Assembly (NCBI RefSeq): GCF_000487995.2
Contig: NZ_CP097562.1
Location: forward strand, 1,051,001 to 1,115,000
Source: Mucispirillum schaedleri ASF457
GTDB lineage: Bacteria > Chrysiogenota > Deferribacteres > Deferribacterales > Mucispirillaceae
DNA length: 64,000 nucleotides
Direction of reading: 5' to 3'
Shown here: positions 1 to 64,000 of the stretch, piece by piece
How the letters are laid out: each line of letters starts with the position of its first letter
Position numbering within the stretch: the stretch's first letter is position 1
Made by a program: the position numbers and the translations under genes
Notes under the pieces: generated by a model
Databases searched by the model: none
What the model was told of the DNA's origin: nothing
The model's input: the letters and a program-made list of their open reading frames with translations, nothing else

Positions 1-1104
1 GAAGTTGATTGGGCTACAAATTCAAATGGAAGTGGCACCATTACTTGTGTAAATGGCGAAGGAGAGCTTGTTTTATCAAAGGTAATGGTAGATGACACAG
101 TTACATTGACTATTAAAAATGGTAAGACTGCACAGTTTCAAATAACACTTACTGATAGTATAGAAAATATAAGCTTTATCAAATCTTCATATCAATTAAC
201 ACAAAATGAAACTCAAACTATTGCTATTGATAACTATGATACAATTAAAAATCAAATATCTAGTTTACAATACACAAGTAGTGATGCTAATATTGCTAGT
301 GTTGATAATAATGGCAGTGTAAAAGCTTTAAAAAATGGTGTTGTAACTATCACAGCTACTGCTACATCAAACGGGAAAAATTTATCTGCAAGTTATGAAT
401 TAGATGTATTAGGCTTAGTTGATTTTTCTAGCAATGATTCTTTTATTGCATCAGCTCAAGGAACTTATAATATAACATTCTTTGGAACTAATCCAGGTAA
501 AGCAGGTAGTTTTATGGGAGAACAAACAGAAGTGCCTGTTACAACTGACTGTGAGTTATATAAGGAATTATTTAATTCTACTAAGTGTGAAGGTGGTGGT
601 TTTGTAAAAAATATTATTGTTAATAAAGATAAATTTGTAGGTAAGGCTACAATTACAATCCAAGATGATGGTTCAGCAGTTATACATACAAAAATATTAA
701 TGACTGCAGAATCTATGGCAAAGAATTCACCTGATGACCAATATCAATATTCTGTATATAGAACTACAAATCGTGGTGATTCTAATAACAGTAAAAACAC
801 TGTTCAAGGAATTACTGGCAGACATTTGACTGCAAATGGTACTTGGGCAACTTCTACATTTGATGTTAGACAATATAAAAATAATTTATCAAAAGAAATT
901 ATTTTATATTCTCATTTAATTGGAAAAGAAATTAGTATTCCAATAGCTGGAAATAAAACAGTTAACCCTATTACTTATGTTATTATGAGTAAGGAAAGTT
1001 CTCAACCAGAGAAAATGGGATATAGTGATATTTCTGTCGCACCATTTAATAAAGTTACAGGAATTAATCCTACAGATTTAGGTAAGGATGCACCAAATTA
1101 TTAA
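1..1104 (+). CDS. Surface protein with Big_2 (Ig-like) domain, 5' partial
   Basis: The reading frame is open from the first base, so the gene starts left of the window and only its C-terminal ~367 residues are visible. A bacterial Ig-like group 2 (BIG2) repeat lies about 60-135 residues in, with the typical pattern of SSDANIASVDNNG followed by VKALKNGVVTITATA. The remaining ~230 residues, including two Cys in a DCELYKELFNSTKCEGGG stretch, match nothing I recognise. BIG2 domains usually occur in secreted or surface adhesins, so an extracellular location is inferred. Almost all Gln codons are CAA, whereas most genes in the window prefer CAG, which hints at a different origin. A strong terminator follows. 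Confidence 0.7.
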   Translation, partial: EVDWATNSNGSGTITCVNGEGELVLSKVMVDDTVTLTIKNGKTAQFQITLTDSIENISFIKSSYQLTQNETQTIAIDNYDTIKNQISSLQYTSSDANIASVDNNGSVKALKNGVVTITATATSNGKNLSASYELDVLGLVDFSSNDSFIASAQGTYNITFFGTNPGKAGSFMGEQTEVPVTTDCELYKELFNSTKCEGGGFVKNIIVNKDKFVGKATITIQDDGSAVIHTKILMTAESMAKNSPDDQYQYSVYRTTNRGDSNNSKNTVQGITGRHLTANGTWATSTFDVRQYKNNLSKEIILYSHLIGKEISIPIAGNKTVNPITYVIMSKESSQPEKMGYSDISVAPFNKVTGINPTDLGKDAPNY

Positions 1105-1125
1105 TTAAAATTAATCAACTTTCCC

Positions 1126-1152
1126 GCCCCGCATTATGCGGGGCTTTATTTT
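1126..1152 (+). terminator. Rho-independent terminator
   Basis: A perfect 8-bp GC-rich stem (gccccgca / tgcggggc) with a three-base loop is followed by tttattttta. It lies 21 bases after the stop codon of the Big_2 gene and ends that transcript. Confidence 0.9.
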
Positions 1153-1331
1153 TATATATTTTACAGCCTGCATACTTCCTGTGCTGTTTTTCCAATTTCC
1201 TACCCTTATGTGTCTATTCCGATTTCCCTATCCCCAATGTCTATTATAAACCTTTAAAGCGAATAATCTAAAATATAAAACTACAAAACAATCTTAAAAC
1301 AATATGGATAATTATTGAAACTTATATTATA

Positions 1332-1359
1332 TAGATTCTCCGCTATGCTCAGAATGACA
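1332..1359. repeat. Short copy of dispersed repeat (end motif)
   Basis: The motif tagattctccgctatgctc followed by agaatgaca is the short form of the repeat end found at 1801, 12530, 25830, 27375, 38735, 46225 and 54963. It is intergenic. Confidence 0.55.
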
Positions 1360-1448
1360 ATATGTAGATTGCCATAACAGCATATATATAGATTTATCCA
1401 ACAATATAGTCTATTAGTATAAATAGCATTGTTATTATTGTGTCATAA

Positions 1449-1755
1449 TGAGCCTGCTTTATAAGCGAAGTATCTTAATAAATTTATATTAAAAAATTCA
1501 TCCATGAATTTTTTAAATCACGCTCTGCCAAAACAAGTTTGGCTATCACTCACTAAAGACGGGACTTCCTGTCCCTGCATTGTCTTACTGAGCCTGCTTT
1601 ATAAGCGAAGTATCTTAATAAATTTATATTAAAAAATTCATCCATGAATTTTTTAAATCACACTCTGCCAAAACAAGTTTGGCTATCACTCACTAAAGAC
1701 GGGACTTCCTGTCCCTGCATTGTCTTACTGAGCTTGCTTTATAAGCGAAGTATCT
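1449..1755. repeat. 140-bp tandem direct repeat, two full copies plus a partial
   Basis: Units begin at 1449, 1589 and 1729 with tgagcctgctttataagcg (the third reads agcttg). The two full copies differ at one base in my reading (G1522 versus A1662). Each contains a perfect 11-bp inverted repeat (aaaaaattcat/atgaatttttt, 2-base loop), a gccaaa/tttggc-type hairpin and gggacttcctgtccc. The reverse complement of this unit matches the body of the longer repeat copies at 12348 and 25955. Confidence 0.85.
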
Positions 1756-1800
1756 AAAAGATAAGATACTTTTAATATATTATGCACTGCTGTAATATAT

Positions 1801-1842
1801 ATAATTTAGATTTTTCGCCTATAAAATCAGGCTCAAAATGAC
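1801..1842. repeat. Dispersed repeat end motif
   Basis: tttagatttttcgcctataa followed by aatcaggctcaaaatgac is the reverse complement of the end motif seen at 12530 and 25830. It closes an inverted arrangement with the third partial 140-bp unit at 1729. Confidence 0.6.
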
Positions 1843-1994
1843 TTATGTGACAAACTTTTGGATAAGTCCAAAACAACAAAGTCATAAGCTGATATTTTCC
1901 ACTATTAATGCTGATATATTCTATAAACCATGATTTATTTAGAACATTATGAAGATTAATTATACACAGCAGCTATATATTCTATCATGCCATA

Positions 1995-2975
1995 TTAACA
2001 TCTATAAAACTGTCTTATTAATGAAAGCACTTCATCTATGCTGTTAGTTTTATATATATTAGTTCTAAAATCTGCTGCCATTTCAAACCCCTTGCAAAAC
2101 CATACAGCAAACTTTTTCAATATATGCATATAGTGAGTTTCTTTCATACCCCTGCCTTTTGTATGCTCAAGCATATAGCTCCAAAGCTCTATTAAAAGGC
2201 TGCCAATTTCAGCAGGACTTAAATAATTATATAAATCATCATCACTGCACTTATCTTCTATGGCTTTAAATACCCATGGTGCTTTCATCATGCTTCTTCC
2301 AATCATAATACCTGCAACGCCTGTTGCTTTCATTTCCCTATAAGTATTATATCCTGCTACACCACCATTACCAATAACAGTAATATTTGCCATATCTGCT
2401 ATTTCCTGCAGTATATCAATGCGGACAGTGCCGCCAAACATATCTCGTTTTGTTCTGCCATGGACAACTAATGCATTTACACCTTCGTTTTCTGCTATTT
2501 TTAAAATCTCTTTATATACAAGATTTTTCTCATCAAGCCCTATGCGTATTTTAATAGAAAATGGTTTTTCTGTTGCATGGCGGATATTTGAAACAACAGC
2601 TTTTATTCTGCCTAAATCGCCAAGCAGAGAACAGCCACCGCCTGCTTTTATTACTTTTTTTACAGGACAGCCCATATTTACATCAAAAGCATCTACCTGA
2701 CATTCATTTTCTGCCACACGCACTGCTTCTGCATAGTTTTCTGGTTTGCCTCCAAATATTTGAAACACTAATGGAGTATCACTTTCAAGCCTGTCAAGAT
2801 ATTCCATAGTTTCTTTATTTCTTCTTGCAAGCCCTTCTACAGAAATCATTTCTGAATATATTATGCCATTAAAAAATTTACGGAGTATTCTTCTATAAGG
2901 TAAATGTGAATAACCTGCCAGTGGTGCTGCGACTAGGTCATTTTTTAATAAATTATCTTTAAAAAAATCAGACAT
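1995..2975 (-). CDS. dusB: tRNA-dihydrouridine synthase (DusB-like)
   Basis: This FMN enzyme reduces specific uridines in the tRNA D-loop to dihydrouridine. At 326 residues it has the usual Dus length. The TIM barrel opens with VAAPLAGYSHLPYR. The active-site motif NMGCPVKKV gives catalytic Cys103 and is followed by GGGCSLL. VVHGRT and IGNGGV are the expected FMN-phosphate side motifs. It is the last gene of the ftsE...tsaD operon: its ATG shares one base with the tsaD stop (TAATG), so translation is probably coupled. The Dus family is certain; the B subtype is judged from overall resemblance. Confidence 0.9.
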   Translation of the reverse strand: MSDFFKDNLLKNDLVAAPLAGYSHLPYRRILRKFFNGIIYSEMISVEGLARRNKETMEYLDRLESDTPLVFQIFGGKPENYAEAVRVAENECQVDAFDVNMGCPVKKVIKAGGGCSLLGDLGRIKAVVSNIRHATEKPFSIKIRIGLDEKNLVYKEILKIAENEGVNALVVHGRTKRDMFGGTVRIDILQEIADMANITVIGNGGVAGYNTYREMKATGVAGIMIGRSMMKAPWVFKAIEDKCSDDDLYNYLSPAEIGSLLIELWSYMLEHTKGRGMKETHYMHILKKFAVWFCKGFEMAADFRTNIYKTNSIDEVLSLIRQFYRC

Positions 2976-3970
2976 TATAATAAACCAATACTATGTTTTG
3001 TATCATATGCACTGCCTTTATAATTTAAAAAGTTTCTAAATCTATAAAATCTATATGCTGCATAGGCTATCATTTCTCCGTTATCTGTGCACCTTGCAGG
3101 CTCTGGAAAATATACATTTATATTTTCATAACTTTCTGCCCTTTCATTAAATACACGCCTTATTTCCTGATTTGCTGCAACACCACCGCCAACAACTATC
3201 TTATCTCTTTTAAAAAGTGATGCTGCCTGAAATGTTTTATCTGCTAATGTTGATGCAACAGTCCACTGAAAAGATGCAGCAATATCTTCAAGGCAGAACT
3301 GCTCTTTTTGTATAGTATTCATAACAGCAGTTTTTAAGCCGCTGAAACTAAACTTTATTTCCCCTTTGAAAGCCTGTGGAAACTTAACTGCATGCCTGTT
3401 CCCTTTTTCAGCCAGATTTTGAATAAATATACCACCGGGATATGGTCCACCCATAACCTTTGCAGTTTTATCAAAGACTTCACCTGCTGCATCATCTATG
3501 GTTCTGCCTATCAGTGTAAAATTCAATGCTTCATCTATATCAAAAATATGAGTATGACCGCCTGAAACAATTAATGCAGTATATGGCGGCTTTAAGTCTG
3601 GATATGAAAGCTCTGCTGCAAGGATATGTGCTGCTAAATGGTGAACTGGCACAACTGGTTTATGGAGTGCATAGCCTAACCCTTTGGCAAAAGAAACACC
3701 TACGAATAATGCACCTATAAGCCCCGGTGCATTTGTTACACCTATAATATCTAAATCCATACCTGTAAGAGCAGCATCTTTCATACAGGCATGGTATAAA
3801 GGCTCAATTTTTTGTATATGGTTGCGGGAAGCTACTTCAGGAATAACTCCACCAAATGAAGCATGAATATCTGCCTGAGAAAATGTTCTACTGCATAATG
3901 TTCCTTTCTCAGAAGAATATACTGCAACAGATGTTTCATCACATGATGATTCTATTCCTAAAACAATCAT
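2975..3970 (-). CDS. tsaD: tRNA N6-threonylcarbamoyladenosine transferase TsaD
   Basis: TsaD transfers threonylcarbamoyl to A37 of ANN-decoding tRNAs, acting with TsaB, TsaE and TsaC (none in this window). The 331 residues match the family. The ASKHA-fold start VLGIESSCDETSVA, the metal ligands H111-x3-H115 in HHLAAH, and the nucleotide-binding VVGGGVAAN near residue 260 are all present. It lies 8 bases after the deacetylase-like gene and overlaps dusB by one base, so it is inside a long minus-strand operon. No anomalies. Confidence 0.96.
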   Translation of the reverse strand: MIVLGIESSCDETSVAVYSSEKGTLCSRTFSQADIHASFGGVIPEVASRNHIQKIEPLYHACMKDAALTGMDLDIIGVTNAPGLIGALFVGVSFAKGLGYALHKPVVPVHHLAAHILAAELSYPDLKPPYTALIVSGGHTHIFDIDEALNFTLIGRTIDDAAGEVFDKTAKVMGGPYPGGIFIQNLAEKGNRHAVKFPQAFKGEIKFSFSGLKTAVMNTIQKEQFCLEDIAASFQWTVASTLADKTFQAASLFKRDKIVVGGGVAANQEIRRVFNERAESYENINVYFPEPARCTDNGEMIAYAAYRFYRFRNFLNYKGSAYDTKHSIGLL

Positions 3971-3978
3971 AATAACCT

Positions 3979-5394
3979 TTAATTTATAAGAGTTTTAATA
4001 TCAACTAAATGATAGTTTAATTTTTCAAGCTGTGGCAGAGCTATTTTTAATGCTGCTAATGTGTTTGGGCGAATATGTCCGATAGCTATAATACTGCCGT
4101 CATCTCTTGCCTTTTCTGCAGCTTCATAGATTTTTGCAAGTATTGCTTCCACACTATTATCATTATCTAAAAACATTCTGTTTTCACCACATTTATAGCC
4201 TGCTTTCCTGCACTCTTCATAGGCTTTTGTCTGTGCTGTTGTGCGGCTGTCTACAAACCTGTTTGTGTAAGTTTTAGATGCACTTAATACTTGTGCCATT
4301 TTATGTGCATCTTCTGTAATAGCTGAGCCCATATGATTATTAAATCCGTCCACACTAACACCTAAACTTTCAAAATTTTCTTTTACAACACCAGCAATTA
4401 AAAGCTCCGGCATATTTGGAAGAACTGCACCCCTGCCCGGGTCAGTATTTGGATAGCTTTTTGGTGCCATTGGAAAATGCAGAAACACTGTTTTTCCAGC
4501 TTTTTTTGCAATCTGTGCTGTAAAGCTGCTATGCTCTAAATGAGGAAGCACAGCAACTGCAACAGGATATTTTATCTCTGCATATTCTTTTGCAAGCTCT
4601 GCACTATTTCCACCATCATCAAGAAGTATTGCAAACTTAACCTGTTTTTTAGAATATGGCGGAAGCGGAGGATATTTCACAGCTTCTGCCACCTGTGGTT
4701 TCTCTTTTACAGGCTCTTTCTTTTCCTGCTTCTTTACAACTTCTTTCTGAGGCTCTTCTTTTTTTACCACTTCTTTTTTAGGTGCTTTTAATACAATATT
4801 AAACTCATCTTTTTTACTTATACCTACTATTTTATTTTGTGCAGATTCTACTTTATAGCCATGTTTTCTAAGTATAGAACTTATGGCAGAATTTATGCCA
4901 CGCTGCATATTTTCATCACATGTAATATCAAAATAAGTTATATCCCTGCCACTGCTTGTTTTTGACTTACGCTCTTTAACGGACGAGCGGCTTATTTCAT
5001 GGTCATAAAGCACAAGGCGAATTAAATCTGTTATATTTTCATTACTAACTGTTTCCTGCTCTTTTTCCTTTTTAGGCTCTTCTTTTTTTACTGGCTCTTT
5101 TTTAGGCACAGGGACAGTTTTTGCAGCCTGCTGCTTTTGCTCTTTTTGTTCTTTCTGCTCTTTTTTCGCTGCTTCTGCTTTTTTCTGTGCAGGGATAACT
5201 GTTACAGTTTTAGGCTCTTCTTTTTCCTTAGAGCCTGTAATACTCATAATGCTGAAAGATATTAAAGCAATAAGCACAGCAATAAGACCAATGCCTAAAA
5301 AGATACCGCCACCTGCTGATTTAGATTTAGATGTTTTTTTACGGGTAGTAGTTTTTCTACCCGCAGGTCGCTTATTTGTTTGTCGTGCTGCCAT
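3979..5394 (-). CDS. Divergent polysaccharide deacetylase family (YibQ/DUF610) protein
   Basis: The 471 residues comprise a basic N-terminus (RKTTTRKKTSKSKS), one membrane helix at about 30-52, a Lys/Glu-rich linker to ~115, a small globular segment (~117-205), a second Lys/Glu-rich linker (~206-240) and a C-terminal divergent polysaccharide deacetylase domain from ~248. That domain starts FAILLDDGGNS and contains LHFPMAP, NNHMGS and AIGHIRP, which are family signatures. The protein is probably anchored in the inner membrane with the domain in the periplasm. The family's substrate is unsettled. It overlaps the ctp gene by 23 bases. Position after ftsEX-envC-ctp supports a role in peptidoglycan or envelope remodelling (inference). 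Confidence 0.85.
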   Translation of the reverse strand: MAARQTNKRPAGRKTTTRKKTSKSKSAGGGIFLGIGLIAVLIALISFSIMSITGSKEKEEPKTVTVIPAQKKAEAAKKEQKEQKEQKQQAAKTVPVPKKEPVKKEEPKKEKEQETVSNENITDLIRLVLYDHEISRSSVKERKSKTSSGRDITYFDITCDENMQRGINSAISSILRKHGYKVESAQNKIVGISKKDEFNIVLKAPKKEVVKKEEPQKEVVKKQEKKEPVKEKPQVAEAVKYPPLPPYSKKQVKFAILLDDGGNSAELAKEYAEIKYPVAVAVLPHLEHSSFTAQIAKKAGKTVFLHFPMAPKSYPNTDPGRGAVLPNMPELLIAGVVKENFESLGVSVDGFNNHMGSAITEDAHKMAQVLSASKTYTNRFVDSRTTAQTKAYEECRKAGYKCGENRMFLDNDNSVEAILAKIYEAAEKARDDGSIIAIGHIRPNTLAALKIALPQLEKLNYHLVDIKTLIN

Positions 5395-6751
5395 ATACTA
5401 ACATACCTTTTAATACTTGAACTGCTGAAATGTATTGTAAATCATCATTTAACGGCAGCACTTGTGATGCTCTTTTTACTGAATCATCAACAGCTGCACT
5501 ATTATCTTTTTCATTTTCGCCTTTTAAGTGGCCTGATAAATCTTTTTCTTTTATAACATAATAATCAGAAGTATATTCAATTATGCCAGGCTCTACTTCC
5601 ACATCAGGCTTAATGCCTACACCCTGAATAGAGCGTGCGGCAGGGGTATAATATCTTGATGTAGTAAGGCGGACAGCAGAGCCGTCAGGAAGCGGAACAA
5701 TAGATTGAACACTGCCTTTTCCAAAAGTTGATTTTCCAACAATTACTGCCCTTTTATAGTCCTGCATAGAACCAGCAATAATCTCACTAGCTGAAGCTGA
5801 CCATTCATTAACTATTATAACCATAGGTATAGTTCTGTTAGAAAAATTAACTGATTCCGTTTTATAATGTTTTTCCTGTTTATCTCTTTCTCTTGTGAAA
5901 ACTACTGTCTGGTTTACAGGTAAAAAGATACTTGCAATAGAAATAGCTTCGTTTAAAAGACCGCCGCCATTATTTCTTAAATCAAGCACTAAACCTTTTG
6001 CACCAGAATTAGTTAAGGCTTTGACTGCATCTGCCATTTCTCTGTATGAATTTTCCTGAAACTGTGTAAGTCTTATATAGCCAAGTTCTTTATCTATCAT
6101 TTCATATTTAACAGATTTTATTTTAATTATTGCTCTTGTAAGAGTTAAATCAATAGGCTTGCTTTCCCCTTTTCTTGTAATAGTGAGCTTGATTTTAGAG
6201 CCTGATTTACCACGCATTTTTTTAACAGCTTCATCCAAAGTCATATTTGCAGTAGGCTCACCATTGATTAATGCTATAACATCGCCGCCTTTAATGCCTG
6301 CCTGCCATGCCGGTGTATCTTCTATTGCACTCATTACTGTTAATAAATCATTTTTCATAGTGATAGTTATGCCTAGCCCGCCAAAAGAACCGCTTGTGCT
6401 TTGCTGAAAACTGTTAAACTCTTCTGGTGTCATAAAAGATGAATGTGGATCTAGCTCTTCAAGCATACCCTTTATTGCACCATAAATTGCTTCTTTTTTA
6501 TCTATTGTTTCTACATAATTTTTATCAACTAAATCAAGAACTCCCATAAATGTTTCAAGAGCTTTATACTGGTCATCTGGATTATATTTACCTTTTTGAG
6601 ATAACTGAACAAATAAATTATTTATACCATCATTGTTACTATTTGCAGCGTATGCTTCACTTTTTGTGCCGCTGCCACTTAACTGCAATAAAGCATAAGA
6701 AATAAATACTATAGGAACTACTATAAATAAAACTTTTTGGATAATTTTCAT
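5372..6751 (-). CDS. C-terminal processing protease (S41, Ctp/Prc)
   Basis: A periplasmic serine protease anchored by an N-terminal signal/anchor helix (residues 3-22). A PDZ domain follows (about 95-185, GGLGI then GIKGGDVI), then the S41 catalytic domain with NEWSASASEI carrying the nucleophile region and GKSTFGKGSVQ carrying the catalytic Lys. Length 459 aa is normal. I start at the ATG at 6751, which has GGAG 6 bases upstream, rather than at an in-frame TTG four codons earlier. Ctp proteases commonly degrade peptidoglycan hydrolases and lipoproteins, which suits its place after envC. Confidence 0.93.
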   Translation of the reverse strand: MKIIQKVLFIVVPIVFISYALLQLSGSGTKSEAYAANSNNDGINNLFVQLSQKGKYNPDDQYKALETFMGVLDLVDKNYVETIDKKEAIYGAIKGMLEELDPHSSFMTPEEFNSFQQSTSGSFGGLGITITMKNDLLTVMSAIEDTPAWQAGIKGGDVIALINGEPTANMTLDEAVKKMRGKSGSKIKLTITRKGESKPIDLTLTRAIIKIKSVKYEMIDKELGYIRLTQFQENSYREMADAVKALTNSGAKGLVLDLRNNGGGLLNEAISIASIFLPVNQTVVFTRERDKQEKHYKTESVNFSNRTIPMVIIVNEWSASASEIIAGSMQDYKRAVIVGKSTFGKGSVQSIVPLPDGSAVRLTTSRYYTPAARSIQGVGIKPDVEVEPGIIEYTSDYYVIKEKDLSGHLKGENEKDNSAAVDDSVKRASQVLPLNDDLQYISAVQVLKGMLVYGSTTNK

Positions 6752-6808
6752 ATATAACTCCAATTTAAAAATTTAACTTTATATTATATAAACTATTTTC
6801 AAGATATA

Positions 6809-8026
6809 TCAACCTTTTTTAAACCATAAATTAGGATTTAATGCCTGCTCTTTTTTCCGAAGCTCAAAATAAAGATACGGATTATCTACTGCAGGGTCTA
6901 CTATAATATCGCCTAATATATCACTTTGACGAATTTTTTTACCTGTTTCTACAAGCAGAGTATCCATATTTCCATAAACAGTATAGTATGATGAGCCATG
7001 ATCAATAATTACAAGATTATTAAAATTCTTTACATTATCTGCAAAAACTACCATGCCGTCTGCTACAGCTTTTACCTGAGTTGTGCCTGCTGGAGATATT
7101 TTTATACCTTTATGCATTATCTTAATGCCAGCATCTGCCACTATATGCTCGCCATACTGCTCTATTATTTTTCCATTTACAGGAGTAGGAAGTTTTTTTA
7201 CAAGCCTGCCAAATGGTGAATCATCTGCCATAGCTGTCATAACAGGCTTATCTTCACCAAAGGTTTTTATCCTGCCCTGATTATTATTTGCACTATTTTT
7301 CTGCTGATAAATAGATTCTGCATTTGTATCTTTTTCTGCCTGTAATTGTATCTGGTCATCAAGCTCTTTTCTTTGAAATTTTAAAAGCTCAATATATTCT
7401 TTCCTGCCTGCTTCATCATGCTTAATCATAGTCATCATAGAATTATAGCGTTTTTTTTCTGACTGCAATTCTTTAACAGCACTATTCCTGCTTTCTTCTA
7501 ATGATGCAAGCTCTAAAACTCTGGCTTCTTCTTCTACTTTAAGGTTTTTAAGGGTTTTTACATCTTCATTAAGCTTATCTATTTTCAGCCTTAAATTAAC
7601 ACCTGCTTTTCCTAATATTTCAAGAATTTTAACAGTATCTTGCGGCTTTTCTGATGTGGTGATAATCTTAATATCTGAATAACCCATATTATCTATCACA
7701 TACATATTGCTTTTTGCAATATCCTTTTTATTTTCATCTATTTCTTTTGAAACTTTTATTATACTGCTGCGTATACTGTTTATATTGCTTTCACACCTTT
7801 TCTTTTCCTTATTAAGCTCAGAAATAAGAATATGATAGTTGGATATTTTAGATGATAATACACTTATCTGCTTTGTAATACTCATTTTTTCTGACTGCAG
7901 TTTTTTAAGCTCCGCTTCTTCACTGCGAATATTTCTATTTATTTCTTCTAATGATGCAGTCTGAGCATATACACAAACAGTATAAAATAAAAGTAATAAA
8001 CCAGTTAGTATAAACTTAATCTTCAT
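6809..8026 (-). CDS. envC: EnvC-like murein hydrolase activator (coiled coil + degenerate LytM)
   Basis: A signal peptide (residues 1-21, ending VCVYAQ) is followed by ~210 residues of coiled coil and a C-terminal LytM/M23 domain (about 290-405). The domain's zinc ligands are lost: the usual HxxxD is MHKGIKI, the usual His-containing core reads YTVYGNM, and HxH is LYFEL. A degenerate LytM domain is the hallmark of EnvC-type activators, which bind FtsX and switch on amidases at the septum instead of cutting murein. It directly follows ftsX with an 11-base overlap, the expected partner context. Confidence 0.9.
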   Translation of the reverse strand: MKIKFILTGLLLLFYTVCVYAQTASLEEINRNIRSEEAELKKLQSEKMSITKQISVLSSKISNYHILISELNKEKKRCESNINSIRSSIIKVSKEIDENKKDIAKSNMYVIDNMGYSDIKIITTSEKPQDTVKILEILGKAGVNLRLKIDKLNEDVKTLKNLKVEEEARVLELASLEESRNSAVKELQSEKKRYNSMMTMIKHDEAGRKEYIELLKFQRKELDDQIQLQAEKDTNAESIYQQKNSANNNQGRIKTFGEDKPVMTAMADDSPFGRLVKKLPTPVNGKIIEQYGEHIVADAGIKIMHKGIKISPAGTTQVKAVADGMVVFADNVKNFNNLVIIDHGSSYYTVYGNMDTLLVETGKKIRQSDILGDIIVDPAVDNPYLYFELRKKEQALNPNLWFKKG

Positions 8027-8909
8027 TGATAGATGATACCTGTTTTAAAAATGATATAACACTTGCTCTTGCAGAAATCACACCTATTATACATACAATT
8101 ATACATGATAATATAAAATATTTTATATCTGGCACATCATATATGTTAATACCTGCCTGAATTAATATGCGACTGTTAAAAGGAATGAAAACTGCTGCAA
8201 AAATAATCAGGCTGCATAAGTATGCAAATAATGATAAAAAAAATGACCCAAATAAATAAGGCACTGATATAAAAGGTCTGGTTGCTCCCACAAGAGAATA
8301 AAGCTTAATTTCTTCCTTATATTTGTATAATGAGAGTTTAATAGTATTATACACTACAAAAACAGCTGACAAAGCAAAAAGCACACTCATTGCTGTAATA
8401 AAAAGCCATGCTCCTCTGCCTATTGCTTTAAATTTTATCATATATTCTTTGCCATAGCTTACTTCATCTACTCCTTTAATATGTCCTGCTTCTGTAACTA
8501 TTTTATCAAGAGTTTCTTCTAATGTATCACTTGGATAAATCTCTATAAACGACGGGAAAAACTCTTCTGCAAAACTTTCAAGAGTAGCAGCTTTTGGTGC
8601 ATTTGCAACTGCAAAAGCCTTTGCATCTTTCTGACTGTAATATTTTGCACTTGTAACATTATCAAGCACTTTTATAGATGACAATATTTGTTCCGCTATA
8701 ATATCATTATTATTTGCAAGATATACCCTTATTGTATTAGCCTGTGATAAATGGTTTAAAAAACCTGCTGTGCCTGAGCCTGCCACCCAGAAAACATGAT
8801 ACATAAAAATAACAGTAGTAAGAGTTAAAAAAGAAAGAAAATTACTGCGTAATATAACAAAAAACCTAATCACACCACGCATAAAAAGATAGGTAAGCTT
8901 AGAGCTCAT
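8016..8909 (-). CDS. ftsX: Cell division protein FtsX
   Basis: An inner-membrane protein of 297 aa with four predicted helices: one near residues 22-45, a periplasmic loop of ~120 residues, then three helices (about 168-190, 215-245, 262-285). This is the FtsX topology. Its periplasmic loop is where EnvC-type activators bind, and FtsE supplies ATP on the cytoplasmic side. It overlaps ftsE upstream and envC downstream by 11 bases each, so the three are translationally coupled. Confidence 0.93.
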   Translation of the reverse strand: MSSKLTYLFMRGVIRFFVILRSNFLSFLTLTTVIFMYHVFWVAGSGTAGFLNHLSQANTIRVYLANNNDIIAEQILSSIKVLDNVTSAKYYSQKDAKAFAVANAPKAATLESFAEEFFPSFIEIYPSDTLEETLDKIVTEAGHIKGVDEVSYGKEYMIKFKAIGRGAWLFITAMSVLFALSAVFVVYNTIKLSLYKYKEEIKLYSLVGATRPFISVPYLFGSFFLSLFAYLCSLIIFAAVFIPFNSRILIQAGINIYDVPDIKYFILSCIIVCIIGVISARASVISFLKQVSSINED

Positions 8910-9573
8910 TTCTCACCTCATCTCTCATAACTTTACCTTTTTCAAGCTCTATTTCTCGGGCTGGATATTTTTCCCGTAAAAATTTATCGTGGGTAGCCAT
9001 AATTACTGTAGCACCAGTGTCTATACATTCTCTTAATACTGCCATAATATTTTCAGCATTTTCCTGGTCTAAATTACCAGTCGGCTCATCTGCTAAAATA
9101 ATTTTAGGGTCATTAATTAATGCTCTTGCAACAGCTACACGCTGCTTTTCTCCACCTGATAAGTTTTTAACTATATCATCACGCTTTTCAAATATTCCCA
9201 TTCTTTTAAGCAAAGGCCATATACGCTCTCTTGCTGCACTGCGTTTCATATAAAATATATCAAGCCCTAGTTTTACATTATCAAAGACTGATACATTTTC
9301 TAAAAGTTTATAGTCCTGAAATACTACACCTATCTGACGGCGTAAAAAGGGCACTTCTATTCTGCTCATTAAATTAATATCTCTGCTTTCAATAGAGACA
9401 ACTCCACGGCTTGGAAGTAAATCGGCATATATAAGTCTTAAAAATGTAGACTTGCCTGCCCCTGACCTGCCTATTATATATACAAACTCACCACGCTTTA
9501 TTTCCACATTAACATTATTTAAAGCCTGATATTCACCAACAAAGGAAACACCAACATTAACAAACTTTACCAA
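8899..9573 (-). CDS. ftsE: Cell division ATP-binding protein FtsE
   Basis: An ABC ATPase of 224 aa with Walker A GRSGAGKS (35-42), Q-loop VFQDYKLL, signature LSGGEKQR, Walker B ILADEPTGNLD and switch ATHDK. It powers FtsX to activate septal peptidoglycan hydrolysis. The start is a TTG at 9573 with GAGAG upstream. No ATG is available, and MVKFVNVGVSF aligns with the beginning of known FtsE. It is the first gene of the operon; 189 AT-rich bases separate it from the divergent gene at 9763. Confidence 0.94.
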   Translation of the reverse strand: MVKFVNVGVSFVGEYQALNNVNVEIKRGEFVYIIGRSGAGKSTFLRLIYADLLPSRGVVSIESRDINLMSRIEVPFLRRQIGVVFQDYKLLENVSVFDNVKLGLDIFYMKRSAARERIWPLLKRMGIFEKRDDIVKNLSGGEKQRVAVARALINDPKIILADEPTGNLDQENAENIMAVLRECIDTGATVIMATHDKFLREKYPAREIELEKGKVMRDEVRNEL

Positions 9574-9762
9574 TACTTTACTCTCAAAAAATTTTTAATA
9601 TTTTACTAAAAATATTCTAATTATTCAAGTTTTTTATTTTTAAGCATTAATTTACTTTATATATCAACATATTAAAAAAAATCATATTTTTTTAAATTTT
9701 AAGTTTATTTTTTTTGTTAATAGGATTATAATTCAATAACTAAATAAGGTAAGGAGTTTGTT

Positions 9763-11157
9763 ATGCTGAATGATATTATTGAACAGTTTATGAAAAGCAA
9801 AAATATGACTAATTTTGATTTTTCTCTTAGACCAAATCACGATATAGACAATCCTTTTGCTAAAACATCAATGGATATTATTGACAGATTACAGCAGTCA
9901 ATTGAAAAAGCTGATAAGTCAGTTTTAGGTGATGTTCTTTTAGATGAAGCAAAAGAACATATCAATTTTTCCTACAAAATATATAGTCAGGTTGTTAAAA
10001 TGACAGCTGAAGATGAAGGACTTCTTTTTAAAGCCAGACTTATAGAAATCCTTAATGAACTTGAAAGTAAATGTGATAATGAAAATGAACAGTTTGCTGA
10101 TTTATTAGATTTTGCTGCTATATTAACAAATATAATAGAAAACCACATACATGATAACGAATTAAAAAATGCTTTTATAATCACTCTGCTTTTATTTGAA
10201 ACAGCTGAAGAAATGAGAATTAGAAATATACATATTCCTTTTACTTTAGAATTTAAGGATTATATTATTGATAACCATCTTACTTTACTGCATGTTATCA
10301 CAGCAAAGGCACATCAGCATAATGATAAAGAAACAAATAACTTTTTTATAAATGAAATATTACAGTATATAAATAAGTTTGCATATAATAAAAATGTTGG
10401 TATATGCTTTGATATGCTTTATTTTGCATCTTATTTAACAAATGAAGAAAGTGCAGCTGTTATCACTCAGGCTGCAGCAGAGCTGCAAAAACATACTGCA
10501 CATTCTACATCAAAATCTATACTTAATTACATTAATGCAGGCATTATATATGCAGACAAAGGCTCTGATGAAACAGTAGAATATGTATGCAAAAATGTTA
10601 AAGATTACCACTGCATAGGCAATATTGCAAACACATGTATGCTTATAGATGATATAAAATGTGCAGAAAAAATTCTTGAATTTGTTGTGAAGAATAAAAA
10701 ATTACCTAAACAATTTAAACTTTCCTTTTATCAACAGTTACAAATTGTATACTCTTTATTACAAAATGAGACAAAATTTGCTAAAATTGCAAAAGCAAGA
10801 TTTGCACTTGGCGATAAAAACGCTTATTTTGATGCAGTAGATGCCTATACATCACTTGGTATATATGAGCAGGTGAAAGAAGAAATACACAAAACAGCTT
10901 GCAGACAGGTGCCTATATATGATTACTGCAGCTTACTGGCAGATAATAAAGAATTTACATTATTAATAGACAGATTTAACATAATTCAATCTACAAAAGA
11001 TATCAGCGAAGCTGTAAAATTTATGGATGATAAAGGTATTGCTCTGTATGATGATGACACAAATAAAAGGCTGCTTAATATTCTAGAAGAAAAAACTAAA
11101 AATTATAAAAAACTGTCAGCACATGTTAAAAGTCTGCTTGATTTAATTACATTATAG
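9763..11157 (+). CDS. Hypothetical all-helical protein, 464 aa
   Basis: I do not recognise this protein. It has no signal peptide or membrane helix and looks cytoplasmic. The composition suggests alpha helices throughout, in a pattern like degenerate helical repeats (TPR-like solenoid) from about residue 90 on, but no motif is clear. The start is well supported by AAGGAG 7 bases before the ATG. It is transcribed divergently from ftsE and stands alone, 268 bases before the regulator gene. Gln codons are mostly CAG, as in neighbouring core genes. Confidence 0.8.
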   Translation: MLNDIIEQFMKSKNMTNFDFSLRPNHDIDNPFAKTSMDIIDRLQQSIEKADKSVLGDVLLDEAKEHINFSYKIYSQVVKMTAEDEGLLFKARLIEILNELESKCDNENEQFADLLDFAAILTNIIENHIHDNELKNAFIITLLLFETAEEMRIRNIHIPFTLEFKDYIIDNHLTLLHVITAKAHQHNDKETNNFFINEILQYINKFAYNKNVGICFDMLYFASYLTNEESAAVITQAAAELQKHTAHSTSKSILNYINAGIIYADKGSDETVEYVCKNVKDYHCIGNIANTCMLIDDIKCAEKILEFVVKNKKLPKQFKLSFYQQLQIVYSLLQNETKFAKIAKARFALGDKNAYFDAVDAYTSLGIYEQVKEEIHKTACRQVPIYDYCSLLADNKEFTLLIDRFNIIQSTKDISEAVKFMDDKGIALYDDDTNKRLLNILEEKTKNYKKLSAHVKSLLDLITL

Positions 11158-11354
11158 CATATACAATAAAATTTGTAAAAATGATATATTGTGTATATTT
11201 TGTTATAAAATACAAATAATAATTAAAAAATACTTGTAATAACAAAAAAAATGTGTTAAATCCTACTATATGACTATACATTAAGATTACACTTATTATT
11301 TTGTGAAAAAATGTTAAATATTCATTAATTTAATGTATAAATCATAAATATAAA

Positions 11355-11383
11355 TTGACATAAGGAGCAATTATTATGATATA
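11355..11383 (+). promoter_or_regulatory. Possible sigma-70 promoter
   Basis: TTGACA (11355-11360), 17 bases, then GATATA (11378-11383). The -35 is perfect and the -10 weak. It would drive the regulator gene at 11426. It overlaps the short upstream ORF at 11376, so the two readings compete. Confidence 0.4.
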
Positions 11384-11429
11384 TATTAAAAGCTTCATAA
11401 TGAGTTGTGATAAGGAGAATTTATTATGA
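11376..11429 (+). CDS. Possible 17-codon leader peptide
   Basis: An ATG preceded by ataaggagcaattatt opens a 17-codon frame (MIYIKSFIMSCDKENLL) whose TGA overlaps the ATG of the regulator (ATGA). The initiation regions of the two frames are near-duplicates: both read ataaggag...ttattatgat. It could couple translation of the regulator, or it could be an accidental duplication beside the promoter at 11355. Confidence 0.35.
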   Translation: MIYIKSFIMSCDKENLL

Positions 11430-12073
11430 TAGGGAAAAAGCTCAAAGTGCTGCTAAAACAGACTGGCAAAAGGCAAATTGACCTTGCAAGACATTTAGGT
11501 ATCTCTGCATCTCGTTTGTCTAACTATTTAAGTGATAAAAGAGAACCAGATTTCCAAATGCTTTCTGAAATGGCATACTTCCTTGGCGTTGATTTAAACT
11601 ATTTTTCTAACAAAAACTTTAAAAAGAAACGCAAAGATGATATTTTTGAAATAGCTGAAGATGGTTATGTTCATGGCAGCGAAAGAGAAAGCATTGTTAA
11701 AGTTGCCATCTCACCTGTTAATGGCAAAAAGAAAGGTATTACCACAAACACTATTCCTGTTAGTGGTCTTTTCCTTTTAGGCACAAAAAATCCAGAAGAA
11801 AATGTTACTGTGTTTGAAGTAAACAGCGAAGTTCCTGCTTTTATTGCAGGGGATAATGATTACTTTATATGCGTAAAATGCTCTGCTACTCCACTTAATG
11901 ATGGTGATATGATATTTGAAAATGGCAGAAATATGAAATTTTACCGCTTTTACAGAGATAAAGATTTCGTTGTTCTTATTAATATGGAAAACAATAAAGA
12001 ACATTTAAGAGTTACTTCTATGAGCGAATTAGAAGGTTTTCACAAAGTTCTTTGGTTAATAAAAAAATATTAA
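11426..12073 (+). CDS. XRE-family regulator with S24/LexA-like C-terminal domain
   Basis: The N-terminal helix-turn-helix (about 8-62, RQIDLARHLGISASRLSNYL) is of the XRE/Cro type and binds DNA. The C-terminal ~110 residues have the layout of a LexA/CI S24 domain (AGDNDYFICVKCSA, then LNDGDMIF). At the position where S24 peptidases have the nucleophile Ser after AGD, this protein has Asn, so self-cleavage is unlikely and the domain may serve only for dimerisation or ligand sensing (inference). The start has AAGGAG upstream. No prophage genes lie nearby, so a chromosomal regulator is more likely than a phage repressor. Confidence 0.83.
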   Translation: MIGKKLKVLLKQTGKRQIDLARHLGISASRLSNYLSDKREPDFQMLSEMAYFLGVDLNYFSNKNFKKKRKDDIFEIAEDGYVHGSERESIVKVAISPVNGKKKGITTNTIPVSGLFLLGTKNPEENVTVFEVNSEVPAFIAGDNDYFICVKCSATPLNDGDMIFENGRNMKFYRFYRDKDFVVLINMENNKEHLRVTSMSELEGFHKVLWLIKKY

Positions 12074-12234
12074 TCAAAGCAGCTGCAAATCAAAACTGCA
12101 CTTATTATTTATGAGACAAACCAGATTTCTGGATAGATTTTAATATTATATGGTTTGAGTTTTGTATTATACATGGCTCAAACCATTTAGTCCATATTTT
12201 ATAGATTTGTCCAAAAATTTCTACTATATTCACT

Positions 12235-12340
12235 TTAAACCTGATTTTTAATATAAAAAATTTAAATTATATATTATTAAAGTATTGTATAATATATTTA
12301 AAACTATATAGCTTTTTAGATACTCCGCCTTTAATAAGGC
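12235..12340. repeat. Dispersed repeat, inverted-repeat bounded segment
   Basis: About 105 bases running from gcctgatttttaatat to tagatactccgcctttaata, with an AT-rich middle (aaattatatattattaaagt) shared with the copies at 25830 and 46230. It precedes the longer body at 12348. Confidence 0.55.
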
Positions 12341-12345
12341 TAAGT

Positions 12346-12562
12346 AAGACAATGCAGGGACAGGAAATCCCATTGCATAGCATAAGTAATGGGAGCATTT
12401 GCGAACAAGTGTGATTTAAAAAATTCAAGGGGAGCGTATTTTGCGATACAAGGACTTTCCGAGCAAGCAGCGGTGGAATTAAAAGTCCGCAGTTGGACAG
12501 TATTTTTAATATAAATTTATTATGGCATTTTGAGCCTGATTTTATAAGGCGAAAAATCTATC
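12346..12562. repeat. Long copy of dispersed structured repeat
   Basis: The sequence gacaatgcagggacaggaa begins the same body as at 25955. TCCCATT (12368-12374) pairs with AATGGGA (12388-12394). Then come tgatttaaaaaattcaagg, a private insertion of ~70 bases, tttttaatataaatttatta, and the end motif gagcctgattttataaggcg aaaaatcta. It is intergenic. Confidence 0.7.
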
Positions 12563-12640
12563 AGTGTGATATATCATAAAAATATATTATTATTTCTTTC
12601 ATATAAATTTATATACAGCTTGTTTTTTTTGAATAAGTAT

Positions 12641-12670
12641 ATAAAAACTCCGCTCTGCAATACAGAGCGG
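12641..12670 (-). terminator. Rho-independent terminator of the reductase operon
   Basis: The stem ccgctctg/cagagcgg with a five-base loop is followed, on the minus strand, by gagttttta. It lies just after the pentahaem cytochrome stop and ends the minus-strand operon that begins at 19602. Confidence 0.85.
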
Positions 12671-12711
12671 ACAATATATTAATGCAGGATATTTTATAAA
12701 TATCAATGCAG

Positions 12712-13203
12712 TTACTTCACAGTATGCAGAGCACCTGATTTTGTTACAGGTCTTGTTTTGTGACATACAAGACAGTTTTTAGATGGGGTGTTATTCCAGC
12801 TGCCTACGGGAACTACACAGCTTGTGCCACAGTGGGAGCCTGCTCCTGATACAAATCCTGCTCGGGCATGGCTCATTGGATAGGATGTCTCATGACAGCT
12901 GTCACAGAAATCTTCTTTATGACATGTCTGACATGTTGTTCTGTTCCATCTGGATTCTAACCCATGTGTTTTATTCACAAAGGTTACTGTATGGTTTCTT
13001 GGAGCAGTATCTTCATGACAGGATATACATTCTACTCGTTCTTCATGGCACATTATGCATTCGCTCATATTAGTTTTGGCTGCCTGACCATGCTTCTGCT
13101 CCCAGCTGCTGTTATGGGTAGAAGGCTTAGTGGAATCTACTGCTGATGTTACACCTGCTGTAAGAAGAAATAATAAGATGATTAGTAATAAATTCTTTTT
13201 CAT
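12712..13203 (-). CDS. Periplasmic pentahaem cytochrome c
   Basis: A signal peptide (KKNLLLIILLFLLTAGVTSA) leads a 163-aa protein with five CxxCH haem c sites (CIMCH, CISCH, CQTCH, CDSCH, CLVCH) and an extra non-haem CGTSC pair. It should carry electrons in the periplasm. I start at the ATG at 13203; a GTG nine bases upstream directly abuts the porin stop and lacks a Shine-Dalgarno sequence. As the last gene after porin, chaperone and DmsAB-like subunits, it is the likely electron donor to the reductase, matching the place of the MtrA/DmsE cytochrome in Shewanella systems but with half the haems. Confidence 0.9.
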   Translation of the reverse strand: MKKNLLLIILLFLLTAGVTSAVDSTKPSTHNSSWEQKHGQAAKTNMSECIMCHEERVECISCHEDTAPRNHTVTFVNKTHGLESRWNRTTCQTCHKEDFCDSCHETSYPMSHARAGFVSGAGSHCGTSCVVPVGSWNNTPSKNCLVCHKTRPVTKSGALHTVK

Positions 13204-13212
13204 ATCCTGCAC

Positions 13213-14754
13213 CTACCAGATAAAGTTTGCCCAGATACTTAATGTATGAATATCTGGCTGTAAGTCGGCACTTTTAAAAAGGTCTGCATATTCATAACTA
13301 TAATCAACCTGTAACACACACCAGTCTATTGGGCGATACATCGCTCCAATGTATGCCATTGTGGTATTTTCATTTCTGTCTTGTAAACTAACCATATCTT
13401 CTCCATACTGCGGGTAGGATTTTATCGGGCTGTTTCTATACTGATAGTTCTGAACATTTACTCCTGCCCATGCTTCTAGTCTATCTGTAAATACCTGAGT
13501 TATACGAAAACCTCCCATTACTTTAGAATTGCTGTCCTGTCTCTTATATGCTGCTACATCATACCAGTCTACTATTAAACTTAAATAATTGTTTTTATGG
13601 AGTAAACCCACAAGGTCTATATTACCGAATACTCTCTGGTAGTCTCTGTCGCCATAGCTTTCACTGAAATTAAATCGTGTTTCCCAGCCTATTCCTAATA
13701 CTAAATAGTCAGTTATTCCCTGTGTAACCATTACTCCGCCCATTACATATTCACTGCTGCCGCCCAGCATATTTTCATACATGGATATATACGGGTTTAT
13801 ATCGCCTTTATTCTTATCATACTGACCTGCTATGTAGGCTGATATGCCTGTGCGGCTTATATCTATATTCGCATCCAGACCTGCTTCATAAAGCATAGCT
13901 TTACCTATTATGGCTCCTTCCAGATAGATATTGGATGATATTATATCGGGAAAGGATAAGCTCTGGTCTATTCTGCCTCTGGCAGTATGGGTGTTAAAGT
14001 CTCCGCCATCTTCATGTATGAAGTAATTATACTCGGCTCTGATTTTTGTGCCGCTTATCGTTACTGGAACTTCTATCGCTGCTCCTATTAAAGATGTTTT
14101 TAAATTGCTGTAATAGCTGACAGGCAGACCGCCGTATATGTCAAGCTTAAAATAGTCACAGGTATCAAAATGAAAACTGCCGCCGTCTATTTTATACATA
14201 TCTAGATTGTTTAAATATATTCTGCCTGCTGTTATATCTGTATACGGCACTACTCCTTTAAACTCTACATTAGCCTGATATATTCTAAAATTACCATCAT
14301 ATTTACCGTTTAAGCGGGTGTATTCATCATATTTGCGGGAAGTATATAAGCCGTCATAAAACTGGTTATATGAATTTCCTGAATAGCTTGATGACTGGCC
14401 ATCCATTGTGCTGCCACCAATATCTGGAAGACTGTCATAAGCTCCACGAATATTTAAGTTTACATTCACTGTGCCTTGACCTAGTTTCGTTTCACTTAAT
14501 CTCAGACGGGCATACTGATAAATTGACCAGTCTTCATCTTCTCCAAATTTAAATGCAGCTCTTGTTGTTAACCCTATTTTTAATATGCCTGTATCTCCAA
14601 AGCTGAGACCGTTAAGGCTTGCTTTGATACCGTTGGCATTCACATGTCTGCTCCAGCTGTCTGGGGTTACATAAGAATCGCCAACATAGGAATATGCTGG
14701 AACTGCTAAAAACAGAAAAACAACTAATATAATATTTATTAAACTTTTTCTCAT
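13213..14754 (-). CDS. Outer-membrane beta-barrel protein (porin, DmsF/MtrB-like role?)
   Basis: A cleavable signal peptide (residues 1-22, ending VPAYS) is followed by ~490 residues of alternating amphipathic strands rich in Tyr, Gly and Asp, ending ...LSIWANFIW. The terminal aromatic residue is typical of outer-membrane barrels. I do not see a specific family motif. MtrB/DmsF conduits are usually longer (~650-700 aa), so the comparison rests on position between the molybdoenzyme genes and a multihaem cytochrome. The alternative is an ordinary substrate porin. Confidence 0.75.
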   Translation of the reverse strand: MRKSLINIILVVFLFLAVPAYSYVGDSYVTPDSWSRHVNANGIKASLNGLSFGDTGILKIGLTTRAAFKFGEDEDWSIYQYARLRLSETKLGQGTVNVNLNIRGAYDSLPDIGGSTMDGQSSSYSGNSYNQFYDGLYTSRKYDEYTRLNGKYDGNFRIYQANVEFKGVVPYTDITAGRIYLNNLDMYKIDGGSFHFDTCDYFKLDIYGGLPVSYYSNLKTSLIGAAIEVPVTISGTKIRAEYNYFIHEDGGDFNTHTARGRIDQSLSFPDIISSNIYLEGAIIGKAMLYEAGLDANIDISRTGISAYIAGQYDKNKGDINPYISMYENMLGGSSEYVMGGVMVTQGITDYLVLGIGWETRFNFSESYGDRDYQRVFGNIDLVGLLHKNNYLSLIVDWYDVAAYKRQDSNSKVMGGFRITQVFTDRLEAWAGVNVQNYQYRNSPIKSYPQYGEDMVSLQDRNENTTMAYIGAMYRPIDWCVLQVDYSYEYADLFKSADLQPDIHTLSIWANFIW

Positions 14755-14763
14755 GTAGTTATC

Positions 14764-15477
14764 CTAATTTTTTGTTTCTGCAAGAATATTTTTAATATCT
14801 TGAAGAAAAATATAATTTTCATTAATATAACCTTCTGTAAATTCTGCTAATTTGTTATAATAAATTTTCTTGATTGGAGAATTATGAATATTAGCAGTGA
14901 ATTTTTTTATCCATTTAGAAAAATGCTTATTATGGACATAAAGTTGTTTGTCTACTAATATTTCAAGTGATAAATAATCTTTTTGCTCAACTAATTCTGC
15001 ACCTATATTATTATAAAGAGCCATAAGATATGTTTCAAAACCAATATGGTCTTCAGGCTCATTATAAAGTTTTCTTGGGTTTATTTTTTCTATGCTGAAA
15101 AGTTTAAGCATATCATCTCTTGCTTCCTGCATTTCAAGATTATTTTGAGATGTATACACAGATTCTGACATTGGTATTGCCACAGACCCTAAACAAAAAA
15201 GAGAAGTATATTCCATTAGTATCTCTGTATCATAGGCTGCCAGTTTATTATATTCTATACAGTTTCTTTCACTTATAACATTAGATATACCTTCTATACC
15301 ATTGTTTAAAAGTGTATTACTGTCACTTTTCAGCATTATCAAGCACTCTTTTAAATCATTAAGCATTTGGAAATATGTATCACTTACAGGCTCAAAATAT
15401 GAGCGAGAAATAAATTGGTATACAACTTCACTGCCTTTAAATATTTTGTATAAATCATTTAAATAATTTTCTAACAT
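14764..15477 (-). CDS. TorD/DmsD-family chaperone
   Basis: TorD-type chaperones bind the Tat signal and apo-form of a molybdoenzyme until cofactor is inserted. The 237-residue helical protein has the family signature EPEDHIGFE and the upstream EYTSLFCLG...P segment. I start at the ATG at 15477, with AAGGA 8 bases upstream. A longer frame from 15495 has no ribosome site, and its ATG lies in a hairpin stem. Its place right after the Fe-S subunit makes the DmsA-like protein its client. Confidence 0.85.
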   Translation of the reverse strand: MLENYLNDLYKIFKGSEVVYQFISRSYFEPVSDTYFQMLNDLKECLIMLKSDSNTLLNNGIEGISNVISERNCIEYNKLAAYDTEILMEYTSLFCLGSVAIPMSESVYTSQNNLEMQEARDDMLKLFSIEKINPRKLYNEPEDHIGFETYLMALYNNIGAELVEQKDYLSLEILVDKQLYVHNKHFSKWIKKFTANIHNSPIKKIYYNKLAEFTEGYINENYIFLQDIKNILAETKN

Positions 15478-15491
15478 TCTCCATTTCCTTA

Positions 15492-15521
15492 ACATCCAGA
15501 TACTTTTACATATCTGGATGT
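15492..15521 (-). other. Intergenic hairpin between Fe-S subunit and chaperone genes
   Basis: A perfect 11-bp stem (acatccagata/tatctggatgt) with an 8-base loop and no T-run on the operon strand. It may stabilise or process the mRNA to give unequal subunit expression; it is not a classical terminator. Confidence 0.6.
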
Positions 15522-15528
15522 ATATTGC

Positions 15529-16179
15529 TTAGTGTGTTTTAAATATAATATTTAATGGATTTCTTGGTATAATTAAGAAAGATGGTCCTGTATCCTCATT
15601 ATCATTTTGGTAAGCATAAGGAAATTTGTTTTTATTTATAGTAACTGCTGCTGGGTAATCCCTTTTTAACTCATCAATTGGTCCCCAGTGGATTGCTCTG
15701 CCTACACAACTTGCAACACATACAGGCTCCTGCCCATCATTTACTCTGTCTATACACATATTACATTTTTGTGCTGGGTGAGAAATCTGCCATCCACCTT
15801 GTTTTTCAGGTTCCTGATAGTCATCTGCTATACCAATCGCGCCAAATGGGCAGGCAGTAATACAAGCTAATACTCCTATACATTTTTCTCTATCTATAGA
15901 TACTATGCCTGTGTTAGCATCTTTTGAAATTGCATTGCTGGAGCATGCTTTTACACATGCTGGTCTATCACAGTGGTTACAGCTCATAACTAAATTTTCA
16001 ACATTTTGCAATATTGAAGTCCGTGTGGTAACATCATATCCTTCATTAGTTTTTTCATGTCCCACATGTTTTCTCCATCTAACTAAACCTGATTTTACCT
16101 GATTCCAGTCTTTACATGATACAGTGCAGGCATTGCAGCCCATACATCTTGATTGGTCAAATACAAATCCGTATTGCAT
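15529..16179 (-). CDS. DmsB-like four-cluster ferredoxin subunit
   Basis: A 216-aa electron-transfer subunit of the DmsB/NrfC type. It has the Cys clusters CMGCNACTVSC, CNHCDRPACVKAC, CIGVLACITACP and, near the end, CNMCIDRV with CVASC. In the third cluster the second Cys of the usual CxxCxxC is Val (CIGVLAC; codon GTA), so one cluster may be a [3Fe-4S] form. There is no signal peptide, so it would be co-exported with the Tat-bearing catalytic subunit. A strong AGGAGG precedes the ATG, 10 bases after the catalytic gene. Confidence 0.92.
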   Translation of the reverse strand: MQYGFVFDQSRCMGCNACTVSCKDWNQVKSGLVRWRKHVGHEKTNEGYDVTTRTSILQNVENLVMSCNHCDRPACVKACSSNAISKDANTGIVSIDREKCIGVLACITACPFGAIGIADDYQEPEKQGGWQISHPAQKCNMCIDRVNDGQEPVCVASCVGRAIHWGPIDELKRDYPAAVTINKNKFPYAYQNDNEDTGPSFLIIPRNPLNIIFKTH

Positions 16180-16189
16180 GATTATCCTC

Positions 16190-19100
16190 CTAAGCTTTCT
16201 CTACAAATACTACTATTGACATTTGAGCATTGCCATGGTCACAGCGTGTTGGGGTTGATGCACAAAGTGTATTTGAACAGCCGCCATCATCTATGCCATT
16301 TGCATCTGGGTCATACCAGCCACCCTGTGGAAGTAATGTTACACCTTTACTCATTCTATTAGATAATTTAGCAACAGCATGGACAGAGCCAATAGGATTA
16401 TATACTTTCACAAGGTCGCCATCTTTAATGCCTTTTTCATACGCATCAGACGGATTCATCCATAAAGCTTCATATCCACATCCTGCTTGACCAACAGGAG
16501 TAAGCCTTTTTAATGTAAGTTTAGTATTATATGGAGGGTTTATATCTGCAAAATCTGGAAGCACATCTGCAAATATATCAGTATCTGTTGAAGCTTTTCC
16601 ACCTATAGCATATTTCCCAAGTTCTCTTACAAGCGGACTTTCATTAAATGTAGAGTGGGAACGATATCGTATATGAGTGCCAAGGTTAAAGAATGGTTTG
16701 TTGTTATTATCTTTAAATAAATCTTTTCCATAAGCTTGTTTAAAATAATCTCTATAATCAAAAAATACGGGAATATTATAAACAAGTGGGTCGCCCTGAT
16801 TATCAGTATTTTTATTTCCCCTTTCTTCAATAGGAAGATAACCATGAAATTTTTCATTTCTATGCTCATATTCCCATACCATAACATCAGATAATACATG
16901 AAAACGATATGACATTTTAGGATCATTAGTATCTACTATATAATGCTTATAGTCGTTGCCTGTCCCTGTTCTACAAGACTGACCATCAAATGTATTAATA
17001 ACACCTGCTCCACTACTTGCTTGAATAAATGGAATAGTCATATCTGTTGCTTTATAGTCATTAAATGCAGTAAGTATTGCATTTTCAGATAAAGACTTAG
17101 CATCATTTAAAGCAACTGGCTTACCAAGAATATAGCCATCTTTTTGATAATTTTCAAAAGTTCCCCACCGTCCTTTTGCTTCATCATTATTATTAAATGC
17201 CTGTTCAATTAATGAATTTGGAGTATCATTTCTTGAAGCAAACTCGCTGTTTAATCCTGCATAATATCCACCATCTATTTCTACTAAATATTTTGCTAAT
17301 AATTTATTCATTTCAAAAGTAGATTTAGATTCACCTGGTCCATCTATTACTTTAGGCATATATATTTGTTGAGAAGCACCAGCACCATTGATAATATCAG
17401 TCATTTCCCAGTTAGCTGTGCCAGGAAGTGCATAGTCTGCCCAGCGCATAGTTGGTGAAAAGTTAGTATCAAGAGCTATATAGCAAAAACCGTCTGCATT
17501 TGATGGGTCTTCTGGATAAAATGGCAGACATTCAAGCATTTCTGCTGTATCATTTGAATTCATATGCTGATTAATAATTGCATTACCTGCTGCAGTGTAT
17601 ACAAACCTAATACCTGAATATACAGGTTTATTGCCATTCATTTCTACTGCATAATATCCATCAGGACCTACTTCATAGCGTTCTGCAGAATTATGATTTT
17701 GATTAATATAGTCTAATATAGAGCTGTTTTTAAATGTGGAACTTAATTTATGTTTTACAAATGATTTGATATTTGCATCATCTGCATAAGAATAACCAGC
17801 TGTAAATTTATTCATATCCATATCAGGAATATATCTGCCAGTATATCCATTTCTTTTTAATTCATCAGCAAATGCAAATTTTACACCAGCATGCCACATT
17901 GAGCATGATGGAAGTTTTGGAACAGTATTTGCATAGTTTGCTTTATCACTGTTTGCTGTTTTGTATACAAGTTTAGGAATTTCTGTATCATATTGAGCAT
18001 TATATGCAGCAGCCTGATAATAGCCTGCACCGTCTACACCCCAGCCTTTTGAAATAATTGAAAGGTTTTGTAATGCAAATAAATAGTTTACACCTTCTGC
18101 ATTTCTTTGCCATCCATTACTGCAATGATGAAGAACACCTTTCCCTGCTTTTACTGTATCACATATATTTTTAGCCATTTCCTTAATTGTAGCAGCTGGA
18201 ACACCACATATACCTTCTGCCCATTCTGGAGATTTTGCTTTTCTTAAATCTTTTTTATAATAATATGCTGCATTTGCACCAACAGTATTATCCTTTCCAA
18301 GTTTGCATCTTCCACCTCTTACTTTCTGAGATGATTTTGAAAATTCTAAAGAGTTATAGTTTACTTTACCATTTATTGCTGTGCCATATTTTGCTTCTGC
18401 TAAACGATTATCTTCATTACCTAATATATAATCAGCATAAGAATATCCAGCAGGAACTGCATTAACTTTTGTATATCCATTTTGTGATGTAAGGCTGATA
18501 TTTCCTGTTGTGCTGTCTATATAATATTCTGGAGAAGCAAAAAAGCCATAAACCATAGTATCAAGATAATCTACATCTAAGTAAGCATCTTCTTTTATAG
18601 AACCATCAGGATTAAATGTATTTACAAGCATTTCATAGATAATGGCTGAAATAAGTGCAACATCTGTCAACGGATTAAGCTGAACCCAGTCTGTTGCAAG
18701 AGTAATACCTGTATCTTCAAGAGTTGGACTCATATGCCATACTCTGCCACCTTTGTCTCTGATAGTTTGAGCACTGATTATTGCAGAATAAGCATAAGGA
18801 TTAGAAGAAGTAAGCTGATGAGAACCCCATAAAAACAAGCTTCCTGTGTTTCTTTGCATTAACTGGGTAGTGTTACTTTTACCGTATGCACCTGTATATG
18901 TTGTGCCAAAATATGAAGCAGAATGTGCACTATAGTTATAACCCTGGTGCAGATAACCACCACTTAATGGTCCAATAACCGCTGCAAATACAGATGATGC
19001 ACCATTACCACCACCACGCTGATATGGACCCTGCTGACCACTTGACATATGATTATATATTGCTTCAGAACCATATTTTTGCAAAATTGCATTATATCTT

Positions 19101-19602
19101 TGAGCAATTTCTTTCATAGCCTGTTCCCATGTGATGCGAACAAAACCTGTTAAATCACCGCGTTTTTTAGTTTGTTTTAATGGATATTTCATTCTGCTGG
19201 GAGAATAAAGACGACCTGCATAGCTTCTACATCTAGAACATGCACGGCTTTGAGGATTACTCACTTCATTTTCAAAACTTTTATCATAAGCGCGTTCGTC
19301 AGTGAGTATACGAACTATTTTACCATTTTTCTTAACTGCCCGAGTTACACATCTTCCGCCACAGTTATGTCCAGCAGTTCCTGCCCATACTGAAGCAACA
19401 CCACTGTTAATATCATTTACAATGTTTTCCTGCTCACCAGTTGAGCCGCCAGCCCCCCCCCGTATATAATATCTGAACTGCCATCTTTAGAGCAGCCATA
19501 CATGGCAGCCATTGCACCAAGTGCTGCTGTGCCTTTTAAAAAGGAACGCCTTGATACTGAGCTTTCTTCTAATGATTTTAAAACATTAGTTTCTTTTCCC
19601 AT
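16190..19602 (-). CDS. DmsA-like Tat-exported molybdopterin reductase, out of frame at a G9 tract (phase-off?)
   Basis: A catalytic Mo-bis-MGD subunit of the DMSO reductase family. From the ATG at 19602 (GGAGG 7 bases upstream) the first ~46 codons give a twin-arginine signal (SRRSFLKG) and a lipobox-like AAMYGC. Nine G (19453-19461) then shift translation to a stop about 15 codons later. The other frame continues to 16190. With ten (or seven) G, one ~1137-aa protein results, with the N-terminal Fe-S ligands NCGGRC and ACSRCRSY, then RMKYPLK and ITWEQAM as in DmsA, and the C-terminal domain ending GGWYDPDANG. It is ~300 residues longer than E. coli DmsA. The substrate is unknown. Alternatives to phase variation are an assembly error or transcriptional slippage. 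Confidence 0.85.
19453..19461 (-). repeat. Homopolymer G9 (C9 on +) tract in the DmsA-like gene
   Basis: Nine consecutive C on the plus strand in an otherwise AT-rich sequence, 3-4 codons after the lipobox-like Cys region. The tract sits exactly at the frame change of the gene, so gain of one base or loss of two would restore the full protein. Confidence 0.9.
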
Positions 19603-19734
19603 ATTCTTTGCCTCCAAATTAGTTTATAAGCTAAAACTATAAAAAATATTTCACTTAGTCAATATCTAAAAATACATAATTTATACAAATTTAACATTTT
19701 TGATATATTTGTTAATATTGCATTATGTATTGAT

Positions 19735-19759
19735 AAATAAGATAAAATTTATCTTATTT
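19735..19759. promoter_or_regulatory. 25-bp perfect palindrome upstream of the reductase operon
   Basis: Arms aaataagataaa and tttatcttattt around one central base, about 135 bases before the DmsA-like start codon. It has no run of T on either side fit for a terminator. A dimeric repressor or activator site is the simplest reading. Confidence 0.5.
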
Positions 19760-19828
19760 TGCTGTATCATTATTAATTTTTGCTTGATATAATTTGAATA
19801 TATAAGATTTTATCAGGTAAAATATAGT

Positions 19829-19861
19829 AAAAAAGGGTTAGTTTTTGACCTAACCCTTTTG
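19829..19861 (-). terminator. Rho-independent terminator of the mmd operon
   Basis: Stem aaaagggtta(g)/(c)taaccctttt with an 8-base loop, followed on the minus strand by ttttttacta. It lies 28 bases after the mmdB stop. Confidence 0.85.
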
Positions 19862-19888
19862 ATTTATTATTAACTATTAATTTAAATT

Positions 19889-21022
19889 CTAACCTGCTGC
19901 ATATTTTGAAATAAATACACCTGCTGCAACAGCAGAGCCAATTACACCCGCAACATTTGGTGCCATAGCATGCATAATTAAAAAGTTAGATGGGTCTGCT
20001 TTTGCACCCTCTACCTGACATACTCTGGCAGCAAGTGGAACGGCAGAAACACCTGCTGCCCCAATAATTGGGTTGATTTTATTTTTAGTAAATAAATTCA
20101 TAATTTTTGCAAATAAAACCCCTGAACCTGTTGCTATACAGAAAGCGATTGCACCTAAACCAAAGATTTTAAGTGATTCTGGTGTTAAAAATTTATCTGC
20201 CTGAGTAGATGCACCTACTGTTAAGCCTAAAATAATAACAACAGTGTCTATTACAACTGTTCTTGCTGTTTTAGCAAGACGCTCTGTTACTCCAGATTCT
20301 CTTAATAAATTACCAAGGCATAGCATACCGATTAATATTAATGCACCGGGGTCTATCATAGAAACAATAATAAATGTGAATATTGGAAATAATACTCTCA
20401 TTCTTTTTGATACTGGTTTAGACGGCGGCATTTTTATCATACGCTCTTTTTTAGTTGTTAAAAGCCTGATTACAGGCGGCTGCAGCACTGGAACAAGTGC
20501 CATATAAGAATACCCTGCCAGAGTAATAACAGGCAGATAATCTTTTGCAAGTTTACTTGCCACAAATATTGCAGTAGGTCCATCTGCACCACCAATAATA
20601 CCTATTGCTGCCGCTTCTTTTAATGTAAAGCCTAAAAATAAACTGCCTAAAAATGTTATAAACACACCTATCTGAGCAGCTGCACCTAAAAGCATAAGTC
20701 TAGGCTGTGAAAGCATAGCAGAAAAATCTGTCATAGCTCCAACACCTAAAAATATAAGCGGTGGATAAATACCAAGCTCTACACCTTTATACAAAAAGCC
20801 TAATACACTATTATGGTCATACAAACCCATTTCCAGCACAGGGTCTGCTGGAATATTGCCAACAATAATACCAAAACCAATAGGCACAAGAAGCAGTGGT
20901 TCGTATTGTTTTGCTATTGCAAGATACAGGAAAATACCACCTACAATAAGCATAATCACATGCTTATATGTAAGCATACCACCTAAGGCACCTGTATCAA
21001 TAAAATTCATTAAAATATCCAT
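19889..21022 (-). CDS. mmdB: Na+-pumping methylmalonyl-CoA decarboxylase beta subunit
   Basis: The membrane subunit of the sodium-transport decarboxylases (OadB/MmdB/GcdB). It decarboxylates the carboxybiotin and exports Na+. The 377 aa hold about nine to ten helices and the family hallmarks GGADGPTAIF and GVGAMTDFS, plus the C-terminal NFLIMHAMAPNVAG. The start has GGAGG upstream. Gene order alpha-delta-gamma-beta equals that of Propionigenium mmdADCB, which supports methylmalonyl-CoA over oxaloacetate as substrate. Confidence 0.92.
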   Translation of the reverse strand: MDILMNFIDTGALGGMLTYKHVIMLIVGGIFLYLAIAKQYEPLLLVPIGFGIIVGNIPADPVLEMGLYDHNSVLGFLYKGVELGIYPPLIFLGVGAMTDFSAMLSQPRLMLLGAAAQIGVFITFLGSLFLGFTLKEAAAIGIIGGADGPTAIFVASKLAKDYLPVITLAGYSYMALVPVLQPPVIRLLTTKKERMIKMPPSKPVSKRMRVLFPIFTFIIVSMIDPGALILIGMLCLGNLLRESGVTERLAKTARTVVIDTVVIILGLTVGASTQADKFLTPESLKIFGLGAIAFCIATGSGVLFAKIMNLFTKNKINPIIGAAGVSAVPLAARVCQVEGAKADPSNFLIMHAMAPNVAGVIGSAVAAGVFISKYAAG

Positions 21023-21048
21023 TCTTTTGCCTCCGCAATCTAAATGGT

Positions 21049-21477
21049 CTATTGAAACTCTACAAGCACTTGGCTTTCACGAACAGTATCACCTGCTGAA
21101 ACATTAATAGATTTTATAGTGCCATCAACTGGTGAGTTAATTGATGTCTGCATTTTCATAGCTTCTAATATTAATAATTCTTGACCACTTTTAACTGCAT
21201 CGCCAGCTTTTGCTTTTACTTCAACTATTGTGCCGCCAACTGGTGATATAATAGTTTTGCCACCTGCATTTGCTGCTGCGGCTGCTGCTGCACCTGCTGC
21301 TGCTCTGCTTGGTGGTGGTAATATTCCATCGTTGCTTTGGTTTGTTGGCATAGGATGTGACTGAACAAATCTTGGAACAGGTGGAAGACCGCTTAATGTG
21401 CCATAACCTTCTACTTCATCTAAAAGCTCAACTTCTACTTCGTAAGCTACACCGTGGAGAGTAATTTTCATTTTCAT
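21049..21477 (-). CDS. mmdC: Biotin carboxyl carrier (gamma) subunit
   Basis: A 142-aa protein with an N-terminal ~35 residues, an Ala/Pro-rich flexible linker (about 42-72) and a biotinyl domain with EAMKM, Lys108 being the biotin site. It carries CO2 from the carboxyltransferase to the membrane pump. It lies between the delta and beta subunits with a clear AGGAG 8 bases before the ATG. Confidence 0.92.
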   Translation of the reverse strand: MKMKITLHGVAYEVEVELLDEVEGYGTLSGLPPVPRFVQSHPMPTNQSNDGILPPPSRAAAGAAAAAAANAGGKTIISPVGGTIVEVKAKAGDAVKSGQELLILEAMKMQTSINSPVDGTIKSINVSAGDTVRESQVLVEFQ

Positions 21478-21510
21478 AATATATGCTCCTAAATATTTTT
21501 AATTTTTAAT

Positions 21511-21960
21511 TTATTTTTTTCCACTATGGGAAGACTGCAATGCACTGCGTGCCTGCATAGCCCAGTTACCGCCTTGTTTTGCCTTAGATGGTAACACTCT
21601 AACTCGTCTCACTCGTGCTTTATTATGAGTATATGCTGCAACTGCTGCACTAATAAGAACTAATGTAGTATTATCAATATTTTGCTCTTCCTGTGAATTT
21701 GGCAGCACAACTTCGCCTTTATTATCTTTTTTTGCAAACATTAAGCCTATTTTATCAAGCATTGGCTCTAATGCTTTAAAAAGATTAATAAAAATAATCA
21801 TAATAACAAGCACTGCAAATACAACCCCAACACCTGTAGCTGTAACAAGCAGACCTTCACCTATTGTATCATGAAAATCTCTGCTGTTATTTACAGCCTG
21901 AGTTGTGGCAGTAGTATTTATATCAGCCTGTGCAAGCTGTATACTTGTATATTCAGCCAT
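21511..21960 (-). CDS. mmdD: OadG-like delta subunit of the Na+-pump decarboxylase
   Basis: A 149-aa protein with one membrane helix (about 36-60, GEGLLVTATGVGVVFAVLVI), a charged linker and the C-terminal NWAMQARSALQ typical of OadG/MmdD. It joins the carboxyltransferase to the membrane subunit and aids assembly. It is 10 bases after mmdA. Confidence 0.9.
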   Translation of the reverse strand: MAEYTSIQLAQADINTTATTQAVNNSRDFHDTIGEGLLVTATGVGVVFAVLVIMIIFINLFKALEPMLDKIGLMFAKKDNKGEVVLPNSQEEQNIDNTTLVLISAAVAAYTHNKARVRRVRVLPSKAKQGGNWAMQARSALQSSHSGKK

Positions 21961-21969
21961 AGTAAACTC

Positions 21970-23520
21970 CTATAATGGAATAAGACCGTGTTTTTTATAT
22001 GGTCTTATTTCACGCTTGGAAGCATACATTTCAAGTGATGCTGCTAAATAGCTTCTTGTATCTGCTGGAAGTATAACATTGTGAATATAGCCTCTTTTTG
22101 CTGCAACATATGGATTTGCAAATAATTCTCTATATTCTTCAAGTCTTTTTTTAGTTTCAGCAGCTTTATCTTCTGCATTTTTGATTTCTTTGCCATAAAG
22201 CAGACTGACAGCACCTTCTGCTCCCATAACTGCAATTTCTGCACCCGGCCATGCTGCAACCCTGTCTGCTCCCATTTCTTTAGAACACATGCCTATATAT
22301 GCTCCGCCGTATGCTTTACGGATAATAACTGTAAATTTTGGAACAGTTGCTGAAGCATAAGCAAATAAAAGTTTTGCACCATGTCTGATAATGCCACCAT
22401 ATTCCTGATCAACACCCGGCATAAATCCCGGAACATCAACAAGAGTAATCAATGGTATATTAAATGCATTGCAGAAACGAATAAAGCGTGCAGCTTTATC
22501 TGATGAGTCAATATCTAAAACACCTGCTTTAAATGCCGGCTGGTTAGCAATAATACCAACACTTCTGCCATTTAATCTGCCAAATCCTACAATAATATTT
22601 TTAGCAAAATTTTCCTGCACTTCTAAGAAATCTGCATTATCTACTATTCTCCAAATGATTTCGTGCATATCATAAGGCACTTTTGGATCATCTGGCACAA
22701 GAAAATTAAATGATTCATCAGGGCCTATTGAGCTATTTCTTGATTCTTCCATAATAGGTGCTTCTTCTGAATTATTAGATGGAAGAAATGATAAAAGTCT
22801 TCTAGCAAGTCCTAATGCTTCAGGACCTGATTTTGCAACAAAGTGCACAACACCAGAATAGTGAGCCTGTGCATCTACACCGCCAAGCTGTTCAAGAGAA
22901 ACTTCTTCACCTGTAACTTCTTTAATGATTTTAGGTCCTGTAATATACATCTGACCTTCTCTTTGAACTTGTATGATAAAGTCTGTCAATGCTGGAGAAT
23001 AAGCTGCACCACCTGCACATGGACCAGCAATAACACTAATCTGCGGAACAACACCAGAAAGAAGAACATTGCGATAGAAAATACCGCCGTAACCTGACAA
23101 GGCACTTACACCTTCTTGAACCCTTGCGCCGCCTGAATCGTTAATAAATACGAAAGGTGAGCCAGTTTTAAGTGCTGCATCCATTAATTCCTGAGCTTTT
23201 CTAGCACCTGCTTCACCCATAGTTCCTGCATTAACAGTAAAATCCTGACTGGCAACAAATACTGACCTGCCATCTACAAGCCCCATTCCTGTAACCATAC
23301 CGTCAGCTGGCAGGTCTTTTTTATCCATACCAAAATCACTGCAACGGTGTTGAACCATAAGGAAATCTTCTTGGAAAGTATCTTCATCAAGAAACATTCC
23401 TATACGCTCTCTGGCTGTGTATTTGCCTTGAGAGTGCACTTTCTCAATCTGAGCATCACCGCCCCCTTTATATAAACGGGAACGAAGCTCAACCAGATCT
23501 TTAATTTTGTCCTTGCTCAT
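21970..23520 (-). CDS. mmdA: Methylmalonyl-CoA decarboxylase alpha (carboxyltransferase)
   Basis: A 516-aa carboxyltransferase of the PccB/MmdA family. It moves the carboxyl group of (S)-methylmalonyl-CoA to biotin, yielding propionyl-CoA. The two crotonase-like halves show the acyl-CoA site GGARVQEGVSALSGYG with GPCAGGAAYSPA, and KAYGGAYIGM in the second half. The start has GAGG upstream. It is first in the mmd operon. No biotin carboxylase gene is nearby, so a pump decarboxylase is favoured over propionyl-CoA carboxylase. Confidence 0.93.
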   Translation of the reverse strand: MSKDKIKDLVELRSRLYKGGGDAQIEKVHSQGKYTARERIGMFLDEDTFQEDFLMVQHRCSDFGMDKKDLPADGMVTGMGLVDGRSVFVASQDFTVNAGTMGEAGARKAQELMDAALKTGSPFVFINDSGGARVQEGVSALSGYGGIFYRNVLLSGVVPQISVIAGPCAGGAAYSPALTDFIIQVQREGQMYITGPKIIKEVTGEEVSLEQLGGVDAQAHYSGVVHFVAKSGPEALGLARRLLSFLPSNNSEEAPIMEESRNSSIGPDESFNFLVPDDPKVPYDMHEIIWRIVDNADFLEVQENFAKNIIVGFGRLNGRSVGIIANQPAFKAGVLDIDSSDKAARFIRFCNAFNIPLITLVDVPGFMPGVDQEYGGIIRHGAKLLFAYASATVPKFTVIIRKAYGGAYIGMCSKEMGADRVAAWPGAEIAVMGAEGAVSLLYGKEIKNAEDKAAETKKRLEEYRELFANPYVAAKRGYIHNVILPADTRSYLAASLEMYASKREIRPYKKHGLIPL

Positions 23521-24004
23521 TTGAACCTCATATCAAAAAATTATATTATAATGTTTTATCCTTAAAATACTAATCCTAAGCAATAATAAATTCAATACAT
23601 TTATTACTTTTGCATATATTTTTTAAATGTAAAGAATATAATTTACTGTTTAAGGCATTATCAATTTTATACATTGCATATATTTACATTATATATTTCT
23701 ATAAACTGAAGCTGATTTTATACCCTTTTTCCCCAGTTATCAAGTATAAATAACTGCAATATATTATCACTTTATAGATTAAATGATAGTATCCTAAAAA
23801 TTTCGCAATATTTGTTACTGATATTTAAGTATATATGGCATAATATATATCCATCTTGCCACCGCAAAGCTCATAAAGTAATATTTTATCTATATTCCAT
23901 CTATTAAATAAGTAAGATTATATTGATTTATACAATTAAACTCAAAAATTTATTAATGCATTATCTTAAATATAGTCTAGAATTTTTTATATTTACAACC
24001 TTTT
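23521..24004. other. 484-bp intergenic region
   Basis: AT-rich space between mmdA and the helicase gene. A TATAAT (minus strand, 23545-23550) lies about 25 bases before the mmdA start and may be its -10 box; the -35 is weak. I see no gene, repeat-family copy or clear terminator in the rest. Confidence 0.5.
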
Positions 24005-25591
24005 CTACTTTTTTCTTTTAACAGGTCGCCTATTTGATACTTCTTTTCTGTTTTTCACTCTTTTTTCTCTGAAAGAGCCGGTTTTTTTTCTTCCTGCTCT
24101 GCCTGATTTAAACTGTTTTAATATTTTACTTAAATCATTAGGCACAGCCACAAGATTTTCTTCTGGGTTTATATAATTTAACTTATGTTTTGTATATGAT
24201 TCTATTTTAGGAATAAGGTAAGAATCTTCTTCAGTTGCAAAAATAACCGACACTCCCTTTTCCCCTGCTCTGCCAGTTCTGCCTATTCTATGAACATAAT
24301 CTTCAGGATCATCAGGCAGTGAGTAATTAAATACATGAGTAATGCCATCTACATGTATTCCGCGGGCAGCAACATCTGTTGCACATAATATGCGTATTGT
24401 GCCGTTTCTAAGTTCTTCTAATGTTTTAATTCTTCTTGACTGAGTAACATCACCTGAAAGCAGACCACAGGAAAGACCGCATGCTTTAAACATATCTGTA
24501 AGCCTTGCAACTTCATCCCGCCTGTTGCCAAAAATTATTACTCTGTTTAACATATCCTGAGAAACAATATTATATATTATAGCAAATTTTTCTTTATCTG
24601 ATGCAATATATGCAATCTGTTCAATATTTTCAGAAGTTATTTCCTTTGATTCTACTTCAAAACTTACTGGGTCTTTTGTCCACTGAGAAGCAAGCCTTAA
24701 AATATCCTGATTTAATGTAGCACTAAAAAGCATTGTCTGTCTTTTAGATTTAGGTGGTGCTGCACTAATTATTTTCTTCATATCAGGAATAAAGCCCATA
24801 TCAAGCATTCTATCAGCTTCATCAATAACAAGTATCTCTACTGCACTTAAATCAAGCACCTGCTGCTCTTTGTAATCAAGAAGTCTGCCGGGAGTAGCAA
24901 CTAAAATATCAATAAATTTTTGTTCAATCTGGCGTTTTTGTTTTTCATAATTTATACCGCCAAAAACAGACTGTATAGTTAAGCCGCAGTATCTGCCAAT
25001 ATTTCTTGCATCTTTTTCTATCTGTATAACAAGCTCCCTTGTTGGTGCCATAATTAATGCTCTTGGAGTGCCTTTTTTTCTGTCACTTAATTCATTATTC
25101 ATAAGCCTTGTAAATAATGTAATTAAAAATGCAGCAGTTTTGCCTGTGCCTGTCTGGGCTTTTCCTGAAACATCTTTACCTTTTAAACTTTCTGGCAAAA
25201 TAAGCTGCTGAATTGGTGTGCAGTATTTATATTCACATTCATATATGCCTTTCATAAGTCTTGGAGAAAGCCCCAAATCATGAAAGCGGAGTATATCTTC
25301 TTTTTCTTCTACATGAAATTCGCTTATCTCCCAGCTGCCAAATTCTACTATTTCATCTTCTATGTTAATATTTTTAAGCTCACCACTTTTACTGTGCCTG
25401 CTTTTTGCTTTGCTTTTAATATTTCTACCATTTTGCCTTTTTTCTACATGCTTGTTTTCTGGTATTACTGCTTGATTTTCTCTATTTATTTCTTTCTGTG
25501 CGATTTTTTTTGAAATCTCTTTAATGATTATTTGATTTTGTGCAGTCTTATTTTTTTTAATAATTTGTTTAATTCTTTCCAGTATTGACAT
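24005..25591 (-). CDS. DEAD-box RNA helicase
   Basis: An ATP-dependent RNA helicase with a basic N-terminal extension (~95 residues), the Q-motif region FHDLGLSPRL...TPIQQ, motif I AQTGTGKT, DEAD (VIDEADRMLD), SAT, and motif VI HRIGRTGRAG, then a short basic C-terminal tail (KSGRAGRKK...). It resembles RhlE/RhlB-type proteins that act in ribosome assembly or RNA decay. I start at the ATG at 25591 with AAGGG just upstream; an ATG four codons earlier has a poor ribosome site. Confidence 0.92.
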   Translation of the reverse strand: MSILERIKQIIKKNKTAQNQIIIKEISKKIAQKEINRENQAVIPENKHVEKRQNGRNIKSKAKSRHSKSGELKNINIEDEIVEFGSWEISEFHVEEKEDILRFHDLGLSPRLMKGIYECEYKYCTPIQQLILPESLKGKDVSGKAQTGTGKTAAFLITLFTRLMNNELSDRKKGTPRALIMAPTRELVIQIEKDARNIGRYCGLTIQSVFGGINYEKQKRQIEQKFIDILVATPGRLLDYKEQQVLDLSAVEILVIDEADRMLDMGFIPDMKKIISAAPPKSKRQTMLFSATLNQDILRLASQWTKDPVSFEVESKEITSENIEQIAYIASDKEKFAIIYNIVSQDMLNRVIIFGNRRDEVARLTDMFKACGLSCGLLSGDVTQSRRIKTLEELRNGTIRILCATDVAARGIHVDGITHVFNYSLPDDPEDYVHRIGRTGRAGEKGVSVIFATEEDSYLIPKIESYTKHKLNYINPEENLVAVPNDLSKILKQFKSGRAGRKKTGSFREKRVKNRKEVSNRRPVKRKK

Positions 25592-25825
25592 TTTACCCTT
25601 CATTATATTTGATTATCTCATAAAAAATTTATAAGCATTCGCAATATATAACATAAATTTAGATTTTGGTAGCGATTTTTTTATTTATTATGAAATTTTA
25701 TTTTGGATTAAAAAATTATACTTTTGTATTAATAATTTAAGAAAAGATATAAAAAATAAAGTTTTTAATTGATAAAAAACACATACTTAAAACTAGAACT
25801 TAACTAAAAATTTTGTATTGCAGTT

Positions 25826-26105
25826 ATTTTCAGCCTGATTTTACAGGCGAAGAATCTAAATTATATATATTACAACAGTGTATAGTGTATTTAATGTATA
25901 TAGTTGTAGATACTTCGCCTTTGGCTCAGCATTACATGGAAGCAGATTCAATAAGACAATGCAGGGACAGGAAGTCCCGTCTGAAAGTAAGCGACGGGAG
26001 CATTTACTGCGACCAAGCGTGGTTTAAAAAATTCAAGGATGAATTTTTTAATATAAATTTATTAAGATACTTCGCTGTATTTCAAGTTCAGTGTGACCTA
26101 ACTTA
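25826..26105. repeat. Full-length copy of dispersed structured repeat
   Basis: The left module runs from cagcctgattttacaggcg to tagatacttcgcctttggct, inverted ends around an AT-rich middle. The right module begins gacaatgcagggacaggaa at 25955. GGGAC (25964-25968) can pair with GTCCC (25974-25978), or TCCCGTC (25975-25981) with GACGGGA (25993-25999). The stem aaaaaattca/tgaatttttt spans 26026-26049. It closes with aagatacttcgctg. Confidence 0.75.
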
Positions 26106-26187
26106 CTTTAAATGCTCTTGCTGTATTCATTTTTTTGGATAAGTTTAATAATATATTTTAGAAAATAAATTACATGAAAAATTTGAC

Positions 26188-26235
26188 AGTAGACGAAAAA
26201 GAGAATACCAAAAGACATCCTCTTTTCCATCTACT
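26188..26235. repeat. 48-base imperfect hairpin
   Basis: Nineteen-base arms (agtaga...gagaat and atcctc...tctact) pair with three mismatches around a 10-base loop. There is no adjacent gene or T-run. It could be a small mobile-element remnant or an RNA hairpin. Confidence 0.5.
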
Positions 26236-26596
26236 ATTTGTAACACTACTAAATATACTACTATTTAATACTTTCTAATCTCAATATATACTTTATATAT
26301 TTATATACTAAAGCTATACTTTATATACTAATATAAGTATTATTCTACTTATTATCTATGAGAATAATATAGATGCAATTAATTATAATGTCAATAACTT
26401 ATTTTTATCTTTTTTACAATTCTTACTTTTTTGCTTAAAATTTAAGCAATAATTTTTAAAATATTTTTATATATCAGTAATTTAAAAATATTATTTTTTA
26501 TATTATTTTTTAATAAATTGAATATATAAACTCTATTTTATTAAGTTTTATTTCGCATGTTTTCATTGTCCAAACTGATTAAAACTTTATAACTGC

Positions 26597-26637
26597 TTAA
26601 AAAAAAGGCAGATATTTAGTCTGCACCAATATCTGCC
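26597..26637 (-). terminator. Rho-independent terminator of the HIT gene
   Basis: A perfect 10-bp stem ggcagatatt/aatatctgcc with an 11-base loop, followed on the minus strand by eight T. It is 38 bases after the HIT stop codon. Confidence 0.9.
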
Positions 26638-26674
26638 ATTAACTTTGATGAGTTTTTAAGCAAAACATATAGTT

Positions 26675-27091
26675 TTATATATTTTTTTTAATACTTTCAG
26701 CATCTTTTGCGATTTCTGAAATTTCTACTTTTAATCTTGGGGGATTATGTTTACCAAAATCATCATTTTTGTATCTTGGAATAATATGAACATGAGAATG
26801 AAATACTTCCTGTCCAGAAGCAGGCTCATTTTGCTGAAACATATATATACCTTCTGCCCTAAAAGCAGCCTTTACTGATAAAGACACTTTTTTAAGCACA
26901 GGATAAAAACCTGCTCCCACATTATCAGGAGTATCAAGCAGGTTGCGGCAGTGATGTTTTGGTATAACAAGAGTATGCCCGCGAACCGCAGGATTAATAT
27001 CCATAAAAGCTAAAAAATTATCATCTTCATATACTTTACAGGACGGAATCTCTCCTGCAATAATTTTACAGAATATGCAATCATTTTCCAT
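26675..27091 (-). CDS. HIT-family nucleotide-binding hydrolase
   Basis: A 138-aa histidine-triad protein. The catalytic triad is H98-x-H100-x-H102 (HSHVHIIPRY), and DNFLAFMDINP and GHTLVIPK are the usual N-terminal motifs. N-terminal CIFCKI...Cys resembles the zinc site of many bacterial HIT (Hint) proteins. Members hydrolyse nucleoside phosphoramidates or dinucleotides; the cellular role here is unknown. It is a single-gene unit with its own terminator. Confidence 0.93.
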   Translation of the reverse strand: MENDCIFCKIIAGEIPSCKVYEDDNFLAFMDINPAVRGHTLVIPKHHCRNLLDTPDNVGAGFYPVLKKVSLSVKAAFRAEGIYMFQQNEPASGQEVFHSHVHIIPRYKNDDFGKHNPPRLKVEISEIAKDAESIKKNI

Positions 27092-27757
27092 TATACACCT
27101 CTTATACTTTAATATATATTAGTATGCGTTACATTTTTGTTTATGTAAAGTATTAAAATTTTTACAGTATTTTTCATAGATACTCTATCATTAAAACTAT
27201 TAAGTTCTATTTTCAATTTCTTCAGGATAAGAATTATTATACAAATTAACTGGAACATAAATACTATTTTTATTTTCTGTAGTTTTGTTCCAAAAAAAAT
27301 TTTATAATACTTGGAGTATTATACCCGACACCCAGCTCCAAATACATAAATTTAGAAGTTATATATTTTTCTGTAAAAGATAAAATCAGGCTCAGAATAG
27401 ACAGGTTTTGATAGGATAGATAATTAATAAATAACAACTTATGTCATACTGATCCAAAGGCGAAGTATCTAGAATATAGATAATGAATTAAATTTAAAGC
27501 AGTATTAAAATTATAAGAATAAAATAAATTCTTCGCTTTCACTCAAAATAGACAACTGTTGCAATACAATATAGATTATATTCCTAAAATGTTTGTTACT
27601 GACTAAATAAGCTCATTATACAGCTTGTCTGATATTTTTAAGTAAGTCCAATATTGTAAAATATTTTAAAAAAATGTATAGTTATTTATATATTTAGTTG
27701 ATTTTATTTTATTAATTTTATATGCTGTTTAGTAAATAAATAATATAAGGCGGTGTT
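27092..27757. other. 666-bp intergenic region with repeat copies
   Basis: Divergent space before the signalling operon. It holds repeat-family fragments at about 27375-27565 and a small hairpin around aatacttggagtatt (near 27308). The last ~90 bases before 27758 are very AT-rich and should carry the operon promoter. I see no gene. Confidence 0.6.
27375..27565. repeat. Dispersed repeat fragments
   Basis: Three related motifs: aaatcaggctcagaatagac near 27380, catactgatccaaaggcgaa gtatcta near 27445 and aaattcttcgctttcactca near 27528. They are end motifs without the hairpin body. Confidence 0.5.
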
Positions 27758-28336
27758 ATGAATTCAGATACACTTATAAATGACCTTAGTGTTGTTAGAG
27801 AATATTTTTCTCACAACCTGCGGACATCTACTGCTATGGTAGTTGCAACTGTCAGCCTTTTTAAATTTGGTCTTAGTGATGATTCTGACAGTATGGCAGA
27901 TATGATTGTGGAATCTGCATACTTCCTTGATGTTTATGACAAAGGTATGGAAATATTATTTAACTATATATTAGGCAAGCCTATCCGCAATGATAAAGAA
28001 ACTTTTGACCCTGTTAAAATAACAGGTAAAGTTATAGAAGATTTAAAAAACACAGTTAAAGAGCAGAATATCAATATTTTTTGCTGCTTTGAAAATATGA
28101 ATACATGTGAAACTAACAGCTATGTAGCAAAAGCTCTGCTGGAACTTATTTTATGTGAAGAAATTAGAAAATGTAATGCAGAAATGACTATTTCTTCAAG
28201 AGATAATGTTTTATGCATAAAAAAAACAACAGAAACTAAAAACCCTGAAATATATAAAATCTTTGCTAAATTTTTTGCTGAATTTAGCATAGAATTTACA
28301 TATACGCTTGATACTATTACACTGAGGTTTGCATAA
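27758..28336 (+). CDS. Small DHp-like signalling protein (histidine-kinase-like, no clear ATPase core)
   Basis: A 192-aa protein whose N-terminus reads REYFSHNLRTSTAMV with His19, closely resembling the H-box of histidine kinases (F-x-H-x-L-R-T). Two helices would follow, as in a dimerisation/phosphotransfer domain. The C-terminal ~100 residues lack recognisable N, G1 and G2 boxes of a HATPase. It may be a phosphotransfer protein or a kinase with an eroded ATP site. Its stop overlaps the ATG of the receiver gene by one base, so the receiver is its probable partner. Confidence 0.6.
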   Translation: MNSDTLINDLSVVREYFSHNLRTSTAMVVATVSLFKFGLSDDSDSMADMIVESAYFLDVYDKGMEILFNYILGKPIRNDKETFDPVKITGKVIEDLKNTVKEQNINIFCCFENMNTCETNSYVAKALLELILCEEIRKCNAEMTISSRDNVLCIKKTTETKNPEIYKIFAKFFAEFSIEFTYTLDTITLRFA

Positions 28337-28695
28337 TGAAAGTATTAATTGCTGATGATGAACTTAGACTGCGTAAAGTTATTGCACTTTATATGTCTAA
28401 ATGTGGTTATGAAATAATAGAGGCAGGAAATGGCGAAACAGCTATTGGACTGGCAAAAGAAAATAAACCAGACGCAATAGTGTTAGATGTTATGATGCCC
28501 GGTATGACTGGAATTGAAGCAACTAAAAAAATTAGAGAACTGCCAGAGTTTGCTGACACTCCTATTATACTTTTAACTGCTAATGCCAGTGAAGATGACA
28601 TTAAAATAGGTCTTGCTTCAGGTGCAAATAAATATATTACAAAGCCTTTTTCTCCAAAGGAACTTGTAGAATCAATTGATAGTTTAATAAAATAA
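28336..28695 (+). CDS. Single-domain response regulator (CheY-like)
   Basis: A stand-alone receiver of 119 aa with acidic pocket DD (7-8), phospho-acceptor Asp51 (VLDVMMPGMTG), Thr81 and Lys103 (TKPF). There is no output domain, so it acts through a partner, probably the HDOD or SpoIIE protein encoded downstream. It is coupled to the DHp-like gene by a one-base overlap. Confidence 0.95.
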   Translation: MKVLIADDELRLRKVIALYMSKCGYEIIEAGNGETAIGLAKENKPDAIVLDVMMPGMTGIEATKKIRELPEFADTPIILLTANASEDDIKIGLASGANKYITKPFSPKELVESIDSLIK

Positions 28696-28713
28696 TTAGT
28701 ATATGGAATACGC

Positions 28714-29805
28714 ATGAATATACGCTTTATTGGAAGTGAAAATGGATTAATCACTTTTAAAAAACTATTGAATGGTAAAGCAAATGTTTCAAACGGAGCT
28801 GATGCAAAAGATGCTTTAATATTTGAAATATCATCTTTAGAAGTGCTTTACAAAATACCAAAACGCAATTTTGGTGTGCCAGTATTTTTCTACATTACTA
28901 CTCCTAATAAAAGTGTAATATCAAATATTAAAGAATATAGGATTTCTGGAATACTTTTTCCACCATTAAATGCTGAAACAATAATGTCAAAACTTATACG
29001 CTCGCAGACTCAGGATGCAGCAGTTAATGAAAGAGACTATGAAACTCTTCGCATTAAAATTATTGCAAAAGCTGAAAATATTCCTACTCTGCCAACTATT
29101 GCTCAAGAATTAATTAAATTAACACGCAATGCTTCTCAAGCTGCGATAGGACAGGTTACTTCTAAAATTAAAATGGATCAGGGCATAACTTCTAAAGTTA
29201 TAAAACTTGTCAACTCCCCATTTTATGGTGTCCGTAAAGAGATAGCATCTATTGACAGGGCAACTATGCTTTTAGGTTTCAGCTCAGTTAAAAATATTGC
29301 TCTTGCTATATCCCTTGACCAGTATTATCAAAAACCATTTAATATGTATAAAACTACTGGACAGGCTATGTGGCAGCATGCTTATAATGTTGCATTAATT
29401 TCTTCAGAAATTGGTAAATATTTGCAGCAGGACTGCGATGCTCTTTATATGGCAGGGCTTATGCATGATATAGGCAAGGTTGTAATGGCAGATTTTCTTG
29501 TTAAAGAAGTTGAAGATGTGCAGGATGAGAGAGAGCAGTTAGGGTGCAGCCATGCAGAAATTGCAGCAGTTATTATGAACAAATGGTCTGTTGCTCCCGC
29601 AGTTGTAGATGCTGTTAAAACTCACCATGATACAAGGCCAGAGTTATATGGAAGAATTGTTGCTGCTGCAAACCATATAGACCATGATACAGATAATGCT
29701 GATGAATATATTTATCAGCTTGGCTCAGAATATCCAATACAAGATATTGATATGCTGAAAGATTCTATACAAACTATTTTAAGCGATAATACTGATGGCA
29801 GCTAA
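28714..29805 (+). CDS. HDOD-domain signalling protein with degenerate receiver-like N-terminus
   Basis: Residues ~1-100 have the alternating alpha/beta look of a receiver domain (VPVFFYITTP...GILFPPLNAETIMSKL) but lack the phospho-acceptor Asp. Residues ~110-310 form an HDOD domain (IPTLPTIAQELIKLT, VKLVNSPFYG-type motif, RATMLLGF) and keep an HD pair in GLMHDIGK. HDOD proteins act in two-component and second-messenger pathways. It overlaps the next gene by 11 bases. Confidence 0.88.
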   Translation: MNIRFIGSENGLITFKKLLNGKANVSNGADAKDALIFEISSLEVLYKIPKRNFGVPVFFYITTPNKSVISNIKEYRISGILFPPLNAETIMSKLIRSQTQDAAVNERDYETLRIKIIAKAENIPTLPTIAQELIKLTRNASQAAIGQVTSKIKMDQGITSKVIKLVNSPFYGVRKEIASIDRATMLLGFSSVKNIALAISLDQYYQKPFNMYKTTGQAMWQHAYNVALISSEIGKYLQQDCDALYMAGLMHDIGKVVMADFLVKEVEDVQDEREQLGCSHAEIAAVIMNKWSVAPAVVDAVKTHHDTRPELYGRIVAAANHIDHDTDNADEYIYQLGSEYPIQDIDMLKDSIQTILSDNTDGS

Positions 29806-31372
29806 CGATAATAATATATTAGATTTATTAAATATAGTTTCTTCTGATTCAACAGAAGATTTTATAAAGCATATTAATGAGTTTTTTATAAAACGCTCTA
29901 TAACAGACTGTCATATATGGGATGTGATAGGCAATATTTGCGAGCCATGCCAGTATATCCATCCAGATGATTATGCAACTTTTGATATTTATGAGCTTGG
30001 ATTTAAAGAAGATGAAGTGTTTTTGAAAAATATTAATCTTGATATATCTTACTTTGATTATAATTATCACATAGATTCTGCAATTTTTTTCTCATATAAT
30101 TCAAGAATTACCCATATTATTACTTTTGAAACTCCACTGCCTGAAGATTTAGAAGCAAAAATCAAGATTGCAGCACCATACTTTGGTAAACGCTCAGTAG
30201 AGCTTTTTTCAAAAGAAAGGCAGATGGACTTATATATTAATTATCAGAAAAAGGTAGATTTTGTTAAACGAGCAAGCATAATATTTATGTGTCTTGAAAT
30301 AGAGGAAACTATTTCTATGTCTCTTTCATTTTTTATGGATGTGTTTTCTGCTGATGTAGTATGTGCTGTATATAAAAATGAGTTCCATGGAATAGGTGTT
30401 AATGAAGAAGATTTAATAGAAAATATTACTATACACGATATGCCACTTAAAGATTATTTGATTAATATTAATGAAACAATATTTGTAGAAAACGAAGTTA
30501 TTTCATCAAAATTTAATATAAAAAATGCTTTCTTTATATATGATGAATCTTCTGGACTTAGGTTTGCTCTTTTTAACATAATAGTAGATATTGTTCCTGA
30601 TAAGGATTTTTGCTCCCTTGTTTCAAGCATTATATCTATTGCAGTAGAAAATGCCCTGAACCACGAAGCACTTACAAAATTTAAAATAGAAGAAACAGAA
30701 ATAGCACATACTGCAGAAATTCTTAATAAATTTGTTAAATGCAATGTTCAGCTTGAAAATAACGACAATATATATGGAATAAGCTATCCTGCTAGAAATG
30801 CAGGAGGCGATTTTGTAAACCTTATGCAGATGGGAAATGATTATATTTTCTGTGTTACTGATGTATGTGGCAAAGGATATTCTGCTGCGGTGCTTACAGT
30901 TGTGCTTAGTGTATTTATGTCCCATTTTAAATCTGCTGATGAGCTGACTGCAAAAGTAACTAATCTAAACCAGTTTTTAATTTCTAAAAACTTTGACGAC
31001 AGGTTTATTACCGCCTTTTTTGGAGTATATCACAGCAATACGAAAGAACTGGAATATATTTCATGCGGTCATGACCCTGCTGCTGTGCTTTCAAAAAATA
31101 ATAAAATAGAATATATGACTTCTGATTATATGCCTATGGGAATTATGCTGGAAGATTATAAATCAAAATCTATAAAAATAGAAGATAACAGTATAATATT
31201 CATATATACTGATGGTTTAATAGAGTATTCTTCACTTGACGACCTGCTTTGTTTAGTGAATGCTCTATCAGATAAAAAATCAAAAGATATAGCAGAATCT
31301 TTATATAAAGAGCTTGTAGCAGATACAAGCCTGCAAAAGGATGATTTTACATGTCTAATAATGAAAATATAA
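29795..31372 (+). CDS. SpoIIE/RsbU-type PP2C serine phosphatase with N-terminal sensor region
   Basis: A 525-aa protein. The C-terminal ~200 residues are a SpoIIE domain with NAGGDFVNL, DVCGKGYSAAV, the SCGHDPA motif and YTDGLIEY holding the metal-binding Asp. The N-terminal ~290 residues look like a GAF-type sensor but without a firm motif. RsbU-like phosphatases dephosphorylate anti-sigma antagonists; no such antagonist or anti-sigma gene is in the window, so the target is unknown. The operon suggests control by the receiver encoded two genes upstream. Confidence 0.88.
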   Translation: MAANDNNILDLLNIVSSDSTEDFIKHINEFFIKRSITDCHIWDVIGNICEPCQYIHPDDYATFDIYELGFKEDEVFLKNINLDISYFDYNYHIDSAIFFSYNSRITHIITFETPLPEDLEAKIKIAAPYFGKRSVELFSKERQMDLYINYQKKVDFVKRASIIFMCLEIEETISMSLSFFMDVFSADVVCAVYKNEFHGIGVNEEDLIENITIHDMPLKDYLININETIFVENEVISSKFNIKNAFFIYDESSGLRFALFNIIVDIVPDKDFCSLVSSIISIAVENALNHEALTKFKIEETEIAHTAEILNKFVKCNVQLENNDNIYGISYPARNAGGDFVNLMQMGNDYIFCVTDVCGKGYSAAVLTVVLSVFMSHFKSADELTAKVTNLNQFLISKNFDDRFITAFFGVYHSNTKELEYISCGHDPAAVLSKNNKIEYMTSDYMPMGIMLEDYKSKSIKIEDNSIIFIYTDGLIEYSSLDDLLCLVNALSDKKSKDIAESLYKELVADTSLQKDDFTCLIMKI

Positions 31373-32052
31373 CAATTGATGAAAACTCTAAAAACATACA
31401 AAATATGTTTGATAAAATTGCTGACAAATATGACTTTTTAAATGGAATACTAAGTTTTGCCATGGATGAAAAATGGCGTAAAAAAGCCATACAGTGTGCT
31501 GATATTCAGGATAATCATAAAGTGCTTGATTTAGCATGCGGCACAGGAAATATGATTATAGAAATTAAAAAACAGCACCCTTTATGCCATATATTTGGCA
31601 GTGATTTCAGTATAAATATGCTGCACCACTGCAGAGAAAAAATACCGTCCTGTCCTCTTTCTGCAGCTGATGTCCATAATCTGCCATATAAAGATAACTA
31701 TTTTGACAGATTGACTATTGCTTTTGGATTTAGAAATGTTACAGATAAACTAAAAGGACTTTCTGAATTCTTACGGGTAATTAAACCCGGTGGAAAAGTA
31801 TGTATATTAGAGCTTACAAAGCCGGAAAATGCTTTTACAGATTTTGTTTATAAGATTTATTTCATGTATATACTGCCTGTAATTGGTGGTATATTTTCAT
31901 CTAAAAAAGCATATAAATATCTGCCTGAATCAGTTTACCATTTTCCTAAGCGTAAGGAATATATGCAGTTAATAGAAGATGCAGGGTTTAAAAATGTTAC
32001 ATTTAAATCACTTGTTTTTGGAGCTGTGACTATTGCAATAATGGAAAAGTAG
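31351..32052 (+). CDS. ubiE: Demethylmenaquinone/ubiquinone C-methyltransferase
   Basis: A SAM-dependent methyltransferase of 233 aa that completes the quinone ring, here probably menaquinone since the gene set is anaerobic. It has FDKIADKYDFLNG at the start, the SAM motif VLDLACGTGN, and the UbiE signatures FGFRNVTD and LELTKPE. It starts 22 bases inside the phosphatase gene with AAAGGA upstream, so it is co-transcribed with the signalling genes, an unusual coupling. Confidence 0.94.
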   Translation: MSNNENITIDENSKNIQNMFDKIADKYDFLNGILSFAMDEKWRKKAIQCADIQDNHKVLDLACGTGNMIIEIKKQHPLCHIFGSDFSINMLHHCREKIPSCPLSAADVHNLPYKDNYFDRLTIAFGFRNVTDKLKGLSEFLRVIKPGGKVCILELTKPENAFTDFVYKIYFMYILPVIGGIFSSKKAYKYLPESVYHFPKRKEYMQLIEDAGFKNVTFKSLVFGAVTIAIMEK

Positions 32053-32055
32053 CTG

Positions 32056-32823
32056 CTACTGCTGCAAAATTAAATTTATTATACTTATGACATCATTTTT
32101 ATGGGCTTGGCTTAATAATGCAAAAATTTTAAAAGTTTGTAATACAAATTCTTTATGACTTTCATCAAGTATTAAATATGCTTTTTCTTTTTCTTTTGCA
32201 CAGCGACCAATTAACGGGTCGCTATCTGCTTGTAATTTAGTTACAGGGAAACAAACATACAACATAGGCTGCAAGCCAACTGCATATTGTTTTTCTTTAA
32301 TAATAATTTCAACTAATACATCAAAAGAAGATAATTTATAAAGCAACAGTGGATATTGAACTATACTTTTTTGAAAATTTATTCCTTCTAATTCATATTC
32401 AACTGGATGACATCTTTGAACAGATAATTCTGCATTCTGCTCAATAAGTTTACTATTATCTATTTGATTTATTTCATTTAAAAGATTTTCTATTTCATCC
32501 TTACTTATTATTTCAATATCATAAAAATAATATAAATACTCACTTAATTCATATAATGCTTTTTCTTTTCCATTTGAGCCAATAAACCTTTTATTTTGTA
32601 ATGTTGATAACTCAAGTTTTGTTTTCTCACTTGTTACTATATCATATCCTATTTGCCATTCTATATAAGAATTAAGCTCAAATTCTTTCTGCCTTGTTGC
32701 AACTGGATAACCATAACCATACCATATATCTCTACTTTTAACTCTTGTTTTACTTGTTTGCCCTGTCAATGGTATGGCAACTTTAATATTCTTATTTAAT
32801 TCATCAATCTCTTCAATTTTCAT
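32056..32823 (-). CDS. Probable type II restriction endonuclease (family not recognised)
   Basis: A 255-aa protein directly downstream of a DNA methyltransferase and overlapping it by four bases (ATGA). I see no PD-(D/E)xK motif I would defend, though a candidate lies around residues 170-185 (DVLVEIIIKEKQYAVG has the D-x(n)-E-x-K spacing pattern). It has a cytoplasmic composition and mostly CAA for Gln, as in the methyltransferase. The endonuclease role rests on context. The alternative is an accessory protein of the system. Confidence 0.6.
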   Translation of the reverse strand: MKIEEIDELNKNIKVAIPLTGQTSKTRVKSRDIWYGYGYPVATRQKEFELNSYIEWQIGYDIVTSEKTKLELSTLQNKRFIGSNGKEKALYELSEYLYYFYDIEIISKDEIENLLNEINQIDNSKLIEQNAELSVQRCHPVEYELEGINFQKSIVQYPLLLYKLSSFDVLVEIIIKEKQYAVGLQPMLYVCFPVTKLQADSDPLIGRCAKEKEKAYLILDESHKEFVLQTFKIFALLSQAHKNDVISIINLILQQ

Positions 32824-33923
32824 AATGTATATCCAAATAATTCTGAAAAATATTTATCAATTTTTTCATTCCTAATATTTTTTTCAGAAGAATCTATAAA
32901 TTCCTGCTCAATAGATTTAAAGTTATTATAATTAATAAACACATCAAAATTTCCAAAATAATATGGCAGTTTATCTATATATTTTTTAAATACATCAACA
33001 TAGCAGTATAGTGAATATTTATTTTTAGTAACATAAACAGTATTTGAGCAATCATCTTGGATAAATGTTCTTGAACGCTTTAAAGCATTAATATCACGCA
33101 TTGTATAAAATTTTGCAACAGCATTAGAAATATTAATTTTATTTTTATTCGGATATTTATCAATATACTTATTTATAAAATCATAATTATTCATAGAAAA
33201 ATTATGACTGTCATCTGTTTTAAAAACATATCTTCTAATATATTCATAATCCATTCCTTTTTCATCTTTTTTGTATAAAGCAATAATAATAGGAAAAAAA
33301 GAACATGATGCAGGACAAAATTCCTGAGAACTAATAATTATACTATCCATTAAAATATAATTATCTTTAAACTGCCCTAACCCATTAAAATTTGTTTTCT
33401 TTATTAAATAAGATAAAGGATGAAGTACACATACATAATCAGCTTTTAATTCATTATATGATAATAAAAAACTAATTCCTAAATCTCTGTGTTCAACTTT
33501 TGGATTAATTTTATATATATTATATTTTTTTAAATAACTTTGTATTATAGAAGTCCTGTCATTATATGGCGGGTTGCCTACAATAAAAAGTTTATCACTA
33601 TCCAATATATTATATTGTTTTCTATCAACATATTCCAATGAATTAAAAGTATATAAGCCAATATTTTTTTGACTAAGTCTATCTTTTGCAAACTCTATTG
33701 CTGCTGCATCAATATCTACACCTATTACTTTATTAAAACTATACATAAGTTCTAATAAATTTCCTGTGCCACAGGAATTATCAAGCAGAACATAGTCATT
33801 TAAAATATCAGTATTTATATTATTGCTTATAAGTTTATGAATATATTTTACAAGTTTATCTGGTGTATAAAAACTACCATAATTCACTATATCTTTTTTT
33901 GAAAGATGCTCTGCAGTTTTCAA
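32820..33923 (-). CDS. N6-adenine DNA methyltransferase (type II R-M)
   Basis: A class I methyltransferase of 367 aa with SAM motif I LLDNSCGTGN, acidic VDIDAAAIEFA, catalytic motif IV NPPYND, and a C-terminal ~190-residue region likely to be the target-recognition domain (gamma-type order). It protects DNA against the endonuclease encoded just downstream. I start at the TTG at 33923 with GGAG 6 bases upstream; the longer frame from a TTG at 33935 has no ribosome site. Codon use (CAA-rich) hints at acquisition. Confidence 0.9.
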   Translation of the reverse strand: MKTAEHLSKKDIVNYGSFYTPDKLVKYIHKLISNNINTDILNDYVLLDNSCGTGNLLELMYSFNKVIGVDIDAAAIEFAKDRLSQKNIGLYTFNSLEYVDRKQYNILDSDKLFIVGNPPYNDRTSIIQSYLKKYNIYKINPKVEHRDLGISFLLSYNELKADYVCVLHPLSYLIKKTNFNGLGQFKDNYILMDSIIISSQEFCPASCSFFPIIIALYKKDEKGMDYEYIRRYVFKTDDSHNFSMNNYDFINKYIDKYPNKNKINISNAVAKFYTMRDINALKRSRTFIQDDCSNTVYVTKNKYSLYCYVDVFKKYIDKLPYYFGNFDVFINYNNFKSIEQEFIDSSEKNIRNEKIDKYFSELFGYTL

Positions 33924-33956
33924 AATAATCTCCAAAAATTTTTATGCTGTATATAA

Positions 33957-34481
33957 TTACTGTTCCATTTCTACCATTTTTATATATTTACCATCATTAT
34001 ATACTTTAATATTATGTTTATCAATGTCATATACTACTTCACTGAAATTATATTTATTGTTTTTATGGTTTATAAGCATATAGTGTTCATTATAGACATA
34101 TTCTACATTTTTAAATATTACTTTTAAATTTTCTTTACAGCCATGGACAGCTTTTGCATAAACTTTATCACCATTTACAGCAAAAACAAGTTTACCATCC
34201 TGAGTTATTGCAATGCTTTCTCCCTGCATTTTAAATTTTGAATTAATGTCTTCATAAGTTAAATCTATAAAATTGTTAGCAGATTTATATCCACCTGCTT
34301 TTTCAAAGAATATTTTTAATACTCCATGTTTACCAGTAAGAACTACTTTTTTCGTATTAGCTGCTGTAAGGTTTGCAAGCATACTTTCTGCCAGTGTTAC
34401 ATCAGCTTCCGCTTTTAATGATAATGGTGATAATATGACCAGTATCATCACAATACCTGCTGTTAATCTGTTAATAAACAT
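33957..34481 (-). CDS. Secreted hypothetical protein, 174 aa
   Basis: A signal peptide (residues 1-24, LTAGIVMILVILSPLSLKAEA) and ~150 residues that look like beta-strands, with a single Cys at ~117. The overall form is somewhat like LolA-type periplasmic carriers, but I see no defining motif, so no function is proposed. The start has GGAGG 9 bases upstream. It sits between the R-M genes and the sfrAB-like pair on the same strand. Confidence 0.75.
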   Translation of the reverse strand: MFINRLTAGIVMILVILSPLSLKAEADVTLAESMLANLTAANTKKVVLTGKHGVLKIFFEKAGGYKSANNFIDLTYEDINSKFKMQGESIAITQDGKLVFAVNGDKVYAKAVHGCKENLKVIFKNVEYVYNEHYMLINHKNNKYNFSEVVYDIDKHNIKVYNDGKYIKMVEMEQ

Positions 34482-34522
34482 ACTTTTCTACCTCCTAAAA
34501 TTAATATTGTATGAATTATATA

Positions 34523-53915: not shown

Positions 53916-54833
53916 ATGTTTGAATTAATTAAAACAGAAACAAAGATAGATTTTATTGGCAAATCTAAAATATATTTTACAGTCTCTATTATACTCTGCA
54001 TTATAGGGCTTGCATTTATATTTGGCAAAGGCTTTAACTATGGTGTAGATTTTTCAGGTGGCACAAGTGTGCAGGTAACATTTGAAAGGGCAGTAGATAT
54101 TGATAAAATGAGAACTACACTTACTCAGGATATTGGTGCAAGTGTAAGCATACAAACATTAGGTTCAGACAGCTCATTCAGAATTAAAGTAGACCAGGGA
54201 GCAGGTGGGGAAGATTTGAAAAAGATTTCAGATACTATCAGCAATTCTTTGGAAACAAAATTCTCTGAAGGGGGCAAAGTTGTAATAGACAGTATTGAGC
54301 AGGTAGGTCCACAGGTTGGTAAAGATTTAAAAAGACAGGCTCTTTTAGCAGTGCTTTATGCAGTTATAGGTATATTAATATATGTTGCTATCAGGTTTGA
54401 ATTAATGTCTGCAACAAGCTCTATTATAGCTTTAACACATGATATTATACTTACACTTGGTATTATTGTTGCAGCAAATGTTACTTTTGATTTAACAGTT
54501 TTAGCAGCTCTTCTAACAGTTGTTGGTTACTCATTAAACGATAAAATAGTTATTTTTGACAGAATTAGAGAAAGGTCAAGAATGGATGAACATAAACCAT
54601 TGATGGAAAGTATAAATATTAGTATTAATGAAACACTTTCAAGAACAATATTAACATCTACTTCTACACTGCTTGCAGTAATAAGTTTGGCAGTTTTTGG
54701 CGGCGAAGTTATTAAAGGTTTTGCTGTTGTTATGATAGCAGGTATTATAATTGGCACTTATTCATCAATAGGTATTGCAAGCTCACTTGTGTATAATATT
54801 AAAATGATAAAAGGTAAAAAAACAGTTAAATAA
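53916..54833 (+). CDS. secF: Protein translocase subunit SecF
   Basis: A 305-aa partner of SecD with six helices, GFNYGVDFSGGTSVQV in the first loop and TVVGYSLNDKIVIFDRIRER in helix 4. GGGAGAG precedes the ATG 13 bases after secD. The transcript ends at the terminator just downstream. Confidence 0.97.
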   Translation: MFELIKTETKIDFIGKSKIYFTVSIILCIIGLAFIFGKGFNYGVDFSGGTSVQVTFERAVDIDKMRTTLTQDIGASVSIQTLGSDSSFRIKVDQGAGGEDLKKISDTISNSLETKFSEGGKVVIDSIEQVGPQVGKDLKRQALLAVLYAVIGILIYVAIRFELMSATSSIIALTHDIILTLGIIVAANVTFDLTVLAALLTVVGYSLNDKIVIFDRIRERSRMDEHKPLMESINISINETLSRTILTSTSTLLAVISLAVFGGEVIKGFAVVMIAGIIIGTYSSIGIASSLVYNIKMIKGKKTVK

Positions 54834-54840
54834 ATATATT

Positions 54841-54865
54841 GCCTGCTTTTTAAGCAGGCTTTATT
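54841..54865 (+). terminator. Rho-independent terminator after secF
   Basis: A perfect 8-bp stem gcctgctt/aagcaggc with a three-base loop, then tttatt. It closes the tgt-yajC-secDF operon. Confidence 0.88.
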
Positions 54866-54962
54866 CATGTATTAAATCAAATACAATGCATAAGTCAAAA
54901 ATAAACTTTTATATATTTTACATATATATTTTACATATAATTAATGTAATACATACAATTCA

Positions 54963-55000
54963 GACGGCTCATCCTGAGCCAAAGGCGAAGTATCTAAAAA
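54963..55000. repeat. Dispersed repeat end motif
   Basis: ggctcatcctgagccaaagg cgaagtatctaaaaac matches the end motif of the longer copies. It sits between the convergent secF and pseI ends. Confidence 0.55.
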
Positions 55001-55024
55001 CTAAAAAATTACCATATATAATAA

Positions 55025-56071
55025 TTAATCATCATTCCAATTTATCATATAATCTTGCAACGGCTCTGCATAATCTATATCGCATGCTGCTTTTTTACCT
55101 ATGATTTCTTTATAATATTTTGTGGATATTCCATATCCCGGTCTTACACTTTTGATATTATCTTCCGTAAAATACTCACCTTTTTTTATGCTTTTTGAAG
55201 TGAATAAAGACCTTCTATCCATTAATTGATTTTTCTGACTAAGTGATAAAGTATAGTTTATACATCCATAAGCTAGTTCAATTTCTCGTATCATTTTAAC
55301 CATTGAATGAAATTCATCAGGTGTCATGCTGAATCCTGCATCAACTGTATTATCATTTTTATCAAGCACAACATGTTTTTCAATCACTCTTGCACCAAGG
55401 CAGAATGCACCAACAGCAACACTGTATCCTAATGTGTGGTCTGATATGCCTGCTTCTACTTGAAATCTTTCTTTAATATCCTTTATCATTATTATATTTG
55501 CATCACTTATGGAAGCAGGATATGATGAAGTGCATTTTAATAAACATATTTGATTATTTCCTGCATATCTTATAGTATTAACTGCATCCCATATTTCATG
55601 TTCTTCTGATAAACCTAAAGATAATAATATAGGCTTTTGTTTCTTAGCAATATGTTCTATTAAATATAAATCATTAATTTCAAAAGATGATATTTTATAG
55701 CATGGAATGCCTAATTCTTCTAAATAATCGGCAGATGTAATATCAAATGGAGTAGAAAAAAATTCCAGTCCTAAACTTTCTGCATAATCTTTTAACTCTT
55801 TATGCCAGCTCCATGGTGTATATGCTTCAGAATAAAGCTGATAAAGTGTTTTACCTGCCCATAACCCATTTATATTAGTATGAAAATAACTTTTATTAGA
55901 GTTTAATGTAATTGTATCAGGTGTATATGTTTGAAGTTTGACAGCATCTGCAGAAGCATCTGCCGCTGCTTTAATAAGTTTATAAGCCTTGTTAATATCA
56001 CCACCATGATTTCCACTTAATTCTGCTACAATGAAAGCTTTTTTATTAGTGTCTACTTTACCTATAACCAT
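55025..56071 (-). CDS. pseI: Pseudaminic acid synthase-type NeuB-family enzyme
   Basis: A 348-aa sialic-acid-synthase-family enzyme that condenses a six-carbon sugar with phosphoenolpyruvate. The start FIVAELSGNHGGDINKA, then LWAGKTLYQLYSEAYTPW, CTSSYPA, SDHTLG and EKHVVLDK are typical of PseI, and a C-terminal SAF antifreeze-like domain (RRSLFTSKSIKKGE, IRPGYG-like) is present. I start at the ATG at 56071, one base after the upstream stop; a longer frame to 56095 has no ribosome site. Legionaminate synthase is a less likely alternative. Confidence 0.88.
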   Translation of the reverse strand: MVIGKVDTNKKAFIVAELSGNHGGDINKAYKLIKAAADASADAVKLQTYTPDTITLNSNKSYFHTNINGLWAGKTLYQLYSEAYTPWSWHKELKDYAESLGLEFFSTPFDITSADYLEELGIPCYKISSFEINDLYLIEHIAKKQKPILLSLGLSEEHEIWDAVNTIRYAGNNQICLLKCTSSYPASISDANIIMIKDIKERFQVEAGISDHTLGYSVAVGAFCLGARVIEKHVVLDKNDNTVDAGFSMTPDEFHSMVKMIREIELAYGCINYTLSLSQKNQLMDRRSLFTSKSIKKGEYFTEDNIKSVRPGYGISTKYYKEIIGKKAACDIDYAEPLQDYMINWNDD

Positions 56072-56072
56072 A

Positions 56073-56804
56073 TCATACTTCTCTTTGTTTAACATTTATA
56101 TTAATTTTATTTATTTCATCATGTTTTAATAAAAATTTTATTACACTTTTTGTATCTATTATACTATTTTCTTTATAAAACTTATTATAAAGCACAGATG
56201 TCAGCTGGAAATCAGATTTTTCATCAACACATAGTCTTATATTTTTGCTTTTATATATTTCTTCAATCTTTGGGGAAAGTATTTTATACTCATTTTCATG
56301 ATTATACATATATAATGTAACATGTTCTTTTTCTGAATCAGTTAAATCTTTGCCATGCATATCACATAATGCTTTAAAAGAGAATATTTCGTTATCAAGG
56401 CCTCTAATTAATCCGTCTTTACTTCGTGGAGATACACAGTCATGTTTACCCTTTAAAAATATATCTATATTTTTTTCAATAATAGATGGCTCAATAAATG
56501 GACAATCTGCTGTTATTCTAGTAATTATATCAGCATTATATTTTAGAGCACATTGAAAAAACCTTTCTAATACATTATTTTCATCACCTCTGAAACATAA
56601 AATATTATTAGCAGAACAAAATGAGAATATTGCATCATCTAATGGATTAATTGATGTGGCTACAACTATATCATCAATATTTTTAACATAGTGTAATCTG
56701 TTATATATATGATAAAGCATAGGCTTATTACACAGATTAAAAAGAACTTTTCCTTTTAATCTGGCAGAACCCATACGAGCTTGTATTATCACAATTTTTT
56801 TCAT
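56073..56804 (-). CDS. SpsF-like cytidylyltransferase
   Basis: A 243-aa nucleotidyltransferase starting IVIIQARMGSARLKGKVL, the SpsF/CMP-sugar synthetase motif, with ATSINPLDDAI and RITADCPFI further on. It should make a CMP-activated nonulosonic acid or a related nucleotide sugar for the product of the adjacent pseI. It differs from canonical PseF in its SpsF-like start. Confidence 0.83.
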   Translation of the reverse strand: MKKIVIIQARMGSARLKGKVLFNLCNKPMLYHIYNRLHYVKNIDDIVVATSINPLDDAIFSFCSANNILCFRGDENNVLERFFQCALKYNADIITRITADCPFIEPSIIEKNIDIFLKGKHDCVSPRSKDGLIRGLDNEIFSFKALCDMHGKDLTDSEKEHVTLYMYNHENEYKILSPKIEEIYKSKNIRLCVDEKSDFQLTSVLYNKFYKENSIIDTKSVIKFLLKHDEINKININVKQREV

Positions 56805-56875
56805 AAATGACCTAATATGCTGAACTATTTTTTATAACTTTATTTTATATCAGCCTGTATATTCTATAATTATCT

Positions 56876-57547
56876 CTATTTAGTAACCTGCAGCATCCAC
56901 CAGCTATTATGTTTGTGTAAATTATCTTTATAGTAATCCTCTCTTTCTATATTTTCTATTTTAAAGCCTGTATTTATAAGCAGCTCTTTTGCTTCATCTA
57001 AATTAAAAAACGAATAAACTGCATCTTTATATTCATTTTCTAATATAAAAGTATTGTCATCAATTTTTTGACCTGTTTGATAAAGATAATCATAAGTAGT
57101 TCTAAAATTTATAAACATTTTGCCATTACTTTTTAATAATTTATTTATTACTAATAAATCATTTGTAATAGATTTTACATCTCTTAAAAAAATAACTCCA
57201 AAAATCAATATTACATCAAACTCCATATTAAAATTATATTCTGTAAAGTTGCCACAATATATTTCTTTTAAGTTTTTATAACCTTGTAGATTATTTTTAG
57301 CTATATTACATGCATCAGCAATATAGTCTATACCATAAGACTGAAAACCATAATCAAGTAATGCTTTAAGATTTCTTCCACTGCCTGTTCCTATATCCAA
57401 TGCTTTCATTTCAGATATTACTGCTCTATCTATCTTGCTGTAATTTCTTCCTAAAAACCTTGCTACACTCTCTGCTGGATATAACATAACTGCATTTTCT
57501 ATTACATTTTTCCAAACTGATTTATTTTGCTCATCCATTTTATTCAT
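56876..57547 (-). CDS. SAM-dependent methyltransferase
   Basis: A 223-aa class I methyltransferase with motif I ALDIGTGSGRNLKALL and a post-motif acidic region GIDYIAD. It is not of a named family that I recognise. Placed among nonulosonate genes and overlapping the ATP-grasp gene by 8 bases, it probably methylates a glycan sugar or precursor. GGGGGAA precedes the ATG. Confidence 0.8.
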   Translation of the reverse strand: MNKMDEQNKSVWKNVIENAVMLYPAESVARFLGRNYSKIDRAVISEMKALDIGTGSGRNLKALLDYGFQSYGIDYIADACNIAKNNLQGYKNLKEIYCGNFTEYNFNMEFDVILIFGVIFLRDVKSITNDLLVINKLLKSNGKMFINFRTTYDYLYQTGQKIDDNTFILENEYKDAVYSFFNLDEAKELLINTGFKIENIEREDYYKDNLHKHNSWWMLQVTK

Positions 57548-58697
57548 TTACTATTCCCCCTGTTAATTCATCTAATATTTTATTATTTTGAATATATAGT
57601 TCTTCCAGTGATTGATTTTCTATAATATAAAATCCCCTGTTTAATACATGTGATGTATTTGTAATTTTACCTATATATTGATTTTTTATAATATTATATT
57701 CCATGTAGATGATTTTATATTTATTTTGTATATATGAAATATCCAAATCTTTATCTACACACATATTCTCAAATGGTATATACTGTAATAATGTATAGCT
57801 GTTTGATTTTGATATTTTTGGGTTTGGTTTATTAAGTAATTGGTTAATATAATAGTCATATATATTAAATCCGCAAGATGATATAATTAATTTTGATGTA
57901 ATATTAAGACCTGCTGCTCTAGGTGATATATCAATAATATATGCTTCATTATTTTTCAATATAATATCTGCATGAAATACTGCACTATCTATATTCATAT
58001 TATTAATATATATATTTAATATATTATAAATTGTATTGTAGTCTTGATTAGAAATATTTGCAGGCATTATATAGGCAAGTTCCTGCCTATACGGCTCAGG
58101 TGTTATCTGTTTGCTGCGAATATTTAAGAAATGGAATTCCCCCCCCCCGATAACTATGTCGCAGCCATACTCAACACCTTGAATATATTCCTGTATTAAA
58201 TATTCTCCATAGCTGCCATCATATTTATTATAAACTTCATCAAGTTCATTTTCATTATATACAATTTGGACATCTTTACTGCCAGAACCAAATTGTGGCT
58301 TTAAAATGGCAGGAAAAACAATATTATCTTTTTGGTATATCTGCGGAAAGGCAAGACCATTTTTTTCTAAATATTTATTATTTTTTAGTTTATCTGAACA
58401 TATATCACAGCATGAAAACGAAGGACCTTTAAGCCCAAAATAATCATTTAAATACCCTGCTGTAACAACATTTCTACCAACAGGGCTTGGAAGAACACCA
58501 CATATATCATATTGTGATAAAATATCTGCAATTTTTTCTTTTTCATGTATACTGATATTGTAAAATAAATCAGGTTTTACTAAACTATAATCACATTCTT
58601 TCATATCAAATGCAATTACCTTTAACCCTTTAGACATAGCAGTATTAATTGCAAATGCTTGTTCTTCTCCAGCACCTAGGGAAACAATATATTTCAT
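57540..58697 (-). CDS. ATP-grasp ligase with internal G10 tract (phase-variable, in frame)
   Basis: A 385-aa ATP-grasp protein. The N-terminal pre-ATP-grasp fold reads YIVSLGAGEEQAFAIN, and the ATP-grasp core contains PAILKPQFGSGSKDV, EYLIQEYIQGVEYGCD and HADIILKNN with IIDISPRAAG. Such enzymes form amide or ester bonds with amino acids; here they could decorate a sugar. A run of ten G encodes VIGGGEF (residue ~185); one slipped base would truncate the protein mid-domain. It begins directly after the symporter stop (TAA ATG). Confidence 0.82.
   Translation of the reverse strand: MKYIVSLGAGEEQAFAINTAMSKGLKVIAFDMKECDYSLVKPDLFYNISIHEKEKIADILSQYDICGVLPSPVGRNVVTAGYLNDYFGLKGPSFSCCDICSDKLKNNKYLEKNGLAFPQIYQKDNIVFPAILKPQFGSGSKDVQIVYNENELDEVYNKYDGSYGEYLIQEYIQGVEYGCDIVIGGGEFHFLNIRSKQITPEPYRQELAYIMPANISNQDYNTIYNILNIYINNMNIDSAVFHADIILKNNEAYIIDISPRAAGLNITSKLIISSCGFNIYDYYINQLLNKPNPKISKSNSYTLLQYIPFENMCVDKDLDISYIQNKYKIIYMEYNIIKNQYIGKITNTSHVLNRGFYIIENQSLEELYIQNNKILDELTGGIVNE
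58139..58148 (-). repeat. Homopolymer G10 (C10 on +) tract in the ATP-grasp gene
   Basis: Ten consecutive C on the plus strand inside the coding region, in frame as sequenced. It is the longest G/C run in the window and a likely slipped-strand switch. Confidence 0.9.
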
Positions 58698-59936
58698 TTA
58701 AGATTCAGTCTCATCTTCTGTAAGATTATGGTCATTCTTATAGATTTTATCAAGAATAACTGCAATAGCACCATCACCAGTAACATTTGTTGCCGTGCCA
58801 AAACTATCCATAACAATATATAATGCTATCATTAATGCATTTGTTTCTTGAGAAAAACCAAGAACTGCTGATAATGGTGCAAGAGCTGTCATAATAGCAC
58901 CACCCGGAACACCCGGAGCCGCAACCATTGCAACTGCTAATGTAAAAATAAATGCAGAATACTGAGAAAATGATATATCCATACCAGTTGTATATATAAC
59001 TGCTAATGAGCAGGCTACAATTTTAAGCATAGAGCCAGAAAGGTTAATTGTTGCACATAGTGGAACAGCAAAGCTTGCAATAGAGTTTCTAACACCATTT
59101 GATAAAGTAGACTCTAGTGTAACAGGAATTGTTGCAGCTGAAGAAGAAGTGCCAAGGGCTGTAATATAAGCAGGCATCATCCTTTTAAGCAGTGTGAGTG
59201 GATTTTTATGTGCTACAATACCTGCAATGCTGAAAAATATTAACAATAAGACAGCTGTTAAAATAAATATTAAAATTATAATCTTAATAAACACTGCTAA
59301 AACTTTACCAATTTCACCAACATAAGTTATACTCATAAAAATAGTTAAAATATAAAGCGGAAGCAGTGGAATAATAACTGACGAAATAATTTTATTAATA
59401 ATTATTCTTAAATCATCAACAACATCCATAATTTTTTCTGTTTTTGTAACTGCTAAACCAAAACCTAAAACAAAAGCAAATATTAATGCTGATGTGACAG
59501 ACATTATTGGCGGCATATCTATTGTAAAATATGCTTGAATACCTTTTGATACATCTGCATCTGGTGATATAAGTGCTGCACCGTCAAGCATAAAAGGATA
59601 AAGTAAAGATGCAATACCATAAGTAGAAAAGCCTGAAAAAAGTGTGAAAGCATACGCCAGAACAATAGTAATAAGTAGAAGTTTACCAGCATCTCTGCCA
59701 AGATGCCCAATGCCCGGTGCCACAAGCCCTATAATTAAAAGCGGTATGATAAAGCTGAGAAAATTACTAAAAATAGAATTAAAAATCATCAGTATTTTTG
59801 CAATAACAACACCGCCTGAAAAAAGGCTTAATATAAGTCCCAGCACAATACCAATAATTATTGCTGTAATTATTTTAATAAGTAATTTTGCCTGAAATTT
59901 TACAGGCTTTAAAGTGGATTGATTTTCTAAACTCAT
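58698..59936 (-). CDS. DAACS-family Na+:dicarboxylate/amino acid symporter
   Basis: A ~412-aa membrane protein of the dicarboxylate/amino acid:cation symporter family. The hallmarks are TALGTSSSAATIPVTLE (helical hairpin 1), the TM7-like MVAAPGVPGGAIM (hairpin 2) and DSFGTATNVTGDGAIAV (TM8). It takes up dicarboxylate, glutamate or serine/threonine with Na+. I place the start at the ATG at 59936 (GGA upstream, weak); ATGs at 59948 and 59978 are in frame. It abuts the ATP-grasp gene, so it may share its transcript. Confidence 0.88.
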   Translation of the reverse strand: MSLENQSTLKPVKFQAKLLIKIITAIIIGIVLGLILSLFSGGVVIAKILMIFNSIFSNFLSFIIPLLIIGLVAPGIGHLGRDAGKLLLITIVLAYAFTLFSGFSTYGIASLLYPFMLDGAALISPDADVSKGIQAYFTIDMPPIMSVTSALIFAFVLGFGLAVTKTEKIMDVVDDLRIIINKIISSVIIPLLPLYILTIFMSITYVGEIGKVLAVFIKIIILIFILTAVLLLIFFSIAGIVAHKNPLTLLKRMMPAYITALGTSSSAATIPVTLESTLSNGVRNSIASFAVPLCATINLSGSMLKIVACSLAVIYTTGMDISFSQYSAFIFTLAVAMVAAPGVPGGAIMTALAPLSAVLGFSQETNALMIALYIVMDSFGTATNVTGDGAIAVILDKIYKNDHNLTEDETES

Positions 59937-60171
59937 GGTATTTTCCATTAATAATTTATTTGCATATAAGCATGCCATAAAATACTAAACTAATAATCAT
60001 TATTTGTAAATAATTATTTAAAATATACATTATAAAAAGTGTTATAAAGTCCATTACATAAAACAAGCAGAGATTTAATATATAAGTAAACATATTAAAA
60101 TAATATTAATATCCTTGCAATTATTTTAATAACATAGTAAAATATTCAGAAATATATTTTTAAGGTGTTTA

Positions 60172-61053
60172 ATGAAAAATATTCTCAAAAAAACAGTATA
60201 TATTATTATAATTCTATTAATTATATTTATTTTACTTTCTATATTTTTATACTTTTTTACCCGACATCATTTAGATTTTCAGCCAGAAAATAAAGATATA
60301 GATAAAATTATTATATATGGCGATGTTCGCTCAGGATATTTAACCCATATAAGAATTGCTGATATGATTTATCAAGAAAAGCCTGATATGGTTATTTTTA
60401 CAGGCGATATTGCCTCAAACAGCAGAAATTATATTCATTATATGCAGCATACCATATTTGAAAAAAAATTATGGGATAATGCAGAATATTATCCTGTAAG
60501 GGGCAATCATGAATCTACCTACTGGCTTTATGATGCTTTTTTTGATTTGCCAAATGATATGTCATATTATTCTTTTGATAGAATGGGTATGCACTTTATT
60601 GTGCTTGATTGCTGGAATGTATATGCTCCACTTGAAAAAACTCAGCTGGAATGGCTTAAAAATGATTTAGAAGCAAATAAGAATAAACCAATTTCTGTTG
60701 CTATGCATGTGCCGCTTTTTACATCAGGCAAATATGAGCCATATAATGAGCCAGACTTATTAGAACTTTTTGATAAATATAATGTAATGTTTGTATTTTC
60801 TGCCCATGTTCATTCTTATGAAAGGTCATTATATAAAGGGACAAACTATATAGTAACTGCCGGCGGCGGTGCTCCACTTTATCCTGTGACAAGAGATAAC
60901 CCTTATAGACAGATAAGAAAAAATGTTCACCATTATACAATGCTTACAAAAGATAATGACACATATATGCTTAAAGCAGTAGATATAGATGGAAATATTA
61001 TAGATACAGTAAGTACTTCATTAGAAAGTATTGTGAAAAATAAGGAAAAATAA
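60172..61053 (+). CDS. Membrane-anchored metallophosphoesterase, copy 1
   Basis: A 293-aa protein. An N-terminal anchor helix (6-30) is followed by a calcineurin-like phosphoesterase domain: YGDVRSG, FTGDIASNSRN, VRGNHES, VAMHVPLF and the purple-acid-phosphatase-like SAHVHSYERS. The catalytic domain probably faces the periplasm. The substrate is unknown; context suggests cell-envelope phosphates. The next gene is a close paralogue. AAGGTG precedes the ATG. Confidence 0.88.
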   Translation: MKNILKKTVYIIIILLIIFILLSIFLYFFTRHHLDFQPENKDIDKIIIYGDVRSGYLTHIRIADMIYQEKPDMVIFTGDIASNSRNYIHYMQHTIFEKKLWDNAEYYPVRGNHESTYWLYDAFFDLPNDMSYYSFDRMGMHFIVLDCWNVYAPLEKTQLEWLKNDLEANKNKPISVAMHVPLFTSGKYEPYNEPDLLELFDKYNVMFVFSAHVHSYERSLYKGTNYIVTAGGGAPLYPVTRDNPYRQIRKNVHHYTMLTKDNDTYMLKAVDIDGNIIDTVSTSLESIVKNKEK

Positions 61054-61054
61054 A

Positions 61055-61933
61055 ATGATATTAAATATTATATTTGTTATTTTTTTTATAATTTGTGTTT
61101 TTTTTACACTGGTTTTATTTATCTATTTTCTTGTCCGCCACAGGCTGAAATTTGACCCTGCTGATAAAAACATTAATAAAATAGTAATATATGGTGATGT
61201 GCGTTCAAGCTATAAAATGCATAACCATATTGCAAATATGATAAAAAAAGAAAATCCTGATATGATACTTTTTACTGGTGATATAGCTTCTAACAGCCAC
61301 AATTTTCTCCATTACCTTATATTCAGCATTATAGAAAATAAACTTTGGAAAAAATGCGAATATTTCCCTGTAAGAGGAAACCATGAAGCTGAAATACACC
61401 ATTATCAAATCTTTTTAGACTTGCCAAAAAATAAAACATACTATTCTTTTGACAGAATGGGTATGCACTTTATTGTGCTTGATGTTATTGATGAAAGTCT
61501 GCATACAGAGCTGATTACATGGCTTAAAGATGATTTAGAAAAAAACAAAAATAAAAATATAAGTGTTGGTCTGCATTACCCGCTTTTTACATCAGGCAAA
61601 TATTACCCATACCAAGCACCATATTTACTGGAACTTTTTGATAAATATAATGTAATGTTTGTATTTTCTGCCCATGTTCATTCTTATGAAAGGTCAATAT
61701 ATAAAAAGACAAATTATATAGTAACTGCTGGCGGCGGTGCTCCACTTTATCCTGCATCTATTGAAAATAAATATAAAGTATGCAGGGTTAATGACCACCA
61801 TTACTGTGTTATGACAAGAAATGATAAAGATGAATACACTATAAAAGTAATAGATAAAGACGGCAGCAAAATAGATGAAGTAACATCATCTAAAGCAGAA
61901 ATAACAGCAGGTAAATTATGCACAGATATTTAA
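61055..61933 (+). CDS. Membrane-anchored metallophosphoesterase, copy 2 (tandem paralogue)
   Basis: A 292-aa protein with the same plan as copy 1: anchor helix (3-28), YGDVRSS, FTGDIASNSHN, VRGNHEA, LHYPLFTSGKY, SAHVHSYERS. Long stretches are identical at the DNA level to copy 1 (for example around 61640-61695 versus 60765-60820), so the duplication is recent or kept alike by gene conversion. It is one base after copy 1 and overlaps the next gene by 16 bases. Confidence 0.88.
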   Translation: MILNIIFVIFFIICVFFTLVLFIYFLVRHRLKFDPADKNINKIVIYGDVRSSYKMHNHIANMIKKENPDMILFTGDIASNSHNFLHYLIFSIIENKLWKKCEYFPVRGNHEAEIHHYQIFLDLPKNKTYYSFDRMGMHFIVLDVIDESLHTELITWLKDDLEKNKNKNISVGLHYPLFTSGKYYPYQAPYLLELFDKYNVMFVFSAHVHSYERSIYKKTNYIVTAGGGAPLYPASIENKYKVCRVNDHHYCVMTRNDKDEYTIKVIDKDGSKIDEVTSSKAEITAGKLCTDI

Positions 61934-63792
61934 AACTTCTTTATGCTGTTTTAATTGGCCTTGCAATATTTACAGTTATCAGGCTGATAATATTCACAGT
62001 TTATTTTGATTTATTTAAAGAAAACAGTGCATGGAGCATATTTTTAGCACTGCTCCACGGCATAAGGTTTGATACATCTATCTTTTTAACAATAATATCG
62101 CCTTTTATTGTGCTTTTACTATTGCCTGTTAATTCTCAAAAATATCATAAAATAATATACTGGCTTATGTTTCCAGTATATGCAGTAATTACCATATACC
62201 TTGTTATAGATGCTGTATATTTTGGCTATGTTTCAAGACATCTGGCAGGTGAATTTGCCGCATTAGGCAATGATTATGAATTTATATATACAATGGCAAA
62301 AACTTACTTTTATATGGTGTTTATAGTATTAGCCATTATTGCAGTATGCGGTTTTTTCTGGAAAAAATTTGCAGATATTAAAGTAAAAGATGTAAATATT
62401 TCTAGAAACAGCTTAATTAAATCTGCACTTTATTTTATTCTTATAGGCGGCATTGTATTTATATTCATAAGAAGCAGTTTTGATATTAAACCAATAAGCA
62501 CAATTAATGCTTTTGTAAGTGGAAATAATGCACTTGCCAACCTTACTTTAAATGGATTATTTACATCTCTTAGATATATGACGGAAAATGAAGCAGTGTC
62601 TAAAGATATGTATTCATTTTATGATGACAGGCAGGCACATGAATTTATACTGTCATTGAAACATGAAAACTGCACTCATCCTTATACTGAAATTAAAAGA
62701 CCTAATATTATTTTTATCCTGCTTGAAAGCTGGAGCAGTTATTATGTAGATGCTTTTTCAGGCTCTAATATGCAGCTGACACCAAACTTTAACAGACTTG
62801 CATCTAATAGGGGGGGGATTATATTTAGTAACCACTATTCCCCTGAAAGACGCAGTATATCTGCAATACAAGCTATCCTTTTAGGCATACCTCCTATGGA
62901 TAATATTCCAAAACTTGGCTTTGGTCTGGAAACTATTGCAGGAAGCGGCAATCTTGCTTCAAACCTTAAAGAAAATGGATATGACACAGTCTTTATACAG
63001 GCATCAAAAAGAAACTCTTTTTACCTTGATGTGATTGCAAAATCAATTGGATTTCAGGAATATTATGGTATGGAAGATATTAAGCAGATACTAGACTATC
63101 CAGACTATAAAGCATCTCAGTTTGGCTGGGACTATGAAACATATATGAAACTTGCAGAAGTTCTTAAAAATAAAGGAAAAGATAAACCATTTTTTGCATT
63201 TTTATTTACAGGCACAACCCATATTCCTTATGCTGAGCCAAATAAAATAAATGTAAAATTTCCACATGATATAAACAGTGAAAATGGCTTTAAAAATACA
63301 CTTGTATATGCTGACTGGAGTTTAGGCGAATTTATTAAAAAAATAGAAAATGAAGAATATTTTAAAAATACCATATTTATTTTTACAGCAGACCATGTAT
63401 TAGGCAACTTTGAAAAGCAGGAATTTCCAGATGATTTTAAAGTGCCGCTTTTAATATGGTCTCCATCATTTAAGGGAAATCAAAAAATTACATCTTCAAC
63501 TAATCATGTAGATTTACCACCTACTATTTTAGGGCTTGCAGGACTTAATGATAATCTATCAGAATATATTGGTGAAAACATATTCTGCAAAGATAATAAC
63601 AGCTACAGCATAATTCACACATGGGGCTCTGCTGCAATAATTAAAAATCATGAATGGCTGAAACATTCATTTAAATATATGCTTGAAAGCAGTCCAAAAA
63701 ATATGGAACAGGACGAAAAAGATTATCTATCAAAAATACTTCTTTCATATTATCAGGAAAGTTATAATATCATGACAAAGGGGAAAAAATAA
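61918..63792 (+). CDS. LtaS/MdoB-like sulfatase-fold transferase with internal G8 tract
   Basis: A 624-aa inner-membrane protein. Five N-terminal helices (to ~190) precede an extracytoplasmic alkaline-phosphatase-fold domain with IFILLESWSSYY (metal Glu), SPERRSISAIQAIL (probable Ser nucleophile), FTGTTHIPY and FTADHVLG (metal Asp-His). Relatives move phosphoglycerol or phosphoethanolamine onto glycans or lipids. Eight G at 62810-62817 encode NRGGII (residue ~300), in frame as sequenced. It follows the two phosphoesterases and precedes thpR (TAATG junction). Confidence 0.85.
   Translation: MHRYLKLLYAVLIGLAIFTVIRLIIFTVYFDLFKENSAWSIFLALLHGIRFDTSIFLTIISPFIVLLLLPVNSQKYHKIIYWLMFPVYAVITIYLVIDAVYFGYVSRHLAGEFAALGNDYEFIYTMAKTYFYMVFIVLAIIAVCGFFWKKFADIKVKDVNISRNSLIKSALYFILIGGIVFIFIRSSFDIKPISTINAFVSGNNALANLTLNGLFTSLRYMTENEAVSKDMYSFYDDRQAHEFILSLKHENCTHPYTEIKRPNIIFILLESWSSYYVDAFSGSNMQLTPNFNRLASNRGGIIFSNHYSPERRSISAIQAILLGIPPMDNIPKLGFGLETIAGSGNLASNLKENGYDTVFIQASKRNSFYLDVIAKSIGFQEYYGMEDIKQILDYPDYKASQFGWDYETYMKLAEVLKNKGKDKPFFAFLFTGTTHIPYAEPNKINVKFPHDINSENGFKNTLVYADWSLGEFIKKIENEEYFKNTIFIFTADHVLGNFEKQEFPDDFKVPLLIWSPSFKGNQKITSSTNHVDLPPTILGLAGLNDNLSEYIGENIFCKDNNSYSIIHTWGSAAIIKNHEWLKHSFKYMLESSPKNMEQDEKDYLSKILLSYYQESYNIMTKGKK
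62810..62817 (+). repeat. Homopolymer G8 tract in the LtaS-like gene
   Basis: Eight consecutive G inside the coding region just before the nucleophile motif. The frame is intact, so the gene is in the on state if it is phase-variable. Confidence 0.85.
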
Positions 63793-64000
63793 TGCGTGCA
63801 TTTATAGGCCTTGAAATACCAGAAAATATTAGAACATTGTATACATCATCATGCAAAACATTACACAATAGTGCAAATATGTCTTTTGTCCGTCTTAATA
63901 AAATGCACATAACTCTTGCATTTTTTTCAGATTTGTCAGATACACACATAAAAGATATTAAAAATATACTCTGCCATCTAAAAAGGGAACAGTTTGAAAT
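63792..64000 (+). CDS. thpR: RNA 2',3'-cyclic phosphodiesterase (ThpR/LigT), 3' partial
   Basis: The frame starts MRAFIGLEIPENIRTLY and contains the first 2H-phosphoesterase motif HITLAFF, with the family's usual start and spacing. It runs off the right edge after ~69 codons, so the second HxT motif is not visible. Its ATG shares one base with the upstream stop, so it belongs to the phosphoesterase-LtaS-like operon. Confidence 0.85.
   Translation, partial: MRAFIGLEIPENIRTLYTSSCKTLHNSANMSFVRLNKMHITLAFFSDLSDTHIKDIKNILCHLKREQFE

Follow-up and report, generated by a model that had tools for sequence, protein, structure and literature searches.

Why should a gene for a respiratory reductase open with an intact export leader and run into a stop after some 60 codons, with the rest of the protein encoded in another frame? 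The question is raised by a locus in the window, meaning here the whole stretch of 64,000 nucleotides that was analysed, from the genome of Mucispirillum schaedleri ASF457 (G000). A sequence-only reading had described nine G behind a Tat and lipobox leader, an early stop and the remainder of a DmsA-like protein in a second frame, and had interpreted the arrangement as a terminal reductase under contingency control. The description is confirmed: the leader occupies exactly 19417-19602, and the stop falls 11 residues past the tract. The front of the gene consists of the following features, where OFF denotes a tract that puts leader and body out of frame and ON one that joins them.

19417..19602, minus strand: leader open reading frame in its present (OFF) frame, 61 aa; leader copies in several genomes of the genus share 92-100% protein identity
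19453..19461, minus strand: G9 homopolymer, the putative phase switch, encoding Gly-Gly-Gly in the leader frame; G8, G9 or G10 stands there in 35 homologues
16190..19450, minus strand: body of the DmsA-like catalytic subunit, in a frame other than that of the leader, with Molybdopterin and Molydop_binding domains; dN/dS 0.13-0.16 against orthologues

The G9 of the coding strand appears as C9 on the plus strand at window positions 19453-19461. From the ATG at 19602 the leader frame reads MGKETNVLKSLEESSVSRRSFLKGTAALGAMAAMYGCSKDGSSDIIYGGGLAAQLVSRKTL and then stops at 19417. On the minus strand the Tat leader itself is SRRSFLKGTAALGAMAAMYGC, followed by the linker SKDGSSDIIY and the nine G. The order within the open reading frame is thus a twin-arginine signal (SRRSFLK), a lipobox-like Cys (in the context MYGC here and VAGC in the ON copy described below), the linker SKDGSSDIIY-GGG, 11 out-of-frame residues and the stop. 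The linker contains three consecutive GGG codons, and GGG makes up 4% of the Gly codons (13 of 301) in eight genes of the window. The second frame is open from 19450 to 16190 without a stop and encodes 1,086 aa past the tract. A GTG at 19264, taken as the start by the ORF finder (1,024 aa), is unlikely to be the start of the body because the N-terminal Cys motif, recognised by eye, would lie upstream of it.

A domain scan places PF00384 and PF01568 above their cut-offs in all four DmsA-like bodies of G000, this one included, as expected of members of the DMSO reductase superfamily. The best family for the full body is TIGR02166 (DmsA/YnfE), at 299 bits against a curated cut-off of 777.7, and the protein is therefore called DmsA-like. 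In an alignment, YNYS of the window body pairs with GDYS of 1dmr, which would put a Ser at the Mo-ligand position of DMSO reductase. Four further genes follow in the operon.

15529..16179, minus strand: DmsB-like 4Fe-4S electron-transfer subunit, part of the variable core; TIGR02951 at 146 bits (below the cut-off of 214), PF13247 above cut-off
14764..15495, minus strand: TorD/DmsD-like chaperone, part of the variable core; PF02613 at 53 bits, cut-off 22
13213..14754, minus strand: predicted 513-aa outer-membrane beta-barrel, part of the constant module; an AlphaFold2 model (pLDDT 61, moderate confidence) shows 22 strands; 97-99% DNA identity among four copies
12712..13203, minus strand: 163-aa c-type cytochrome, part of the constant module; five CxxCH motifs by count

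The barrel finds no match in Pfam or NCBIfam. Its model, at pLDDT 31 from the single sequence and 61 with 15 homologues, is too low in confidence to name a family; a fold search against the PDB returned AlgE/OprD-type porins at low TM (0.3-0.5), and MtrB is absent among the 50 best matches listed. The pentahaem cytochrome has no meaningful match in the PDB or Pfam.

A decaying pseudogene with one frameshift, which the out-of-frame state of the gene in three genomes might suggest, is contradicted by the data and deserves hardly any credence: about 1,090 codons carry no other lesion, dN/dS between OFF orthologues stays at 0.13-0.16, and the DmsB, chaperone, barrel and cytochrome genes are intact. 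By this measure of substitution the OFF bodies are under purifying selection. The earlier judgement that decay is unlikely, which hung on there being no series of other disabling mutations, thereby gains support.

The leader is not confined to the window. A search with 49 aa of it finds four close copies in G000, 82-100% identical, each of which ends in G9 and precedes a different DmsA-like body. The copies at 608, 1014143 and 1070453 are OFF, the last being the window locus; the copy at 2270982 is ON and encodes 1,212 aa. The window body shares about 40% identity with each of those at the other three loci. Related genomes hold several further such leaders apiece. In G005, of a sister genus, 18 leader matches occur, many with a G tract of their own, which indicates a still larger reductase family.

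Altogether 35 tract-bearing homologues are found in seven genomes of two genera. Eleven are in frame and 24 out of frame, near the one-third expected if the frame were random (the states of L147 and L149, at a contig edge or in odd codon phase, were set from the length of the open frame). Tract lengths in the assembled genomes cluster at nine. The window-type orthologues in G000, G011 and G014 are all G9 and OFF and need the same frame change. A second type, marked by DLTPDYIRYG, is G9 and OFF in G000, G008, G011 and G014 and is G10 and ON in G006; a third, marked by EDLSNPKIYY, is G9 and ON in G000 and G8 and OFF in G011. Across the family some OFF copies require one extra G and others one fewer.

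These counts bear on the possibility that the tract is truly in frame and the gene simply ON, the assembly being in error. Homopolymers are error-prone in long reads, and a miscount could alter any single tract call in G000, whose single contig, spanning four repeats of about 2 kb at 99% identity, must presumably have needed long-range data; the genomes of the relatives were assembled from metagenomes, and repeats in them may have been joined wrongly. An error of this kind is nonetheless very improbable. The sequence-only reading had conceded that ten G in all isolates would point to one, and the G9-OFF orthologues in G011 and G014 come from two independent metagenome assemblies. Moreover, 24 of the 35 homologues are OFF at G8, G9 or G10, and their true lengths would still need to vary.

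Improbable too, if less so, is programmed slippage, in which G9 would be fixed and an RNA polymerase or ribosome slipping on it would always yield some full-length protein from the 'OFF' gene. G runs can be slippery, and the uniform G9 of the three window-type orthologues, with one frame change needed in each, is what such a site would produce. A fixed site would, however, hold one length and one direction, whereas frame changes within the family run in both directions, G8 and G10 occur, a third of the copies are already in frame, and in G006 one type that is otherwise G9-OFF has G10 and is in frame. A single programmed frameshift site, a single assembly error or decay would not account for lengths from G8 to G10 combined with changes in both directions. 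The lengths, the states and the two directions of change are the pattern of slipped-strand phase variation. The family combines a repeat beyond chance, frame-altering length differences among homologues and OFF copies that are intact and selected, the marks of a contingency gene. The interpretation offered in the first reading is therefore supported, and the tract probably flips within a population.

The tract is one of many. A pattern search of the 2,347,083 bp of G000 finds 43 G/C runs of at least nine (33 of nine, 8 of ten, 2 of eleven), where 0.13-0.52 are expected for the entire genome under Markov models of order 0-3 trained on the window with its own long G/C runs removed. Runs of exactly eight number only 6. 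Nearly complete genomes of the genus hold 10-37 runs of exactly nine and one sister genus 60; members of the order outside the family mostly have 0-2 G9 runs, some families more. Loss of mismatch repair was considered as the cause and rejected: mutS and mutL (MutS1, MutL) are present and intact in G000, so slippage would proceed without a boost from such a loss. The tracts of G000 make up a putative genome-wide phase-variable set. By eye, the genes that carry them look like MBOAT-like acyltransferases, glycosyltransferases, a sulfatase-like gene with two tracts, and lipoproteins. Several tracts are intergenic with a common context such as ATGGGGGGGGGAATGTCAA. A tract also lies in the upstream region of a chemoreceptor-like gene (by eye). 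Within the window a C10 at 58139-58148 lies in frame in an ATP-grasp-like gene (ON), and a G8 tract lies at 62810-62817.

A larger fact lies beyond the first reading: the shared leader with its tract fronts several different reductases, in operons that have constant ends and exchangeable cores. An alignment of the four G000 operons divides the window operon as follows.

19448..19718, minus strand: constant 5′ module of upstream region, leader and tract, 72-98% identical to the other G000 copies
14701..19452, minus strand: variable core of DmsA body, DmsB and TorD-like genes; about 52-55% DNA identity to the DmsA bodies of the other operons
12712..14700, minus strand: constant 3′ module of about 2 kb, barrel and pentahaem cytochrome, 98.7-99.3% DNA identity among the four G000 operons, and 98.8-99.0% between the window copy and the other three

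The constant 5′ part starts about 115 bp upstream of the ATG and ends at the tract, and between the constant parts the DNA of the four operons can be aligned only in patches. In each of three species the barrel copies group together as a single clade (100% bootstrap), with 98.4-98.8% identity within and 83-92% between species. The cores of one genome share about 40% identity with one another; the best match of each is its orthologue in another species, mostly at 76-97%. The constant parts thus appear homogenised within each genome, and the cores keep their own history.

Exchange can be followed at two sites. At the oxaloacetate decarboxylase cluster G000 holds the window core, and G008 and G011 hold a different, unrelated one. 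At the pstS-like/efp site G008 and G011 hold different cores between flanks that are about 90% identical on both sides. Followed from the left flank, the two sequences stay homologous up to and including the final G of the tract, and they become homologous again close to where the barrel gene begins. The edge of the exchangeable part thus coincides with the tract. The exchange is best supported by contigs spanning both flanks (C25 of G008, C22 of G011) and by single-contig G000. Fragmented assemblies contain many contigs of 4.6-5.2 kb that start or end in leader or barrel, as expected if the constant repeats break assemblies. Comparison of assembled sites thus shows exchange of cores between species, and the near-identical ends make recombination between them the probable route. 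All four operons are complete and have a leader and an upstream region of their own, which sets them apart from silent cassettes of the pilE/pilS type, where partial silent copies feed a single expression site.

Diverged relatives of the operon parts also occur. A barrel homologue at 1547740-1550616 of G000 (L219; also L220 in G014), 56% identical, has its own in-frame G9 in the coding sequence; behind it lie genes for a pentahaem cytochrome and for a lipoprotein-like protein that has two CxxCH motifs, and no DmsA gene is adjacent. Next to ribosomal protein genes, G008 and G011 have a further, diverged reductase operon (L214/L215), with a tract upstream of the start of the DmsA-like ORF (C9 in G008, G10 in G011).

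The window gene is, at a probability of roughly 0.85, a phase-variable terminal reductase and one of a family of cassettes with swappable cores. The shared 5′ module contains the upstream region, the Tat signal with its lipobox-like Cys and a Gly linker whose codons form an uninterrupted run of G. When the DNA is replicated, slipped-strand mispairing would alter this run by one base, which would allow reversible switching within a population. An in-frame tract would yield a full Tat-exported molybdoenzyme of about 1,137 aa, other lengths a stub of about 60 aa. Each exported enzyme may have a dedicated chaperone for its maturation and a dedicated Fe-S subunit as its partner, and recombination between the constant ends, which their near-identity would permit, could move cores among sites and lineages. 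By analogy with Shewanella DmsEFAB, the cytochrome and barrel most likely connect the quinone pool with a reductase that sits at the outer membrane and perhaps faces the cell surface. If the switches act at random and independently of one another, the cells of a population would differ in the set of terminal reductases that they express, and the population would thereby have a respiratory bet-hedge; in the assembled G000 the tract is OFF in three of the four cassettes.

The same switch could serve another purpose, the reductases being surface lipoproteins varied to evade phages or antibodies. Other G000 tracts lie, by eye, in surface-glycan, acyltransferase, lipoprotein and chemoreceptor-like genes, the usual contingency class; the lipobox-like Cys and the barrel suggest an outer-membrane site, and the cores are diverse. 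The part that is diversified is nevertheless the enzyme core, and the Fe-S partner and chaperone are exchanged along with the enzyme, which points to substrate diversity; surface evasion is rather unlikely. For the respiratory hedge in its most specific form the odds are about even: a respiratory analogue of antigenic-variation families, in which gene-converted constant ends would allow whole-core exchange, the tract would act both as switch and as core edge, and cells would stochastically wire acceptor-specific reductases onto one shared outer-membrane conduit.

Several known systems share parts of this design. The opa repeat of Neisseria sits in leader-coding sequence. Neisseria has about 11 complete opa paralogues, each phase-variable (PMC3745409). 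The reductase cassettes likewise comprise several complete paralogues with a slippage repeat in each leader, apparently independent switching and recombination among copies, and by this analogy opa phase variation is the closest design. The opa products are adhesins, however, whereas those of Mucispirillum are molybdoenzyme reductases with partner genes; the repeat here is poly-G, and the constant module also covers the downstream barrel and cytochrome genes.

DmsE of Shewanella is a large, MtrA-like decahaem cytochrome. It belongs to DmsEFABGH, the extracellular DMSO reductase of S. oneidensis (PMC11302344), which resembles the window operon in combining DmsA, DmsB, a TorD-like chaperone, an outer-membrane partner and a multihaem c-type cytochrome in one operon. 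Unlike DmsE, the Mucispirillum cytochrome packs five haems into 163 aa and falls short of the large MtrA-like type, and neither its sequence nor the 50 best PDB matches listed in the fold search mark the barrel as MtrB-like; the operon is therefore not classed as a member of DmsEFABGH. Mucispirillum also differs in having several such operons, with exchangeable cores and a switch.

Among poly-G/poly-C loci, the report on Helicobacter bizzozeronii gives 80 repeats and 43 candidate genes in a bacterium without mismatch-repair genes (PMC3234257). The Helicobacter and Campylobacter loci resemble those of Mucispirillum in tens of runs of at least nine, a small genome and mostly surface-structure genes. 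Unlike H. bizzozeronii, Mucispirillum has MutS and MutL, and four terminal reductases carry the switch; the passages cited on such repeat genes name no terminal reductase family. In Neisseria gonorrhoeae fixP (ccoP) is a listed candidate repeat gene with (AT)5 in all four strains compared (PMC1097732); it too is a respiratory-chain gene with a slippage repeat, but a single oxidase gene and not a cassette family. The commensal Cutibacterium acnes shares with Mucispirillum dozens of G/C homopolymers that affect reading frames; the lengths of its variable tracts followed phylogeny, suggesting slow accumulation, and what varied in its DMSO reductase was whether the gene was there at all, not a tract (PMC4746626).

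In the open-access literature no published phase variation in Mucispirillum or of the DMSO reductase family was found, and the words phase, frameshift and pseudogene are absent from the M. schaedleri genome paper (PMC5285517). Random frame-switching tracts are known mainly for surface sugars and adhesins, and contingency loci are seen as devices of surface antigens and phage receptors. Gut Mucispirillum cells probably flip interchangeable anaerobic-respiration enzymes on and off at random. Core energy metabolism would then be bet-hedged in a gut where acceptors vary with diet and inflammation, and a switched reductase family with exchangeable cores on a common conduit would amount to an opa-like design for terminal respiration. 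An uncharacterised DMSO-reductase-like system, not mapped to a particular cassette, is among only 11 M. schaedleri genes that go up in inflammation (PMC5285517); ON and OFF states could accordingly affect the bloom and explain differences between cultures. Annotation pipelines would label most of these genes pseudogenes.

The cassette plan appears to predate the switch. Genera of the order outside the family have tandem arrays of barrel, pentahaem cytochrome, DmsA (constant leader, variable body) and DmsB, in which the linker after the Cys is again Gly-rich (GGGGGG) and is written in mixed codons (GGC GGA GGC GGC GGC GGT). The same plan with a mixed-codon linker suggests that the plan is the older element, and a Gly linker in GGG codons may have made the slippage tract possible. 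In one such array (L261-L262, G032:C1:193341-214000) four operons, without a G tract, follow one another in tandem at intervals of about 5.8 kb; their barrel, cytochrome, leader and DmsB sequences are near-identical, and their DmsA bodies differ. In another genus (L264, G037:C1:2485063-2499257) IS3-like transposase genes adjoin such operons and may have aided their spread.
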